Source: Planctomycetaceae bacterium
GTDB taxonomy: Bacteria > Planctomycetota > Phycisphaerae > Phycisphaerales > SM1A02
DNA length: 64,000 nucleotides
Assembly: GCA_947490615.1 (NCBI GenBank)
Contig: CANLHK010000007.1
Span: forward strand, 1 to 64,000
Direction: 5' to 3'
Positions 1-64,000 of this stretch are shown piece after piece. The notes beneath the pieces are model-generated. The model worked only from the letters and a program-made list of their open reading frames with translations. It searched no databases and had not been told where the DNA came from. Position 1 is the first letter of the stretch. Each line of letters starts with the position of its first letter. A program made the translations under genes and the position numbers.

Positions 1-863
1 CGCAACGCCTCTGGACGCAGCGAAAGCGAAAGCTCCGCCACCTTGGGAAACGGCGCGACCGTCGAGCGAAGATTTCCCGCGGCCGTCTTGTAGAGCGCCT
101 CATTGGCGTCGCTGCGCACGAGAATCGCCGGCATAAAATTGGTGTCGCCAAGGAAGTCCGCGACAAAGCGCGAATTGGGCCGTCGATACATCGCCCGCGG
201 CGCGCCGCATTGGATGACCTCGCCGTTCTTCAGGACGGCCATCCCGTCCGCTAGCGAGAGCGCTTCCTCCTGATCGTGCGTGACATAGACCGTCGTGATG
301 CGCAGCGTGTCGACGATGCGGCGAATCTCAAGACGCATCTCAAGGCGAAGCTTGGCGTCGAGATTCGAGAGCGGTTCATCGAGCAAGAGCACGCTGGGCT
401 CAATCACCACGGCACGCGCGAGCGCCACGCGCTGCTGCTGTCCGCCCGAGAGTTCCGCGGGCTTGCGGCGCGCGTATTCGCCCATGCGCACGAGTTCGAG
501 TGCCTGCGCGACCTTGGTGGCGATGGTCGCCTTCGACAGCTTGCGCACCTCAAGACCGAACGCGACATTCTCGGCGACCGTCATGTGCGGCCACAGCGCG
601 TAGTTTTGGAAGACCATGCCAGTGTTGCGCTCGTTGGCGGGAACACGCGCGACATCGCGGGTGCCAAACAGAATGCGCCCACTCGTCGGCTCGGTAAAGC
701 CCGCGATCATCCGCAAGAGCGTGGTCTTGCCGCAGCCCGATGGTCCGAGCAGAAAGAAGAGACTCCCCGACGGGATGTCAATCGTGACATCGCGCACGGC
801 AGTCGTCTCATTGGGCGCGGCGCCAAACTTCTTGACCAGGCCTTCGATGCGAATCGCGGTCAT
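1..863 (-). CDS. ABC transporter ATP-binding protein, PotA/FbpC/UgpC type (3' end cut by window)
   Basis: This is the ATPase subunit of an ABC importer of the spermidine/putrescine, iron(III) or sugar type; it hydrolyses ATP on the cytoplasmic side to drive solute uptake. Reading leftward from an ATG at 861-863 the protein begins MTAIRIEGLVKKFG. It shows a Walker A motif (GPSGCGKTT, about residues 40-48), a Q-loop (VFQNYALWPHMT), the signature LSGGQQQR, Walker B (VLLLDEPLSNLDAKLR) and the switch His (YVTHDQEEA). The last visible residues (NFMPAI onwards, ending SLRPEALR) are the start of the TOBE-like regulatory domain, so perhaps 60-90 residues lie beyond base 1. The substrate cannot be told, because the permease and binding protein are not in the window. 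It diverges from the DciA-like gene at 893. Confidence 0.93.
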   Translation of the reverse strand, partial: MTAIRIEGLVKKFGAAPNETTAVRDVTIDIPSGSLFFLLGPSGCGKTTLLRMIAGFTEPTSGRILFGTRDVARVPANERNTGMVFQNYALWPHMTVAENVAFGLEVRKLSKATIATKVAQALELVRMGEYARRKPAELSGGQQQRVALARAVVIEPSVLLLDEPLSNLDAKLRLEMRLEIRRIVDTLRITTVYVTHDQEEALSLADGMAVLKNGEVIQCGAPRAMYRRPNSRFVADFLGDTNFMPAILVRSDANEALYKTAAGNLRSTVAPFPKVAELSLSLRPEAL

Positions 864-892
864 TCGCACAAGGTAGCGGGTAGCATGGCGCC

Positions 893-1345
893 GTGGCGAA
901 GCGCACCAAATCGACAACGCGCGAGGGAGCGAGCAGCGCTTCGAAGGACGCACGCTCGCCCGAGCCGCGTCCAAACGCTGTCGTGGAGTTTGCCGTCGAT
1001 CGGCGGCAGTCGTGGATCGACAGCATGCGCCCCTTCCGCGGTCGACACGAGCGTGATGTGAGCATCGACAACGCGCTCCTTGCCATCGAACGCACCTTGC
1101 GTGAGCGCCATGAGACGCTCGGCGATGTGATCGATGTGTGGAACCAGCACGCGCCGCCGGTGGTGCGCGACATCACGGGGATTGCGGGTCTTGCGCAGGG
1201 AACGCTCACGCTCACGGCGAACAGTTCTTCCGCCTCGTATGAGCTCTCTCGAGTGCTTCGCAATGGTCTTGAGCGCCTCTTGCTCGACCGATTCCCTTCG
1301 CGGGTGCGACGCATCAAAGTGCGCATCGGAACCAGCGGCGGCTGA
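893..1345 (+). CDS. DUF721/DciA-like protein, possible replicative-helicase operator
   Basis: This 150-residue protein belongs to the DUF721 (DciA-like) family, whose members recruit the replicative helicase DnaB in bacteria without DnaC/DnaI. The family pattern is in the second half: VIDVWNQHAPP, then GLAQGTLTLTANSSSASYELS, then RVRRIKVRIG at the end, matching the usual 'W..ivG...a.hs.p..l..g.L.v.v.ss.wa.eL' layout. The first 45 residues are basic and low in complexity. The start is a GTG at 893, 29 bp from the divergent ABC gene start; an ATG further in would remove the N-terminal basic part. The gene converges on nusG with a 43-bp gap. The family assignment is good; the helicase role is known from other phyla and inferred here. 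Confidence 0.75.
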   Translation: MAKRTKSTTREGASSASKDARSPEPRPNAVVEFAVDRRQSWIDSMRPFRGRHERDVSIDNALLAIERTLRERHETLGDVIDVWNQHAPPVVRDITGIAGLAQGTLTLTANSSSASYELSRVLRNGLERLLLDRFPSRVRRIKVRIGTSGG

Positions 1346-1388
1346 GCGCGCGCGAATGAACAGTTCGTTGTGAAGACGCGCGACGCGC

Positions 1389-2174
1389 TTACGGCAGCTC
1401 TTCGATGCCCTTGCGGACTTGCCAGTACTCGAGCTCGATCGGAGCCTGACGGCCGAAGATCGTGACGAGCACACGGACGAGCCCCTTCTCGGGAAGCACT
1501 TCGTCGATCTCGCCTTGGTAGTTCTGGAAGGGACCATCGGCGATGGTGACCTTGTCGCCCTTGACGAACTCCATCTTGACTTGCGGCGCCTCTTCGGGCT
1601 TGCGCGAGTCGAAGAGCATCTTCTCGACTTCGTGCTGCGCCATCGGAGTCGGCCGACCCGCGGTGCCCACGAAGTCACCGACGCCGTCGGTTTCCTTGAT
1701 GAGGAAGAAGATGTCCTGCGGAATGCGGCCATCGGGCTCGAGGCGCATCTCAACGAACACATAGCCCGGGTAGAGCATGGTCTCGGTGATGCGCGGCTTG
1801 TTGCCCTTGAGCGTCTTGACCTTCTCGGTCGGCACCATGATGCGGCCGACGAAACCTTCCATGCCTTCGATCTGCACCTTGCGCAGCAGGGTCTGGCGCA
1901 CCGAGCGCTCCTTGTTGCTTGCCACGCGCAGCACGAACCAATTCATGCCTTCGCGGAACATCGGAAGATCGGTCGCGGGGTCGAAGGTCTCGGTCTGCTC
2001 GAGCTTGGACTTCTCGCCTGCCTTGCCCTTGTGGGTGTCGGCGATGAACTGCGTGGAGACGCCCTGCACCTCGTGCGGCTTCTCGACAGCGCGGCGCGCA
2101 TCGGTGCCGCGCATCAGCGTCTTGGGCGATTCTTCGGAAGCCGATTCGGCCTTCTCGTTTTTAGTCTTGCTCAT
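1389..2174 (-). CDS. nusG: Transcription termination/antitermination factor NusG
   Basis: NusG binds the RNA polymerase clamp and affects pausing, Rho-dependent termination and transcription-translation coupling. The NGN domain starts near residue 78 (MNWFVLRVASNKERSVRQ) and contains LYPGYVFVEM, the core motif of the family. The KOW domain is at the C-terminus (EFVKGDKVTIADGPFQNY, then GEIDEVLPEKGLVRV). At 261 residues it is longer than the roughly 180 of Escherichia coli NusG, because of a charged N-terminal extension of about 75 residues (KTKNEKAESASEESPK) and a longer NGN-KOW linker. The start ATG at 2172-2174 lies 75 bp after secE. The usual downstream genes rplK and rplA are absent; instead a convergent DciA-like gene follows. 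Confidence 0.96.
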   Translation of the reverse strand: MSKTKNEKAESASEESPKTLMRGTDARRAVEKPHEVQGVSTQFIADTHKGKAGEKSKLEQTETFDPATDLPMFREGMNWFVLRVASNKERSVRQTLLRKVQIEGMEGFVGRIMVPTEKVKTLKGNKPRITETMLYPGYVFVEMRLEPDGRIPQDIFFLIKETDGVGDFVGTAGRPTPMAQHEVEKMLFDSRKPEEAPQVKMEFVKGDKVTIADGPFQNYQGEIDEVLPEKGLVRVLVTIFGRQAPIELEYWQVRKGIEELP

Positions 2175-2249
2175 GGTTGCACTCGTATCGCTGCCGTGTC
2201 AGGAGAACCGCTCCGTCCCTGCGCCTTAGGCGCGGGGCCGCAACGATGC

Positions 2250-2738
2250 TCAGATGTCCAGGACCTTGATCTGCGCGAAGAACCAGAAGAACACGCGATC
2301 GATGCCGTAGCAGAAGATCGAGATGACGGCCGCCGTCACGATGACTGCGGAAGTCGAACCGATGACCTCGCGACGCGTCGACCAGTTGACCTTCTTCATT
2401 TCGCTTTCGGTCGCGATCAGGAAGTCGACCGAGCGCGGCTTCACGAAGACCAGGTAATAGACGAAGAAGGTGATCACGCCACCGACGAGGATCGCTCCTG
2501 CCGTGGCGACATAGAGGGGATTCACCGCGCCCAGCGCAGTGTCGGGCGCGCCGAGCTTGATGCCCTTCATGCCTTCCCAGAGCCAGTCGATACCGAGAAG
2601 TCCAAGGACCGCGCATCCAACCACGGTGCCCGAGCGGGTGAAATAGCCTTGTCCAGGCTTGTACACGCTGAAACCGCGAGAGGGCTCTGCGACCGCGGCC
2701 GCGTTCCCACTCGAATGCATGTCGTTGATCTCTGCCAT
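2250..2738 (-). CDS. secE: Preprotein translocase subunit SecE
   Basis: SecE is the small essential subunit that clamps SecY in the Sec translocon of the inner membrane. The conserved C-terminal part is FLIATESEMKKVNWSTRREV followed by a final membrane span (SAVIVTAAVISIFCYGIDRVF). Two more hydrophobic spans precede it (about residues 36-52 and 76-98), so this is a three-span SecE of 162 residues rather than the one-span 60-residue form. The ATG at 2736-2738 is chosen because a GGAG lies at the right distance and because a longer reading frame would run into the tRNA-Trp gene. It sits between tRNA-Trp and nusG as in most bacteria. Confidence 0.93.
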   Translation of the reverse strand: MAEINDMHSSGNAAAVAEPSRGFSVYKPGQGYFTRSGTVVGCAVLGLLGIDWLWEGMKGIKLGAPDTALGAVNPLYVATAGAILVGGVITFFVYYLVFVKPRSVDFLIATESEMKKVNWSTRREVIGSTSAVIVTAAVISIFCYGIDRVFFWFFAQIKVLDI

Positions 2739-2824
2739 TGTCGACTCCTTCGATTCGTCCAGTGGTCGGCGTGCGCCGACTTCGTCTGACACTGCGCACG
2801 ACTTCGCGCGCCTTCCACATGAAA

Positions 2825-2897
2825 CACGCCGGGGGGGGATCGAACCCACGACCTGCGGATTTGGAATCCGCTGCTCTACCAGCTGAGCTACCGGCGT
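2825..2897 (-). tRNA. tRNA-Trp (anticodon CCA)
   Basis: The minus strand folds into a cloverleaf. The 7-bp acceptor stem is ACGCCGG with CCGGCGT, the D arm contains AGCTCAGCTGGTAGAGC, the anticodon stem GCGGA/TCCGC encloses a loop with CCA, and the T loop is TTCGATC. The 3' CCA is not encoded. One T-stem pair is a T-C mismatch (GTGGG against CCCCC), inside a run of eight identical bases, which may be real or a sequencing error. It lies between rpmG and secE, its classic place. Confidence 0.95.
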
Positions 2898-3002
2898 AAT
2901 GCGACTGCGTATTGCCAAGCCGCGGAGACCGAGGTTTCACCACGGCCACCGTTGCACGAGAACGCGTGAACTGCCTCCGCGCACCGTGCCTGAGGCATGG
3001 CC

Positions 3003-3182
3003 TTACTTGCGCTTGATCTTGTGCAGCGTGTGCTTGCGGAGCTTCGGGCAATGCTTCATGTAGCCCTCCTTCACGCGCTCAAGGATGCCGCCCTTGACGC
3101 GGATGTTGGTGCGATAGTTCATATCGCCGCACTCCGTGCACACGAGCCACACCCATTCACGATCCATGGACTTCTTCGCCAT
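3003..3182 (-). CDS. rpmG: 50S ribosomal protein L33
   Basis: This 59-residue basic protein is ribosomal protein L33 of the large subunit. It starts MAKKSMDREWVWLVCTECGD, followed by NYRTNIRV and the C-terminal HCPKLRKHTLHKIKRK, matching the L33 pattern of a central NY.T and a final CRKHT.HKE-like tail. Only three of the four zinc-ligand cysteines are present: CTEC is complete, but the second pair is CPKL, with Leu in place of Cys. The gene sits between tuf and tRNA-Trp, which is the expected order. No strong ribosome binding site precedes the ATG at 3180-3182. Confidence 0.92.
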   Translation of the reverse strand: MAKKSMDREWVWLVCTECGDMNYRTNIRVKGGILERVKEGYMKHCPKLRKHTLHKIKRK

Positions 3183-3287
3183 CGTCTACTCGCTTTCTCT
3201 GCGTTACACGCGCTGAAGACGGCGCGCTGCGGGACGGAACTACACCGCCCCGCAGCGGCCGAAACACTCTGAGGAATCCAACAACTC

Positions 3288-4496
3288 TTAGGTCACGACT
3301 TCGGTCACGACGCCCGAACCCACGGTTCGGCCGCCTTCGCGCACTGCGAAGCGCACGCCTGGCTCCATCGCGACGCCCTTGCCTTCAAGGTCCACGATGA
3401 CCTGCACGTTGTCGCCTGGCATGCACATCTCGGCGCCCACGAGCTCCTCGATCTTGCCAGTGATGTCGGTCGTGCGGAAGTAGAACTGTGGCTTGTAGCC
3501 CTTGAAGAACGGAGTGTGGCGGCCGCCTTCGTCCTTGGTGAGGACATAGACCTGGCCCTTGAACTTCGTGTGCGGCTTGATCGAGTTTGGCTTGCAGAGA
3601 ACCTGCCCGCGCTCGATGTCGGCCTTCTCAACGCCGCGGAGGAGCAGACCGACATTGTCGCCTGCGATACCGCTGTCGAGGGTCTTCTGGAACATCTCGA
3701 CGCCAGTGACCGTGGTCTTCTTGACATCGGGACGGAGGCCGACGATTTCGCACTCGTCGCCAACCTTGACCATGCCACGATCGATACGACCCGTTGCGAC
3801 GGTACCGCGGCCCTTGATCGAGAACACATCTTCGATCGACATGAGGAACGGCTTGTCGGTCTCGCGGGTCGGCTCAGGGATAAAGGTGTCAATCGCGTCC
3901 ATCAGGTCGCCGATGCACTTGCTCGCGACAGGATCCTTTGGATTCTGCAGAGCAGGGAACGCAGCGCCACGAACCACTGGGGTGTCGTCGCCTGGGTAGC
4001 CGTACTTGGTGAGAAGGTCGCGGACTTCCATCTCGACGAGGTCGAGGAGTTCGGCGTCAGCGATGTCGCACTTGTTCAGGAACACGACCATCTTTGGCAC
4101 GCCGACCTGGCGACCAAGGAGGATGTGCTCGCGGGTTTGCGGCATGACGCCGTCAACGCCCGAGACCACGAGGATCGCGCCGTCCATCTGCGCGGCGCCG
4201 GTGATCATGTTCTTCACATAGTCGGCGTGGCCAGGGCAGTCGACGTGCGCGTAGTGGCGCAGAGCGGTCTCGTACTCAACGTGCGAGGTCGCGATGGTCA
4301 CGATCTTGGTTGGGTCGCGGCGACCTTCCGACTCCGACGCCTTGGCAACTTGGTCGTAGGCGACGGGCTTGCAGAAGCCACGGGCCGACTGGACCGCGGT
4401 GATCGCAGCGGTGAGGGTGGTCTTGCCGTGATCGACGTGGCCGATCGTGCCGACATTGACGTGGGGCTTTGTACGATTGAAATTCTCTTTGGCCAT
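3288..4496 (-). CDS. tuf: Elongation factor Tu
   Basis: EF-Tu delivers aminoacyl-tRNA to the ribosome as a GTP complex. The 402-residue product has the G1 motif [11 protein letters not shown]3 DCPGHADY, G4 NKCD and the three-domain EF-Tu architecture ending in [13 protein letters not shown]. The ATG at 4494-4496 gives the usual N-terminus ([20 protein letters not shown]) with a GGAG upstream; the longer frame would run toward tRNA-Thr. It is led by tRNA-Thr and followed by rpmG. Only one tuf copy lies in this window and no fusA or rpsL is near, so this is the tufB-type context. Confidence 0.98.
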
Positions 4497-4635
4497 GACT
4501 CTTGATCTCCGGCTGTTGCTCGCCCGCGCCGTTGTCTCGACTGACGAGACGCGGTGAGCCGTAAAGAATGTGGACCCTGCCCACGCGGGAAAGGCCAACT
4601 GATTGGATCGACAGCGTCATCCAAGACGCTGCCAA

Positions 4636-4707
4636 AGCCACCGAAGGGGCTTGAACCCTCGACCTCACCCTTACCAAGGGTGTGCTCTACCACTGAGCTA
4701 CGGTGGC
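4636..4707 (-). tRNA. tRNA-Thr (anticodon GGT)
   Basis: The minus strand gives a full cloverleaf: acceptor stem GCCACCG with CGGTGGC, D arm with AGCTCAGTGGTAGAGC, anticodon stem CACCC/GGGTG enclosing a loop with GGT, and T arm GGTTCAAGCC. The discriminator base is T and CCA is not encoded. It is the first visible gene of the tuf-secE-nusG transcript. Bases 4708-4963 upstream hold no gene I can recognise and presumably carry the promoter. Confidence 0.95.
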
Positions 4708-5094
4708 GTGATGTACGAAAGAAAAACTGTGTGGTCCACCACTCTGAGGCAACGCTCGTAGACGCTGCACCAGTCCGGCCGTCTATCCCAGACACGCGCA
4801 GCCGGAGCGCGTGCCTTCATCGGTTCGAAGGCGTGAAGACTTGCAGTGCCGTCGCACCTGTTGTCTGACGCCCGAACGCGAATGCGGGCAACGCAGACAA
4901 CCAAGCCAGTCACACTCAGAAGGACGACAGCAGCGTCGTGAAACGACACCATCGGCCCCGATGAAAAACCGTGCCAAACGGCACGGTGGGATGGAAAGTG
5001 TAGCAATTCGCAGAGGGGGCGCAAGCGATCGGACCGTGCGCGCGCCTCGTCGATCAGCATGACGCCGAGGCAAAGCGGCTCTGAGTCCCGTGAC
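4708..5094. other. Intergenic region upstream of tRNA-Thr and downstream of the prepilin-like gene
   Basis: There is no convincing coding frame in these 387 bases. It holds the terminator at 4964-4987 and, nearer the tRNA, whatever promotes the tRNA-Thr/tuf transcript. I could not pick out a clear -35/-10 pair. Apparent frames crossing 4636-4707 are translations of the tRNA. Confidence 0.6.
4964..4987 (-). terminator. Rho-independent terminator after the prepilin-like gene
   Basis: On the minus strand a perfect 7-bp stem, CCGTGCC with GGCACGG (extended by an A-T pair), closes a 4-base loop and is followed by five T residues. It lies about 108 bases past the prepilin stop codon and insulates the tRNA-Thr/tuf transcript from rho-prepilin readthrough. 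Confidence 0.8.
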
Positions 5095-6015
5095 TCACGG
5101 CGCTGGGAAGAATCGATTCTGATCGAGCGCGAAGACGCGAACGCCGTAATCGATCTCAAGCTCTTGCAGCGAGTCCCACTCGGCAACACCCGCGACATGA
5201 CCATCGAGGAAGAGGCTGAGTGCCTGTCCGCCCGAATAACGCCACTCGACGCCTGTCAGATTCAATGCCGAGGTGGTTGGAAGCGTCGGATCGTTCACGG
5301 TGAGCAACTCGCCCACCGAACTGTCCATGCAATACATCGACACCTCGGGTCGCTTGATCTGTCCAGTAACCCAATAGGTTCCCGAGTAGGGGTGCGAGCC
5401 CGTTGGCGGTCGCGCGTCAAAGAACGGGTTGCCGCCGAAGTAGCCGGGCTCGCCCTTCTCAGTGATGAGCGCACCTGTTCCGTACGGCGTCGCGCCGCTG
5501 CCGCCATCAGGAATCGCTTGCATGGTCTCGGCGGAGCGGAAGATGTTCTTGCCTTCGAAACCCGACTCGTACAAGAACGCGTCGGGCGAATCGAATCGGT
5601 AATCCCACGCCGTGACACCTGGATCGATGTTCGAAGCGACGGGGCCGAACTTCGCGGCCGTCCAAAGAATGTCCGCCCAAGTTCCAACACTCACGAGGCC
5701 AATCGGCGGCACGGTTCCTGGAGGAGACGCCGAACGCGCTTTGCCTGGTGCAAGACTCTGGCTGTAGTCAAACGCGGTCGGCACGATCGCTTCACGGTTG
5801 TCGCCCGAGTAGAGCACGAGCAACTGGCCGATTTCGCGGAGGTTTGCCTGGCTCGTCGCCCAGAGCGCATTGCGGCGCGCGACATTGAGTGCGGGAAGCA
5901 GGATCGCCAACAGCGCAGCAATCACGCCGATGACAACGAGCATTTCGACGATGGTGATGCCGCGGAGGTTGGGTCGATGGCGCATGCGGAACTCGCGAGG
6001 GAGAGATTCGGACAT
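5095..6015 (-). CDS. Type IV prepilin-like protein (N-terminal methylation signal, planctomycete type)
   Basis: This is a pseudopilin-like surface protein. After a short basic leader it has the prepilin peptidase site and hydrophobic helix RG/ITIVEMLVVIGVIAALLAI, with Glu at position +5. The C-terminal part contains LSLFLDGHVAGV, which resembles the H-X9-DG end of planctomycete prepilin-like (DUF1559-related) proteins; these are numerous in the phylum and mostly uncharacterised. The preferred start at 6013-6015 (MSESLPREF) has a weak GGTAGG before it; an ATG at 5983-5985 (MRHRPNLRG) gives a shorter leader and is also possible. The gene lies 94 bp after rho on the same strand and ends before a terminator. 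Its partner secretion genes are not in the window. Confidence 0.85.
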   Translation of the reverse strand: MSESLPREFRMRHRPNLRGITIVEMLVVIGVIAALLAILLPALNVARRNALWATSQANLREIGQLLVLYSGDNREAIVPTAFDYSQSLAPGKARSASPPGTVPPIGLVSVGTWADILWTAAKFGPVASNIDPGVTAWDYRFDSPDAFLYESGFEGKNIFRSAETMQAIPDGGSGATPYGTGALITEKGEPGYFGGNPFFDARPPTGSHPYSGTYWVTGQIKRPEVSMYCMDSSVGELLTVNDPTLPTTSALNLTGVEWRYSGGQALSLFLDGHVAGVAEWDSLQELEIDYGVRVFALDQNRFFPAP

Positions 6016-6108
6016 CCTACCGAGGGGCTGCGTGAGTCTGAAGCGCAGAGCCCCGAACGCGGTTTGGACACTTACGGCGTGTCCGACGAACCACACCCAA
6101 CTTTCGGC

Positions 6109-7587
6109 TCAACCGAGCGCCATGGTCATCAGGAACTCCGCGTTGGACTTGGTCTTGGCCACGCGGGTGCGCAGCAATTCCATGGCGTCCACCACATTCA
6201 TGTCCGACACGACCTTTCGGAGTCGGATGATGAGCTCCAACTCCTTCGGGTCAAGCAGCAGTTCCTCGCGGCGGGTGCCCGAGGCTCCGATGTTGATCGC
6301 TGGGTAGACGCGCTTCTCGACGAGCTTGCGGTCGAGGTGCAATTCGGCGTTGCCGGTGCCCTTGAACTCTTCAAAGATGACTTCGTCGGCGCGTGAGCCA
6401 GTGTCCACGAGCGCAGTGCCGAGGATGGTGAGCGAGCCACCGTTCTCGATGTTGCGCGCCGAGCCGAAGAACTTCTTGGGCTTGATGAGCGCAGCGTTGT
6501 CGACGCCGCCCGAACCGATCTTGCCCGAGTTGGGCAGCGCGTTGTTGTAGCCGCGCGCGAGACGCGTGATCGAGTCGAGCAGGATCACCACATGCTCGCC
6601 AAACTCGACCATGCGACGCGCCTTCTCCATCACCATCTCGGCAACTTGGATGTGGCGGATCGCCTCTTCATCGAAGGTGCTCGCCACCACTTCCACATGC
6701 GGCGGCGTGTTGCGACGGAAGTCGGTCACTTCTTCAGGACGCTCATCAACGAGCAACACGATCACATGGACATCCTTGTGATTGGTCGCGATCGCGTTGG
6801 TGATCTGCTGCAGGATGACGGTCTTACCAGTGCGCGGTGGCGCGACAATCAGAGCGCGCTGACCGAAGCCCAGCGGCGTCACCATGTCGATGACGCGGGT
6901 CTCGACCTTGCCCGAACCCAGCATTTCAAGGTGAATGCGCTTGTTGGGGTGGAGCGGCGTGAGGTTCTCAAAGGTCGGCAGGTCGTGGAGCGTCGACGGA
7001 TCGCGGCCGTTCACGCTCTCGATGCGCAGGAGTGCGAAGTAGACCTCTTGATCCTTGGGTGGACGAACGATGCCCTTCACCACATGGCCGCGACGCAGCC
7101 CGAAGTGACGGATCTGCATCGGTGAGACATAGACATCATCAGGCGATGGGCAGTACGAGTAGTCGGCGCTGCGAAGAAAGCCGTAACCATCGGGCGTGAT
7201 CTCGAGCGTGCCCTCGGCGATCATCAGGCCTTGCTTCTGCGCACGGACTTTGAGGATCTCGAAGACCAGCTTCTGTCGCGCCTGGTTCACATCCTCAATG
7301 CCCGATTGCTTGGCAAGCTTGCCAAGCTGCTCGATGGTCATCTTCTGCAACTTGGCGAGATTGACATCGTCCTTCTTGGCGATGTCGTACTTGCCCTCGA
7401 GCTCCTTCTCGATCTCGGCGAGTTCGGCGACGAGTTGCTCGTCGGTTGGAAGTTGTCCAGGCTCGAGGCGCGGCGAGGGCAGGAAGGGCCGCATGGCGCG
7501 CTCACCGCCGCCACCACCACCACCACCGCCGCCACCACTGCCATCACCCTTGCGACCACGACGACGACGACCGGTCTTGTGACTCAT
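6109..7587 (-). CDS. rho: Transcription termination factor Rho
   Basis: Rho is the hexameric RNA-DNA helicase that ends transcription at Rho-dependent sites. Seen in order: a basic, glycine-rich N-terminus (residues 1-30) with an 11-glycine run, a Rho N-terminal helical region, the cold-shock-like RNA-binding domain ([20 protein letters not shown]), then the RecA-like ATPase with Walker A ([13 protein letters not shown]), Walker B ([16 protein letters not shown]) and the Q/R-loop ([14 protein letters not shown]). The 492 residues are longer than E. coli Rho (419) because of the N-terminal extension. It lies downstream of coaE with a 237-bp gap and upstream of the prepilin-like gene. Confidence 0.97.
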
Positions 7588-7824
7588 CTCGATACTCCTG
7601 ATTCCCGAACGCGGCGCTTCGCCTCGCTCATTGACCTAATGCTGTGTGAGAGGGATGGCGTCGTTCGAACTGTGCACCCGCGCGGAGTCGGTGGAGACCG
7701 CGTGGGGACTGGTGTTCGACGGAACCGCGGCAATCCGCGCCTTCCGGGGCACGCGACGCCGCGCGCACCCAACCGCCGCTTTCGCGACCGACGGATCATG
7801 ACCGAAACCACGAGGTCGGTCAAG

Positions 7825-8523
7825 TCATGGCGTCGCGCGTGAACTCCGTGCCTCGACTCGCGCAAGAATGCGCCCCAACACGACCGCCACCGCCCGTTCG
7901 AGCGATGCTGCGTCGGCGTGGTTCTCGACCACATCACTTGAGCGCCGTCGCTTCTCATCGAGAGGAAGCTGGGAGTCTTCACGACGCGCAAGTTCTGCGT
8001 CGCTCCAACCGCGGGCGACATGCAATCGATCCAACCGAAGCGCGCGCGGAGTTTCGACAAAGAGAACCGCATCGCACTCGCGATCAAGTCCTGCTTCAAA
8101 GAGAAGCGGCGCATCGATCACCAGCGCGCGCGCCGTGGTGCTCGCGGCGGCAAACTGCGCGCGACGAAGCGCCTCGATGCGCGGATGCATGATCGACTCG
8201 ATGTCCCTGCGCAACACAGGGTCGGTGAAGATCGCGTGCGCGAGTGCCGAGCGATCGACCGAGCCGTCGCTCAGCGCGACCCCTCGACCCTCGCGCGCCA
8301 CCCGCTTGATGATCGCAGCGGACACTTCGGGCAACGCCAAGACGGTGCGTGCAGCATCGTCGGAGTTGCAGACCTCGCAACCAAGCGCCGCAAGCGCGCG
8401 CGCGACCGCGGTCTTGCCACTGCCGATCCCACCAGCAATCCCGATGATCGGTGGCTTGACGCTAGGTTTCGGATGAGGCGCAGTCGCGGGATCAATCACC
8501 CGCGCAGAATACGGCCAACTCAC
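7825..8523 (-). CDS. coaE: Dephospho-CoA kinase
   Basis: CoaE phosphorylates the ribose 3'-OH of dephospho-CoA, the last step of coenzyme A synthesis. The P-loop is GIAGGIGSGKTAV (about residues 28-40), followed by CEVCNSDDAAR, the DAPLLFEAGLD lid region and the late LDEKRRRSSDVVENHAD segment typical of the family. The product is 232 residues. The GTG start at 8521-8523 overlaps the stop of the CHAD gene by four bases, so translation is probably coupled. The first 25 residues are not conserved in the family, so a later start is possible. Confidence 0.93.
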   Translation of the reverse strand: MSWPYSARVIDPATAPHPKPSVKPPIIGIAGGIGSGKTAVARALAALGCEVCNSDDAARTVLALPEVSAAIIKRVAREGRGVALSDGSVDRSALAHAIFTDPVLRRDIESIMHPRIEALRRAQFAAASTTARALVIDAPLLFEAGLDRECDAVLFVETPRALRLDRLHVARGWSDAELARREDSQLPLDEKRRRSSDVVENHADAASLERAVAVVLGRILARVEARSSRATP

Positions 8524-9449
8524 GCGCCGAGGAGTTCGCGCACGCCGCGGCGAACACCACCGCGACGAACGCGCAGGAACGAGGCAGCGGCATCTTCGAC
8601 GCGCGCGAGTGCCTCGATCCGTGCCAGTCGAACTGCGTCGTCGATCGCCGTCGCCAACGGCGAACCCGCCAGTTGCGCGCGCGCGGCGCTCATCTCAACA
8701 TCAAGCAGCGCGAGGTCGCGATCCTCTCCGAGTGCCGCCGCAAGTCGCTTGGCGCGGCTGCGCATGCGAGCGACCGCAGCGGGAACATCATCTTCAAAGG
8801 GTCGCAACGCCAGCGCGAGAAAGGTCGCCATCTTGCGGCAGTCATGCAGACGCACGAGGTCGCTCGCCTCAAGCGCCGCAGAGAGTTCGGTACGGCAATC
8901 GCGAAACGCGCGCAGCACTAGGGTTGTCGCGTGCGCGGGATCAAACGCGCCCTCGATACCAAGGTGTGCCACCGCACCGCGCGCCGCGCGCAGGGCACGG
9001 TGCGCGCGCTCGATCGAAACGCCCGCATAGGCCGCGTCGTCGCGTCGTTCGCCTTCGCTGTGGATGAGTGTCGCCACGAGCACGGTGCGCGCCACGGTGC
9101 GTGTCTGCGCATCGGCGAATCGATCGACGAGGCGATGGATCGAGCGCAAGAGCGCGTCGCGATCGCGCAACGGGCCGAGCATCTGGTTTGCTTTGGCGCT
9201 GAACTCAAGCACGCTGGCGATCGCCTGATCGACGCCGCCTTCGCGGTGACCATTGCGACACAAGGGCGCCAACGCGCGCACCGACTTCAACGCGCGCCGA
9301 GCGCCGCGCACAGCTTCGCGTCGACTCGCAGGAGTGTCGACGGTGTCAAGCGACCCCGCGGCCAGCGTGACCGCCGTGCGCAACGCGTCCACCAACTGCG
9401 TTCTTGCAGTGGTGGCGCGGTGGTGGGCCTTGTCCGACTCATGCTCCAT
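8520..9449 (-). CDS. CHAD domain protein
   Basis: CHAD (conserved histidine alpha-helical) proteins bind polyphosphate through basic helical surfaces and are often linked to polyphosphate granules. The product (309 residues from ATG 9447-9449) is almost entirely helical, with the repeated patterns RGARRALKSVRALAPL, GPLRDRDALLRSIHRLVDRF, LHDCRKMATFLALALRPF and AAALGEDRDLALLDVEM. These give the two-repeat CHAD arrangement with conserved R, H and D. A GTG at 9468-9470 would add seven residues. It overlaps coaE and diverges from proS. No polyphosphate kinase or CYTH domain is nearby, so the link to polyphosphate is from the family only. Confidence 0.85.
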   Translation of the reverse strand: MEHESDKAHHRATTARTQLVDALRTAVTLAAGSLDTVDTPASRREAVRGARRALKSVRALAPLCRNGHREGGVDQAIASVLEFSAKANQMLGPLRDRDALLRSIHRLVDRFADAQTRTVARTVLVATLIHSEGERRDDAAYAGVSIERAHRALRAARGAVAHLGIEGAFDPAHATTLVLRAFRDCRTELSAALEASDLVRLHDCRKMATFLALALRPFEDDVPAAVARMRSRAKRLAAALGEDRDLALLDVEMSAARAQLAGSPLATAIDDAVRLARIEALARVEDAAASFLRVRRGGVRRGVRELLGA

Positions 9450-9554
9450 GCTGTGAATGTAGCGGCGCACCTCGGCGATTCAGCATGTTCTGTCGGCGTC
9501 TTGTGGTTCGTGCTACCTTCTCGGTCCTGCGCCTTGCACCGCGAGACCTCCATC

Positions 9555-11159
9555 ATGTCGACTGAAAAGCCCACCGAGAAGAACGCGTCCAACTCCAAGT
9601 CCGCTGCTCCAACCACGGCGATCACGCCGACGCGCGCGGAGAACTACCCCGAGTGGTACCAGCAGGTGGTTCGCGCGGCCGACCTCGCCGAGAACAGCGA
9701 TGTGCGCGGCTGCATGGTCATCAAGCCGTGGGGCTACGCGCTGTGGGAAAATGTCCAGCGCGTGCTGGATCGCATGTTCAAGGACACGGGGCATAAGAAC
9801 GCCTACTTCCCGCTGTTCATCCCGCTTTCGTACTTCGAGAAGGAAGCCGAGCATGTCGAGGGCTTCGCGAAAGAGTGCGCCGTGGTCACCCACCACCGAC
9901 TCGCTCCAGGGAAGAAGGCCGACGGCAAGATGGGCTTGATTCCTGCAGGCGAACTGCAAGAGCCACTCGTGGTGCGTCCGACCTCGGAGACGATCATCGG
10001 CGCGAGCTTCTCAAAGTGGGTGCAGAGCTATCGCGATCTTCCGCTGCTCATCAACCAATGGGCCAATGTCGTGCGTTGGGAAATGCGCACGCGCCTCTTC
10101 CTGCGCACCACCGAGTTCCTCTGGCAAGAGGGCCACACCGCGCACGCCACGAGTGAAGAGGCGATGGTTGAGACGCTCAAGATGCTTGAGGTCTACGCCG
10201 ACTTCGCCGAGAACTGGATGGCGATGCCTGTCCTCAAGGGTGAGAAGACCGAAGGCGAGCGATTTCCTGGCGCGGTGAACACCTATTGCATCGAAGCACT
10301 CATGCAAGACCGCAAGGCGCTGCAAGCGGGAACCTCGCATTTCCTCGGGCAGAACTTCGCCAAGGCCAGCGACATCAAGTTCAGCGATGCCAACGGCGCG
10401 GTCTCGTTTGCGTGGACGACTTCGTGGGGCGTCTCGACACGACTCATCGGCGGCATGATCATGACCCACGCCGACGATGATGGCATGGTGCTTCCGCCGC
10501 GTCTCGCGCCGTCGCATGTGGTGATCATCCCTGTGACCCACAAGCCTGAGACTGCGCAAGCAGTGCTCGACTATTGCAATCGTCTCGCGGCAGACCTGCG
10601 ACGGATTCCGTACGCGGGTCGCACGATCGATGTCGAAGTCGACGCGCGCGACATTCGCGGCGGCGACAAGGCGTGGCAGTGGATCAAGAAGGGCATTCCG
10701 CTGCGCGTCGAGGTGGGTCCGCGCGATATGGAGCAAGACTCCGTGTTCATGGCGCGTCGCGATCGCGCGCACAAGGACAAGCAGTCACTCAAGCGTGACG
10801 ACTTCGTCGCGACCATCACCACGATTCTTGAGGAGATGCAGTCGGGGCTCTTCGCGCGCGCCAAGGCGCATCGCGAACACAACACCAAGCGCGTCGACAG
10901 CCGAAGTGAGTTTGAAGCGTTCTTCGGTGCGCGCAACGACGCCGAAGCCGAAGACGGCGCGGGCGGCACCGCGAGTGTCGTCATGGGCGGCTTCGCGCTG
11001 GCGCACTATTGCCCTGATCCCAAGATCGAAGAAGAGCTCAAGACGAAGTTCGCGGTGACCTGCCGCTGCTTGCCGATCGACGGCGCCGAAGAGCCAGGAA
11101 AGTGCATCTTCAGCGGCAAACCATCGACGCGCCGCGCCGTGTTTGCCAAGGCCTACTGA
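9555..11159 (+). CDS. proS: Prolyl-tRNA synthetase, archaeal/eukaryotic-like (type 3)
   Basis: ProRS charges tRNA-Pro. The 534-residue size, the motif 2 region (RWEMRTRLFLRTTEFLWQEG) and the C-terminal zinc-binding-like domain ending in a terminal Tyr (RRAVFAKAY) mark the short 'type 3' form that lacks the bacterial editing insertion. The class II core is complete: RPTSETII, the GTSHFLGQNFAK segment and motif 3 around WGVSTRLIGGMIM. The C-terminal domain has CRCLPIDG and GKCIFSG, fewer cysteines than four well-spaced ligands. The ATG at 9555 follows an 84-bp divergent spacer from the CHAD gene. Confidence 0.96.
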   Translation: MSTEKPTEKNASNSKSAAPTTAITPTRAENYPEWYQQVVRAADLAENSDVRGCMVIKPWGYALWENVQRVLDRMFKDTGHKNAYFPLFIPLSYFEKEAEHVEGFAKECAVVTHHRLAPGKKADGKMGLIPAGELQEPLVVRPTSETIIGASFSKWVQSYRDLPLLINQWANVVRWEMRTRLFLRTTEFLWQEGHTAHATSEEAMVETLKMLEVYADFAENWMAMPVLKGEKTEGERFPGAVNTYCIEALMQDRKALQAGTSHFLGQNFAKASDIKFSDANGAVSFAWTTSWGVSTRLIGGMIMTHADDDGMVLPPRLAPSHVVIIPVTHKPETAQAVLDYCNRLAADLRRIPYAGRTIDVEVDARDIRGGDKAWQWIKKGIPLRVEVGPRDMEQDSVFMARRDRAHKDKQSLKRDDFVATITTILEEMQSGLFARAKAHREHNTKRVDSRSEFEAFFGARNDAEAEDGAGGTASVVMGGFALAHYCPDPKIEEELKTKFAVTCRCLPIDGAEEPGKCIFSGKPSTRRAVFAKAY

Positions 11160-11177
11160 ACGGCGTCTTGACGCGCG

Positions 11178-11771
11178 TTACTTGATGCCGTCGTCGGTCG
11201 ACGCAGGCGCGGTCTCGTTGGCCGCGCTGTTGGCGGACTCGACCTTGGCCGACTCGATCGCGGCCATCTCCGCCTTCTGCAGCGGATCGTTGACCGTGGG
11301 CTTCTCCGCAGGAATCATCCAGCGGTAGCTCCACGCGACCGACCATGGAGTGAGCGGTCCGCCCGCAAGCTTCACGGTCATGAGCTGGAAGACGCCGCGA
11401 TCGGGATAGACCACATCGATCTCAGCAGTGCCACCAGAGATGCGCAGTTGTTGCACGGAGTAGACGGCGTCATCGCCAGGCTCCATCGAGCGCGCGCTGT
11501 CAGGCAGAAGGAACGCCACGCGATTCCAAGTGTTCTCAGGAAGTCCTGCTGGCAGGTTGTAGATCAGCGGCGTGTTGGGAGCGGTGAGTCGGTGCGCTTC
11601 CCTGATCGCACCCGCCATGACCTCAGGTCCTGGTGAGACACTTGGTGTCGAGACGGTCTGCCCAGGAACGGGTGGATAGACCGAGGTCGCGGTGCAGGAG
11701 GCGAGCAGAAGCGAAGGAACAACGGCAAGCGCAAGACAGGCCGCGAGAGAACGGGTGTGCATGCGGCGCAT
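11178..11771 (-). CDS. Putative lipoprotein of unknown function
   Basis: I do not recognise the family. The 197-residue product starts with a lipoprotein signal peptide: basic residues, a hydrophobic stretch and the lipobox LLAS-Cys at residue 26, giving export and lipid anchoring. After a Pro/Ser/Thr-rich linker, the middle (NRVAFLLPD, YSVQQLRISGGTAEIDVVYPD, QLMTVKLAGG) looks like a small beta domain, followed by YRWMIPAEKP and an Ala/Ser/Glu-rich tail. Two ATG codons, 11769-11771 and 11760-11762, are possible starts. The gene converges on proS with an 18-bp gap. A strong terminator hairpin lies only 16 bp upstream of the first ATG, hinting at attenuation. Confidence 0.75.
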   Translation of the reverse strand: MRRMHTRSLAACLALAVVPSLLLASCTATSVYPPVPGQTVSTPSVSPGPEVMAGAIREAHRLTAPNTPLIYNLPAGLPENTWNRVAFLLPDSARSMEPGDDAVYSVQQLRISGGTAEIDVVYPDRGVFQLMTVKLAGGPLTPWSVAWSYRWMIPAEKPTVNDPLQKAEMAAIESAKVESANSAANETAPASTDDGIK

Positions 11772-11786
11772 CCTATCGCTGAGCGC

Positions 11787-11833
11787 AAAAAAACATCGTC
11801 GGCGCCACGGACGAATCCGAGGCACCGACGATG
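11787..11833 (-). terminator. Rho-independent terminator just upstream of the lipoprotein gene
   Basis: On the minus strand a stem of about 13 bp (CATCGTCGG...CCGACGATG, extended inside by TGCC/GGCG) is followed by seven T residues. It could end a small RNA or the thioesterase transcript, or act as the expression platform of a leader for the lipoprotein gene that begins 16 bp further on. Confidence 0.85.
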
Positions 11834-12166
11834 CAAACGTGGAATTCGGTCTGCGGTGCGGGCGGGAACCCAAACAACCGCAAGCTCGAGGGACCGAGGG
11901 GAGCGCCACGCGAGCGCTGTCCGACGGTTGACGCACTTTCGCGCGTCGCCCTTCACAGGTCGCTTTCGCAAACCTGTCTTTGTCAGGACCAGCCCTAAAG
12001 GGGGGGGAGGGGAGGGAGAAGAGAGCCAACCCTGACAGACGAGAAGAGAGATTCAGCCTGCTGTTCTGCGCAAGACCGCTGCGAATTGGAGCTCTGCAAG
12101 AGGCCTCTGCGTGGCCACAAGACTGGGTTTCCGCTGTAAGCCCATTTGTCCGACGGACTTACTGAC
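11834..12166 (-). ncRNA. Candidate structured non-coding RNA or 5' leader
   Basis: These 333 bases have no plausible gene on either strand. On the minus strand they contain several hairpins in a row: GTAAG/CTTAC near 12130-12160, ACAGGT/ACCTGT closed by a GAAA loop (11955-11977), GACGCGC/GTGCGTC closed by a GAAA loop (11930-11947) and AGCGC/GCGCT (11902-11918). The whole ends in the terminator at 11787-11833. GNRA loops appear only in the minus-strand reading, which agrees with the terminator orientation. I found no hallmarks of RNase P RNA, tmRNA, SRP RNA or a common riboswitch. A pyrimidine-rich stretch opposite a G8 run (about 12001-12020) separates two halves. Confidence 0.4.
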
Positions 12167-12601
12167 CTACCCCAAGCGCAAAGTTTCTGGAAGTGCGTGA
12201 GCCTTACCGGACTTATCGAGGCACGCGAGCACCGTGCGACCTTCGACAAGGAGCTCCTCGCCCCGAAAGAGCTCGTAGCGATGCTCCACCTTCACGGGTC
12301 CCGCGACGAGCAGATGCGTGGTCAAGCGCAGGAGGTCGTCGTAGCGCGCTGGTCGGCGGTAGCGCGCCTCGAGTTGGACGACCGCGAGAAAAACGCCCTC
12401 CTGTTCAAGGTCGCGGTAGGTCCGACCGTGGGCGCGAAGCATCTCGGTGCGACCGATCTCAAACCAGATGGGATAGACCGCGTGGTGGACCACACCCATC
12501 GGATCGCACTCGGGGTAGCGCGCGCGTATCTCGCTGTGGTGAGTCGCGAGCGACGGAAGCTGGACCGAGGCATCAAAGTGTGAGCGTGTGGCGCGAGGCA
12601 T
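12167..12601 (-). CDS. Acyl-CoA thioesterase, YbgC/4-hydroxybenzoyl-CoA type
   Basis: This is a hotdog-fold thioesterase of about 144 residues that would cleave acyl-CoA thioesters. The family signature is clear: RARYPECDPMGVVHHAVYPIWFEIGRTE, where the Asp of ECDPMG is the catalytic residue, followed by LEQEGVFLAVVQLEARYRRPARYDDLLRL. The ATG at 12599-12601 follows the mnmE stop by two bases, so it is translated as the last gene of yidC - mnmE - thioesterase. In Proteobacteria YbgC is linked to the Tol-Pal operon; here its neighbours are different, so the substrate is unknown. Confidence 0.88.
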   Translation of the reverse strand: MPRATRSHFDASVQLPSLATHHSEIRARYPECDPMGVVHHAVYPIWFEIGRTEMLRAHGRTYRDLEQEGVFLAVVQLEARYRRPARYDDLLRLTTHLLVAGPVKVEHRYELFRGEELLVEGRTVLACLDKSGKAHALPETLRLG

Positions 12602-12603
12602 GG

Positions 12604-14016
12604 TCACTTTCCAATGCAGAAGCGTGAGAAGACAAGACCAAGGACATCGTCGGGATGCACCGCCCCAGAGACTTCGCCAAGGTGATCCAGCGCCACTCGA
12701 AGTGTCGTGGCGAGCAGTTCGAGATCGACCAGCCGCCCGCTTGGACCGCACTCAATGGCGCGATGCGCGACCGCCGCATAGGCGCGCTCGGCACCAGCAA
12801 AGGCCGCATCGTGACGCGGCAAGATCGCCGAAAGCCGCGCGCGGCGCAGCGCTCGGTCGCGGCGGATGCGAAGGGCGATCTCGCAACGCAGCGTCTCAAT
12901 GCCGACGCCCGTCTGCGCGCTCAGCGCGATCGTGTCGGCGCGGCGAGGGTGCGTCGTCGCTTCGATGAGATCGGACTTCGTGTCGACCTCGATCAATTCG
13001 ATGGCCTCCACGGCCGCCGCTGCGCCCGAGTGCTCGTGGAGTTCGACACGCGGCTCGTTCGGTGCCGTGCAACGAACGACCACATCGGCACTGCGCAGCA
13101 TGTCGCGCGCGGAGCGTTGCATCTGCCCCGCGATCGATGCCTCGCTCACACCCTCGTCGACATGCGCCTGAAGTCCAGCGACATCCGCGAGGTCCACTTC
13201 GAGACCTGCGCCAAGCGTGAGTCGCTCGACGATGGCATCGCGCGTGGTTCCTGAGAGCGCGCTGGTGACGGTGCGCGTTCGTTGCAGGAGCGCATTGAAG
13301 AGCGTGCTCTTGCCTGCATTCGGTGCGCCGACAAGAACACAGAGTGGCACCGCGCGCGCGTGCGCCGAATCTTGCGTCCCTCGTAACTCGGCGCAGGCCT
13401 TCTGCAGCCGACTCGACCGCGTCGCGAGTTGTTCAGGCGTGATCGCCACGACATCTTCCTGGTCCGTGAAATCGATGCCCGCTTCGACGATGGCGAGAAG
13501 TTCAGCCGTCTCTTGCAGCAAGAGGGCAGCGCGCAATCCTGTGTTGCCGTGCGCGAGTTCATCGGCTGCTGCGATCTCGGCGTCGCTTGTGGCCGCGATG
13601 CGCGCGGCCATCGACTCCGCGTCGTCGATCGAGATTCGTCCTGCGAGATGCGCGCGCAACGCGAACTCACCGCCGCGGGCAAATCGTGCATCGAAACCCG
13701 CTGCACGCGCGCCCTCCACGAGCGCCGTTGCCACCGCTGCGGCAATCGCTGGTGCGCCAACGCAGGAGAGTTCCAACGCGTCTTCACCAGTGAAGCTCGC
13801 GCCGTCCTCCATCCAAAGTGCGAGGACCGGACAGTCGCAAGAACCACCGAGAACCGAAAGCCGCGCGCGAGCACGCGTCACGCCGCGGCGCGTGGGCACG
13901 ACACCAAGCACCGCCGCAGCAGCCGCGCGAACACCCGAACCAGAAGCGCGAACCAAGGCGCGCGGGCTTCGTCCTGGAGGACTCGCCACAGCGACGATGG
14001 TCTCTTGAACGAGCAC
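12604..14016 (-). CDS. mnmE: tRNA uridine-5-carboxymethylaminomethyl modification GTPase MnmE
   Basis: MnmE with MnmG modifies U34 of certain tRNAs using methylene-tetrahydrofolate. The 470-residue product has the N-terminal folate-binding domain (TIVAVASPPG, SFTGEDALELSCVGAPA), a helical domain, and a G domain inserted with G1 GAPNAGKSTLFNALL, G3 DVAGLQAH and G4 TKSD (Thr instead of the usual Asn). It ends in the invariant FCIGK, carrying the catalytic Cys. The start is a GTG at 14014-14016, four bases past the yidC stop; yidC-mnmE adjacency is the classical origin-region order, although dnaA, rnpA and rpmH are not seen here. Confidence 0.95.
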   Translation of the reverse strand: MLVQETIVAVASPPGRSPRALVRASGSGVRAAAAAVLGVVPTRRGVTRARARLSVLGGSCDCPVLALWMEDGASFTGEDALELSCVGAPAIAAAVATALVEGARAAGFDARFARGGEFALRAHLAGRISIDDAESMAARIAATSDAEIAAADELAHGNTGLRAALLLQETAELLAIVEAGIDFTDQEDVVAITPEQLATRSSRLQKACAELRGTQDSAHARAVPLCVLVGAPNAGKSTLFNALLQRTRTVTSALSGTTRDAIVERLTLGAGLEVDLADVAGLQAHVDEGVSEASIAGQMQRSARDMLRSADVVVRCTAPNEPRVELHEHSGAAAAVEAIELIEVDTKSDLIEATTHPRRADTIALSAQTGVGIETLRCEIALRIRRDRALRRARLSAILPRHDAAFAGAERAYAAVAHRAIECGPSGRLVDLELLATTLRVALDHLGEVSGAVHPDDVLGLVFSRFCIGK

Positions 14017-14020
14017 GCCG

Positions 14021-16153
14021 CTAGCGGTCCTTGAACTTCTTCTGCGTCTGCTGACGCTCCTTCATCCGATCGAGCGCCTTCTCATACATGCGTCCGAGGA
14101 GGTCGGGCTTCTTCTTCCCCGCCACAGGCTTGGCGGTGAGATCCATCGCGTCGACTTGCTTCTTGATGATGCGTCCCTCGACGATGCCGATGCAGGTCGA
14201 AGTCAGGATGTAGAGGGTCAATCCGCTCGGGACCACATAGGTCATGATCGGGAACATGAACACCATCATCCACTTCATCATCTTCTGCTGCGCGACCTGC
14301 TCCTCGCTCATGTTGGGAGTGACGGGCGGTGCCATGTACTGCTGTTGGATGTAGAAGACGATGCCCATCAACACAGGCAGCAAGTTGATCGCCGACAGCG
14401 AGAAGAGATACATCGGAATCGGCGTGCCGAACCGATAGAAGTTGTCGGGTGCCGAGAGGTCGGCAAGGAAACTCCAGTCGCCGAAACTCTGGAAGACGCC
14501 GAAGAATGGCGCTTGATGACGCAGCGGAAAGGCAAAGTAGAGCACCGCGTAGAGCGCCATCCAGATCGGCATCTGCGCGAAGGTCGGCAGCAGTCCACCG
14601 ATGCAGCCCGCAGGACTCACGCCGCGCTCACGGAACATGCGCATCTGCTCCTGCTGCATGCGCGCTGGTTCGTCCTTGAACTTCTTCTGTAGCTGATCAA
14701 GCTCAGGCTTCATCGCCGTCATCGCGCGCGAGAAGCGCTGCATGGAGATCTGCGACTTCTTCTGCACGGGATGGAGGACCACACGGACAACCACGACGAG
14801 TCCGATGATCGCCAGGCCCCAGTCAAACACCAGGTAGTTGTGAATGAAGGTGAGGAACCAGAGCAGCGAGTCGGCAAGCCAGGAGAAAGTGCAGTAGGTG
14901 CAGCATCCCGCCATGAGGTAGACGATGAGGCCTTCCATCTGCAGGGACTCGTAGGGCTGCAACCCTCCGAGGATGTTGGGATCGAGCGGGCCTGCGTAGA
15001 CGCCAAGTGCGTGCGTACTCGAGGCGCCTGCCTCGATCGTGGCCAGCGGGCTCCACAGTTCGGTGAAGAGGATGTCATCAGGCGCTGCAAGGCCGTTGGT
15101 GTTGATGCGCACGGTCTCGACCGAGTCGAGGAGCTTGCTGGTGCTCGCGCCGTTGGCCGAGTGCACCGCAAACGCGAAGTAGCGATCGGTCACGCCGTAC
15201 CAGACCAGTCCAAACTTCGAATCACGCGCAACCGTGCCCGGCCAAAGGTTGAGGTCGCCTGCCGCGAACTGCTTCTCCACATCGGCGCGCTCGTACATCT
15301 GACCGTTCGCGGTCACGAACGACTGTGAAGGATCGCGCGTGGGCGGGAAGAGATAGCCAAAGTGGAAGCGACGAACTTCCGTGAGACTCGTCGGATCGCG
15401 CGGCATGTCGCTTGGTCCGTACTGGACCAACCGCACCGCGTGCGCCTTGCCATCCTTGTTGGTGATGGTGTGAGCGATGCTGAGGAAGTACGGATTGGAA
15501 CCGCCCGCGCCGACCGCGCTGAACGCGCGCGTGAGATGCAAAACCGGAGTGCCCGCGGCATCGACGATTTCTGTGGTGAAGGTGCCAGGGCGCGCGGCGT
15601 CGTCCGCCCAGACCGCGCCAAAGACGCTGACCACGGTGCCGTCGAGTTCGATGGCGCGCATGCCCAACACGGGAATGTCAAACCCTTGCAGCTTGCGCGA
15701 TTCGATGAGCACATACCGATCCCGATCGGCGGGCATCGGCTTGGTTCCGCCTGACGCCCGCGAGCGCTTGGCTGCAATCGACGCATCGACGGACTGCCAG
15801 AAGTCCGCGAAGGTGATGCGCGCGATGCCCGCGCCGCTCTTGGCGAACTCAATCTGATACGGCGCGACGGCTGGATCAAGTGAACCCAGTGGCTGCGGCG
15901 CCGTCACGGCGGTCAGTCCTGCGGGCACGCGCGCGCTGAAGGCGGGCGTCGCTGGTACGGCGGGCGCTGCAGCGGTTGGCGCTGGCGACGGAGTCGTTGG
16001 TGGGACCGTCGTCTCCTGCGACGCCGCGGGCTGGATCGCAGCGTTGGCGGTGGCTGGAGTGGGAGTCGATCCTTGGCTCCAGATCAGGACGATCGAAACG
16101 AGGAGCGCCGTCAGTCCGCTCGTGAACAGAAACTTCTTGATGGTGGGCGACAT
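14021..16153 (-). CDS. yidC: Membrane protein insertase YidC
   Basis: YidC inserts membrane proteins alone or with Sec. The 710-residue protein starts with an N-terminal membrane anchor (KKFLFTSGLTALLVSIVLIW), a Pro/Ala/Thr-rich linker (residues 30-80), a large periplasmic beta domain (about 85-430), then the conserved C-terminal membrane domain. That domain contains HPVQKKSQISMQRFSRAM, FRERGVSPAGCIGGLLPTFAQMPIWMALYAVL and the final spans (MKWMMVFMFPIMTYVVPSGL). It is longer than E. coli YidC (548) because of the linker and periplasmic part. The ATG at 16151-16153 gives a proper signal-anchor. Confidence 0.95.
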   Translation of the reverse strand: MSPTIKKFLFTSGLTALLVSIVLIWSQGSTPTPATANAAIQPAASQETTVPPTTPSPAPTAAAPAVPATPAFSARVPAGLTAVTAPQPLGSLDPAVAPYQIEFAKSGAGIARITFADFWQSVDASIAAKRSRASGGTKPMPADRDRYVLIESRKLQGFDIPVLGMRAIELDGTVVSVFGAVWADDAARPGTFTTEIVDAAGTPVLHLTRAFSAVGAGGSNPYFLSIAHTITNKDGKAHAVRLVQYGPSDMPRDPTSLTEVRRFHFGYLFPPTRDPSQSFVTANGQMYERADVEKQFAAGDLNLWPGTVARDSKFGLVWYGVTDRYFAFAVHSANGASTSKLLDSVETVRINTNGLAAPDDILFTELWSPLATIEAGASSTHALGVYAGPLDPNILGGLQPYESLQMEGLIVYLMAGCCTYCTFSWLADSLLWFLTFIHNYLVFDWGLAIIGLVVVVRVVLHPVQKKSQISMQRFSRAMTAMKPELDQLQKKFKDEPARMQQEQMRMFRERGVSPAGCIGGLLPTFAQMPIWMALYAVLYFAFPLRHQAPFFGVFQSFGDWSFLADLSAPDNFYRFGTPIPMYLFSLSAINLLPVLMGIVFYIQQQYMAPPVTPNMSEEQVAQQKMMKWMMVFMFPIMTYVVPSGLTLYILTSTCIGIVEGRIIKKQVDAMDLTAKPVAGKKKPDLLGRMYEKALDRMKERQQTQKKFKDR

Positions 16154-16264
16154 GCTGTTGAACCGTGGTGCGTGCTTCGCGCGTGAAGGGCGCAGAGCGT
16201 ACCGAAGCCCGTGGTTCGGTGTCGCCACGCAGGCGCGCCCGCATCCTTGCCTGAAACCGCAGGA

Positions 16265-17248
16265 CTATTGGCCGAGTTCAAGACGCTCGGCAAGCCACGG
16301 ATCAAGATCCGCGCCTGCTTGACGCAAGTCGTGGAGCTTCTTCTGCGTGCGCGCGATGTCGTATTCGACGCGATGGAAGGTGAAGCGATCAGGCTCACCC
16401 GAGGTGGTGTCACCCGTCTCAAGAATCGCGTAGCTCGCGCGCGGATCACGATCACGCGGCTGGCCGACGGATCCAGGATTCAGAATGAAGCGCATGCCAC
16501 GCGGCATCTCATCTTCCCCAGGTGTCCAGGAGTCAATGTCGACGGGCAGACCGACCCACTCGACCGCAACATCACTGCGTCCGCGTCCACTCGGTGAGGA
16601 ATCAGCGAACTCGCGATCCTCAAGAAAGAAGCCTGGAACATGAGTGTGACCGACAAGCGCGCTCACCCGTTGCGGCGTGCCGTTGGGAGACGGCATCGTC
16701 AGCATGCGGAAGCTGCGCTCGATGCGATGCGGATTCTGTTCCGCGTCGGTCGGAAAGAGATACTCGTTGACGGGACGCGTCGGCGAACCGTGCACGCAGA
16801 TGTAGCGATCCAGCAACACATGGCGCGGCGAGATGCTGAACAGGAAGTCGACACGCGCCTTCGGGTCACGCAACATCGTGGAACGCGTCGCACAATCGGC
16901 GGCGTCGATCTCTCCAGCGGCCTGGCGCGCGGCGAGACCGCGGAGCACCTCCTCGATCTGCGCGGCCGCCGTCGTTCCAAAAACCTGCGCGCGCGTCCAG
17001 AAGGCGGCGTTGCGCGCGACGGGATTGAAGTTCGTTGGCTCGTAGAGCGCCGCGAAGTCGTGATTCCCCAGCAACGACCACTCACAGGTCGAGCGGACGA
17101 TGTCGACACACTCCAACGGATCGGGGCCGTAGCCCACGACATCGCCGAGGCAGATCATCGAGTCATAGCCGACACTCTTGGCGTGTCGAATGACTGCCTC
17201 GATCGCGGCGAGGTTGGCGTGAATGTCGCTGACAATCGCAATACGCAT
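16265..17248 (-). CDS. Calcineurin-like metallophosphoesterase, YfcE/phosphodiesterase-like
   Basis: A two-metal phosphoesterase of 327 residues. All the metal-binding motifs are present in order: SDIHANLAA (D-x-H), GDVVGYGPDP (G-D), GNHDFA (GNHD), CVHGSP and LVGHTHVPGF (GHTH). Between GNHD and the later motifs is a long helical insert, and the C-terminus (about residues 230-327) carries the FILNPGSVGQPRDRDPRASYAI beta segment typical of prokaryotic phosphodiesterase-like members. The substrate is unknown. The ATG at 17246-17248 is chosen because the fold starts immediately with RIAIVSDIH. It lies 111 bp upstream of yidC on the same strand. Confidence 0.88.
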   Translation of the reverse strand: MRIAIVSDIHANLAAIEAVIRHAKSVGYDSMICLGDVVGYGPDPLECVDIVRSTCEWSLLGNHDFAALYEPTNFNPVARNAAFWTRAQVFGTTAAAQIEEVLRGLAARQAAGEIDAADCATRSTMLRDPKARVDFLFSISPRHVLLDRYICVHGSPTRPVNEYLFPTDAEQNPHRIERSFRMLTMPSPNGTPQRVSALVGHTHVPGFFLEDREFADSSPSGRGRSDVAVEWVGLPVDIDSWTPGEDEMPRGMRFILNPGSVGQPRDRDPRASYAILETGDTTSGEPDRFTFHRVEYDIARTQKKLHDLRQAGADLDPWLAERLELGQ

Positions 17249-17374
17249 GCTTCGTACATCCGGCGGCCCGTAGGAAGGGGCGGATCGTAGCAAGGCGTTG
17301 TGCCGAGGTCGCCGCTGTGGAAGCAGTCCCGCGGGAAACCGCCGCCCTCAGTTTCGTCTCATCCCTTGCTCGTC

Positions 17375-19231
17375 TCATCCCTTGATCGAGACCGAACGGT
17401 TCAGCGAAGTTCGAAGCATCTCTTGAACGGTGCGCGCCGAAACAGGCTTGGCGAGGAGTCGCGTGCCCGAGGGGTATTCGTTGGGATCGGCGCTCGCGCT
17501 CAGGATCACGAGGTTGGTTCCTGGCGCGATGTCGTGAAACTCGAGACCTGAACCATCAGGAAGTTTGCGCTCACTGATGATCAGATCGGGTCGGCGCTGC
17601 GAGATCGACTGACGCGCCTCGGCGATGCTCTTCACCACGAGCGCTTCGACGCCGCACTTGCGCAGCAGTGGAACGAGGTGCTTGGCGGTGTCAGGCGCAG
17701 CGTCCACGACGAGCGCATGATGAGGCTGCGCCGCCGACGGCGCTGACTTGGCGCTGTGTGCGTGTGCATGGCCGTGGCCATGCGTAGAAGCATGTGTCGA
17801 AGCATGTGTCGAAGCATGTGTCGAAGCATGTGCATGGCCATGTGCATGTCCGTGCGCATGTCCATGACCCTTCGCATGCGAAGCGCCGTGGCCATGCGAC
17901 GAAGGTGCGCTTGGCGCGTGATGGCTCGACGGAGCCGCGTTGCCTGCGCTCCCGCGGAAGAACGCACCAAACTCAACGGGCGCAGGAGTCTCCGCGGGCG
18001 GAGTCGCCGGCGCATCCGCAAGCGTCGGTTGCGAGACGGGTGTTGGCTGCGGGATCGGAGTTGGTGTTGGCGCCACAACTGGTGCTGGTGGTGCCACCAC
18101 AACAGGAACGACGGGCGCGACAGGAATCAGAGGCGCCGCAGCAACCACTGGGATCACAATCGGTGCGGACTTCAGTTGCGCTTCGACGCGCATGTCAAAT
18201 CGCTCGGCCACGCGCTCGGCAACGCGTGCGGCCACGCGTTCGGCGACGCGCTCCATGATGCGATCGGAGACGACTTCATCAATCGGCGCAGCGGCGCGCG
18301 GCGCCACGACCTCCATGGTGAAGACCGCTCCGCCGCCCACGCGATTTTCCGCGCGGACATCGCCACCGAGAAGTCTCGCGCAACGACGGACGATGGCCAG
18401 GCCGAGCCCAGCGCCTTCCTTGGCGTAGCGCGCGGTGCGCTTTCCCTGCACGAATGGTTCGAAGATCGAGTCCAGCGCGTCAGGGTCGATGCCAGGACCG
18501 TTGTCGAGCACGCGAAACGAGAGCGTCTCACCGCGACTGCGCGAAACCTCAAGCACGATTGAGCCGTGCTGCGAAAACTTGATCGCGTTGAGTACGAGAT
18601 TGACCAGCGCTTGGCGGATGCGCACGAGATCGGTCTGCACGAAATGCTTGCCGTCGATCCCCGCGCCGACGAGACGCGTCTCCACGACGAGTCCCTTCGC
18701 ATGCGCCTTGGGTGCAACGACTGCGCGCGCGTCGGCGAGAATCTCGCTCACGCGCACGGGCTGCAACTCGACACGCCATTGGCCGCCGTCCGAACGAATG
18801 AGTTCGAAGAGGTCATCAAGCAATCCAAGTCCATGACTGGCGGTACGACGAATCTCTGCGATGCGCTCACTGACAGGAACCGTGCTGTTGCCTTCGCGCA
18901 GTTCGTCGTCGAGGATCTGCAATGCCGCGTCGACCGACACCAGCGGCGTGCGCATGTCATGACCAAGAGCGCGCAGAAAGGTCGCGAGCGTTTCCGTCGC
19001 GCGCTCAGCCTTGGCGCGAGCGAGGTCGAGCTCGTTGGTGCGGAGGTTGAGTTCGGCGCGAGCCTGTTCGAGTTCTCGGACGGTTTGCGTTTGCGCGTCG
19101 AGCATCAGGCTCAGGCGTCCCACAAGGGTGTCGAGTTCTGACGGCGTGATCACAGCCGCGCGCCACGCATCCGACGCGGACTCGATGTGGTGTGGGTGAT
19201 TGCCAGAATGCTTGAACGGCATCGACGACAT
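17375..19231 (-). CDS. Soluble hybrid-type histidine kinase with His-rich linker and degenerate receiver
   Basis: A 618-residue cytoplasmic sensor kinase with no membrane span. In order: a coiled coil (about 45-85), a HisKA dimerisation domain with H-box GHDMRTPLVSV (His91), a HATPase_c domain with N-box NLVLNAIKFS, G1 DNGPGI and G2 GAGLGLAIV, an amphipathic repeat of VAERVA units (325-345), a Pro/Val/Ala-rich stretch (355-420), a region very rich in His (about 446-492, HGHAHGHAH and repeated HAST units) and a receiver-like domain (505-615). In the receiver, Glu554 stands where the phospho-accepting Asp should be (IISERKLPDG), while the conserved Lys595 and Ser578 remain. The receiver may thus be constitutively 'on-like' or structural. 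The His-rich part suggests metal binding. No response regulator gene adjoins. Confidence 0.9.
   Translation of the reverse strand: MSSMPFKHSGNHPHHIESASDAWRAAVITPSELDTLVGRLSLMLDAQTQTVRELEQARAELNLRTNELDLARAKAERATETLATFLRALGHDMRTPLVSVDAALQILDDELREGNSTVPVSERIAEIRRTASHGLGLLDDLFELIRSDGGQWRVELQPVRVSEILADARAVVAPKAHAKGLVVETRLVGAGIDGKHFVQTDLVRIRQALVNLVLNAIKFSQHGSIVLEVSRSRGETLSFRVLDNGPGIDPDALDSIFEPFVQGKRTARYAKEGAGLGLAIVRRCARLLGGDVRAENRVGGGAVFTMEVVAPRAAAPIDEVVSDRIMERVAERVAARVAERVAERFDMRVEAQLKSAPIVIPVVAAAPLIPVAPVVPVVVAPPAPVVAPTPTPIPQPTPVSQPTLADAPATPPAETPAPVEFGAFFRGSAGNAAPSSHHAPSAPSSHGHGASHAKGHGHAHGHAHGHAHASTHASTHASTHASTHGHGHAHAHSAKSAPSAAQPHHALVVDAAPDTAKHLVPLLRKCGVEALVVKSIAEARQSISQRRPDLIISERKLPDGSGLEFHDIAPGTNLVILSASADPNEYPSGTRLLAKPVSARTVQEMLRTSLNRSVSIKG
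17785..17832. repeat. Four tandem 12-bp units encoding HAST repeats
   Basis: Four consecutive 12-base units of the form (T)CGAAGCATGTG (the first with TAG in place of TCG) lie inside the histidine kinase gene and encode the HAST repeats of the His-rich linker. In-frame unit changes here would alter linker length without a frameshift. Confidence 0.85.
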
Positions 19232-19441
19232 GGGCCCTCGCTCCTCATCCCCACGCGCACAGTGCGTTGCGACGCAACGCGACTGTCTCGCGGGGCATCG
19301 TTTGATCGACCCGCGGGACCTCCTGATTCATCGAGACCCGATTTCGGCAGCCCAAATCGCCGCTATTCTCTCGACCCCTCCCGCGGGATCGGCGCAATCG
19401 AACTCCCGATCGCGCCCTGCGGCGAGCCTGAGGGAGTCTCC

Positions 19442-20923
19442 ATGTCCGCGAGCAAGCACTTCGACCTCATCGTCATCGGCGGTGGCCCCGGGGGTTATGT
19501 CGGCGCCATCCGCGCAGCGCAAATGGGACTAAAGGTCCTCTGCATCGAGCGCGGCAAGCTCGGCGGCGTCTGCCTGAACTGGGGCTGCATTCCAACTAAG
19601 GCGCTCCTCCATAACGCGGAGCTCTACATGGAAGCGATCCGCCACGGCAAGGACTGGGGCTTTGAGATTCCTGAAGGCGCCGTGAAGGTCGATTGGGCCA
19701 AGGTCATCGGCCGCAGTCGCAGCATCACCTCGACTCTGAACAACGGCATCGCGTTCCTCTTCAAGAAGAACAAGATCGAACACATGGAAGGCCACGCCAA
19801 GATCGTGAGCGGCAAGACCGCGACGAGTCCTTGCCGCGTGCAGGTTTCCAAGGCCGACGCCGACTACTACCACGGCACGGGTGGCGCCAAGGTCGACGAG
19901 TTCACCGCCACGCGCGTTCTCATCGCCACGGGCGCTGCGCCCAACGAACTTCCCTTTGCCAAGAGCGACGGCAAGTCGATCCTCTCGAGTTACGACGCGC
20001 TCACCATCGCCAAGCAACCGAAGTCGATGGTCATCATCGGTTCCGGCGCCATCGGCATGGAGTTCGCGTACTTCTTCAACGCCTTCGGCACCAAGGTCAC
20101 CGTCGTTGAGATGCTCGACCGCATCCTGCCCAACGAAGATGAAGACATCTCCGCTGCCGCGCTGCGCGCTTTCACCAAGCAGGGCATGGAGTTCAAGGTC
20201 GGCACCATGACCTCGGCCGTCGAGAAGAACGCCAACGGCGTGAAGCTCACCCTCGTGCTCGCTGCCGACAAGAGTAAGACCGAGACCATCGAGGCAGAGT
20301 GCGCCTTGATCGCCATCGGTGTGAAGGGTCGCTTCGAAGGTCTCTGCGACGACTACCTCGGCCTGCGCATCGAGAAGAACCACATCTGGACCGACTACAA
20401 GGACAAGAAGGAGCCGACCTACGCCACTTCGGTTCCTGGCGTCTATGCCATCGGCGACTGCATCGGCGCACCGTGGCTCGCGCACATCGCCAGTGAAGAG
20501 GCGGTCGCCTGCGTCGAGCGGTTCATGGGTCATCACACCCTTGGCGTCGACTACGCGTCGGTCCCCGGTTGCACCTACTGCAACCCGCAGATCGCCTCGG
20601 TCGGCATGACGGAAAAGCAGGCCAAGGAGAAGGGCCTCAAGTACAAGGTCGGCAAGTACGCCTTCAAGGGTCACGGCAAGGCGATCGCCGTCGGCGCGAC
20701 CGAAGGACTGGTCAAGCTCATCGTGAGCGAGCCTTACGGCGAGATCCTCGGCGCGCACATCATCGGTGAAGACGCCAGCGAACTCATCGGTGAGATGGGC
20801 CTCGCCCGCCGCGTCGAAGCGACGATCGAAGATGTCATCTCGACAGTGCACGCGCATCCCACGATGCACGAAGCACTGCACGAAGCAGCACTTGCGACGG
20901 AGAACCGCGCGATCCACGCGTGA
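19442..20923 (+). CDS. lpdA: Dihydrolipoyl dehydrogenase
   Basis: E3 component of 2-oxoacid dehydrogenase or glycine cleavage complexes; it reoxidises dihydrolipoyl groups with FAD and NAD. Visible motifs are the FAD-binding GGGPGGYVGAIRAAQMG, the redox-active disulfide GGVCLNWGCIPTKAL, the NAD-binding GSGAIGMEFAYFF, the second FAD motif VYAIGDCIG and the C-terminal catalytic dyad HAHPTMHEAL. The 493-residue length is normal. The ATG at 19442 follows a GGGAGTCTCC-type leader. No E1 or E2 genes are near, so the enzyme may serve several complexes. It diverges from the histidine kinase across 210 bp. Confidence 0.97.
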   Translation: MSASKHFDLIVIGGGPGGYVGAIRAAQMGLKVLCIERGKLGGVCLNWGCIPTKALLHNAELYMEAIRHGKDWGFEIPEGAVKVDWAKVIGRSRSITSTLNNGIAFLFKKNKIEHMEGHAKIVSGKTATSPCRVQVSKADADYYHGTGGAKVDEFTATRVLIATGAAPNELPFAKSDGKSILSSYDALTIAKQPKSMVIIGSGAIGMEFAYFFNAFGTKVTVVEMLDRILPNEDEDISAAALRAFTKQGMEFKVGTMTSAVEKNANGVKLTLVLAADKSKTETIEAECALIAIGVKGRFEGLCDDYLGLRIEKNHIWTDYKDKKEPTYATSVPGVYAIGDCIGAPWLAHIASEEAVACVERFMGHHTLGVDYASVPGCTYCNPQIASVGMTEKQAKEKGLKYKVGKYAFKGHGKAIAVGATEGLVKLIVSEPYGEILGAHIIGEDASELIGEMGLARRVEATIEDVISTVHAHPTMHEALHEAALATENRAIHA

Positions 20924-21066
20924 GTGCGCTCGGGCGGTGCGTGCGTGAGCTTGCGGTACGAACAACGAATCTGCGGCTGCAGGCGCCACGCATTCCACGA
21001 TGCGTCCGTGGCACGCGTTCTGCTTGACGGCGGCGCTTGGCGCCTGTCGCAAGGAGATTGATTCCC

Positions 21067-22752
21067 ATGGCATTTGGATCTTGCAGCGCGCGCGGGATGT
21101 CACGCATCTGTTCAACACAACTCGTGAGTGTCGTTGTCGCGCTTGGCGGGATGGTGGCGAGTGATGGCGCGATGGCGGATGGAGAGATCGTGTGCTGGGG
21201 CCAGAACACATCGGGCCAGTGCACGCCACCAGCGTGGCTTGGCAAGGTGCGCGCGGTGTGTGGGGGAGAGACACACACGGTTGCGCTGAGGCCGAATGGG
21301 ACGGTGGTGTGTTGGGGAGCAAACGCGTCTGGTCAAACAACGACACCGAGTGGGCTTGATGGTGTGATTGATGTTGCGGCTGGAAGTGCGCACAGCGTCG
21401 CGCTGAAGTCGAGTGGGCAAGTCGTCTGTTGGGGCAGCAACGGAATCGGGCAGTCGAGTGTTCCGCTGAATCTCCCTTCCATCCGAGCCATCGCAGCCGG
21501 CGGAGAAACGACCGTTGCACTCGATGAGACATTCGTCGTCCATCAATGGGGGTTTTTGGAAGCGCAGGGGCAAGGTGTCCCCTCAAACTTGCCCCCGATC
21601 ACGCGCATCGCTGCGGGCGGAGACCACGCGCTGGCACTCAGTTTCAGTGGGCTCGTTTACTGCTGGGGCTGGTGCCAAATCCCATCAAACCTGTCGGGCG
21701 TGCGTGCGATCGCTGCGGGTGGCTCCCATTCCATCGCCTTGACAACTGAGCAGCGGGTGCTTTGCTGGGGGTGGAACGACTTTGGCCAATGCAACGTTCC
21801 AGCCACGCTCTCGGAGGTTGTTGCAATCGCTGGAGGCGTGGCGCACACGGCGGCATTGCGGTCCGATGGAACTGTCGTGGCGTGGGGATACAACAACGCC
21901 GGGCAGTCTTCTCCACCTCCACAGGCAGCGACGCGACAACTCAGTCTTGGACTCTACCACTCGATGACCATCCCCTGCGGAGTCGACATCGACCTCCGAC
22001 AATCGCCCGACCTCGGAAGCATTGGCTTCGGCGCGGGCAAGACCCACACTTTCAATGCGCTGCCGCCCACTTCGAACGGGAACGTCACGCTTGAGGTCAT
22101 CGCTCGCGGCGATCTTGATCTTGCCTCCGAGTACCTGATCGTGACAATCGACGGGCATCTGCCAGGCACGATTCTCTTCTCCACCCTTGGAGCGGCGAGC
22201 GACTGTCCTGTCGAGCCCAACCGCGCCACTATCACGATCAGTGCGAAGAACTACGCAGCGTGGGCGGCGGATGGCACTCTCAATGTGCTGGTCGAGACAT
22301 CGGCCCTTGTCAACGCCGCGCAGTGTGCGACAGGCTCACTGGCCCTTGAGCTTGAGGTCCCCCAGTTCCCAGTCGATTGCAACGGCAATGGATTCGAAGA
22401 TGGATGCGATGTTCGGACGAGAAGCGATCTCTTCGACTGCGACGGCAACGGCGCCGTTGACTCGTGCGAGATCGCCCAAGATCCCGCCCGCGACTGCGAT
22501 GGGAACGGGCGACTCGACTGGTGCGATATCGCGGCAGGCGCCGAAGACGCGGAGAGCAATGGAGTGCTCGACAGCTGCCAATACGCCCGAGGCGACTTCA
22601 ACCTTGACGGCGAAATCAGTGGTCCAGATCTCGCGGTGCTTCTCACCTTGTGGGGTGTTGTGAATCCCCCACAAGCCGACCTCAACCACGACGGCATCGT
22701 CGCTGGCGCGGACCTCGCGATCCTGTTGAGCAGCTGGGGACCTCTGCCCTAA
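21067..22752 (+). CDS. Secreted RCC1-repeat protein with dockerin-like calcium-binding C-terminus
   Basis: A 561-residue exported protein. A signal peptide ends near ASDGAMADGE (about residue 38). Then come six to seven RCC1 (beta-propeller) repeats of the form 'vcWG.N..GQ..vP..l..v.aiaaGg.HtvAL...G', spanning about 40-300. A beta-rich middle follows, then a stretch of DCNGNG/DGCD-type acidic repeats and finally two DxNxDG repeats (GDFNLDGEISGPDL and DLNHDGIVAGADLAILLSSWG). Such endings are common in Phycisphaerales secreted proteins and resemble dockerin type I calcium loops, although cellulosomes are not known in this group. Function unknown. AAGGAG precedes the ATG at 21067. Confidence 0.88.
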   Translation: MAFGSCSARGMSRICSTQLVSVVVALGGMVASDGAMADGEIVCWGQNTSGQCTPPAWLGKVRAVCGGETHTVALRPNGTVVCWGANASGQTTTPSGLDGVIDVAAGSAHSVALKSSGQVVCWGSNGIGQSSVPLNLPSIRAIAAGGETTVALDETFVVHQWGFLEAQGQGVPSNLPPITRIAAGGDHALALSFSGLVYCWGWCQIPSNLSGVRAIAAGGSHSIALTTEQRVLCWGWNDFGQCNVPATLSEVVAIAGGVAHTAALRSDGTVVAWGYNNAGQSSPPPQAATRQLSLGLYHSMTIPCGVDIDLRQSPDLGSIGFGAGKTHTFNALPPTSNGNVTLEVIARGDLDLASEYLIVTIDGHLPGTILFSTLGAASDCPVEPNRATITISAKNYAAWAADGTLNVLVETSALVNAAQCATGSLALELEVPQFPVDCNGNGFEDGCDVRTRSDLFDCDGNGAVDSCEIAQDPARDCDGNGRLDWCDIAAGAEDAESNGVLDSCQYARGDFNLDGEISGPDLAVLLTLWGVVNPPQADLNHDGIVAGADLAILLSSWGPLP

Positions 22753-22927
22753 CGCTTCGCTGCACCGCGCCTCACTATCGCCCCCGCCCGCACAACTCGT
22801 CGTCTGACGGTTCGCGTTCGCTCCTCGCGCCACGCCTTCACCACCTTTGCTGCGCGATACTCTTCGAGTCGCCTCGGTGTCACGCCGATGATGCTCGCAG
22901 CTGAGTTGTCAAGACGCGCACTGCACG

Positions 22928-25033
22928 ATGGACGCCAACGCACACCCATCTTCTCCTTCTCCTGACGACGCCCCGCTTGTGGAGCGCATCGGTCCCTACA
23001 CCATTCGCTCGCGCATCGGTGAGGGTGGGTTTGGTCAGGTCTATCTCGCCGAGCAAGCCAAGCCCGTGCGTCGACTCGTGGCGCTCAAGGTGCTCAAGTC
23101 GGGCAACGACAGTCCGCGCGTGGTCGCGCGCTTTCAGGCCGAGCAACAGGCCTTGGCGCTCATGGATCATCCCAATGTCGCGCATGTCTACACCACGGGT
23201 GTGACGGAGCATGGGCGACCGTACTTTGCGATGGAGTACATCGATGGGCCTTCGATCATCGAGTTCTGTAACGGCGCGCGGCTGACCATCGAGGATCGCA
23301 TTGCGCTGTTCATCGCGGTCTGTGACGGCATCCAGCATGCGCACGCGCGCGGCATCATCCACCGCGACATCAAGCCGACGAACATCGTCATCTCGCTTGG
23401 TGCGACTCCGACCCCCAAGATCATCGATTTCGGTATCGCCAAAGCGATGGACGGGCTCGACAGCGACGATGCGTCCTTGCCCGAGCAGACGCAGACAGGT
23501 CGACTTGTCGGCACACCCACCTACGCAAGCCCCGAGCAAATCCTTGGCTCAGGCGACAGCGTTGATCTGCGCACCGATGTTTATTCGCTTGGCGTCGTGC
23601 TCACCGAACTCCTCGCAGGCGCGCTGCCGCTCGACCTACGCGGCCTGCATGGTGCGATGCTCACGCAGACCGCGACCTACGCCGATCCCACGCTTCCGAG
23701 TGATCTTCCTGCGACGATGCCGCTTGAACGCGCCAACGCCGTGGCCGCGGAGCGCCGCACCACGGTCGCCGCGCTCGAGCGGAAGTTGCGCGGCGACCTT
23801 GATGGCATCGTGCGTAAGGCACTCGAGAAAGAGCCAAGCGATCGCTACGCCAGCGCGATTGAGTTGAGCGCCGATCTCGTGCGCGCGCTGCATCACCAGC
23901 CGATTCGGGCGCGACCCGCAGGCCGCCTCTACCGCGCGCAGAAACTCCTGCGTCGACGCGGCAGGGTGATCGCATTGAGCGCACTCACTGGGTGTGTCGT
24001 ACTCGCGGCAAGCGCGTTTGCCGTGGTCCGCACGCTCGAAGCCGCGCGCGCGCGTAGTGACTCCTACCTCGCACTGAAGCAGCGGGCCGACGCGCAAAGC
24101 GCCACCGTCGACATGCTTGAGCTTCTCGTCGGACTGCTCCGTGACGAGTACACCGAGAGCGCGCCAGGAACGCGTCGCATGGATCTCAAGACGCGGCTTG
24201 AACAGATCTCCGCGCGCAGCTCGGCCCTGGCCATCGACCCGCACCTTGAAGCGGATCTTCGCCTGCATCTTGGTCGCGCGTTCCTCAGTCTGCGCGAGTT
24301 TGATCGTGCCGAAGCGGAGGCGTCGCGTTGTGCGGATCTTGCCAGCCCCACGAGCGCGCAAGACCCGCTCCCCACGCTGCGTGCGCAACTCCTCATGGCT
24401 GCCATCGCACGCGAAGCAGGCGATCTTCAGCGTTCGCGCTCCACGCTTGAGGAACTGCACCTCGGGCTTGAGCGCGTGCACGAATCGAGTGACTCCAGCA
24501 GCGCTGAGTCCATCGAGGTTGCCTCGCTGCATGCCAAGCACGCGCTGGAAGTGGGACTCACCTCCCTCGCGTCCGGCGAGAACGAGCGTGCGCTTGCGGA
24601 CTTCAACGAGTCCATTGATCGCTCACCGCCGCGTTCGATTGGTCACATCGCACTGGTCAATGCCGCACGCGCAGGAAAGATCGACGGACTGCTTGCTCTC
24701 CAACGCGCTCGCGAGGCGGAGTTGCTCGCGCATGAACTGCTCACCGCCCAGACTTCGACGCTTCCCGCGGGGCACCGTTGGATCGCAGCGACACGCAGTG
24801 CGCTCGGCGAAGCGCTCTACCTTCAGGGCCGCGCCGACGCGGCCGAGCCGCTGGTCGCTTCGGCGCACTCGATTCTCAGCACTGCCTTGAGCGCCGAGAG
24901 CTCGCTCGTGCGCGCTTCACGGCGACGGATGGACGAGCTGGCCATGCGGCTCGGTCGCGCGGTCCGCACCGCGCCCGATGTGCCGGAGACGGTGCCTGAG
25001 GTTCGCGCGGCGGATATCGCCAAGCCCAACTGA
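22928..25033 (+). CDS. Membrane-anchored Ser/Thr protein kinase with C-terminal TPR-like region
   Basis: A Hanks-type kinase of 701 residues. The kinase domain (about 20-330) has the glycine loop GEGGFGQVYLA, catalytic Lys54 (VALKVLK), HRDIKPTN with Asp147, the DFG motif IIDFGIAK and GTPTYASPEQ. All catalytic residues are present, so it should be active. A single membrane span (about 347-367) separates it from an outer alpha-helical domain rich in TPR-like repeats (LRLHLGRAFLSLREFDRAEAEA, HALEVGLTSLASGENERALADF, LGEALYLQGRADAAEPLVA). This is the standard planctomycete kinase-TPR type; the substrates are unknown. It stands alone, 175 bp after the RCC1 gene. Confidence 0.92.
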   Translation: MDANAHPSSPSPDDAPLVERIGPYTIRSRIGEGGFGQVYLAEQAKPVRRLVALKVLKSGNDSPRVVARFQAEQQALALMDHPNVAHVYTTGVTEHGRPYFAMEYIDGPSIIEFCNGARLTIEDRIALFIAVCDGIQHAHARGIIHRDIKPTNIVISLGATPTPKIIDFGIAKAMDGLDSDDASLPEQTQTGRLVGTPTYASPEQILGSGDSVDLRTDVYSLGVVLTELLAGALPLDLRGLHGAMLTQTATYADPTLPSDLPATMPLERANAVAAERRTTVAALERKLRGDLDGIVRKALEKEPSDRYASAIELSADLVRALHHQPIRARPAGRLYRAQKLLRRRGRVIALSALTGCVVLAASAFAVVRTLEAARARSDSYLALKQRADAQSATVDMLELLVGLLRDEYTESAPGTRRMDLKTRLEQISARSSALAIDPHLEADLRLHLGRAFLSLREFDRAEAEASRCADLASPTSAQDPLPTLRAQLLMAAIAREAGDLQRSRSTLEELHLGLERVHESSDSSSAESIEVASLHAKHALEVGLTSLASGENERALADFNESIDRSPPRSIGHIALVNAARAGKIDGLLALQRAREAELLAHELLTAQTSTLPAGHRWIAATRSALGEALYLQGRADAAEPLVASAHSILSTALSAESSLVRASRRRMDELAMRLGRAVRTAPDVPETVPEVRAADIAKPN

Positions 25034-25084
25034 TTCGGCCCCGTGACACGGCCTCAGGAACGCAGCCTCAGTAACACTGCGCCG

Positions 25085-25714
25085 CTACTTCACGCGCACG
25101 AACCCTGAGGGCGCGTGCACGCGCATCGCATCAAGGAGTGCGCGCAACTCCAATGGCGCGCCGCGCGTTGGCGACAGTCCGTCACCAAGATCCACATCAA
25201 CACCCACATCGCGACGCCGCGTCACGACCGTTCCTGTGGATGCCGTGTGACCATGGACATGGCCATGCAGATGAAACGCGCCGTTGGGTCGGCCTTGCCA
25301 TTGCTCAATCGGATAGTGAAAGCAGACGACGCGTTCATCGATGCCGCTGAGGCCACGCACCGAGAGCACATCGCTCACGCCTTCAAAGAGGCGGTCGAAC
25401 TCGGGCTCGTCCGCAGGATCATGGTTGCCGCGCACGAGGTACACGCGCTTGCACGCGATGCGCTCGCGCAATGCTGCGGCCTCGCGCACCACGCCGCGAT
25501 CCCACGAGCGCGGCCCGAGAAAGTCGCCGAGATGCAGCAGAATGTCCTTGGGTCCAACCGTGGCATTGATCGCCTCGATGTACGCGTCATCCATCGCAGT
25601 CACATCGGCGAACGGCCGCGCAAAGATGCGCAAGGCCTCCGCATGACCGAAGTGCGTGTCAGCGGTGACGAAGATGCGCCGCGCCGTCGACTGGAGATCC
25701 TTCACGATGGACAT
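25085..25714 (-). CDS. Metallophosphoesterase, small calcineurin-like type
   Basis: A 209-residue two-metal phosphatase. Motifs in order: TADTHFGHAEAL (D-x-H), LHLGDFLG (GD), VRGNHDPADEPEF (GNHD), VCFHYPIEQW and HLHGHVHGHT (GHxH). The 'THFGH...' first motif and short size recall the phage-type/YjbR-adjacent metallophosphatases that act on nucleotides or phosphodiesters; the substrate is not known. The ATG at 25712-25714 gives MSIVKDLQ; a longer frame runs into the divergent fucosidase gene and is rejected. It converges on the kinase gene, 51 bp apart. Confidence 0.88.
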   Translation of the reverse strand: MSIVKDLQSTARRIFVTADTHFGHAEALRIFARPFADVTAMDDAYIEAINATVGPKDILLHLGDFLGPRSWDRGVVREAAALRERIACKRVYLVRGNHDPADEPEFDRLFEGVSDVLSVRGLSGIDERVVCFHYPIEQWQGRPNGAFHLHGHVHGHTASTGTVVTRRRDVGVDVDLGDGLSPTRGAPLELRALLDAMRVHAPSGFVRVK

Positions 25715-25757
25715 GCGGCAACGGTAACGCTTTCGGTGCGCGAGTACCATTCGCTTC

Positions 25758-27881
25758 ATGCGCACGCTCACCATGCTCGTGGCCAGTCTTCTTGCGGTTC
25801 CTCTCTTCCAATCGACGCAACTGCGCGCCGCGCCACAGGCGGAGTTGCAGCGCCATGGCGGCGTGAACCTCGTCAACGAAACTCCCGCGCAACACGACGC
25901 GCGTATGCAGTGGTTCAACGAGTCGAAGTTCGGGATGTTCATCCACTGGGGCGCCTACTCAACGGCGGGCGGCGAGTGGAATGGCAAGCCTGTTAGTGGC
26001 GCTGGTGAGTGGCTGCTCTCCAACGCGCAGATCACCGTCGCCGACTACGAGCCGCTCCAATCGCGCTTCAATCCTGTGAAGTTCGATGCCGCGCGCTGGG
26101 TGGAGATCGCCAAGAGCGCGGGCATGAAGTACATCGTCATCACTTCGAAGCATCACGATGGCTTCTGCTTGTGGGATTCCGCGCTGACCGACTGGGATGT
26201 CGGCGGTTCGCCCTTCGCGCCGCGCGATCCCTTGAAGGAACTCGCCGATGCCTGCACCGCTGCGGGTATTCGACTCTGCTTCTACCACTCGATCATGGAC
26301 TGGCACCACCCCGACTACTTGCCGCGGCGCGCCTGGGACAAGCGAACCACCGAAGGCGCGCAGTACGACCGCTACGAGGAGTACATGCGCGCGCAACTCA
26401 AGGAGCTCGTCTCGGGGCGCTACGGAAAGATCGGCATCCTCTGGTTTGACGGCGAGTGGGAAGGAACTTGGACGCACGCCAAAGGTGCGGCGCTCTACGA
26501 CTATGTTCGTGCGCTTGATCCCGACATCATCGTGAACAACCGCGTCGACACAGGCCGCTCAGGTATGGAGGGCATCACCCGTGAAGGCGACTACCGCGGC
26601 GACTACGGAACTCCCGAGCAGCAGATCCCCGCGACGGGACTTCCTCCTGGTGTTGACTGGGAAACCTGCATGACCATGAATGGGACTTGGGGCTTCGTGA
26701 AGCACGACCACTCGTGGAAGTCCGACGCGGATCTCATTCACAAGCTCGTTGACATCGCGTCCAAGGGCGGCAACTTCCTGCTCAATGTGGGTCCGACGGG
26801 CGAAGGCGAGATTCCTGCACCAAGTGTCGAGCGTCTCGCTGCGATGGGGAAGTGGATGACGGTGAACAGCCAGGCGATCTACGGCACGCAGGCCAATCCG
26901 TTTGCGGAGCCGCCGTCGTGGGGACGCGTGACCCGCGCGCGCAACAGCGATGGCAGCGAGCGGCTTTACCTCCATGTCTTTGATTGGCCCAAGGATGGCA
27001 AGCTTCGACTCACGGGCTTACTTGGCGTGCCGCGCTCTGTGCAGATCCTCGGGCAGCGCACCAAGAATCTCTGGCCCGCGCGACGCGAAGATGGCGCGTT
27101 GGTCTTTGATCTTCCCACGACACCGCTTGATCCGATCTGCACCGTGGTGGCGGTCGACTTTCCTGGCAAGCTTGAGATCGTCCTGCCTCCCGTCATCAGC
27201 GCTGCCGACGACAAGTTTGTCGGCTCGATGCTCGTGGCCGTTGGTCAGCACGGCGATTCACTCGTGGTCAACCATGTCACCATCGATGGCAGCGACCCCA
27301 CGCCGCAGTGCGCCTTGGCAGGAAAGCCCTTCACGCTCAGTAAGACCACGACGGTGAAAGCCCGCGGCTTTGTCGGTGATCGCGCGGTGACGCCTGTCGT
27401 CTCGCGGACCTTTGAAGCACTGGTTCCACTGCCGAGTGTGCAGACATTCAAGAGTGATCCAGGCCTCGCGTGGACGGCGTACGAGGTGCCTGAGTCGATC
27501 AAGAAGTGCGGCGAGATCACCCACGGAAAGAAGGTCGGAGAAGGTTGGACCAGCGCGCCCACCGAAGCGATCAAGCCGCGCGAAGAATTTTTCGGGCTGG
27601 TGCTCACAGGCTTCATCGATGCGCCCGTCACGGGGCTCTATCGCTTCTTCCTCGACGCCGACGATGGCGCGATGCTGTTCCTGCAAGACGCGACGGTCGT
27701 GAACAACGATGGTCTGCACAGCGCGACCGAAGCGTCGGGCGCGATCGCGCTCGAGAAGGGACTCCATCCGATCTCGATCCAGATGTTCGAGGCCGCAGGA
27801 CAAGACTTGCTGCGCCTCTCTTGGATCACGCCTGGCATGACCAAGAAGTCGGTCGTTCCCGCTGAGGCGTATCGACGCTGA
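25758..27881 (+). CDS. Secreted alpha-L-fucosidase (GH29) with CHB_HEX_C and PA14 domains
   Basis: Exported enzyme of 707 residues that would release L-fucose from glycans. A signal peptide (residues 1-25) precedes the GH29 domain, which contains WFNESKFGMFIHWGAYS, HHDGFCLWDSALTDWD, and ILWFDGEWEG, whose Asp at about 232 is the nucleophile. Then a small beta domain, a chitobiase/hexosaminidase C-terminal-like domain (about 475-555, HVTIDGSDPT and VKARGFVGD) and a PA14-like domain at the end (about 565-700, GLYRFFLDADDGAMLFLQD). PA14 usually binds carbohydrate, so the tail probably targets substrate. The EamA transporter follows after only four bases and may be co-transcribed. Confidence 0.93.
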   Translation: MRTLTMLVASLLAVPLFQSTQLRAAPQAELQRHGGVNLVNETPAQHDARMQWFNESKFGMFIHWGAYSTAGGEWNGKPVSGAGEWLLSNAQITVADYEPLQSRFNPVKFDAARWVEIAKSAGMKYIVITSKHHDGFCLWDSALTDWDVGGSPFAPRDPLKELADACTAAGIRLCFYHSIMDWHHPDYLPRRAWDKRTTEGAQYDRYEEYMRAQLKELVSGRYGKIGILWFDGEWEGTWTHAKGAALYDYVRALDPDIIVNNRVDTGRSGMEGITREGDYRGDYGTPEQQIPATGLPPGVDWETCMTMNGTWGFVKHDHSWKSDADLIHKLVDIASKGGNFLLNVGPTGEGEIPAPSVERLAAMGKWMTVNSQAIYGTQANPFAEPPSWGRVTRARNSDGSERLYLHVFDWPKDGKLRLTGLLGVPRSVQILGQRTKNLWPARREDGALVFDLPTTPLDPICTVVAVDFPGKLEIVLPPVISAADDKFVGSMLVAVGQHGDSLVVNHVTIDGSDPTPQCALAGKPFTLSKTTTVKARGFVGDRAVTPVVSRTFEALVPLPSVQTFKSDPGLAWTAYEVPESIKKCGEITHGKKVGEGWTSAPTEAIKPREEFFGLVLTGFIDAPVTGLYRFFLDADDGAMLFLQDATVVNNDGLHSATEASGAIALEKGLHPISIQMFEAAGQDLLRLSWITPGMTKKSVVPAEAYRR

Positions 27882-27884
27882 CCC

Positions 27885-28790
27885 ATGCGCCTCACGACGC
27901 TTCGCGCCGATCTCCTGCTGTTGATGTCCGCGATCATTTGGGGCTCAGGCTTTGTCGCGCAACGACTGGGAAGCGAGCACCTCGGCGCTTTCGCGTTCAC
28001 AGGAACCCGCTTCGCCATCGGAGCGCTGCTGTTGCTCCCGATGCTCTGGTTCGCGCCGTGGCCCAAGCATGTCGATCGCGCGGTCTCACGCAGCGCCACA
28101 TGGCGCGGCGGTTGGATCGCGGGGCTCATCATGCTCGCCGCCGCCACGATGCAGCAACATGGACTTGGTTCGACCACCGCGTCCAACGGCGCCTTCATCA
28201 CGAGTCTCTATGTCGTCTTCGTGCCCTTCATCGGACTCTTCGCGCGACAACGCATCGCGTGGCCCGTCTGGACAGGCGTGTTCATCGCGCTCATCGGACT
28301 GCTCTTACTTGGAGTGGAGCCTGACTTCACCTGGAACTCGGGCGACCCGTGGATCCTTGGTTGCGCGGTGCTCTGGGCGTTTCATGTGTCGGTGGTTGGA
28401 CGCTACTCGCGCGATGCGGAACCGATTCGGCTTTCACTCATCCAACTTGGCATCACAGGTGTCGGTGCACTCGCGATCGCTTTCGCGCGCGGCGAGTTTT
28501 CACACGAAGCACTTGACGCCGCGAAGTGGGCCGTGCTCTATGGCGCAGTCCTTCCTGTTGCAGTCGCCTTCACGCTGCAGATGATTGCGCAGCGCCATGC
28601 GCCTCCAACGCACACCGCGCTCATCATCTCCCTTGAAAGCGTGTTTGGCATGATCAGCGGAATCCTCTTCCTGCATGAGCGGCCCGACGCGCAGAAGTAT
28701 GTCGGTGCTTTTCTGATGCTCGCAGGTGTGGTGCTCTCGCAAGCGATCAAGCCAAAGCTCCCCGCCGCGCACGCGTCCAAAGCTGAGTAG
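27885..28790 (+). CDS. EamA/DMT-family transporter
   Basis: A drug/metabolite transporter of 301 residues with ten predicted membrane spans in two EamA halves (about 5-145 and 155-295). Typical signatures are LLLMSAIIWGSGFVAQRLG at the N-terminus and the ALIISLESVFGMISGILFLHE segment in the second half. Substrates of this family range from amino acids to nucleotides and cannot be predicted. It begins four bases after the fucosidase stop, so the two are probably one transcript; a role with fucose products is possible but only inferred from position. Confidence 0.9.
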   Translation: MRLTTLRADLLLLMSAIIWGSGFVAQRLGSEHLGAFAFTGTRFAIGALLLLPMLWFAPWPKHVDRAVSRSATWRGGWIAGLIMLAAATMQQHGLGSTTASNGAFITSLYVVFVPFIGLFARQRIAWPVWTGVFIALIGLLLLGVEPDFTWNSGDPWILGCAVLWAFHVSVVGRYSRDAEPIRLSLIQLGITGVGALAIAFARGEFSHEALDAAKWAVLYGAVLPVAVAFTLQMIAQRHAPPTHTALIISLESVFGMISGILFLHERPDAQKYVGAFLMLAGVVLSQAIKPKLPAAHASKAE

Positions 28791-28890
28791 GGAAAATTCT
28801 CCACGGTGCTGCGAGATGCTCTGCGCGATTGCGTAGTAGTGGTGGGAGCTCGTCTGCTCCCAAGACCAGCACTTCAATGAGGACTTTCCA

Positions 28891-29496
28891 ATGCGCTCCA
28901 TGACTTCCATCGCTCTCGCCGCCGCCACCTCGCTGCTGTGCGCTGTTCAGGCTGATGCCGCGGTCTACACCGGTTGGAATGCCGTCGCAGGAACCCTGCG
29001 CACGACCATGAATGTGTCGCAGATCAGCAACGCGAGCGTGACCGCAACGCTGCCCCTCACCGTCTATCGCTGCGACGGAACCATTGACTACCCAGTGTTC
29101 GTCATGGTGAACGCGAACAGCTGCGTTGCCGTGGGTGTCGACTACGAGATCAGGGCCACCGTCCTGAACAACACCCAGACCTCCTTCCGCATCGCCGCGA
29201 CCGCGGTGACCTGCGGCATCCGTCGGGTGACCATCGGTTCCACCGCGTCGCGCTGCGGCTTCGACCTCACGCTGCCGAATCCTGGCACCCCAGGCTCAGG
29301 CCAAGGACTGAATCCCACCAGTGGTGCAGCGGGCCTCGTCGGAATGTGGAATGCCTCCATCAACCTCGACGGCGCAGTCATCCTCGCTGGCAACCCCCTG
29401 ATCGGCGACCTCTACAGCCGACTGACCGTCTCCTTCAGCGCGTGCTTTGATGACGGCGACGTCTTCGAGTTCAAGGTCGACACCGACAAGCTCTGA
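28891..29496 (+). CDS. Secreted protein of unknown function
   Basis: A 201-residue protein with a clear signal peptide (MRSMTSIALAAATSLL, cut near VQADA/AVYTG). The mature part is rich in beta-strand patterns and small polar residues, contains six cysteines (YRCDGT, NSCVAV, VTCGIRR, SRCGFD, SACFDD and others), and ends without a membrane anchor or sorting signal. I do not recognise the family. GAGGAC lies a few bases before the ATG at 28891. It ends at a strong terminator and is monocistronic. Confidence 0.82.
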   Translation: MRSMTSIALAAATSLLCAVQADAAVYTGWNAVAGTLRTTMNVSQISNASVTATLPLTVYRCDGTIDYPVFVMVNANSCVAVGVDYEIRATVLNNTQTSFRIAATAVTCGIRRVTIGSTASRCGFDLTLPNPGTPGSGQGLNPTSGAAGLVGMWNASINLDGAVILAGNPLIGDLYSRLTVSFSACFDDGDVFEFKVDTDKL

Positions 29497-29560
29497 GTGC
29501 CGCCTAAATCTCGACGCAGCACAGGGACCGCTGCGCGACGAACCGACAGGACACAGGACA

Positions 29561-29601
29561 GACCAGCGGCCCATCAATGCGATGGGCCGCTGGTCGTTTT
29601 T
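29561..29601 (+). terminator. Strong Rho-independent terminator
   Basis: A perfect 15-bp stem (GACCAGCGGCCCATC with GATGGGCCGCTGGTC) with a 5-base loop is followed by G and five T. It ends the transcript of the secreted protein at 28891-29496. It lacks a T tract on the other strand, so it does not terminate the convergent gene. Confidence 0.93.
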
Positions 29602-29618
29602 GCATTGATTGATTCTGA

Positions 29619-30467
29619 TCACTTCGCCCGGATCGTGAGCTTCACGGAGCCCGTCGTGCTGCGCGCTTCGGAGGTCACGCCTGCGGCGCCGATCTCGATG
29701 GTGCGCGCGTGGTCGGTCGACTGTGGCGTGCGCGCACGCTTGCCCGAGTCAGACACCGAAAGTTCTCCGCCCGTCGTGTGCATCTTCACGATGCCATCAA
29801 AGTCGGTGCCGACCTCGACACGCACGCTGCCCGTTCGTGTCTCGATCTCGAACGGCAAGTCATTGCCATCGGCCAACGACACCGTGATCGCGCCGTTGGC
29901 TGCACTTGCGCGAACCTCGCCGCCCGCGTGGAGAATCTCGATCGCGCCGTTGGCTGCGTTGGCATCGACACTCCCCGTGTGTCGCTCGACGCGGATCGCG
30001 CCGTTCTTCGCGTTCAACTTGAGCTTGCCTGCAGTGCCTGTGACGGTGAGCGCACCGTTGGCGCTGCGCAGCGTGCAGTCACCTGACTTCGGAACCACGA
30101 TGCGAACGCGCACAGTGTCACGAGGCATTTCCTTTCCTGGAAAGATCGGTCGCACCACGAGGGTCTGATCGGCGGCACGCTCGGCGAAGAGTTTGACGAG
30201 CTCCGCGCGCCGCGCCACATCCTTCTCATCTTCGCCTTCCACCGTGAAGGTCGCCTCGATGTGTGGCGCATCGAGCGTGGCATCAACGACCAACTCAATC
30301 GAACCGTTCGACGCTTCGGCCATGATGCGCTCGGCGTGGCCCTCCGCTTTCGCAGCGGCGATGTCCACGATGCGCTCCACGGTTTGAATCACCGTCTCCT
30401 GCGCGAGAACGCTCGAGGAGAAGCCAAGGCTGAGTGAGAGTGCGCAAAGAATGGTTCGTCGTGTCAT
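29619..30467 (-). CDS. DUF4097-like secreted beta-repeat protein
   Basis: A 282-residue exported protein. A signal peptide (CALSLSLGFSSSVLAQE) is followed by a helical stretch and a repetitive beta region of the DUF4097/adhesin-like type: repeats of 'sAnGaitv', seen as LRSANGALTVTG, LNAKNGAIRVERHTG, ANAANGAIEILHAGG, SAANGAITVSLADG and RTGSVRVEVG. These form a solenoid-like beta structure in related proteins. The function of the family is unclear; members are found in cell envelopes and near stress regulators. The ATG at 30465-30467 is chosen because the signal peptide starts there. Confidence 0.8.
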   Translation of the reverse strand: MTRRTILCALSLSLGFSSSVLAQETVIQTVERIVDIAAAKAEGHAERIMAEASNGSIELVVDATLDAPHIEATFTVEGEDEKDVARRAELVKLFAERAADQTLVVRPIFPGKEMPRDTVRVRIVVPKSGDCTLRSANGALTVTGTAGKLKLNAKNGAIRVERHTGSVDANAANGAIEILHAGGEVRASAANGAITVSLADGNDLPFEIETRTGSVRVEVGTDFDGIVKMHTTGGELSVSDSGKRARTPQSTDHARTIEIGAAGVTSEARSTTGSVKLTIRAK

Positions 30468-30729
30468 GGTGCGTTGCTCAGTTGAAACCGCGATCTCGGG
30501 TCGGTCCTGCGAGTGCGATCGCGAGTGTAGGTCCTCATATCGGCCAGATCGAACCCGCATCGGAGCGGTTATTCACCTGCGCATGTTTCCTGATCGTGAT
30601 GCGTTCGCGCGCGCCGAAAGAGTGCCTGCCAACGCATCGTGCAATGGCAAGCGTCAGGAGGATCCTGGCAGTGGCTCAACGAAGCGCGCAGCCGTGGATG
30701 TGCCGGCGCCGCGCAAGAAACAGGATCCC

Positions 30730-31437
30730 ATGAACTCCATTCCGAACATTGATCGCGTCGCTGCCCAACTTCTTTCGCACCTCGTCAGTGGCGAGCGTCG
30801 CGCGGCACGCACCTTGGTCGACACGCTCTTCGACGCTGGCATCACTCCTGAGACGATCTCCAAGGACCTCTACTGGCCGCTGACCGAGACCATCGCTGGA
30901 ATGTTCCGTCGCGACCAGATCACCACGCTCTCACACCACTACTCGACGCGCATGTTGCGCATGCTCGTGGACCAGGCTCAGGCGCGCTACACCATGGCGC
31001 CGTCGCGCAATCGGCGCATCGCGCTCTTCTGCGGCCCGAACGAGACCGAAGAACTCGCTGGTCAAATGGTGGCTGATCTTCTTGAAGCCGATGGCTACGA
31101 AGTCACCTTCGCTGGTGGCGGCGTCGCGAACGACGAGATCCGCGAGGAACTCGGCCAGCGCGAGCCTGATGTGCTCCTGCTCTTTGCCTCGAGCGCGAAG
31201 GACGCGCCGTTCATCCGCGAGCTCATCGACCTGATCCGCGAGAACGGTGGACACCCCGACATGCAGATCACCGTCGGTGGCGGCATCTTCAACCGTGCAC
31301 CAGGCCTCGATGAGGAAATCGGTGCGGACCTCTCGGCGACTTCGCCGCGTGATCTCCTTGAGAAGCTTGTCTCCTCGACCTTCACGCGAAACCAGCGATG
31401 GACAAGTACGACCCCAAGCATTCGCCGCGTCGCCTAA
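30730..31437 (+). CDS. B12-binding-fold protein lacking the usual cobalt-ligand histidine
   Basis: A 235-residue cytoplasmic protein with two domains: a helical cap like B12-binding_2 (about 1-90, GERRAARTLVDTLFDAGITPE and LSHHYSTRMLRMLVDQ) and a Rossmann-type B12-binding domain (about 95-225, RIALFCGPNETEELAGQMVADLLEADGYEVTFAGGG, then LLLFASSAKDAPFIRELID). The canonical D-x-H-x-x-G motif, whose His binds cobalt, is replaced by T-E-E-L-A-G at 106-111. The fold without the His is used by light or redox sensors and scaffolds in other bacteria, so a regulatory role is possible. No DNA-binding domain is attached. The start at ATG 30730 is uncertain; upstream in-frame starts exist. Confidence 0.75.
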   Translation: MNSIPNIDRVAAQLLSHLVSGERRAARTLVDTLFDAGITPETISKDLYWPLTETIAGMFRRDQITTLSHHYSTRMLRMLVDQAQARYTMAPSRNRRIALFCGPNETEELAGQMVADLLEADGYEVTFAGGGVANDEIREELGQREPDVLLLFASSAKDAPFIRELIDLIRENGGHPDMQITVGGGIFNRAPGLDEEIGADLSATSPRDLLEKLVSSTFTRNQRWTSTTPSIRRVA

Positions 31438-31727
31438 TCGACGCGCACACACTTGCTCCGACTTTCCGCGCCGCTTGCGAGACCTTGGGTCACGCACGCG
31501 GCGCGGTCTTCGTTACGCACCCACGATCATCGAAGATTTGGCTGCATCGCTGAGAGACCGACCATGCGTGCGCGGAGTGAGTTGTCTGCTCGTCGCGCGT
31601 TCTAGAGACGCGCGCGCAACATCGTTCCCCGCATTTCATGTTCGGTCGGCGGTTCTCCTCAGACCGCCCAACCAGCACAGGCTCCGATGGCCCTCGGAGT
31701 CTGTGCCTTTACCGTTACGCTGTCGGG
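31438..31727. other. Intergenic region upstream of xylA
   Basis: No coding frame with gene-like composition is seen in these 290 bases. It contains a GGCGGT/ACCGCC hairpin and the long stem-loop at 31675-31706, and presumably the xylA promoter. Confidence 0.55.
31675..31706 (+). other. 13-bp stem-loop upstream of xylA
   Basis: GCACAGGCTCCGA pairs with TCGGAGTCTGTGC (one G-T pair) around a 6-base loop, followed by CTTT. It ends 22 bases before the xylA ATG. It may be a weak terminator of the preceding gene or a leader structure of xylA. Confidence 0.6.
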
Positions 31728-33041
31728 ATGAGTCAGGACGCCTTCCCCAGCATCGAGTCGATTCCCTTCGTTGAGCGCACTTCGAAAGCCGCGCTCGGCT
31801 TCCGTCACTACCGCCCCGATGAACTCGTCGAGGGCAAACCGATGCGTGAGCATCTGCGTTTCGCGGCGTGCTACTGGCACACCATGCGCAACGGACTCGC
31901 CGATCCATTCGGTGCGCCGACCGCCCGCACACCGTGGGATGACGGCTCGGATTCCATCGACAACTGCAAGCGACGCGCCGAGGTGTTCTTTGAGTTCCTC
32001 CGCAAGTGCCGCATCGACTTCTACTGCTTTCACGACCGCGACATCGCTCCTGAGCGCGCCACGCTTGCAGAGAGCAACAGGGATCTCGATGTCATCGTCG
32101 CGCATTTCGAGGCACTGCAACGCGCCAGCGGCAAGCGACTCTTGTGGGGAACGGCGTGTCTCTTCGCGCACCCCCGCTATGTCTCGGGCGCCGCGACGAG
32201 CCCGCGCATCGAGGTCTTTACGCACGCCGCCGCGCAGGTGAAGAAGGCCATCGAAGTCACTCATCGACTTGGTGGCGAGGGCTATGTCTTCTGGGGCGGA
32301 CGCGAGGGATACACCACACTCTTGAACACCAACATGAAGCGCGAGCGCGAGCATCTTGGTCGCTTCCTGCATCTCGCGGTCGACTTCGCGAAGTCCATCG
32401 GATTCAAGGGACAGTTCTACATCGAGCCCAAGCCACGCGAGCCAAGCGTGCACCAATACGACTCCGACACCGCGGCCTGCCTCGACTTCCTGCGGGAGTT
32501 TGGCTTGCTCGAGCACCTCAAGCTCAACATCGAGACCAACCACGCCACGCTTGCTGGTCACTCGGTCGAACACGAACTCGCGGCGTGTCGCGCGGCGGGC
32601 GCACTTGGTTCGATCGACGCCAACGCAGGCACCGACCACTGTGGATGGGACACCGACGAGTTCCCGACCGATCCGCGTCTCACCACCAAGATCATGTTGG
32701 AACTTCTCGCGGCGGGTGGCTTCACCACGGGCGGACTCAACTTCGACGCCAAGAGACGACGCGAGAGTTTCGAACCTGTCGATCTCTTCCACGCGCACAT
32801 CGCAGGCATGGATGCCTTTGCCCGTGGACTCAAGGCTGCTGCCGCAGTGCGCGCCGACGGGCGCATCGCCTCGTTCGTGAAGGAGCGGTACGCGAGCTGG
32901 GACTCGGAACTCGGCCGCAGCATCGAGCGAGGAACCACCACGATGGCCCAACTCGAGCAACTCGCCCTCACGCAGCACGCGTGGCCTGTCGAGAGTGGAC
33001 GGCAAGAGATGCTTGAGCACATCCTTTATGAGCAGATCTGA
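31728..33041 (+). CDS. xylA: Xylose isomerase
   Basis: Converts D-xylose to D-xylulose (and glucose to fructose) with two divalent metals. The 437-residue product has the catalytic His region [49 protein letters not shown] and the metal-binding [17 protein letters not shown]. The size fits the long, group II isomerases. The ATG at 31728 is chosen because the family N-terminus ([11 protein letters not shown]) follows at once. No xylulokinase or xylose transporter is in the window, so its pathway partners are elsewhere. The HD-domain gene follows by one base. Confidence 0.97.
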
Positions 33042-33042
33042 C

Positions 33043-33609
33043 ATGAGCACATCGGACATGACACTCACCGACGCGCGCGTGCTTCTCCATGAGTGGGTTT
33101 CCAATCCCGCGCTTCGTCATCACATGGAGTCGGTTGCTGCGTGCATGGGCTCGTACGCGGAGATCGTCCAAGGCGCTGATCGCGCGCAGTGGATGCTCGC
33201 GGGACTGCTGCACGATCTCGATTGGGAGCGACACCCAACTCAGGCGGAGCATCCCCGCGTTGGTGTGGCGTTGCTGCGCGAGCGCGGGGTCGATGAGAGC
33301 GTGCTCCACGCCATCATGGCCCACGCGCCGTACACGGGAACCCTGCGCGACACCGCCATGGCGAGGCACTTGTTTGCAGTCGACGAACTCGCAGGATTCA
33401 TCGTTGCTTGTGGCAAAGTTCGCCCCGATGGCGTCGCGACGCTTGAACCCGCCAGTGTGCGCAAGAAGCTCAAGAACGCCTCGTTTGCTGCGGCGGTTTC
33501 GCGCGACGACATCGCCACAGGAGTCGCGGAGCTCGCTGTGAACGAGGACGCGCACTTCGCGCGTTGCATCGCTGCGATCGCTTCGATGCGCGATGGCTTG
33601 GCGGTGTGA
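33043..33609 (+). CDS. HD-domain metal-dependent hydrolase, small type
   Basis: An HD-superfamily protein of 188 residues. The metal site motif is WMLAGLLHDLDWERHP (H..HD), preceded by HHMESVAACM and followed by a late Asp (FAVDELAGFIVACGKVRPDG). Proteins of this kind are often annotated as predicted hydrolases of the YedJ/HDIG type, acting on nucleotides; the substrate is unknown. The ATG at 33043 lies one base after the xylA stop, so the two genes are translationally linked. An upstream frame overlapping xylA is rejected. Confidence 0.82.
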   Translation: MSTSDMTLTDARVLLHEWVSNPALRHHMESVAACMGSYAEIVQGADRAQWMLAGLLHDLDWERHPTQAEHPRVGVALLRERGVDESVLHAIMAHAPYTGTLRDTAMARHLFAVDELAGFIVACGKVRPDGVATLEPASVRKKLKNASFAAAVSRDDIATGVAELAVNEDAHFARCIAAIASMRDGLAV

Positions 33610-33621
33610 TGAGCCTCGCCG

Positions 33622-34641
33622 TCACGCGCGGTGCGCCACGACCACGCAACCACCAAATCCTCCGCCCGTCATGCGCGCACCCAACGCACCATGGACGCAG
33701 GCCTCCGCGACGATCGCGTCCAGTTCGGGTGTCGAGACATCAAACTCATCGCGCAACGAGCAGTGGCTCTCGGTGAGCAATCGCCCGAACTGCGCGAGGT
33801 CGTTCGATTCCAACGCTCTCACCGCCTCATGGACGCGCGCGCACTCACGAACCACATGTCGAGCGCGACGCGCTAGGCGGTCGGGAAGTTGATCGATCTC
33901 ACTCCAACGCGCGGCGGGCAGCGCAGCGAGTTGGTCCACACCGAGTCGTTGCGCCGCTTCCTCGACCTCGGCGCGCCGTGACGCGTAGCCGCCATCACGC
34001 AGCGCATGGCGAACACCCGAATCGATCAGTTCGATGCGCAGTGTTGGTGGAAGCGCGAGGCGTCGCCAATCAAGCCGTGCGCAATCGAGCAGGATTGCTT
34101 CGCCAGGATTGGCGTGCGCGACACACCACTGGTCCATGATCCCGCACGGCGTCCCTGCGTGCCGATGTTCCGCGCGCTGACAGAGAAGTGCGAGCGCATC
34201 CGCGTCCATCGTGGCGTTGACCAGCGTGAGCGCCGCGCGCGCGACCGCAACTTCAAGAGCAGCACTTGACGAGAGTCCCGCGCCGATCGTGAGATCACTC
34301 ACGACCGCGACACTCACAGGAGGAACGGCCATTCCACTGGCGCGCAACTCAGTCAGCACCCCCGCTGCGTAACGCGTCCACAGCAAATCGACGGTCGAGG
34401 CGCTGCTGAACACATCGCAAGTCGCCCGCGCCAAGGCCACCACCGTGCACTCGTGGAGCGCCATGGGCAACACCGTTCCGCCCGCATAATCAATGTGATC
34501 ACCAATGAGATTGACGCGCCCAGAGGCAACGCCGCACGCTTCACTGGCGCGACCAAACTGCGCCTCATGCCAAGCACCAGCGCGCTGCACGCCGTTCACG
34601 CGGCCACCAGAAAGAAAGGCGTGCTCCGCGACGAACGCCAC
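33622..34641 (-). CDS. Galactokinase-like GHMP kinase
   Basis: A GHMP-family sugar kinase most like galactokinase, which makes galactose 1-phosphate. The 339-residue protein has the GalK signature region GRVNLIGDHIDYAGG (41-55), the ATP loop TIGAGLSSSAALEVA, the catalytic GTPCGIMDQWCVAH (Asp) and the final ARMTGGGFGGCVV. The signature is unusual: galactokinases normally have GEHTDY, here GDHIDY, so both the Glu and the Thr are changed. It is also about 40 residues shorter than typical GalK, lacking part of the N-terminal segment. Substrate preference may differ. It starts seven bases after the upstream gene stop. Confidence 0.85.
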   Translation of the reverse strand: MAFVAEHAFLSGGRVNGVQRAGAWHEAQFGRASEACGVASGRVNLIGDHIDYAGGTVLPMALHECTVVALARATCDVFSSASTVDLLWTRYAAGVLTELRASGMAVPPVSVAVVSDLTIGAGLSSSAALEVAVARAALTLVNATMDADALALLCQRAEHRHAGTPCGIMDQWCVAHANPGEAILLDCARLDWRRLALPPTLRIELIDSGVRHALRDGGYASRRAEVEEAAQRLGVDQLAALPAARWSEIDQLPDRLARRARHVVRECARVHEAVRALESNDLAQFGRLLTESHCSLRDEFDVSTPELDAIVAEACVHGALGARMTGGGFGGCVVVAHRA

Positions 34642-34647
34642 GCGACG

Positions 34648-36510
34648 CTAGCGCGGACCAAGCCAGATGCCCTCAAGGAGCTTCCGCGAGAGGTCGAGCT
34701 TCTCGCTGCCAGCGATCACGGCGAGTCCCTCTTCCACCATCGCGCGGTCAACAGTTTGGTGGCCGATGTACGCCAGCAAGAGCCCGTACCCAGGCTGGTC
34801 TTGGCCTGGAATCATGCGGGTGCGAATCAACTTCACCGCCTCGGTCAGTCGCTCAGGCGAAGGAAGCAGTGTGCGGTCGTACTTGGCGTCGATCAACTCA
34901 GGGAACGCGACAAAGAGATTGCGCAGCGTGAGCGATGAGGAGAGATAGAGCCCCGCGCCGAGTTGCGCGTGCGCGATGCCTGCTTCGACAAGCGGATTCT
35001 CTGACGCGAGTGCCTGCGCCTGCTCGAAGCGGCGCTCGGCGCGGAAGTAGTCGCCGTCACGCAGCGCACTCTCACCTTGTTGGACAAGCTCATCCACGCG
35101 ACGCCGATCGTCGCGGCTGAGCGTGTCGATCTTCTTTCCGTGCCGAAGAATGAGCGCGGCGTCTTCCACCGAGAGAATCGGCGCGCGCCTCGCTTCAACG
35201 CCCGTCTCGGTGTTCTGCACCGGAATGCCTTGCGGAACCACGAGGTCGCCGGGTGCTGGCTTCGGCTTGTCCTCAGGCTTCGCTTCAGGCTTGAGCTCGC
35301 CAGGACGCGTGAACTTCGGGCGCATCGGCGCAAGCGTGTCGCGTACTTGATCGAGCGGTGTCTGGGCTGCGTCGCTGGGATTCATCGGATTCGCGGGATC
35401 AACGGGCTTCGTGGGATCCGCAGGATTCGTCGTCGCGTTGTTCGTGTTGCTTCCTGTCTTGTTGATCGAGTCCACGATGTCGAGGTACGACTTGGGAAGC
35501 ACCTTGGTTGACTCTGCGCGCAGACGATCCGCCGCGGAGTCTCCCTTGAGACGAAGATCAACCCGTCGCGAGTCGGGCGCCTGCATCGAGATGCCGTCGC
35601 GGACGAGCTTGTAGTCGTCCATCGTTGCGAGCCCTGCGGCGATGTCTTGCCGTGCCCGCGCGCGCTCGTAGACGCTGAGCCCTGAGCGCGCGAGTGGATC
35701 GCCGATCGCCTCGATCTGCAATCCGCGCAGTGGCGACATCACATAGCGCAGTGGAACGCCCGTCGAGCTGGTGCTTGTGGCGATCTCACGATCGGATCCG
35801 AGTTCGCGGTTCAAGCGACCAAAGGACATCTGCGCGTTGGCGCGATCAAGACGCAATCGACTGTCGGGTTGGTCGACCACAGGAGCGACGCCACCAAGCG
35901 GTGTGCTCTCCCGTCGATACTCAAACACGCCAAGTCCTTGCGAGACCAGAAAGCGATCGCGCGCGATCGGCGAGGTCACGAAGGCAGGATTTGAGAACGC
36001 GCTGTCGGCACGGAAGGCGTAGCTGTCGTCGGAACCGACGCGCGCTCGGAAGTCGGTGTCGGCGGTGTAGCCGACCGAGCCACGGAAGCCTCGACCGCCA
36101 GGGACCGAGCCGGTTACGAGGAGATTGCGCGAGTTGTAGTCCAACGGAACGAGGCTCGAGTTCGCGCCACCCGAACCAAGTTGCGAGTTGGCGTCGAGGA
36201 CATTGCCTGAACCAGCGGCACGACCCGCACCCGTCGTCTGCGACCAGCGGAAGGTTTGACCACCGAGCGCGTTTCCGTCACCGAGTCCTTGGCCGCGACC
36301 ACCGAGAAACTGCGACGGTTGGAAGGTGCCACCGCTACTCCCGCCCACGCGCGTGCCACCGATCTGCGTGCCGACGCGCGTCCCCTGCACTTGCGATTGT
36401 GCGAGACTGGCCTGCGCCACGGCGAGCGCCAACGACGCCGCAGCCAAGAGGGCGAACGGGCGCAGCGCGCGGGCGTGTGGAAGAACGAGAGTTGGGTCGA
36501 TCAAACGCAT
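34648..36510 (-). CDS. Exported TPR-containing protein of unknown function
   Basis: A 620-residue exported protein. The signal peptide (residues 8-33, FALLAAASLALAVAQASLAQ) is followed by a Gly/Ser/Gln-rich low-complexity part (40-170), a middle without clear family features, a Pro/Lys-rich linker (about 390-450) and a helical C-terminus with TPR-like patterns (ALRDGDYFRAERRFEQAQALASENPLVEAGIAHAQLGAG). The family is not known to me. It lies upstream of the galactokinase by six bases and 149 bp downstream of the membrane-anchored protein, so the three may form one transcript. The ATG at 36508-36510 is chosen because the signal peptide begins there. Confidence 0.8.
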   Translation of the reverse strand: MRLIDPTLVLPHARALRPFALLAAASLALAVAQASLAQSQVQGTRVGTQIGGTRVGGSSGGTFQPSQFLGGRGQGLGDGNALGGQTFRWSQTTGAGRAAGSGNVLDANSQLGSGGANSSLVPLDYNSRNLLVTGSVPGGRGFRGSVGYTADTDFRARVGSDDSYAFRADSAFSNPAFVTSPIARDRFLVSQGLGVFEYRRESTPLGGVAPVVDQPDSRLRLDRANAQMSFGRLNRELGSDREIATSTSSTGVPLRYVMSPLRGLQIEAIGDPLARSGLSVYERARARQDIAAGLATMDDYKLVRDGISMQAPDSRRVDLRLKGDSAADRLRAESTKVLPKSYLDIVDSINKTGSNTNNATTNPADPTKPVDPANPMNPSDAAQTPLDQVRDTLAPMRPKFTRPGELKPEAKPEDKPKPAPGDLVVPQGIPVQNTETGVEARRAPILSVEDAALILRHGKKIDTLSRDDRRRVDELVQQGESALRDGDYFRAERRFEQAQALASENPLVEAGIAHAQLGAGLYLSSSLTLRNLFVAFPELIDAKYDRTLLPSPERLTEAVKLIRTRMIPGQDQPGYGLLLAYIGHQTVDRAMVEEGLAVIAGSEKLDLSRKLLEGIWLGPR

Positions 36511-36658
36511 GCGGAACTCGGGTTTCTTTCGGCGTGCTGCTGCGCAACACGGTCCCATGGTGCTTCCGCAAGTCACCTGACTCGCGAGACTGGAGTATCG
36601 GCTCACTCTGCGGAAAGGCAAGAGATCTTGCGGGTTGCGGCGCTCGTTCTCCGCGCGC

Positions 36659-37402
36659 TCAGGAGTCGTTCGCGGTGCGGCGCACGGCGCGCTCCACCTC
36701 GGCAAGCCTTAGCGCGCCGACGAGCTCGCGCGCGAGTTCGTGCTTGCGCGCGTAGACCGCGATGACGAACCCACCCTCGCGGTAGACCTCGACGGTGCCC
36801 TGGGTCGCCCCCGCGCCATGACCGACGCCATCTCCGATCGCAAACTGCTCGCCTTCGGGCAGCGGAATCGGGCGGCCATAACGGTCGTAGACGAGAAAGC
36901 GATCCTCGTCGAGCACCACAGCCAAGGCAGCCACCGCGCCGCCATCGTCACGACGCAAGATCGCAAGCCCACCGCTTCCGCCTGGCAGTCGAACCCTCTG
37001 CACAGAAGTCGCCTCGAGTCGGAGCTTCGCAAGCGACGGAAGCGCCACGCCGTACTCGGTGATGCGGTCAAGCTTGAGCGCGAACTCTTCCTCGGTCATC
37101 CGCGAGACAGCATTCCCCATGTCGAGATCGATGAAGCCCTGCTGTGTCCGCGAAACGACCGCTTCGGCAAACTCGATGAGCGTGACGCCCGAGGGCGACT
37201 GCTGGCGATTCCCGATCCGTGGTCCAAACACGCCGATAAACACGGAGAACAGCACGAGAGCCACGGTCGCAGCGATCGCGCTGCCGCTGGTCTCTTTGCG
37301 CGCACGAATCGCGGGCGTCGGCGCGGGAGCGGGCGCGGATGCCTCAAGCGAAGCACCCTCCGTGGGCTCAGGCTGCGGGAGTTCGGACTCATCGCGTGTC
37401 AC
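36659..37402 (-). CDS. Single-span membrane protein of unknown function
   Basis: A 247-residue protein with a Pro/Ala/Glu-rich cytoplasmic N-terminus (1-40), one membrane span (about 44-62, AIAATVALVLFSVFIGVFG) and an outer domain of about 185 residues (ITEYGVALPSLAKLRLEATS, RVRLPGGSGGLAILRRDDGG, RFLVYDRYGRPIPLPEG). No known domain is recognised. The topology (short inside, one span, beta-rich outside) is common to anti-sigma-like and stress-sensing proteins, but no sigma factor adjoins. It is 59 bp from the divergent metG. Confidence 0.75.
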   Translation of the reverse strand: MTRDESELPQPEPTEGASLEASAPAPAPTPAIRARKETSGSAIAATVALVLFSVFIGVFGPRIGNRQQSPSGVTLIEFAEAVVSRTQQGFIDLDMGNAVSRMTEEEFALKLDRITEYGVALPSLAKLRLEATSVQRVRLPGGSGGLAILRRDDGGAVAALAVVLDEDRFLVYDRYGRPIPLPEGEQFAIGDGVGHGAGATQGTVEVYREGGFVIAVYARKHELARELVGALRLAEVERAVRRTANDS

Positions 37403-37461
37403 GATCGCATCGTACGACCGATTGCAAAGGCCACTGCGCTGAGGTCTGTAGGATTCCCGAC

Positions 37462-39051
37462 ATGTCTCGTTCGTTGCCTGCGTACATCACCACGCCCATC
37501 TACTACGTGAACGACCGCCCGCATATCGGGCACGCGTACACGACGACCTTGTGCGATGTCTGGGCGCGCGCGATGCGACTTGATGGCAGGGATGTCTTCT
37601 TCCTCACGGGAACCGACGAGCACGGACTCAAAGTCGAGAAGAGCGCTAAGGAGCGCGGCATCACTCCGCAAGCCTTGGCTGACGAGAACTCCGCGGAGTT
37701 CCGCAAGGTCATGGGTCTCTTCGGACTCACCAACGACGACTTCATCCGCACCACTGAGCCGCGACACGAGTCGCAGGTCAAGCAGTTTGTCGAGAAGCTC
37801 CTCGCGTCAGGTGACATCTATCTCGGTGAGTTTGTCGGGTGGTACGACGAGGGCCAAGAGGAGTACATCACCGACACGCGCGCCAAGGAGCTCGACTACA
37901 AGAGCGCGATCTCGGGCAAGCCCTTAGTGCGCGCCACCGAGAAGAACTACTACTTTCGCCTCAGCGCCTACCAAGCGCGACTCGAAGCGTTCTTCGCGGC
38001 CAATCCGCGCTTCGTGCGACCCGCGGGTCGTTTCAACGAAGTGCTTGGTCGCGTGCGTGAGGGACTGCAAGATGTTCCCGTCACGCGCACGAACTTCACT
38101 TGGGGTATCGGCATGCCCAACGCACCGGAGCATGTCATCTATGTCTGGATCGATGCGCTCTTCAACTACGCGACGGCGCTGGGACTCGCTGACGGCAGCA
38201 GCGCGCTGGCAAAAGACCGCGCAAGGTTCTGGCCACCCGAGTACCACGTGATCGGCAAAGAAATCCTCTGGTTCCACGCGGTCATCTGGCCCGCGCTGTT
38301 GATGGCGTGTGACATCGCGATGCCGAAGTGCGTGTATGCGCACTCGTTCTGGATCTCCAATGGACAGAAGATGTCGAAGTCGCTTGGGAACTTCATCGAC
38401 CTCCCGACCATCGAGTCGTACTTCGCAAAGTACGGCCTCGACGCGTGGCGTTGGTACATGGCCACGCAAGGACCGATCGGTACGCAAGACGCTGACTTCA
38501 GCCCCAAGCACTTTCACGAGGTCTACACCGCGAACCTCGTGAACACCTTCGCCAACTGCGCGAGCCGCACGAGCTCAATGATCGAGAAGTACTTTGCAGG
38601 CGCGATGCCGACGGCGGACACGAGCTCGATGCCGACCTCTAACGCATCAGGCGCACCAATTTGGAGCGCCTTCACCGCGCACTCCGCAAGTAAGACGCTC
38701 CAGCACTACGCCGACTTTGAACTCGCCGAGGCCGCCGACACCGCGCTCTCGATCGTGCGCAGCGTCGACCTTCTCATCAACGAGACCGCGCCGTTCAAGT
38801 TGGCGAAGGATCCAGCGAATCTGCCGCGGGTGGCGCAGATCCTTGCGGCCTGCGCCGAAGGCGTGCGGGTGGCGGCGGTGCTGCTCACCCCGATCATGCC
38901 CACCAAGTGTGCCGAAGTGCTTGCGGCCTACGGATCTCCGATCGAGGCCTCGGACGGCATGCTCGCCGCAGCGCGCTGGGGCGGATTGAAAGCGGGCACG
39001 CCGATCGCCAAGTGCGCGCCGTTCATGCGCGTGGATGCGCCGACGACCTGA
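37462..39051 (+). CDS. metG: Methionyl-tRNA synthetase
   Basis: Charges initiator and elongator tRNA-Met. The 529-residue protein has the class I motifs HIGH (DRPHIGHAYTT) and KMSKS (GQKMSKSLGNF), and the MetRS core (FLTGTDEHGLKVEKSA; EILWFHAVIWPA). The connective region LGEFVGWYDEGQEEYITD has no cysteines, so it lacks the zinc knuckle. The C-terminal tRNA-binding (EMAP-like) domain is absent, giving the compact form. The ATG at 37462 starts the fold directly. The preceding bases overlap the divergent membrane protein promoter. Confidence 0.96.
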   Translation: MSRSLPAYITTPIYYVNDRPHIGHAYTTTLCDVWARAMRLDGRDVFFLTGTDEHGLKVEKSAKERGITPQALADENSAEFRKVMGLFGLTNDDFIRTTEPRHESQVKQFVEKLLASGDIYLGEFVGWYDEGQEEYITDTRAKELDYKSAISGKPLVRATEKNYYFRLSAYQARLEAFFAANPRFVRPAGRFNEVLGRVREGLQDVPVTRTNFTWGIGMPNAPEHVIYVWIDALFNYATALGLADGSSALAKDRARFWPPEYHVIGKEILWFHAVIWPALLMACDIAMPKCVYAHSFWISNGQKMSKSLGNFIDLPTIESYFAKYGLDAWRWYMATQGPIGTQDADFSPKHFHEVYTANLVNTFANCASRTSSMIEKYFAGAMPTADTSSMPTSNASGAPIWSAFTAHSASKTLQHYADFELAEAADTALSIVRSVDLLINETAPFKLAKDPANLPRVAQILAACAEGVRVAAVLLTPIMPTKCAEVLAAYGSPIEASDGMLAAARWGGLKAGTPIAKCAPFMRVDAPTT

Positions 39052-39132
39052 GCGGCTGAATCTCACAAAATCGTACGATCCCGCAGCGGACGCGTCGCGC
39101 GGGCGTGGTTTGTCCGTTGAAAGGCACCAACC

Positions 39133-40566
39133 ATGCTTCGACACACCAACCACTTCACCTTCCACTGCACGACCTTGCTCGGCACCGCACTTCTCGCCTG
39201 CAGCTGCGCGCTCGCGACGCAGCCCGATTCGCCGACCGCGCCCACGGCGGTCCGTGCCCTGTCTCAGGACGCGGATGCCATCAGCACGATGTCGACGACG
39301 GACCTCCGTAAGCTCGTGTCCAAACTTTCGATTGAGCGCAGGGATAGCTCGCTCACTCCAGAAGAGAAAGAAGCACTCTCGACGAAGTTTCAGCTGGTTC
39401 TTGAGGAGCTCAAGAAGCGTGGGAGAGAAGACGCCGCCGCAGCGCCGGTTCCCACTGGCGCATCTGCACCTCTCCCGCCCGCCACGCCGACGCCACCCGA
39501 GCAACTGCGAGCGGCGTGGAAGCGCGCGATGGCCATCACCCAAGAGTTGGCCTTCAGCGCCGCGAACGCGCCAGGGCGCTCCAACCTTCAGGAGGAGTTG
39601 ATGCGTGTGCAAGCAGAGGTGCGGCTCGACCCCGCGTCCGCGCAGGTCGTTGAGCGCGTTCCGGTTGATCCGCGTCTTCTTGCCACAGCGCGCGCCACTG
39701 ATGTGGCTCTGTTCATGGCCGCGCAAAACCGCACGCCTGGCGGTCGCATCATTGATCCCCTGTTCGACTTCACCAAGCGGGTGCAGGCTGATCTCAGTGC
39801 GCAGGGTTCCGAGGTCGAGATCGGTATCGACTCCCCGTTGGCGATGATCGGCCTCACTGGAATGCGCTGGCAGGTCGAGGATGCCAAAATCGCGCTGAAA
39901 GAAGCGCTTCCTGCCTATCTCGGGCGACTGCAGGAGTTGGCGAAGGCTGATGCCGACGCGCGCCGTGATCGGGAGCGCGAGGCCAATGAAGTGTTCCTGA
40001 GTACGACCGTGAACGTCACCTGGCAAGGCGGCAAGCTCGGCGATCTCATCGAGAAGGTGCGCGCGTGTGTCGTGTGCAATGTGGTGCTGGCCGATCCGCA
40101 GGTCGCCGACATCACCATCCCAAAGCTGCATGTTGGCGGTGTGCTCCCGGAAGTCTTCTTCAAGTCGCTTCAGTACATTCCGCTCGAGGGCGGCTCGTCC
40201 ATCACGGTCGATGTCGTGGCGCCTCCAGAAGCAACGGTTGAGTCAGGCAAGGCACCAACGGCCGTGCTTGCGCAACGATCACGGCCGATGATCATCATCA
40301 AGACCCCAAAGACCAGTCAGCACGATCCGAGCGTCGAGCAGATCTTCGACCTTGGTCATGTGGGGATGCATCCATCGAACGGTGACACTTCGGTCAAGGA
40401 CATCAAGTCCCTCATCGAAGCCATCGACTTCACGGTGCAGGCCGATGGATGCGCCGACGAGGTCAAGGTGCGCTACCACGAGCCGACGAAGTTGCTCTTC
40501 GTCAAGGGACCACGGCACGCGATGGCGTTGATCTCCAAGATCGTTTCCATCGTGAAGGACAGGTAG
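39133..40566 (+). CDS. Putative lipoprotein with secretin N0/N1-like domains
   Basis: A 477-residue exported protein, probably a lipoprotein (ALLAC, Cys23). After a Pro/Ala-rich stretch and a helical middle (about 115-285), it has a STN/secretin N0-like module (about 293-350: NVTWQGGKLGDLIEKVRACVV, VADITIPKLHVGGVLPEV) and a secretin N1-like module at the C-terminus (about 400-477: VEQIFDLGHVG, then EPTKLLFVKGPRHAMALISKI). There is no secretin barrel. STN modules elsewhere bind partner proteins, including anti-sigma factors. The TAG stop overlaps the GTG start of the sigma factor by one base, so the genes are coupled. Domain calls rest on pattern, not on a search. Confidence 0.7.
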   Translation: MLRHTNHFTFHCTTLLGTALLACSCALATQPDSPTAPTAVRALSQDADAISTMSTTDLRKLVSKLSIERRDSSLTPEEKEALSTKFQLVLEELKKRGREDAAAAPVPTGASAPLPPATPTPPEQLRAAWKRAMAITQELAFSAANAPGRSNLQEELMRVQAEVRLDPASAQVVERVPVDPRLLATARATDVALFMAAQNRTPGGRIIDPLFDFTKRVQADLSAQGSEVEIGIDSPLAMIGLTGMRWQVEDAKIALKEALPAYLGRLQELAKADADARRDREREANEVFLSTTVNVTWQGGKLGDLIEKVRACVVCNVVLADPQVADITIPKLHVGGVLPEVFFKSLQYIPLEGGSSITVDVVAPPEATVESGKAPTAVLAQRSRPMIIIKTPKTSQHDPSVEQIFDLGHVGMHPSNGDTSVKDIKSLIEAIDFTVQADGCADEVKVRYHEPTKLLFVKGPRHAMALISKIVSIVKDR

Positions 40567-41102
40567 TGCCCACTGAGCGCCCCACCGAGTCGAACGACGA
40601 GTGGGCCGCGCGCGTCACGCGTGCGGTCCGCTCTGGTTCGCGGGAGGCGCTCGCCGAAATCTACGATCGCTGTGCCGATGAGATCGTTTCCTCACTGCGA
40701 CGCACCACGCGTCGCGACGAATCGTTTGCCCTGGACTGCCTGCAGGAGATGTTCATGAGGCTCGCCGCCAATCCGCCGATCGTCCAAACCCGCGCTGCCT
40801 TGTTCGCGTGGATGCAACTCTCCGCACTCAACGCCGCGCGCACCATGATCGTGTCGGAGCAGCGACGCAGCGTGCGAGAGCGACACGGTGGCATTGCGAC
40901 GCTGGAAGTCGTTCAAAGCACCGACTCCCCCGAGCAACTACTCACTCGTCTTAGCGCCGAAGAGTTCGAGCTCCTCCGCCTCCGCCATGTCGAACGGCTC
41001 TCCATTCGCGCGCTCGCGCAGACGCTCGGTGCGACGCCACGCGCCATCGAGAGTGCGTTGCGTCGACTGGTCACTCGCCTGCGAGAAGGAAGTGCATCAT
41101 GA
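40566..41102 (+). CDS. ECF-type RNA polymerase sigma factor
   Basis: A 178-residue sigma-70 family protein of the extracytoplasmic function type. Region 2 is SREALAEIYDRCADEIVSSLRR ... FALDCLQEMFMRLAANPP (the DxxQExF core), followed by NAARTMIVSEQRR, and region 4 is FELLRLRHVERLSIRALAQTLGATPRAIESALRRLVTRLRE, a helix-turn-helix for the -35 element. The GTG start overlaps the lipoprotein stop (TAGTG), and its TGA overlaps the ATG of the next gene (ATGA). Three genes coupled this tightly suggest a regulatory unit: lipoprotein, sigma factor and small membrane protein. Confidence 0.85.
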   Translation: MPTERPTESNDEWAARVTRAVRSGSREALAEIYDRCADEIVSSLRRTTRRDESFALDCLQEMFMRLAANPPIVQTRAALFAWMQLSALNAARTMIVSEQRRSVRERHGGIATLEVVQSTDSPEQLLTRLSAEEFELLRLRHVERLSIRALAQTLGATPRAIESALRRLVTRLREGSAS

Positions 41103-41512
41103 ATTCTGAATCCGTCCACACTCGACGCAGTGCGATCCTCGCAGCAGCAGGCGACGCCATGGGACGAGCCACGCAGCGTCGCACGCGCAACGCGCGCCTC
41201 GTCACGGCGACGCTCCTCCTTCTCGTGGGAGCCATCGCCGTGACGCTGCTCACGCGCCCTGTGGCCATACCGCAACCAACAACCCGACTCGCCATCGACT
41301 TCGCGATCGTCGGTCCCCGGCCGCACGCCGAGAAACTCGCCATGGATTTCGCCGTCGTCAACGCGACGACCACGCCCGTGCTCGACACGCTGACCGACGA
41401 AGAGGCCGAGGAACTGCTCGCTGCGAACGGCTACTGCATCAAGATCTTCCGCGTCGATGAGCGTCCGATGCTTGTGGACTGTTCGACAGGGAACACCGCG
41501 GTGATCAAGTAG
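41099..41512 (+). CDS. Small single-span membrane protein, possible anti-sigma factor
   Basis: A 137-residue protein with a basic cytoplasmic N-terminus (1-33), one membrane span (34-51, LVTATLLLLVGAIAVTLL) and a short outer part of about 85 residues. The outer part contains two similar segments, RLAIDFAIVGP and KLAMDFAVVNA, and ends in TDEEAEELLAANGYCIKIFRVDERP. No zinc anti-sigma motif is seen. Its overlap (ATGA) with the ECF sigma gene and single-span topology make it a candidate anti-sigma partner, but this is inference from position. Confidence 0.7.
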   Translation: MNSESVHTRRSAILAAAGDAMGRATQRRTRNARLVTATLLLLVGAIAVTLLTRPVAIPQPTTRLAIDFAIVGPRPHAEKLAMDFAVVNATTTPVLDTLTDEEAEELLAANGYCIKIFRVDERPMLVDCSTGNTAVIK

Positions 41513-41738
41513 CGCTCGGTGGTGTCGGTGCTGAGGTCGAGCCTTGCACCTCTGAGCGTCTCAGTGATCGGGGCAGCAGCCTCGACCCAAGAACTCCAGC
41601 GCGGATCAATTCCTCTGTTCCCACTATTTTTATTCCCGCTGCGCGAACTAGTTTTTCCATTTCTGCCCAAGACCCCCGCTCCCTCTTTCTCTTTGTAGGT
41701 ACTGGGGACTGCGTCGTCGACTTCTTTTTCGATGCCAT
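41505..41738 (-). CDS. Small basic protein of unknown function
   Basis: A 77-residue basic protein starting MASKKKSTTQSPVPTKRKRE. GGAGGT lies at the right distance before the ATG at 41736-41738, which is the main reason to call it. The middle (about 41590-41680) is lower in GC than its neighbours. The end overlaps the convergent membrane protein gene by eight bases. No family recognised; it may be a recent arrival or a non-coding stretch that looks like a gene. Confidence 0.45.
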   Translation of the reverse strand: MASKKKSTTQSPVPTKRKRERGSWAEMEKLVRAAGIKIVGTEELIRAGVLGSRLLPRSLRRSEVQGSTSAPTPPSAT

Positions 41739-42043
41739 GACAAGACCTCCATGCGATCGCACGCGTGATCGGTCGTCGACGCCCTCAGGCGAACAACGAA
41801 CGATTCCGCACGCGAATCGCAAACACCATCGTCAAGATCAGGAGGGGCGCGCCGCCAACAAGGCGCGCGCCGAAGACCCTTGATTGTGCCCAGTTTTGGC
41901 TGTTTTCAGCCAGTTTCTGGGCCGCATCGTTTTGGCACCGTGGTCGGATCGGACTCGGTTGCTGAGCGGAAGACTCCGCTGCTCTGGATGCTGACTCAAA
42001 GACTATACGGTCGGTTCAGACGCGCTGCAAGAGAAATCTCCAA
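41739..42043. other. Intergenic region between the small basic protein and cysS
   Basis: About 300 bases with no convincing gene. It has a GC-rich inverted repeat near 41848-41875 (GGCGCGC/GCGCGCC) without a T tract, and nothing else I can name. Confidence 0.5.
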
Positions 42044-43558
42044 TCACAGCGCGCGTTCCCAAGTCGTGCCTTGCGCGTTGTCCTTGATGCGCACTCCAAG
42101 GGCTACGAGTTCATCGCGCACGCGATCGCTCTCGGCCCAGTCCTTCGCAGCGCGCGCCGACTTGCGGCGCTCGAGCAGGACCTCGACCTTCGCGGCAAGA
42201 TCATCACCAGCGGCTGATGCGAGTGCGGTGTTGCGTTCGAGGACGCCGAGCACGGAGTTCATCGCGTCAAGGGCAGTGAGTTCAGACTTGGCGTCACCTG
42301 CTATCGGCTCGGTGATGGCTGTGTTGAGCGCCGCGATCGCGCGCGCGAGGTTGAGGTCGTCGCCCACGGCATCCTTGAACTCGATGAAGGCGCGCTGCAT
42401 CGGACCTTGGATCGTCGTGCCCGTTGCTCCCGCGCCCGCGCGCTCCACGAGCGCCACGCGCGCGGCGCTCCAACGATCAATCATGCGTTGGCAATCGCGC
42501 AGACCTTGCAGCGTGAAGTTCGAATTCGTTCGGTAGTGCGTGCGAACCAGCTCAAGACGCAGCGCTGCAGGCGTGACGCCCTTGGCAAACAGATCGCGCG
42601 CGGTGAAGAAGTTGCCCTTGGACTTCGACATCTTTTCGCTCTCGACCTGCAGGTGTCGGGTGTGAAACCAGACGCGCGCAAAGTGCGGTCGGCCTGTGGC
42701 ACAGCAACTCTGCGCGACCTCACATTCATGGTGCGGGAAGATGTTGTCCTCGCCGCCTGAGTGGAGATCAATCTCATCACCGAGCAGCATGCGCGCCATG
42801 GCGCTGCACTCGAGGTGCCAGCCTGGATAGCCCTCGCCCCACGGACTCGCCCAACGCATGAGGTGCGTCGGATCGGGCTTCCACAGCATGAAGTCTGCGG
42901 GATGCCGCTTGACAGCCTGGTGCTCGGCGCTGATGCGGCCGCCTTCACCTTCACGAAGATTGTCGAGCGTGTTGCCTGAGAGCTTGCCGTACTGCGGGAA
43001 ACTCTGCACGCTGAAATAGACGACGCCATCTTTGGCTGCGTAGGCGTGACCGCGCGCGACGAGTTGTTCGACGAGCGCAATCATCTGCGGCACACAGCGG
43101 GTCGGCCGCGGCATGAGTTCGGGATGTGTGCGCTCCTCGATCGCGACTTTGAGTCCAAGTTCGCGCGCGTCCTCAAGGAAGCGCTGCGCGTAGAACTCCG
43201 CGACGGCGTAAGGATTTGCTGGATCGATGTCGCTTCCCGCAGGAAGCTTGCCTGACTTCTTGGCTTCGGCGATGCGTCGCCCCGCGACGGCCATCTTGTC
43301 TTCACCACCACCATCAGCCGCGTCATCCTCCGTCATGTGTCCAACATCCGTGATGTTCATCACATGCTTCACGCAAAAGCCGTAGAGCTCGAGCGCGCGA
43401 CGCAGCGTGTCGGCGTTGAGGAACGAACGAAAGTTCCCGATGTGCGCGTCGTCGTACACCGTCGGGCCGCAGGAGTAGAACCCCACTTCACCGCCGAGGT
43501 GAATGGGAGTGAACTCTTCGAGCGACTTCGAAAGCGTGTTGTAAATGCGGAAGGCCAT
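42044..43558 (-). CDS. cysS: Cysteinyl-tRNA synthetase
   Basis: Charges tRNA-Cys. The 504-residue protein has the zinc and HIGH region SCGPTVYDDAHIGNFRSF, GYPGWHLECSAM, FPHHECEVAQS (Zn ligands) and KMSKSKGNFF. The C-terminal helical region ends in DELVALGVRIKDNAQGTTW. The ATG at 43556-43558 starts MAFRIYNTLS, the family N-terminus. It lies downstream of the acetyltransferase gene with 55 bp between; the two may share a transcript. Confidence 0.96.
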   Translation of the reverse strand: MAFRIYNTLSKSLEEFTPIHLGGEVGFYSCGPTVYDDAHIGNFRSFLNADTLRRALELYGFCVKHVMNITDVGHMTEDDAADGGGEDKMAVAGRRIAEAKKSGKLPAGSDIDPANPYAVAEFYAQRFLEDARELGLKVAIEERTHPELMPRPTRCVPQMIALVEQLVARGHAYAAKDGVVYFSVQSFPQYGKLSGNTLDNLREGEGGRISAEHQAVKRHPADFMLWKPDPTHLMRWASPWGEGYPGWHLECSAMARMLLGDEIDLHSGGEDNIFPHHECEVAQSCCATGRPHFARVWFHTRHLQVESEKMSKSKGNFFTARDLFAKGVTPAALRLELVRTHYRTNSNFTLQGLRDCQRMIDRWSAARVALVERAGAGATGTTIQGPMQRAFIEFKDAVGDDLNLARAIAALNTAITEPIAGDAKSELTALDAMNSVLGVLERNTALASAAGDDLAAKVEVLLERRKSARAAKDWAESDRVRDELVALGVRIKDNAQGTTWERAL

Positions 43559-43613
43559 GAGAGAGACACCTGTCAGAGAACGGCGTGTAGCCGACTGCGT
43601 CGCGACGCTTGGT

Positions 43614-44180
43614 TCAGAACCGCTCAAACTCACGCGACCGCACCGAGACGGCGGGGTTTCCAAGATAGATCATCCACGGGTCAAGATTGTGCAGCGCCAC
43701 GCCGCGTGCTCCAAGCACGGCGCCCGCACCGACCTGAACCTTGGGCCCGACAAACGCATCGGCCGCGATCCAGGCGTCGTCCGCGATGGTGATCGGTGGA
43801 CGCAAGAGTGGCATCGAAGCGCGGCGAGAATCATGCGTTCCCGCGCAAAGGTGCGCGCCCTGTGAGATCGTCACGCGCGCGCCGATGGTGACGGGCCCAA
43901 GGCAGTAGAGAATCGCGCGATCGCCAATCGAGCTCTCGGCACCGATGGAGAGATTCCACGGACACTCGATGAGAACGGTGCGCCGCACATTGGCGCTGTC
44001 ATGCATCCGCGCGCCAAAGAGCCGCAAGAGTGCGCGCCGCACCGCAAACCAGTTGTGAAACGAGCAGCGAAAAAGCGTCGCCTGCACCAATCCCCACAAC
44101 ACGCGTGCGATCTTCTCCTTCGTGGAGTACGGGCTCGTCCGTCGTGTGCGCAAGGTTCCACTGTGGGATGAGTCAGTCAT
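43614..44180 (-). CDS. Hexapeptide-repeat acyltransferase, WcaF-like
   Basis: A 188-residue left-handed beta-helix acyltransferase. The hexapeptide repeats run from about residue 70 (LSIGAESSIGDRAIL, VTIGARVTISQGAHL, ITIADDAWIAADAFVGPKVQVGAGAVLGA). The N-terminus (WGLVQATLFRCSFHNWFAVRRALLRLFGA) matches the putative colanic-acid acetyltransferase WcaF type, which O-acetylates a sugar during surface polysaccharide assembly. Its ATG overlaps the stop of the GDP-L-fucose synthase gene (ATGA), which fits a role on a fucose-containing glycan, as in the colanic acid cluster. Confidence 0.85.
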   Translation of the reverse strand: MTDSSHSGTLRTRRTSPYSTKEKIARVLWGLVQATLFRCSFHNWFAVRRALLRLFGARMHDSANVRRTVLIECPWNLSIGAESSIGDRAILYCLGPVTIGARVTISQGAHLCAGTHDSRRASMPLLRPPITIADDAWIAADAFVGPKVQVGAGAVLGARGVALHNLDPWMIYLGNPAVSVRSREFERF

Positions 44181-45160
44181 GATGAACCCGCCTGTGCGCG
44201 TGCACCATCGCGTTGCGCTGTAAACCAAGCGATGGTGCGACGCAGACCTTCCGCGAGATCGGTCTGTGCCGACCAGCCCAGAAGTTCGCGCGCGCGTGAG
44301 GCATCTACGCATCGGCGCGGCTGGCCATCAGGCTTGGTGGGATCCCAGCGGATCTCACCAAAGAATCCGCAGCCGCGGGCGATGTGCGCGACCAACTCGC
44401 GGATCGTGATCTCGTTGCCTGTCCCAAGATTGACAGGCATGGGCTCTTCTAGTCGCTCCGCCGCGCGCACGATGCCTTCAGCGGCATCGTCGACATAGAG
44501 AAACTCGCGACTCGCACTTCCTGTGCCCCAACACTCAATGAACGGTGCGCCGCGTTGCGCGGCCTCGAGGCACTTTCGAATCAGCGCAGGAATCACATGC
44601 GAAGTCGCGGGATCGAAGTTGTCCCACGGCCCGTAGAGATTCACGGGGAGGAGATACGCCGAACGCAGTCCATACTGCCGTCGATAGCCGTCGAGCATCA
44701 CCATGGCGGACTTTTTGGCGATGCCGTAGGGCGCGTTGGTTTCTTCGGGATAGCCGTTCCACAGATCATCTTCACGAAACGGGACGGGTGTGTGCTTCGG
44801 ATAGGCGCAGATGGTTCCCACCTGCACGAACTTCTGAAGCTTGTTCAATCGCGCGTGCTCGATCATGTGGAGCGACATCGCCATGTTGGCGAAGAAGTAG
44901 CGTCCAGGATTGGCTTGGTTGGCGCCGATGCCGCCGACCTCGGCCGCGAGATGCAGGACGACCTCGGGCCGCGCGTCACGGTAGAGGCGTGCGGCGTCCG
45001 ACTCCTGCGTCAGGTCGTAGTCACACTTGCGCGGAACCACGATGTCCATGACTCCACGATCGCGCAGTCGAGCAACGACTGCGCGGCCAAGAAAGCCAGC
45101 GCCGCCCGTCACGACCACGCGGGCGCCAACGAGGGGGGATCGACCGTCTTCTTGCACCAT
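44177..45160 (-). CDS. fcl: GDP-L-fucose synthase
   Basis: An NADP-dependent epimerase-reductase that turns the GDP-4-keto-6-deoxymannose made by Gmd into GDP-L-fucose. The 327-residue protein has the nucleotide loop VTGGAGFLGRAVV, the catalytic YxxxK (APYGIAKKSAMVM), and family landmarks GTICAYPKHTPVPFREDDLW, NLYGPWDNFDP and FLYVDDAAEGIV. It is divergently placed from gmd, 93 bp apart, so one intergenic region controls the two enzymes of the pathway. The ATG at 45158-45160 is chosen because a longer frame overlaps that region. Confidence 0.95.
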   Translation of the reverse strand: MVQEDGRSPLVGARVVVTGGAGFLGRAVVARLRDRGVMDIVVPRKCDYDLTQESDAARLYRDARPEVVLHLAAEVGGIGANQANPGRYFFANMAMSLHMIEHARLNKLQKFVQVGTICAYPKHTPVPFREDDLWNGYPEETNAPYGIAKKSAMVMLDGYRRQYGLRSAYLLPVNLYGPWDNFDPATSHVIPALIRKCLEAAQRGAPFIECWGTGSASREFLYVDDAAEGIVRAAERLEEPMPVNLGTGNEITIRELVAHIARGCGFFGEIRWDPTKPDGQPRRCVDASRARELLGWSAQTDLAEGLRRTIAWFTAQRDGARAQAGSS

Positions 45161-45235
45161 GGAGAGCGAATCTTCTATCGGCCACCCCGCGCGAGCCGAT
45201 GAGCAAAAAGCCGTCTCCCCTTGATCCGCCTCTGA

Positions 45236-46297
<1,062 letters not shown>

Positions 46298-46381
46298 CAG
46301 GGGCGCGGACGCGCGCATCGCGCTGGCGTTGACATCAAGACCCTGCTGGGGCAGGAGAAGCGGTACTTCAACAGTCCTCCT

Positions 46382-47887
46382 TTAGGTACGGGAAGGACGC
46401 TCTGTCGGCTCATCCACTTCAGCGTACCCGTCGGACGGCCAGGTCTCGTGGTTCTCGTCGCCAGAACTCTCGTCATTGAACTCCTCGTCGCTGCTCGCGT
46501 CGAGTTCGGCTTGGCGGTCAATGGGCATGCAAAGCTTCGCGGCGAGCCGGCCAAAGACCCAGACGCCAGAGAATGCTGCCACCATGTTAAACGCAAAAAG
46601 ACCCAGATCGCCGCGCGGCATACCGAGTACCTGACCCAGCGCGCTCCCGAAGATCGCAATTGTCAGAGGATCATTCTGCGAGAGCGACACGCGCGTGTCG
46701 ATGTATCGAAAAGTCAGCGCCAGCAGAAACGCGTAGATCGGCAACGAGATCAACACGAAGTCGTGCGAAAGGTGACCGACCAATCCTGGGCCCCAACTGT
46801 GACCCTCTGAGACGCCCGTCACTCCTGCCTCATCGACCACGATGAGTCCCAGTCCCTCAGGCTTTCCCTTCCAGAAATCGCGCGGGATGGGAAGGGTGAT
46901 GAAATACACCAGCGAGTGCAGCGGGTCGTACTCCGAATACCGCACGCGGGCTTCGAGGATCCACATGCTGATACCGCCTGCGAACTGACCGCTGAGCGCT
47001 GCAATCACATTCTCCTGAACACTCTGCGGATCGATCGTGAAGACGCGCTCCACCTGCTGCGTGAGCGATCGATCGACATTCTCACCACTAACGCGCGATG
47101 ACGAAACAGCGAGCACGACCACCGAGAGCCCCGCCGACGCGATCGCAACACGGGGCAGCAGCCACGCCGCAGACATCAGGCGCCACTTCTCGTAGTAGAG
47201 CGACCACATGATGCTGAACAAGATCCCAAGGATCTCGCGACGCCCAAACGTGCCAACCAGAAGGATCGCTGAACTCGCAGCGGTGGTCCCCAAGAGAATG
47301 AACGCAATCAGGATGTTGAACGCGGAGCGCGCCCACGCCACCGCGACGAAGGCAACACCGCCACACAAGCAGCCTGCTGCAAGCTGAGGCAGCAGAATGG
47401 CGACGTAGGGAATCTGCGCACCCACGAAGCGGAGTCCCACGCCAATGCCTGTAAGTAGAATTCCCGCCACCACGAGCCGAGTCTGCGAGGTGACGCGGAT
47501 GTGGGTGAACCGCGCCGCGAGTCGCTCCGCTGCGTTCGCCCGGTTGTACACCCAAAGGAACAGCACGGTGAATACTGTGAGAATCACACTGAATCCAAGG
47601 CCCGGCAAGGCGAAATCATCCATGTGCGCGCCGCGCTCGGTTTCACCTGTGAACAAGGTCACCGCGCCCGAGGCCGACTGAAAGAGAATCAGGCCCGCGA
47701 GGAAGATGTTCCGCGTACTGAATAGGTGACAGCGTTCACGCAGCGCATCCGATCCGATGATCCAGAGGAGCGCCAGCGTGAAAAGGACGAGGTAGATTCC
47801 GAGGAAGACACTCAATGCGGCTGTCTCGCGAGAAGTAGCGCTGCTGCCTCTGTATCGGCGCGGAGAAGTCGATTGGTACACGAACAC
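46382..47887 (-). CDS. Multi-spanning membrane protein, putative Wzy-like polysaccharide polymerase
   Basis: About 500 residues with ten or more hydrophobic spans (for example LSVFLGIYLVLFTLALLWII, LGFSVILTVFTVLFLWV, TRLVVAGILLTGIGVGL, VSIPIYAFLLALTF-like). A large loop before the last spans contains RVRYSEYDPLHSLVYFITLPIPRDFWKGKPEG, reminiscent of the periplasmic loop of O-antigen polymerases. The acidic tail (about the last 50 residues) is cytoplasmic. No conserved catalytic motif is certain, so Wzy is a best guess from topology and place in the locus. The start is unclear: GTG at 47885-47887 is proposed; frames further upstream would overlap the divergent methyltransferase region. Confidence 0.7.
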   Translation of the reverse strand: MFVYQSTSPRRYRGSSATSRETAALSVFLGIYLVLFTLALLWIIGSDALRERCHLFSTRNIFLAGLILFQSASGAVTLFTGETERGAHMDDFALPGLGFSVILTVFTVLFLWVYNRANAAERLAARFTHIRVTSQTRLVVAGILLTGIGVGLRFVGAQIPYVAILLPQLAAGCLCGGVAFVAVAWARSAFNILIAFILLGTTAASSAILLVGTFGRREILGILFSIMWSLYYEKWRLMSAAWLLPRVAIASAGLSVVVLAVSSSRVSGENVDRSLTQQVERVFTIDPQSVQENVIAALSGQFAGGISMWILEARVRYSEYDPLHSLVYFITLPIPRDFWKGKPEGLGLIVVDEAGVTGVSEGHSWGPGLVGHLSHDFVLISLPIYAFLLALTFRYIDTRVSLSQNDPLTIAIFGSALGQVLGMPRGDLGLFAFNMVAAFSGVWVFGRLAAKLCMPIDRQAELDASSDEEFNDESSGDENHETWPSDGYAEVDEPTERPSRT

Positions 47888-48111
47888 GCTGAGTATTGTG
47901 ATCCGAAGCGAAGTTGGTCCGTCGCCGCGCGATGAGGCAACCTCGGAGCAGTTATAGACACGACTCCAGCTTCCGACCCACACAGGATCACGAACGCGAC
48001 TTCGGCCTAGTTCCGTTGAGATTTCTTCGAAGCCCAACCGCCGCCCGCACCCCTGTGATTTGCCGTACAACCTCCACCCACTTCAATCTGTGGGACGGAC
48101 TGCGCCGATGT

Positions 48112-48885
48112 ATGGCCCTCCCCGACGAGCAACTCCGCTTCATGAATCCGCCCCCCTTCGTCACGCGCGTGTACCCAGAGTTAGACTTTGGCGGATTCAG
48201 CCGACTCGATTGCTCTGTGCCGTTCCTCGCGCGCGCGCAGGCCATGGCGCTCGCTGCGACCACGATTCTCGAGGTCGGCTGCGGACGAGGTCAAGGAAAC
48301 GAAGATGCCAGCGAGTTCCGTCGAAGCCTCCGCGACTTTCGTGCACCAGGGCGGCGTGTGCTGGGAATCGATGTCGATCCTGTTGCCGCCTCGAATCCGT
48401 GGCTTGATGAGTTCCGCCGCATCGGTCCAGACTTCCGTTGGCCTGTTGAGGATGGCAGCGTGGACTTCGCGTTCAGCGACTATGTGCTCGAGCATGTTGA
48501 GGATCCCGCGGCGTATTTCGCTGAGCTCCGGCGCGTACTGAAGCCTGGCGGGACATTTCTCGCGCGAACTCCGTGCCGAAACTCGTACATCGCCATCGCT
48601 GCACGGCTCATCCCAAACGCACTGCACGCGCGCGTCCTCGGTCGCACTCAACTCGGACGCAAGGAGGAAGATGTCTTCCCCACCGTCTACCGCGCCAACA
48701 CTCGTCGCGCGCTCATGCGCCAGTTGGGTCAAGCGGGTTTCGAAACTGTGGTCTATGCCGTCGAAGGGGAGCCGTGGTACATGCAGTTCTCGTCCTGGCT
48801 GTTCCGGATCATGAATGTCGTCCACCCGTTGCTACCGAGCTTCCTTCGATCGACGCTGATCGTGATGGCGCGCAAGACGCGCTAG
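48112..48885 (+). CDS. SAM-dependent methyltransferase
   Basis: A class I methyltransferase of 257 residues. Motif I is ILEVGCGRGQGNED, followed by VLGIDVDP (acidic motif II), the SVDFAFSDYVLEHVEDPAAYFAELRRVLKPGGTFLARTP block typical of Methyltransf_11/25, and a hydrophobic C-terminus (YMQFSSWLFRIMNVVHPLLPSFL) that may touch the membrane. Acceptor unknown; position between a polymerase and a glycosyltransferase suggests a sugar or lipid carrier. The ATG at 48112 (MALPDEQLRF) is chosen over upstream starts that overlap the divergent gene. Confidence 0.85.
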   Translation: MALPDEQLRFMNPPPFVTRVYPELDFGGFSRLDCSVPFLARAQAMALAATTILEVGCGRGQGNEDASEFRRSLRDFRAPGRRVLGIDVDPVAASNPWLDEFRRIGPDFRWPVEDGSVDFAFSDYVLEHVEDPAAYFAELRRVLKPGGTFLARTPCRNSYIAIAARLIPNALHARVLGRTQLGRKEEDVFPTVYRANTRRALMRQLGQAGFETVVYAVEGEPWYMQFSSWLFRIMNVVHPLLPSFLRSTLIVMARKTR

Positions 48886-48897
48886 GGCTGCGTAGTT

Positions 48898-50040
48898 TCA
48901 AGGAACAGCAGCGCAGACCCGCTGGTACGAGTCGTCCACGCGGCACGCAAGCGATTCCCAGTCGAACACCGCTCGAACCCATGCCTGTCCACGGGCGCCG
49001 AGCGCGCAGCCATGGTCGCTCGATGTCGCGATCTCATAGAGCGCGTTTCCAAAGCCCTCATCAGTATCTGATGCCTGACGGAGTGCCCCGGCTTCGGGGG
49101 CTCCATCGAGTCGGCACTCTTTGGTCGTCACGACTGGTTTTGCTGAGGCCAGACCTTCGACCACCGTGATACCGAATCCCTCGAATCGTGGGCGATGTGC
49201 GAAGATCGTGCAGGCCGCGTACGCATCGCGCTTCTCCTCACCAAACAACCCGCCTGTGAAGTGAACACTCTTGCCGAGGCCAAGCTCCTGCGTCAGCGAC
49301 TCCAGCGCCGCGCGTGCCCCAAAGTCGGGACCCATGATCACGAGATCAAGGTCCATTCCTCTCCCTCGCGCATGTGCGAAACTCCGCAGGAGCAGATCGA
49401 TGCCCTTGATGGGATGAAGTCGACCAACAAAGAGAATGAAGTTTCGATCAGCGAGCGCAGGGTGCTTGGCGCGAAACACGCCCTGCTCGGGCCGCTCGTA
49501 GTCCGCAACAACAATTCCGTTCGCGAGCACCGACGATGGGCGTTGGAATCTCACCGCAACAAAGTCTGCCTCTTCCTTGTTCAAGCAGTACAACTCGCCA
49601 GCACTCCTGAGTATCGAGGGGAACACCTGCAAGTACACCCACTTCTTCAGTCGCTTCTGGGCGATGGCGTAGGGGTGCAGCATGCCGTGCGTCGACAGCA
49701 CATAGGGAATCGAACTCTTCCGCGCGTACAGCGCGACATGACGGACGATTGGCTCCCACACGCAGTGGATGTGGATGATCGTCGGATCAAGCCTGCGAAT
49801 CGCATCGCGTGCCGCGCCCGCACGCTTGCTGCGCGGAGCTGTGCCTACTTCGATGAACTCGATATCCATGCCACGCCATCGCTCCTCCAACGCCGCGCGT
49901 TGGGCGGGCAGGCGCGGTCCATGAGCACACAACACCGCGACGCGCTTTCCCATCTGAGCCTGCTGGCGCACAAACTCAATCACCACAGTCGTCGGTCCGC
50001 CAGCTTCTGGATAGAGGTTGTCAATGACGTGCAGGATCAT
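48898..50040 (-). CDS. Glycosyltransferase family 4
   Basis: A retaining GT-B glycosyltransferase of 380 residues that adds a sugar to a lipid-linked glycan. Seen: N-terminal DNLYPEAGGPTTVVIEFVRQ, the middle VWEPIVRHVALYARKSSIPYVLSTHGMLHPYA, the nucleotide-binding FVGRLHPIKGIDLLLRSFA and the E-x7-E motif (EGFGITVVEGLASAKPVVTT). Donor sugar unknown. It lies eight bases past the flippase stop, with the ATG at 50038-50040. It converges on the methyltransferase. Confidence 0.92.
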   Translation of the reverse strand: MILHVIDNLYPEAGGPTTVVIEFVRQQAQMGKRVAVLCAHGPRLPAQRAALEERWRGMDIEFIEVGTAPRSKRAGAARDAIRRLDPTIIHIHCVWEPIVRHVALYARKSSIPYVLSTHGMLHPYAIAQKRLKKWVYLQVFPSILRSAGELYCLNKEEADFVAVRFQRPSSVLANGIVVADYERPEQGVFRAKHPALADRNFILFVGRLHPIKGIDLLLRSFAHARGRGMDLDLVIMGPDFGARAALESLTQELGLGKSVHFTGGLFGEEKRDAYAACTIFAHRPRFEGFGITVVEGLASAKPVVTTKECRLDGAPEAGALRQASDTDEGFGNALYEIATSSDHGCALGARGQAWVRAVFDWESLACRVDDSYQRVCAAVP

Positions 50041-50047
50041 GAATCGC

Positions 50048-51622
50048 TCACTTCGCTTTGCGTCGCAAGAAGCGCTGGAGGATCGACAGGAAGTCTGCAC
50101 GCGTCTCCGCTCGCATGGAGATGCATACGGCGATGGACAGGGACGCCGCGATCGGACCGAGAAGCACGACGGCCAGAATATCTGCGGTCCCTGCTGAAAT
50201 CGAGCATCGGAGCATCCACCAGATCCACACAAGCGCAGCGGCGATCGGCGCCGTCGCCAACCAGGGCGCACTAAAGATCGCCAGTGTAGTCCGAAGCCCC
50301 AAACGCGCAGGGCGACCTGCGATCCACACTGCAACGGGACAACTCACTGCCCAGACCAGTGCACTCGCAAGACTCAGCGCGAGTGCGCTGCCAGCGTTGG
50401 GATCGACGGGAAGTCCGATCGCCTCCGCAAGTTTGAGCGCCACTGGTCCGCCGATCGTCGTCGCCGTCACGAACGCGACCATCGCCGCCACCAACTGCGC
50501 CAACTGCAGAACGAAGTAGACCCGAAAGCGCCCTTGCGCCTTCAGCAGTGCAATGGACGGAGCCATGACGAACACGAAAGTCTGCCCGACGCTCAAGGCG
50601 GCAAACGCGGCGATGGACCCGTTCCACTTCGCCGAAAAGAGCCAAGTAAACGCGGGAATCGCAAGCGCCGCCTGGGTCAGTGAGAGTGGAACTGCGACCG
50701 CGGAAAGAAGTCTTGTCGCGCGTACAAACCCACCCACCTGCCGCAGGTGATCGCCTCGAATGTGCGCAAAGATCGGCTGCAACACCGCACCGAGCTGATG
50801 AGCGATCACCACATTTGCCTGCATGGCCAACTGCGCTGCAAATCCAAAGAGACCGATCTCTGTTTCGCTTGCGAAGAAGCTCAAGACCAGCACATCGACG
50901 CACAGAATCATGTTGTTGAGGTACTGCGCACTCGCGGCCACCGAGAACCGCCGGACAAGTGGCGCAACGAGTGAGCGGTCGATTGGCGCGACAGGGTGCT
51001 TCCTCGCGCGGGCGTAGAAGAAGGCGCGGAGCCAGATCATGGCGATCGGCGGGAAGATCAGCGCGGATGGACCTGCGCCAAAGTACGCGAGTGCCACACC
51101 ACCGATGGTGCAGAACAGAATCACGCCGCCGTCGATGATCGCAATGCTCCGATACGCGAGTGCCACTCGCAGCCGCGCATTGGGAACCATGAACGCAGCG
51201 TCCGCCAGCGGACGCTGCGCCACAACCGCCGCGAGCAAAAGCGCCAGCCCCGCCTTTCCAGACATCGACTCAATCGGCACCGCCGCCGCCGCCAGCAGCA
51301 CGAACAGGAATCCGCCTGCAGCCCAGGCGATTGCTCTGGCGGTGCCCGCGAGTTCATCGAATCGCTTGGGTTCGGCGAGCAACACATCGCCCATGACGAA
51401 CGGTGCGAAGATGAACGTGAAGGCGCCGATGCTCGCGGCGAGATTCGCCAAGCCGAATTCCGCGGGCGTGAGCAGCCGCGCGAGCACGAGCATCGCAAAC
51501 ACCGTGACAAGTTTGTTGCCGACCGTCTGCAGCGTGGTCCACGCCGAACCCGATGCTGCGGCAGAGGCGAACCCCGCTTTCGGTGCGGCTGGTGTCGTTG
51601 ATGCGCTGACTTCGTCGCCCAT
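50048..51622 (-). CDS. Wzx-type polysaccharide flippase (MOP superfamily)
   Basis: A 524-residue protein with twelve to fourteen hydrophobic spans of the polysaccharide transport family. The first spans contain SAWTTLQTVGNKLVTVFAMLVLARLLTPAEFGLANLAASI, the usual start of Wzx/PST transporters, and RFSVAASAQYLNNMILCVDVLVLSFF mid-protein. Wzx moves lipid-linked oligosaccharide across the inner membrane. The ATG at 51620-51622 follows the dehydrogenase stop by four bases; a GTG four codons earlier overlaps it. It heads toward the GT4 gene. Confidence 0.9.
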   Translation of the reverse strand: MGDEVSASTTPAAPKAGFASAAASGSAWTTLQTVGNKLVTVFAMLVLARLLTPAEFGLANLAASIGAFTFIFAPFVMGDVLLAEPKRFDELAGTARAIAWAAGGFLFVLLAAAAVPIESMSGKAGLALLLAAVVAQRPLADAAFMVPNARLRVALAYRSIAIIDGGVILFCTIGGVALAYFGAGPSALIFPPIAMIWLRAFFYARARKHPVAPIDRSLVAPLVRRFSVAASAQYLNNMILCVDVLVLSFFASETEIGLFGFAAQLAMQANVVIAHQLGAVLQPIFAHIRGDHLRQVGGFVRATRLLSAVAVPLSLTQAALAIPAFTWLFSAKWNGSIAAFAALSVGQTFVFVMAPSIALLKAQGRFRVYFVLQLAQLVAAMVAFVTATTIGGPVALKLAEAIGLPVDPNAGSALALSLASALVWAVSCPVAVWIAGRPARLGLRTTLAIFSAPWLATAPIAAALVWIWWMLRCSISAGTADILAVVLLGPIAASLSIAVCISMRAETRADFLSILQRFLRRKAK

Positions 51623-51626
51623 GGGA

Positions 51627-52973
51627 TCAGGCACGGACGAGCCGCGCTCCCAGAACTTGCTCGTGCGGGCGCATCGCGTCGCGGGTGTCGATGACGAGCT
51701 TCGCGTGCTGAGCGAGTAAGGCGTAATCGATGGACGAGTGCGCGGTCGAGATCAGCACGCAGTCGTAGGCCGCAATCGTCGTCGCGTCAAATGCCACCGA
51801 ACTCATCTTGAGATCGTGCTTTCGCCCCGCCCAAGTCGCTGGGACCAGCGGATCGAAGTAGTCGACATGGGCGCCGTGATGACGACAGAGCTCGATCAGT
51901 TCAAAGGATGGACTCTCACGCACATCGTCGATGTCGGCCTTGTAGGCGAGTCCGACGATGAGAATCTTCGAGCCCTTCATGGGCTTGCCGTGCTCGTTCA
52001 GCGCGCGCACCGCGCGATCGATCACATAGTGCGGCATGGAAGTGTTGATCTCGCCCGCGAGCTCGATGAAGCGCGTCGAGAGGCCGTACTCACGCGCCTT
52101 CCAAGTGAGGTAGAAGGGATCAATCGGAATGCAGTGACCACCGAGTCCTGGTCCAGGGAAGAACGGCATGTAGCCAAAGGGCTTGGTGCTCGCCGCGCGC
52201 ACCACTTCCCACACATCGATACCCATCGCATCGAGCACGATCTTCATCTCGTTCACCATGGCGATGTTTACCGAGCGGAAGATGTTCTCGAGCAGCTTCG
52301 CGCTCTCGGCGACTTCGGCGCTCGACACGGGCACGACCGTGGTCACGCCTTTGCGGTACACCGCGCACGCCAGTTCCGTCGAGTTCGCATCGAGACCGCC
52401 AACGAGTTTGGGAATGGTGCTCGTGGAGTGGGTCTTGCGACCTGGATCCTCGCGCTCAGGACTGAAGGCGCCAAAGACATGCTCGCCAAGCTTCAGTGTG
52501 CTCCCGCGCGCAGCAGCCGTCGCAAGGATGGCTGGCATCATGTCGTCGCGCGTCGTGCGCGGATAGGTCGTGGACTCAAGGATGACCAGCTGTCCACTGC
52601 GCAGCGTCTTGCCGATCGCCGTCGCCGTCTGAATGATGTAAGAGATGTCCGGCTCGGAGTGCTTCCCGAGCGGCGTGGGCACGCAAATGATGATGACATC
52701 GGCCTCGCCCAATCGTCCGAAGTCGGTCGTGCCTTCGAAGCGAGCGCTGTCGCGCAGCGTGGTGACGAGTTCACTTCCAAGATGGGCGAGGTAGTGACGG
52801 CCTGCTGCGATGGCGTCGATCTTGGACTGGTCAATGTCGAAGCCGAGCACCCGCAGCCCACCGCCATGCAGGGCGTGCGCGAGCGGGAGGCCCACATATC
52901 CAAGACCAATGACACCGACCGTCGCCTGGCACGCATTGATGCGCCTCAAGAGGTCAGCCGCCACGCTGTTCAT
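51627..52973 (-). CDS. Nucleotide-sugar dehydrogenase (UDP-HexNAc or UDP-glucose dehydrogenase family)
   Basis: Oxidises a UDP-sugar at C6 to the uronic acid with two NAD. The 448-residue protein has the NAD loop VGVIGLGYVGLPLAHAL, VIICVPTPLGKHSEPDIS, VILESTTYPRTTRDDM, and the catalytic Cys in PGPGLGGHCIPIDPFYL, then NEHGKPMKGSKILIVGLAYKADIDDVRESPS. Size and motifs fit the WbpA/TviB-like group (UDP-N-acetylglucosamine or galactosamine 6-dehydrogenase) better than UDP-glucose dehydrogenase, but the substrate is not settled. It is the first gene of the dehydrogenase - flippase - GT4 run. The ATG at 52971-52973 is chosen over a TTG further up. Confidence 0.92.
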   Translation of the reverse strand: MNSVAADLLRRINACQATVGVIGLGYVGLPLAHALHGGGLRVLGFDIDQSKIDAIAAGRHYLAHLGSELVTTLRDSARFEGTTDFGRLGEADVIIICVPTPLGKHSEPDISYIIQTATAIGKTLRSGQLVILESTTYPRTTRDDMMPAILATAAARGSTLKLGEHVFGAFSPEREDPGRKTHSTSTIPKLVGGLDANSTELACAVYRKGVTTVVPVSSAEVAESAKLLENIFRSVNIAMVNEMKIVLDAMGIDVWEVVRAASTKPFGYMPFFPGPGLGGHCIPIDPFYLTWKAREYGLSTRFIELAGEINTSMPHYVIDRAVRALNEHGKPMKGSKILIVGLAYKADIDDVRESPSFELIELCRHHGAHVDYFDPLVPATWAGRKHDLKMSSVAFDATTIAAYDCVLISTAHSSIDYALLAQHAKLVIDTRDAMRPHEQVLGARLVRA

Positions 52974-53128
52974 TCCTGTTTCCAACGGATCTCCTCGACG
53001 AATCGCTCGCCTATGCAGGCGCGCAATCTACTCCCATTCGCCGATGGAGGCCGAGGGTGATCGCTGAGATTTCGTTGACGCGCCGTCGTATGAGCGCGTG
53101 CAGATGAGGCATCGACGAGGGCAGCGAC

Positions 53129-53620
53129 TCATCCCTGAATCGACATCGTCCCACGAGCCGAGTCCCCAGGGTTGGTTGGTGCAACACGCGGCAGCGTGCG
53201 CATACCCGCGGCGCTCTGGTTCTCGCGTGCAAGACCGTCGATGCAGAGCTTCCAAGTCTCACGCTCAAAGCGGAGAAGCTTGAGGACATCGTCGATCAGC
53301 GCCACATCCTGGGTGGAGTTCGCCTCGACAAGGCTCTTGTAAATGTAGGTGTAGAGCGCGCTCAGTCGCACGCAGAGTTCAGGCGCATGATCAGGACGAA
53401 GCGCTGTGAGCAACTCCATGATGATCGCCTGCGCTTTGGTCGTGCCGTCGTAGGCGAGCTCGTAGTCGCGCTCGGTGTATCCGCGGCGCACCTGCTCCGT
53501 GAAACGGATCGCGCCGTCGAACAGCATCAGGCGAAGTTCGGCGGGAGTCGCCGTCATCACCTTGGTCTTGAGATACGCCTGCGAGCCGTGATTCGATTGA
53601 GGGACCATCGGGACTTTCAT
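53129..53620 (-). CDS. fliS: Flagellar export chaperone FliS
   Basis: FliS binds newly made flagellin and keeps it unfolded until export. The 163-residue product has the family core NHGSQAYLKTKVMTATPAELRLMLFDGAIRFTEQ, then YELAYDGTTKAQAIIMELLTAL and LYTYIYKSLVEANSTQD. The last 40 residues are an extension beyond the usual 130. The ATG at 53618-53620 is 25 bases past the fliD stop. Flagellin itself is not in the window. Confidence 0.93.
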   Translation of the reverse strand: MKVPMVPQSNHGSQAYLKTKVMTATPAELRLMLFDGAIRFTEQVRRGYTERDYELAYDGTTKAQAIIMELLTALRPDHAPELCVRLSALYTYIYKSLVEANSTQDVALIDDVLKLLRFERETWKLCIDGLARENQSAAGMRTLPRVAPTNPGDSARGTMSIQG

Positions 53621-53645
53621 CGGCGCGGCGGTGCTCCGACTTGCG

Positions 53646-56600
53646 TCAGCGCGCGCCGAAGTTGAGTGCGAGCGAACCAAGGGACGATTGTTGCGACTGC
53701 ATCTTGGCCAGCGCTGATTCCATAGCGGCAAACTGCGCCTCGTAGCGCAGACGCCGTGACTCGAGTCGACTGTCGAAGCGCTCAAGTCTGTCCTGAAGGC
53801 CGTCCATCTGCTCCTGGAAACTCCGATCTGCAAGGGTGGTCACGCCATCCACGGAGTTCGTGAGCTTCTTGAGCAGTTGATCAAACAGGTCGCCAAATCC
53901 GAGCTTCGAATAGGTCGGCGGCGCGTTGGAGTTGTCGATCGTCACGCCACCGATGATGGTCGTCGAGCCCGTTGCAGCGAGATCAAATCCCGTGAAGAGC
54001 TCCTCGACGGCGGCAGGATCGGTCTCGTAGGCGGCGGTGAACTTCTCCTCGTCGAACAGCAGCTGTCCTTCCTTACCAAAGCGAATGCCGACCTGCGAAA
54101 GAAAGCGGTAGCGACCTTCAACTCCCTTGGCCGCGCCCTGCGCTGTCTGAATGAGTTGCTGGCGCAAGCGGGCTACCGTGGAGTTTCCCAGAAGTGGCCC
54201 CCGCTTCTCTGTCTCAGGGTCATAGCTGTCGTAGTCGTCGATGCGCCCGAGAGCGTCGCTGATCGTCGTGACGAGTTGCTTCACATCGGTGACGATGCGA
54301 GTGAAGTCGCGCGTGACTTCGACGACGGTCGTGGCGCCCGCCTTCTTCGCGTCGACTTCGAGACCCGACACGATGTCTTTGAACGAGTTCGTTGAACTCG
54401 TGAAGAGGAAGCTCGTCGCTGGATTGCCTGTCCCGAGGAAGAGTGACGCATCGCGACCCTCCGCGGCACGAATGAGTCCAAGATCGACATCACCCGAATC
54501 GACGAAGAGTTGGCCGCGCGCACCGCCGACCGTCGAGGCAAGGCTGAGTCGATACGGCGTGGTCCCTGATCCAGCGTTGATGATCGAGGCGTTCACGCTG
54601 AACTTCGCATCGTTGATCTTGCCCACGACATCTTCGAGGGTGTCCGAGAGATCGAGATCGACGGTCTTCTCGAGCGAGCCAAAGATGTCGTCGCCTGGAT
54701 CTTCCGCTGTTCCAAGGATGCCGATGCCGCGCGCGACGGCGCCGTTGAGATCGACGACCTTCATCGCACTGATCGGCGAGCCCGCGTTGGTGTCAATGAG
54801 TGTGATGCCGTCGCCCGTGTCGTTCAGGCGCGCTTCCACGAGGAGTCCGCGTGAGTTGATCTCGCTGATGATGTCATAGACGGTGACTGCGTCGGAGCCG
54901 ATGTCGACGACCGCCGTATCGCCCGAGGAATCGGTGATACGGAAGGTCCCTGTTCCAACGCCCTTCCCGAAGCCGAGCGACGAGAGCGCTGTCCCAAGTG
55001 CGAAGTGACGACGATCGAGATCATTGCCGCGCAGCGCGTTTCCCGTGATCACGCCCGCGAGGCCGAGTGCTGTGGCACCATCACCCGCGATCGTCAGCGC
55101 GCCCGCCCCACCGCTGGTGTCGCGAGCAACAAGTGATCGACCGCTGTCGGCGACAGAGAGCTTGATGTCGACACCCGCTGTCGTGGCGGCGGTGTTGATC
55201 GCGCGCACGAGCGAGTCGACGGTGTCGTGGTTCACGAAGTCCGTGAACGAGAAAGTCGCGCCCGAGCGATCGGTCAGCGCGATCGCGGTCGGCGAACCGA
55301 GTCCCGCTTCGCCGTTGAGATTCGCCGTTCGCACGGTAGAGATTCCTGAGGCGATCCGCGTTCCCTCGACCGAGCCTGTGCCTGCTGCGCGGAACAAACC
55401 AAGGTCACGCGCGGTACGCGAACCAACACTCGCACCAAAACTCGATCCATCGGTGGTGCCGCCAAGCACTTCGACCGACGATGCGGGTGCCACCGTCAGC
55501 GCGAGTCCCGTTCCCGCTGTGTTGATGGTGGCGGTGACAAGACCGTTGGTCTGCGCTGAGATTCGATCGATCACATTCTGCACAGTGGCGGCACGCGGTG
55601 TGGCGATCTTGTTGCGAACCAGCGAGCCCGTCACGATGTTGCTCGCGGCGCCCGCGGCACCCGTGTAGAGACCGAGGTTCTTCGCCGTCGTATCGGTGTG
55701 TGGTCCCGCGCCGAGGACCTTCGGTGTCGCAGCGCCGCCGAGTGTGTCGGTCAGCACGAAGTTCTTTCCGTCCGCGCTCAAGCTCATCACGACTTGTCCT
55801 GGAGTGACCGTCGCGTCGAGCTCTGCATTGACGCGCGCGAGCATTTCGCCCACGGTCTTCACGGCAGGATCCTGCACTTCGCCATCGACGACGACCGCGC
55901 CAAGATTGATCCCGATGCTCACGCCTGTTGAGGTGACGACGGTGAAGTCGTCGGCGTCCGTGGTGTTGATCTTGATGCCCGCGCCGTTGTTCAGATCAGC
56001 GAGCTTCGTGTCGGCGGTGATCGGTTCATCGACGCGTCCGAGCGAGATGTCGTAGGTCGTTCCATCGACGAGGATCCGAAAGTCCGCGACATTGTCGCGC
56101 ACGAACACGCCCGCTCCATCATTGAACGAGGCGAGTCCTGAGGTCAGACCGATCTGGTTGAGCTGGTCTCCCGTCACAGTTCCGCCCGCAAAGGTCCCAT
56201 CGATGCCGAGCTCTGCAGCGATAAGCCCCGCACCCACATCCTCCACCTTCAACGCCGCAGCTCCCCCACTGTCGTCGGTGATCACCAATCGCTCTGCCAC
56301 AACCGAGGCTGTCACACCGATGCCATCGGCTGCGTTGATGCGCTCAACAACTTCCGAGAGCGTCACCGCCGTCGTGAGATCCACGGTCGCGGTCCGCGCG
56401 AGTCCGTCGGTGAACTTGATCGAGCCGCGCGCGACACCTGCGCCACCGCGAAGATCCGCGAGGACCGCATCACGCTCGAGCGAGGCATCGCCCCACTCGA
56501 CGGTCATCGAGTCAAGGCCCAATGGTGTGGCGTTCTTGGTGGCGAAGCCCTGCGAGAGCAGTTGACTCGTCGACACCATGCGCCCAACCGTGAAGCTGTA

Positions 56601-56888
56601 ACTTCCTGGTGGCGTTTCCGCCGACGCACGGGCCGTCAGAATCGTGTCGTCGGCCGACACCGCGCTCATCGTCCTGAAGGTCTTGCCGATGCGCAGCGCG
56701 GATGAGGAGTTCTTGAGGTTGAGCAACCGCGCGTTGATGTCCATCAGCGCGGTCTTCGAGCCCTGGATAGCAGCGAGCCGGCGCTGAATTGGGATCTTGC
56801 CACGCGACTCCAGACCGAGCAATTGCTCGATGATCTGGGCAGTATTGATGCCACTGACAAGTCCTACGCCAGCAGAAAGGCCAGACAT
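53646..56888 (-). CDS. fliD: Flagellar hook-associated protein 2 (filament cap), unusually long
   Basis: FliD caps the growing flagellar filament and helps flagellin fold. The N-terminus (MSGLSAGVGLVSGINTAQIIEQLLGLESRGKIP) and the C-terminus (LLFDEEKFTAAYETDPAAVEELFTGFD, followed by a final coiled-coil with RFDSRLESRRLRYEAQF) match the family. At 1080 residues it is about twice the usual 450-600. The extra length is in the middle, where about seven copies of a flagellin-IN-like motif appear (VVERINAADGIGVTASV, MLARVNAELDATVTPGQ, NVIDRISAQTNGLVTATI, SLVRAINTAATTAGVDIKL, DIISEINSRGLLVEARL, DVVGKINDAKFSVNASI). AGGAGGACACGC precedes the ATG at 56886-56888, a strong site. Confidence 0.93.
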   Translation of the reverse strand: MSGLSAGVGLVSGINTAQIIEQLLGLESRGKIPIQRRLAAIQGSKTALMDINARLLNLKNSSSALRIGKTFRTMSAVSADDTILTARASAETPPGSYSFTVGRMVSTSQLLSQGFATKNATPLGLDSMTVEWGDASLERDAVLADLRGGAGVARGSIKFTDGLARTATVDLTTAVTLSEVVERINAADGIGVTASVVAERLVITDDSGGAAALKVEDVGAGLIAAELGIDGTFAGGTVTGDQLNQIGLTSGLASFNDGAGVFVRDNVADFRILVDGTTYDISLGRVDEPITADTKLADLNNGAGIKINTTDADDFTVVTSTGVSIGINLGAVVVDGEVQDPAVKTVGEMLARVNAELDATVTPGQVVMSLSADGKNFVLTDTLGGAATPKVLGAGPHTDTTAKNLGLYTGAAGAASNIVTGSLVRNKIATPRAATVQNVIDRISAQTNGLVTATINTAGTGLALTVAPASSVEVLGGTTDGSSFGASVGSRTARDLGLFRAAGTGSVEGTRIASGISTVRTANLNGEAGLGSPTAIALTDRSGATFSFTDFVNHDTVDSLVRAINTAATTAGVDIKLSVADSGRSLVARDTSGGAGALTIAGDGATALGLAGVITGNALRGNDLDRRHFALGTALSSLGFGKGVGTGTFRITDSSGDTAVVDIGSDAVTVYDIISEINSRGLLVEARLNDTGDGITLIDTNAGSPISAMKVVDLNGAVARGIGILGTAEDPGDDIFGSLEKTVDLDLSDTLEDVVGKINDAKFSVNASIINAGSGTTPYRLSLASTVGGARGQLFVDSGDVDLGLIRAAEGRDASLFLGTGNPATSFLFTSSTNSFKDIVSGLEVDAKKAGATTVVEVTRDFTRIVTDVKQLVTTISDALGRIDDYDSYDPETEKRGPLLGNSTVARLRQQLIQTAQGAAKGVEGRYRFLSQVGIRFGKEGQLLFDEEKFTAAYETDPAAVEELFTGFDLAATGSTTIIGGVTIDNSNAPPTYSKLGFGDLFDQLLKKLTNSVDGVTTLADRSFQEQMDGLQDRLERFDSRLESRRLRYEAQFAAMESALAKMQSQQSSLGSLALNFGAR

Positions 56889-56942
56889 GCGTGTCCTCCG
56901 AGAGAGAAACCACGGCACGCAACCTGTGTGCCAGCGCCCGCG

Positions 56943-57164
56943 TTACGCCGCATCCATCATCGGCTCGTCATCGATGTGGCCTTGGCAGTCGGTCGAGGAC
57001 GGGGATGACTCCCACCGTGGCACGAGCAGGTCGCGCCGACGGAGTTCGAGCACATCACTCGCCCAGGAGCCGAGCACCCGTTGGAACATTCGGTTTGCTT
57101 CGCTGACTTGCCTCTGCATCGAGGCACGCCGCGCTTCCATCGAGTGTTCCATCGGGTGTTCCAT
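56943..57164 (-). CDS. Small protein upstream of fliD, unknown function
   Basis: A 73-residue protein (MEHPMEHSMEARRASMQR ...) with AAGGAG seven bases before the ATG at 57162-57164. It is mostly polar, with one amphipathic helical part (RMFQRVLGSWASDVLELRRRD) and an acidic tail. It ends 54 bases before fliD on the same strand, so it would be co-transcribed with fliD-fliS. No family recognised; a flagellar accessory role is suggested only by position. Confidence 0.5.
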   Translation of the reverse strand: MEHPMEHSMEARRASMQRQVSEANRMFQRVLGSWASDVLELRRRDLLVPRWESSPSSTDCQGHIDDEPMMDAA

Positions 57165-57394
57165 GACGGGCTCCTTCAGTGGCACCCGCGGGACTGCGGT
57201 TGGCACCAGAGAGCGATCGACGCGAAGGTTGGGTTACTCAAGCAGGGCCCAGAAAAACGCCGAAGAAATGGACAGCGCTCCGAAACGTGGAGGCGCCATC
57301 CAACTTGGTGATCTCGTCTCTGAGCGCGCGGCTTGAGTTGTCGGCGGCGTCGTCCGCTGCGCTGTCGAGCGTTAGACTGACTCGTTCTGTCGGG

Positions 57395-58405
57395 TCATCG
57401 TCCGCCAAAACCCATTTTTTGCATCAACCCGTCGAACTGATCGAGGCTGTAGAACTCCGCGCAGAGTCGGCCTGACCCTTTCTTTCGACCGAGCTGGATA
57501 GAGACGCGCGTCCCAAGATGCTCCGACAACTGTCGCTCGAGATCCGTGACATTGGCATCGCGCGCCGATGGAACCTTCGAAGACGCCGAAGTGGCTGCGG
57601 ATGGGAGGGCCCTGCCCTTGAGCGCGATCTGGATTCGACGCTCAAGCTCGCGCACTGACCAGTTCTCTGCGACGGACTTCGCGGCGAACTGCGCACGCGC
57701 CCCGAGATCGGTGACGCCCAGAAGCGCCTTGCCGTGTCCCTGACTCAGCCGACCCAACCGAACCAACTCGGTGCACTGCGGATCGAGTTCGCTCAAACGC
57801 AGCAGGTTCGTAACGGATGCTCGGTCGAGACCGACCTTGTCTGCCACCTCTTGGTGCGTCATCTCGAACTCTGTGGCAAGGCGACGCATCGCATGCGCGC
57901 GGTCCATCGGATTGAGATCCTCGCGCTGGATGTTCTCGACGATGGCGAGTTCCGCAGCTGCCTGGTCGTCCATCGACTTCACGAGCGCGGGAATGGTGGC
58001 GAGACCGAGGAGCTTGGCTGCGCGCCAGCGCCGTTCACCTGCGACGAGCTCAAAAGAATCACCCTGTGGTCGCACCAGAATCGGCTGCATCAAGCCAGCA
58101 GCCTTGATCGACTCCGCCAAACTCGCCAAGCTGGCGTCGTCGAACTGAGTTCGAGGCTGCCGGCGGTTCGGACTGATTCGTTCCACGGGGATCTCGCGCA
58201 GCGGGGAGTCCGACGCGGAAGTCGCGGCAGGGGTGATCGCGGGAACAGAGCCCTGGGTTGGCGCGCTCTCGGACATCGCGTGTGCGACCGCAGCGCGCGG
58301 GGCTGCGAGAGGAACCTGGATTTGAACAGGGGAACCGAGCAGGGCGCTAAGTCCGCGGCCGAGCTTGCGTGCTGGATTCTTGTTGATGGGATCGGATGGC
58401 GTCAC
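57395..58405 (-). CDS. parB: Chromosome partitioning protein ParB (Spo0J/Noc family)
   Basis: ParB binds parS sites, uses CTP to slide along DNA and directs origin segregation. The 336-residue protein begins PARKLGRGLSALLGS, has the ParB/CTP-binding part (PVERISPNRRQPRTQFDD, LVAGERRWRAAKLLG, AELAIVENIQREDLNPMDRA) and the helix-turn-helix (MTHQEVADKVGLDRASVTNLLRLS), ending in a dimerisation domain. AGGAG lies six bases before the GTG at 58403-58405, which decides the start; a GTG nine codons earlier lies inside the parS-like site. No parA gene is on either side; the neighbours are the fliD group and a divergent membrane protein. Confidence 0.94.
   Translation of the reverse strand: MTPSDPINKNPARKLGRGLSALLGSPVQIQVPLAAPRAAVAHAMSESAPTQGSVPAITPAATSASDSPLREIPVERISPNRRQPRTQFDDASLASLAESIKAAGLMQPILVRPQGDSFELVAGERRWRAAKLLGLATIPALVKSMDDQAAAELAIVENIQREDLNPMDRAHAMRRLATEFEMTHQEVADKVGLDRASVTNLLRLSELDPQCTELVRLGRLSQGHGKALLGVTDLGARAQFAAKSVAENWSVRELERRIQIALKGRALPSAATSASSKVPSARDANVTDLERQLSEHLGTRVSIQLGRKKGSGRLCAEFYSLDQFDGLMQKMGFGGR
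58180..58193. promoter_or_regulatory. Near-match to the parS-like sequence inside parB
   Basis: GTTCCACGGGGATC matches the two sites upstream of parB at 13 of 14 bases. It is within the coding sequence (for PVER), so it may be chance. Confidence 0.3.
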
Positions 58406-58425
58406 TGCTGTCTCCTGTTCAAGAT

Positions 58426-58439
58426 GTTCCACGGGGAAC
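58426..58439. promoter_or_regulatory. parS-like site 1
   Basis: GTTCCACGGGGAAC is an imperfect palindrome that differs by one base from the perfect GTTCCACGTGGAAC form of parS known in several phyla. It lies just upstream of the parB start and repeats exactly 95 bp further on, so ParB may both bind here for segregation and control its own gene. Confidence 0.7.
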
Positions 58440-58520
58440 GAGGCGGTTTATCGCTGACTCCTGCTGGACTGTCAACCAGAAGCCTGAGAAAAACCCTCGC
58501 ACTGACTTCAGCATAGCGTT

Positions 58521-58534
58521 GTTCCACGGGGAAC
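58521..58534. promoter_or_regulatory. parS-like site 2
   Basis: An exact second copy of GTTCCACGGGGAAC, 95 bp from the first, in the spacer between parB and the divergent membrane protein gene. Two identical 14-mers in a 136-bp spacer beside parB are unlikely to be chance. Confidence 0.7.
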
Positions 58535-58575
58535 TAAGTTATAGGACGAAACTGCCTTGGTAGCATCGTTGCGTG

Positions 58576-60621
58576 ATGACTCGCCGGCTCTTTCCACTCG
58601 TGGCGTTGCTCGCGCTGGCTCTCCTCGCACACCTTTTGGCGTTGCAAGCTGGCTGGATCTGGGACGACAACGACTACATCACTGCCAATCCGCTCTTGCG
58701 TGCGCACGATGGTTGGTGGACCGCGTGGATTCCTGGAGCTACCCCGCAGTACTACCCACTCGTGTTCACCAGCTTCTGGGTTGAGTACGCGATCGCGGCG
58801 GACACACCGACGCTCTATCACGCCACGAACATGGTGCTGCATGCGCTCTCAACCGCGCTCTTGTGGCGCGTGCTCGTGCGACTCGACATTCCGCACGCCC
58901 TGTGGATCGCCGCACTCTTTGCGGTGCATCCGATGGGAGTGGAAACAGTCGCGTGGGCAACCGAGCGCAAGAACACCCTCTCACTCCTCTTTGCACTCGC
59001 GTCGGTGTGGAGCTTCCTGTCTGCGCAACGCGCCACGCGTGAACGCGTGCTTGGCTTTCACATCGCTGCGTTCATGCTCTTCGTCTGCGCACTCCTCTCC
59101 AAGACGACGGCGGTGTTTGTTGCACCAGTCCTCGTGTTGATCGCGCTCCATGAACGACGACGCCTTGACGGGCGATTTGCGTTGCTCCTCCTTCCGTACT
59201 TCGTCATCGGTGCAGCGCTCGGACTCTTCACCGCGCTCGTTGAGAAGACGCATGTTGGTGCGACGGGTGCTGAGTTCGAGCTCTCGCTTCTCGCGCGCGT
59301 GCTGCTCGCGTCACGCAATCTGGTCTTCTACATCGCGCACTTCGCGCTCCCGACTGAGCAGATCTTCGTCTACCCACGCCTGACGATCATGCCGAGTTCC
59401 ATCATGGATTGGGTGCCACTCGCGCTCATGCTCGTACTCGCGACAGCCTGTGTGCGCGAGTGGAAGCACTCACGCGCGCCGATGCTCATCTTGCTCTGGT
59501 TGTGCGCAGCACTCTTTCCAGCGCTCGGCTTCTTTGATGTCTGGCCGTTTCGCTTCTCCTTCGTCGCGGACCACTTTGCGTATGCGGCGATGCCCGCGCT
59601 CGCAACTGGTTTTGTCCTGCTGCTCTCCAGACTGCTTCCTGCACGCGCACAAGAGACACGCGTCTTCTCCATGATCCTTGTTGCTGCGATCGCGACCTGC
59701 ATCGCGCTGTCGTGGCGAGCGACGGAGAAGTACGCGAGCGTCGAGACACTCTGGCGCGACACCGTGCTGCGCAACGATCAAGCGTGGTTGGCGCACAACA
59801 ACCTTGCGTCGGAGTTGCTTGAACAAGCAGGCGAAGCCAGTGGGGCAGGGGAGCGCGATCGGGTGCACTCACTCGCCACCGAAGCGCTCCATCACGCGAC
59901 GATGGCGTATGACCTCAAGCCTGACGAGCTCACACATGCCTCAAATCAGAGTGAGGCGCTCCGACTGCTCGGAAGGAACGAAGAGGCGTTGACCGCCATC
60001 GACGCAGCGATCGCGACCGCTCCGCACTTCACAGAGTTTCGCTGGATGCGTGGTCGACTTCTCGAGCAGCTTGGGCGCCGAGACGACGCGCGCCTCGCGT
60101 ACGAAAGTGCAGCGTGTGAAGGATGCGACAGCGCACTCGATGCGCGGCGCTCGCTCGTCGCATTGGCCGTCGCACGCAAGGACTACACCGACGCACTCAA
60201 GCAGCAACAACAGGTGGTGTTGCTCAGTCCGCAAGACGCCGACGCCATCGCGAATCTTGGCGCGCTCTTGCAGGCAACAGGTGACGCCGAGGGCGGCCGT
60301 CGCGAGCTCTTGCGCGCGATCACGAGTGGCAAGTACTTTTCTGACGAGCGCGTCTTTCGTGCGACGGCGGCGCGCTACCTCGGACTTGCGATCGAGGCGT
60401 CACTTGGTCCAAGTGAAATGGAGATGGCACGCGATCTTGCGAGGCAACTCGCTCAAAGCGTGCGAGACGATGCGAGCTTCCGCTACTTCGCCTTGGCACT
60501 TGAGTTGCGCGACGGCCTCGCGACCGCGCGCGGCGAGCTTGAGACGCTCGAGAAGCATGCGCGCGCAGCGAACGCGACCACACTTGCCGACGCGATCGCT
60601 GCCTTCCTTCGAACCCACTGA
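58576..60621 (+). CDS. TMTC-like membrane protein with C-terminal TPR repeats, possible glycosyltransferase
   Basis: A 681-residue protein with about eleven membrane spans (1-390) and a helical TPR tail (about 400-680; ALHHATMAYDLKPDELTHASNQSEALRLLGRNEEALTAIDAAI, DADAIANLGALLQATGDAEGGRRELLRAI). The first outer loop has WIWDDNDYITANPLL, an acidic pair followed by YI, the hallmark of GT-C enzymes of the TMTC/DUF1736 type, which use lipid-linked sugars. Bacterial members are thought to glycosylate proteins or lipids, but this is not proved. It is the divergent neighbour of parB. ATG 58576 is chosen; a GTG one codon earlier is possible. Confidence 0.82.
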   Translation: MTRRLFPLVALLALALLAHLLALQAGWIWDDNDYITANPLLRAHDGWWTAWIPGATPQYYPLVFTSFWVEYAIAADTPTLYHATNMVLHALSTALLWRVLVRLDIPHALWIAALFAVHPMGVETVAWATERKNTLSLLFALASVWSFLSAQRATRERVLGFHIAAFMLFVCALLSKTTAVFVAPVLVLIALHERRRLDGRFALLLLPYFVIGAALGLFTALVEKTHVGATGAEFELSLLARVLLASRNLVFYIAHFALPTEQIFVYPRLTIMPSSIMDWVPLALMLVLATACVREWKHSRAPMLILLWLCAALFPALGFFDVWPFRFSFVADHFAYAAMPALATGFVLLLSRLLPARAQETRVFSMILVAAIATCIALSWRATEKYASVETLWRDTVLRNDQAWLAHNNLASELLEQAGEASGAGERDRVHSLATEALHHATMAYDLKPDELTHASNQSEALRLLGRNEEALTAIDAAIATAPHFTEFRWMRGRLLEQLGRRDDARLAYESAACEGCDSALDARRSLVALAVARKDYTDALKQQQQVVLLSPQDADAIANLGALLQATGDAEGGRRELLRAITSGKYFSDERVFRATAARYLGLAIEASLGPSEMEMARDLARQLAQSVRDDASFRYFALALELRDGLATARGELETLEKHARAANATTLADAIAAFLRTH

Positions 60622-60640
60622 GAGTTGCTACGATCGCCCC

Positions 60641-60870
60641 GTCTCGATGTCCGAGACACGCGCGCGGTTCCGAAGACGGTGTGAATCCGTCACGAAGGCG
60701 TCACCGTAAGCCTCATCATGCAACGCTCGTTGCATGGTCGGGCGAGTCGGGTCGAGTTCCGCGCGCGATGACTTCCTGCCTCCGTTCCTGGGGCATGCCG
60801 AAGTGCCGTCGCGCGCGTTCAGCGCTGACACGCACCACTCATGTCGCAGGGAACTCCCGGAGTCAGACCG
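60641..60870 (+). promoter_or_regulatory. Cobalamin-riboswitch-like leader
   Basis: About 230 bases of the 315-base untranslated leader of the secreted protein at 60937. It holds a GACGG/CCGTC hairpin with GGTGTGAATCC, the block most like the adenosylcobalamin riboswitch box 'GGTGxxAxTCC', at once followed by GGCGTCACCGTAAGCC, which resembles the 'CCCGCxACTGTxA' box with a few changes. Other elements are GTCTCG/CGAGAC (60641-60657), a perfect 9-bp pairing of CGCGCGCGG with CCGCGCGCG closing the core, and CATGCAA/TTGCATG. Two later stretches, CCTGCC (about 60777) and GGAGTCAGACC (about 60856), could be the 3' box. The usual GGGAA box is not seen, so this is a candidate, not a firm match. Confidence 0.5.
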
Positions 60871-60936
60871 TTGATGTTCCGCGATGGAGTCGCGGGCCGT
60901 GCGGCCGCTCATGCCGCCCTGATCTGGAGTGCTCTC

Positions 60937-61506
60937 GTGCGTTTCCCTTCTGTTTCGTTCTCTGTCCTTCTCACCATCACCCTCACCTCGGCTGTTTCCC
61001 ACGCAGACTTCGTTGGCAACTACACCGTGGGAACTGGCGCCCACAGCAGCACGCTGCAGTTCCAGTTCACCAATGGAAACGCCTACCACTACGAGGTCTT
61101 CTACAACGACACACTGCACGGACGCGACCTCTTCACGATCGTCGCTGCGGCACAGCCCGGTTTCTTCTCGTATCAAATCGAGAGCTTCAGCTTCGGCGAT
61201 GCGCTCTTGGGAGTCACCATCGGAAGCGACAGCGATGCGGGCTTCGGCACCGCACCGGAGTACCTCGACTACTGGCACTACTGGACGATGGAGGCGGGGC
61301 AGGGGGCGTGGAGCGAGTCGTTCATCGGGTTTGGCGATCGCCTCGTCACCGATGGATCGTCCGATGGATGGGTGTTCAACTCGCTGAGCGCCCCAGAGGT
61401 CGTGCCTGCTCCGAGTGCGCTCGCGCTGCTCTCTGTGCTTCCGAAACTCTGCCTCAGCGGAGCGTCGAGAGATAGGCGACGACATCGCGAATCTCAGCGT
61501 CGGTGA
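60937..61506 (+). CDS. Secreted PEP-CTERM-like surface protein, possible corrinoid-linked protein
   Basis: A 189-residue exported protein. A GTG start with GGAG seven bases upstream gives a clean signal peptide (RFPSVSFSVLLTITLTSAVSHA). The mature part is beta-rich and has a Trp-rich motif: DYWHYWTMEAGQGAW, then GDRLVTDGSSDGWVF. I recall the pattern 'YWxYW...W..s..G...r...DGs.dGW' from secreted proteins next to cobalt/cobalamin ECF transporters (SCO2322 family) and transcobalamin-like domains. The C-terminus (VVPAPSALALLSVL, then basic residues) is a PEP-CTERM-like sorting signal with Pro-Ala-Pro in place of Pro-Glu-Pro. It lies behind the riboswitch-like leader and its end overlaps the convergent haem protein gene by 53 bases. 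Confidence 0.72.
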   Translation: MRFPSVSFSVLLTITLTSAVSHADFVGNYTVGTGAHSSTLQFQFTNGNAYHYEVFYNDTLHGRDLFTIVAAAQPGFFSYQIESFSFGDALLGVTIGSDSDAGFGTAPEYLDYWHYWTMEAGQGAWSESFIGFGDRLVTDGSSDGWVFNSLSAPEVVPAPSALALLSVLPKLCLSGASRDRRRHRESQRR

Positions 61507-64000
61507 GCACGGTCTGCATCGAAGTCATCGCGCTCGCACCCGTGTTGGTGAAACCCTCGGCGACCTTCTCGTTGGGATTCACCAACGAGTGCAAGAGGTA
61601 CCGCGCATCACCGCGCGTTGCGACGCCATCAAGGACAGGCGCCGCGTTGCCGCCGTTACCTGCGATGGTGTGACACTTCATGCACACCGCACTCAGGTGG
61701 TAAAGCACGACTTCGCGACCACGCACTGAGTCGCCACCTGACAACGCCAAGGCGTCGTACCGCGCCAGTGGATCGGTGCCGATGGCCGTGCGCCAACGCT
61801 CAATGCTCGTACGCACGGGTCCATTGGCGCGCTCCTTGCCCGCCTCGAAGACCTCGAGCCGCAACGCGGGATCGAGTGTGCCACTTTCGAGTTCCGCGGC
61901 GAGCGGCGCGAGCGCTGGCTCTGCCTCCGCGCCAAGCGTGGCAAGATCACGCACCGCGCGTTGCCGCTCAAGCAGCGCGCCTGATTTCGTGGCATCGACA
62001 AGGGATGGCAAGGCACGACCATCGTTACGGCGAAGCAACATCGTGCGCGCTTCCGCACGCAGTTCGGGCGCGTTGGATTGCAACGCGGCGGTCAGTGCAG
62101 CGGCGAGGCGATCACCCTTGTCGCCCGCGAGTGCGCGGAGACTTGAAACGCGCTCGGACGGCGGCAGTGTGGCGTCGTTCACCGCGCGCAACGATGCAGC
62201 AGGATCAAGTGAGACGCCGAGCTTCGCCGTGGCGTCGTTCACCGCGCCGCGCATGAGGGGATCAGCGCTCTCCGCCAGCGGCGCGAGCTTGCGCGAGAGC
62301 ACACCCTTGAACGACTCGAGGTCGCGGGCCGAGGTGTTGAGCACGCGGTACGCGCCGTTCACGCGGTTGCGCGGCGCGGCAGAAGTCCAATTCGCCAACG
62401 CGTCGAGTGCCTCGATGCGCATGGGCAACGGGTTCGCGGGCGAGAGTGCGAAGTCGCAGAGCAACGCAGCGCTCTCATTGGTGCCTTCCGCGAGACACGC
62501 CTCAATGGCGCGGCGCATGTGCGGGAACTCACTGCGATCGACGGGCTTCATCCCAATCGGCTGTTCGCTCGTTCCATCAGGAAGTCGCCACGCAACCGCT
62601 AGGTGATCGCCGCCGCCACCCTCCGCATGGAGCGCGAGGATGGCGTAGCGCCGGCCCTTTTCAAGACGAATCGGCTTCGACGATTGGCCTGGTTGCGCAT
62701 CGAACATTCCAGGGTCGGCGTAGCCTTCGACCTTGGCCACTTCGCGAAGTGTCGCGGGGTCGTCGGAGGTTCCGATCTGCAACACCGAATCATCGTCACT
62801 GCAGATCGAGAAGATGTAGTCGCCCGTCTCGGGTGCCTCAACGACGCCACGAATGCGGGAGATGTACTTGTCGCCGATGTTGCGCTTGCCTTCACCGATC
62901 GTGAGTGTCGTGGTCTCATCGGGCGGCTTGGCCATGATCGCGGCGTCCTTGAAATCGGCGAGCGTTCCTGGCCGATCGAGCAACCACACTTCACGAGTCA
63001 GTTCGTGCTTGAGTGGTGCGGTGTCCTGCACAGCCGCTTCGCCTGCCGACGCGTTTCCGGCAAAGCGCGCCAGTGACGCCGCCAGTTGAGCGCGCTGCGC
63101 GGACATCGGAAGATCATTGATGGCGCGTGCTGCTTCGAGTCGGACTGCGCGATCGGGATCAAAGAGAAGCGCAGCGATCCGCGGATCGCGCCACTTGCGC
63201 CATGTGAGCGCTGCAGCCATGCGCAGCGTGGCGACAGGTTCTGCCGCAAGCTCACCGAGTCGCGCGCGATCACCAATCCACGCGAGACTTTGAACACCAG
63301 CGTGCCGAAGAAATGGATCGCGATCGCCGTTCTCGGCGAGCATCGAGATGATCATTGGCTGTTGGTCGCGTGCGCCAATCTTGCCCAACGCCAAGGCAGA
63401 GAAGGCGCGAACCCGCGAGCTCGCATCGCTCGCGCAGAGTTCACCGAGCTTCTCTGCTGCAGAAGCGCAACGCGCTTCGCCGAGCATCCGCGCGGCCTGC
63501 GCGCGCAGTTCGTCGTCACGGTCATCGAGAATCGGAAGCACGAAAGTCGTCGGATCCACGCCGCCACCGTTGGACTCGCGTAAGCGCGCACTCGCCTGTT
63601 GCCCAAGCGCCCAGATCGCGTGGACGCGGGCGAATCGATCGGACGCGTGCTCGGCGATGTCGCCCAGCAACTCGGTCGTCGTGGATCCACGAGAGGCCAA
63701 TGCCAGTTGCGCGCGCTGACGCACGCGACGATCGGCATGTGAGAGCAGCGACGCAAGCTCATCGGAATCACGACGCGTGAAGCCTTCCTTGAAGAGTCGT
63801 GTCACCTCTGCAATGCGCGGATCGGCGCGATGCTTGGCGTCCCACACGGCGTAGAGCTCGCCCTTCTCGCCAGCTTCCCAACCGCCACCCCAGTCCGAAA
63901 CATAGATCTTCCCGTCGTAGCCAAAGTCCACATCGGTCGGCAGCACATTCTCGATGAAGGGATGTTCATCGACGACCTTGAAGCCCGCACCGACAGGCTC
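61454..64000 (-). CDS. PVC-type haem-binding protein with HEAT repeats and PA14-like domain (5' end beyond window)
   Basis: The visible 848 residues belong to a very large exported planctomycete protein. Reading from the window edge: the end of a beta-propeller (VGAGFKVVDEHPFIEN, VDFGYDGKIYVSDWGGGWE), HEAT-type helical repeats (for example LSHADRRVRQRAQLALASRG and ARMLGEARCASAAEKLGELC), a PA14-like domain (GVVEAPETGDYIFSICSDDDSVLQIG), more helical repeats, and a cytochrome c-like C-terminus with the haem motif CMKCH and the distal part MQTVLTDAEIRDVVAYL. Such proteins are thought to be periplasmic dehydrogenases or electron carriers. The N-terminal signal and propeller lie outside the window. 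Confidence 0.93.
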   Translation of the reverse strand, partial: EPVGAGFKVVDEHPFIENVLPTDVDFGYDGKIYVSDWGGGWEAGEKGELYAVWDAKHRADPRIAEVTRLFKEGFTRRDSDELASLLSHADRRVRQRAQLALASRGSTTTELLGDIAEHASDRFARVHAIWALGQQASARLRESNGGGVDPTTFVLPILDDRDDELRAQAARMLGEARCASAAEKLGELCASDASSRVRAFSALALGKIGARDQQPMIISMLAENGDRDPFLRHAGVQSLAWIGDRARLGELAAEPVATLRMAAALTWRKWRDPRIAALLFDPDRAVRLEAARAINDLPMSAQRAQLAASLARFAGNASAGEAAVQDTAPLKHELTREVWLLDRPGTLADFKDAAIMAKPPDETTTLTIGEGKRNIGDKYISRIRGVVEAPETGDYIFSICSDDDSVLQIGTSDDPATLREVAKVEGYADPGMFDAQPGQSSKPIRLEKGRRYAILALHAEGGGGDHLAVAWRLPDGTSEQPIGMKPVDRSEFPHMRRAIEACLAEGTNESAALLCDFALSPANPLPMRIEALDALANWTSAAPRNRVNGAYRVLNTSARDLESFKGVLSRKLAPLAESADPLMRGAVNDATAKLGVSLDPAASLRAVNDATLPPSERVSSLRALAGDKGDRLAAALTAALQSNAPELRAEARTMLLRRNDGRALPSLVDATKSGALLERQRAVRDLATLGAEAEPALAPLAAELESGTLDPALRLEVFEAGKERANGPVRTSIERWRTAIGTDPLARYDALALSGGDSVRGREVVLYHLSAVCMKCHTIAGNGGNAAPVLDGVATRGDARYLLHSLVNPNEKVAEGFTNTGASAMTSMQTVLTDAEIRDVVAYLSTLR

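Follow-up and report, generated by a model that had tools for sequence, protein, structure and literature searches.

Three overlapping genes in a window of 64,000 nucleotides (the whole stretch of DNA analysed, from a bacterium of the Planctomycetota) belong to a family of gene units whose order is kept across this phylum, and we propose, with a probability of about 0.6, that their products act together as one self-contained envelope-to-gene signalling cassette. The products are designated here by the shorthand names LIPO, SIG and MINI. SIG is by its profile matches an extracytoplasmic function (ECF) sigma factor, LIPO is probably an exported protein with N0- and N1-type modules, and MINI is a small putative membrane-bound regulator of SIG.

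The host genome (G000) has a size of 3.26 Mb in 28 contigs. Upstream of the trio lies a frame (37339-39051) which we take to be metG and downstream, on the opposite strand, a frame (42044-43663) which is presumably cysS, both being recognised from their sequence and not by a profile. An earlier note on this DNA had described three overlapping genes at 39133-41512, and open frames are found exactly there. The stop codon of LIPO and the start codon of SIG share one base in the motif TAGTG, and the junction between SIG and MINI is an ATGA overlap (Table 1).

Table 1. Features of the three-gene unit and of its upstream region, with positions in the window.
Feature	Position	Strand	Basis
Promoter-like element	39085-39114	+	AGCGGA 39085-39090, 17 bases, GTTTGTC 39108-39114; function inferred
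LIPO, exported N0-N1 protein (probable)	39133-40566	+	477 aa, open frame
First N1-like (KH-like) module of LIPO, residues 171-260	39643-39912	+	secondary structure of the model, Secretin_N of relatives
N0/STN-like module of LIPO, residues about 293-392	40009-40308	+	VIA-align to FpvA and InvG
Second N1 module of LIPO, residues 397-477	40321-40563	+	VIA-align to GspD; sub-cut-off Secretin_N in L051 and L038
SIG, ECF sigma factor	40566-41102	+	178 aa, GTG start
MINI, small bitopic membrane protein, putative sigma regulator	41099-41512	+	137 aa
MINI residues 1-33, predicted as a cytosolic helix rich in Arg (net +5)	41099-41197	+	charge, topology, model
MINI residues 34-52, predicted membrane span	41198-41254	+	hydropathy, model helix 3-51
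MINI residues 100-127, conserved C-terminal helix-strand-strand after a disordered linker	41396-41479	+	model, conservation

The order of the three genes was examined in 64 LIPO-family frames across Planctomycetota, counted in one run (the window, L033-L052, five named loci and L078-L114). SIG follows LIPO on the same strand in 63 of these frames, and SIG then MINI follow in the same strand and order in 60 of them. Two of the four incomplete cases are located at contig ends (L037 and L093), the third belongs to a locus which ends 208 bases past SIG (L110) and in the fourth SIG is in two pieces and only weak pieces of MINI are detected (L109). Since the trio is complete in 60 of the 64 frames, its order is beyond chance, and the arrangement that the earlier note had made the test of its own reading is thus kept in relatives. 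SIG and MINI have an overlap of 4-14 bases in 57 of 60 cassettes, 29 of them with 4 bases, when counted from the start codon nearest to the SIG stop, a choice that favours overlap.

When 101 genomes were searched with the LIPO protein alone, clear orthologues (E <1e-20) were obtained in 12 of the 16 genomes of the genus, including that of the window, and weaker matches in further genomes. Twenty stretches were fetched, to the exclusion of L021, L022, L024 and L026-L031, which are mostly short, N-terminal or interrupted by inner stops; SIG adjoins LIPO in all 20, and MINI is present too except in L037, at its contig end. A profile of the C-terminal half of LIPO has recovered matches in 63 of 397 genomes of the class and in 23 of 392 genomes drawn from the phylum, two sets which overlap; a part only of these matches was turned into loci, the remainder being mostly weaker. 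The profiles were built on loci already having the trio, which had themselves been found by LIPO alone. The distribution of the cassette across the class and the phylum is patchy. One genome (G041) contains five LIPO matches, the loci L064 and L065 are near-identical and the trio is present twice within the stretch L047. The four genomes of the genus without a convincing LIPO have no close SIG: none was found in G001 and G009, and the SIG matches of G003 and G015 reach 29-30 percent only. The scan of named genomes with LIPO alone gave no matches. From the scan of named records with SIG, 18 loci were obtained, all from metagenome-assembled genomes, and the cassette is present in 16. Several of these 16 records are labelled Phycisphaerales, Phycisphaerae or Phycisphaera, others Planctomycetaceae, Planctomycetia or "uncultured bacterium", and one, probably mislabelled, Limnohabitans. 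The two other loci (labelled Acidobacteriota and Actinomycetota, with 26-31 percent identity) lack LIPO and look like ordinary ECF genes.

The assignment of the middle gene to the ECF sigma factors, already made in the earlier note, is borne out by two kinds of profile comparison. SIG scores 46.9 bits against TIGR02937 (cut-off 42.9), and the profile of the SIG family matches solved ECF structures, the best being SigK (1.4e-18), to which positions 13-177 of the 184 profile positions align, with both sigma2 and sigma4 covered. The scores of SIG against the two planctomycete-named ECF families stay under their cut-offs (TIGR02984, 22.1 bits for a cut-off of 183.75; TIGR02989, 24.0 bits for a cut-off of 124.55).

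The presence of N1 in the LIPO family is firm because the family has matches to the profile Secretin_N (PF03958, N1). With E values of 1 or less, 13 of the 21 family members searched match this profile, the best value being 8.8e-10. Of ten relatives of our own choice scanned singly, five exceed the curated cut-off in two stretches each (best E 3.8e-12). The best stretches of these five are localized in the module preceding N0, and sub-cut-off Secretin_N matches are found in the C-terminal part of L051 and L038. For the LIPO of the window neither Pfam nor NCBIfam gave a match up to E 10, the barrel profile PF00263 and FecR included, and its own N1 is read from the structural model. Thus LIPO, in which PF00263 is absent up to E 10, lies outside the secretins; its family belongs with the secretin N-domain proteins through Secretin_N, and the window protein through the model. 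No match to the STN profile was detected in the window LIPO or in the ten relatives scanned singly, nor for the 21 family members among the best 25 of 31 families.

In the AlphaFold model of LIPO, obtained from 18 sequences (mean pLDDT 81.1, pTM 0.49), helices lie within residues 38-165. Three modules follow: the first (171-260) has the order beta-alpha-beta-beta-alpha, and the second (293-392), alpha/beta like the third (397-477), is preceded by a long helix (245-291). With this model as query, the first four ranks of Foldseek are the GspC-GspD complex (3oss), MxiD, EscC and InvG; the best match has an E of 1.8e-3 with a probability of 1.00, and none was found at E 0.001 or better. Using VIA-align, LIPO 397-477 superposes on the N1 of GspD (residues 100-165) with a Z of 9.3 and 1.8 A over 66 residues, LIPO 294-477 on the N0-N1 of InvG with a Z of 7.2-7.4 and 6.5-6.8 A over 131-132 residues, and LIPO about 292-392 on the signalling domain of FpvA (residues 45-118) with a Z of 7.0 and 2.2 A over 73 residues, the last value falling in the range (Z <8) that the tool calls common and that may represent a common arrangement. 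Counter-evidence is given by pre-ribosome KH proteins (Z 7.5 on the third module) and by ribosomal proteins (Z 7.9 on the helices 42-108). On the basis of the model, N0 is likely present in LIPO. From the relatives and the model together, the predicted order of the modules is N1-N0-N1, behind a helical stalk and without a barrel, the chain stopping after N1. The earlier note had read N0 and N1 modules without a barrel in this protein and had called for a profile search of STN and N1; the modules are supported by the Secretin_N matches of the relatives and by the secretin N0-N1 neighbours of the model, and the search was positive for N1 in the relatives, though the window protein itself is without match.

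LIPO is probably exported and periplasmic. The same note had called it a lipoprotein, a label that fails at the level of the family: a relaxed lipobox is found in only four of 27 family members. The window protein is among these four, with a possible lipobox LLAC, and LIPO is possibly a lipoprotein in the host species.

Hydropathy and a null search against known families agree with the description of the third product as a protein with one span and no known anti-sigma domain. From hydropathy and charge we infer that MINI crosses the inner membrane once, about 33 of its residues being inside and about 85 outside. Over 60 MINI proteins, residue 41 is the median start of the best hydrophobic window; an Arg/Lys-rich patch is located ahead of the span in 58, and the stretch before the span is net positive in 58, so that the N-terminus is predicted inside. 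The AlphaFold model of MINI (17 sequences, mean pLDDT 77.8, pTM 0.31) displays a single helix (3-51), a region of low confidence (about 52-95) and, with high confidence, a C-terminal helix (100-109) and two strands (114-119 and 122-127), the blocks of pLDDT being of 92-93 over residues 101-130. The residue L14 is invariant in the 17-row alignment, R28 is nearly invariant in two alignments and D100 is invariant in two alignments.

No match of MINI to the anti-sigma families of Pfam and NCBIfam was found up to E 10, nor to FecR (PF04773), and the weak matches observed are PepSY_2 (0.046, under the cut-off) and two NCBIfam families (0.22 and 0.23). A profile search of the PDB gave no anti-sigma chain and one unrelated chain at 0.03, and among 936 chains compared in structure 12 have a Z of at least 2 and none a Z above 3.5. 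The idea that the outer motif of MINI is a half-STN, homologous to the N0-N1 region, was rejected, the profile comparison giving a probability of 0.7 percent. In PMC7406223 a class I anti-sigma domain is required to have at least 50 residues, more than the inner part of MINI has. With a topology and a conservation that fit this role, MINI is most likely a membrane-bound sigma regulator, and it is treated here as a putative one.

The promoter-like element is separated from the start codon of LIPO by 18 bases. In 11 of 20 upstream stretches (the window, L033-L041 and L059) a GTTTGTC-type block is preceded at 17 bases by a block containing CG, as it is in 10 of the 12 stretches of a column table which, from 16 stretches, left out the near-duplicates L041 and L065 as well as L042 and L043, where no element is evident. 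The nine other stretches of the 20 have no evident element; by eye none is seen in L042, L043, L044, L045 and both trios of L047, and a GTTCTT-type variant, which the script did not pick, is seen in L062, L064 and L065. Autoregulation is proposed because the element resembles an ECF promoter, and SIG probably transcribes its own cassette from these two blocks. A strict pattern with gaps of 14-20 bases gave 66 rows in six genomes of the genus versus 22 for the reversed control pattern. An even spread over the seven gaps would put 9.4 rows at 17 bases; 10 were obtained there, of which four are the cassettes themselves. The strict pattern misses the elements of G000 and G004. The pattern thus exceeds its control, but without enrichment at the 17-base spacing, and therefore no regulon sharing the element beyond the cassette is supported in the six genomes.

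No TonB receptor or FecR gene is located within the three-gene unit. FecR (PF04773) was not detected in any of the eight genomes of the genus that were searched, and it was found in two of seven more distant genomes (G030 and G063), which both have the cassette family, elsewhere in the genome. TonB receptor matches number one in each of seven genomes of the genus and two in G014, and that of G000 lies outside the window's contig, on C12. True secretins are present in all 11 genomes searched; the four Secretin domain matches of G000 are on contigs C3, C4, C5 and C25 and none is on the contig of the window (C7). Genes of the site-2-protease family M50 were detected in 11 of 11 genomes searched and, since they are present in all 14 control genomes too, a release by proteolysis is possible and not indicated.

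The co-divergence of the three proteins was computed on 57 of the 60 cassettes (L065, L040 and L085 were dropped). The N-terminal part of MINI follows SIG, with LIPO removed, with a partial r of 0.54, and the outer part of MINI follows SIG with 0.47, values reached by none of 500 permutations in both cases. With LIPO the value is 0.07 for each end of MINI, reached by 37 (inner) and 31 (outer) of 500 permutations. As the two ends of MINI both follow SIG and follow LIPO at most faintly, these values give no map of the contacts, and the assignment of contacts by co-divergence was abandoned.

The closest precedent is PUMA3, the VreA-VreI-VreR system of Pseudomonas aeruginosa. The FecR domain of VreR has no equivalent in MINI, which places the cassette outside PUMA3, of which the STN protein and the ECF gene are present or likely here. 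As described in two reports, VreA lacks a barrel, is mostly soluble and probably periplasmic, and carries an STN-type signalling domain; its gene directly precedes that of the ECF sigma factor, which it overlaps by 4 bp, and the regulator gene comes third (PMC2729926, PMC4971064). The cassette has the same order, i.e. a gene for a barrel-less, probably STN-type protein, an ECF gene and a putative regulator gene. The idea that a barrel-less STN protein can take part in such a system is not new, VreA being a published case (PMC2729926). The notion, in the earlier note, of a stand-alone STN module without a TonB receptor stands in part: an STN/N0-like module followed by N1 is supported, in a unit without TonB receptor or FecR, and the lipoprotein label is not. 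As far as the published descriptions of PUMA3 go, VreR is a CSS anti-sigma factor, larger and conventional, whereas MINI has 137 residues and no known domain; VreA is composed of STN and a TolA-like domain, whereas LIPO has the predicted arrangement helices-N1-helix-N0-N1. The vreAIR promoter is described as requiring PhoB and as free of VreI control (PMC4971064), whereas here the promoter-like element suggests autoregulation. According to the same report, VreI-dependent expression under phosphate starvation did not need VreA (PMC4971064).

LIPO shares its predicted N0-N1 fold with GspD of the GspD-GspC pair, the complex 3oss being its first Foldseek rank, but it has no secretin barrel (PF00263) and goes with a sigma factor. 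GspC itself is a bitopic protein of the inner membrane. The CnrY-CnrX-CnrH system of Cupriavidus metallidurans, with a class II anti-sigma factor, has a similarly small sigma-binding part. CnrY is a single-span protein and its periplasmic partner CnrX a helical metal sensor, whereas LIPO has predicted N0-N1 modules, and MINI displays no sequence match to any anti-sigma family or chain. CnrY is described as wrapping CnrH with two short helices, which are enough for ECF binding (PMC7406223). With FecA/FecR/FecI and FoxA/FoxR/FoxI, the cassette has in common a likely STN-type domain outside, a putative bitopic regulator and an ECF sigma factor, but its unit contains neither a TonB-dependent receptor nor a FecR domain. 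In the FecR-type systems the receptor uses its STN domain to contact the anti-sigma factor on its outer domain. This contact, when made without signal, is reported to protect the anti-sigma factor from proteolysis (PMC11637429).

Because the cassette combines features of the FecR-type systems, of PUMA3 and of CnrY, we propose by analogy that LIPO would be a sensor, guard or co-regulator, MINI the holder of the sigma factor and SIG the output. The N-terminal helix of MINI would keep SIG at the membrane, and the N0 of LIPO would contact the short outer helix-strand-strand motif of MINI, a contact modelled on those of STN with the outer domain of FecR-type regulators and of secretin N0 with GspC. 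If LIPO changed, through a ligand, envelope stress or its state of assembly, the stability or shape of MINI would be altered, perhaps through intramembrane proteolysis, and SIG would be freed. The freed SIG would then transcribe the cassette from the conserved two-block element.

Other explanations of the trio can be considered. LIPO could be the outer half of the sigma regulator itself, MINI providing the anchor and the sigma-binding helix and LIPO the STN-type domain, the two jointly equivalent to one FecR-type chain. The outer domain of PupR is reported to end in an STN-like subdomain (PMC11637429), and MINI has no such domain while LIPO supplies a similar one, with a linkage that is near-obligate. 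Nevertheless LIPO is far larger than the PupR subdomain, with two N1 modules and long helices, and no FecR profile matches LIPO or MINI, which makes this division of the regulator unlikely. Less probable still is a structural role of LIPO in the envelope, for instance as a secretin-interacting or pore-accessory protein, SIG and MINI controlling expression with no signal passing via LIPO. The secretins present in every genome searched would agree with it, as would the assembly of N domains with other N domains described in PMC11637429. Against it, contig C7 of G000 bears no Secretin domain, and SIG is kept by all but one of the 64 LIPO frames examined, the exception ending with its contig.

It is also conceivable, at a still lower probability, that MINI is a positive cofactor or a tether of SIG and not its inhibitor. 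The results are compatible with either sign of regulation, but a membrane protein whose gene accompanies an ECF gene is usually an inhibitor. A simple neighbourhood of the three genes, with no functional link, is very improbable, being already disfavoured by the order kept in 60 of the 64 frames. The flanking metG and cysS are likewise conserved at several loci of the genus; yet the trio persists where the fetched stretch contains no metG match (L042-L046 and L048-L052), and it is duplicated in L047. The preferred reading is that of one signalling cassette, in which LIPO would act on MINI and MINI on SIG.

A wider interpretation is tentative, its chances being clearly short of even: the cassette may represent a class of envelope-to-sigma signalling across Planctomycetota, where a free-standing secretin-type N1-N0-N1 protein would act on a minimal regulator with an inner part of about one helix, without a FecR chain or a TonB receptor in the unit. 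MINI would then possibly be the smallest membrane-bound ECF inhibitor, and the pair a split counterpart of the STN-ending FecR-type regulators. The cassette has no prior description in the literature searched, in which the main ECF classification was not covered, so that an earlier group number is possible.

With a candidate regulator of 137 residues and a candidate sensor, the control of these planctomycete ECF factors becomes testable with small constructs. The cassette would carry the secretin-type N domains beyond pores and receptors, into a free-standing protein with a role in regulation, and this in a genus whose searched genomes gave no FecR match. It also raises the question of the minimum protein able to hold an ECF sigma factor at the membrane.

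The Secretin barrel domain (PF00263), which is absent from LIPO (the exported N0-N1 protein of the cassette), was detected inside a giant open frame elsewhere in the genome carrying the window, and equivalents are found in other genomes. Of the 11 genomes searched, all except G273 contain such a giant frame with PF00263 (10 genomes), its length being about 3,580 to 4,980 codons.

In L046 and L068, the ECF sigma factor as called (345 aa in total) is considerably extended at its N-terminus, and a long additional segment separates its two domains. The genome G004 contains a second, diverged LIPO-SIG-MINI set (L118), its other set being located at metG. In G001, the LIPO-like stretch L026 includes an inner stop and no match to SIG was found in this genome; L026 is perhaps a decayed cassette. 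A planctomycete metG and a cassette are carried by the contig of L061 (JASGCF010000007.1), a record titled Limnohabitans, whose label or bin looks wrong.

Location of the features
Feature	Position	Strand
Secretin domain (PF00263)	G000:C5:141671-142171	
Variant sigma factor, L046	L046:7235-8269	
Second set in G004, L118	G004:C47:85466	
LIPO-like stretch, L026	G001:C12:46523-46681	
Open frame between MINI and cysS (105 aa)	window 41505-41822	minus
Region 3' of the cassette, L033	L033:9591-10124	
metG - cassette - cysS	window 37339-43663	

In the window, the open frame between the small membrane protein MINI and cysS encodes a segment rich in Lys and Arg, and the frame gave no match in Pfam. At L033, a match to the C-terminal part of cysS and a second MINI-like C-terminal stretch are found between the cassette and the full cysS, as if this end of the locus had been partly duplicated. 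In the window and at several loci of the genus, the cassette is flanked by metG and cysS, and it also adjoins metG in L059 and L067; this site is therefore old.
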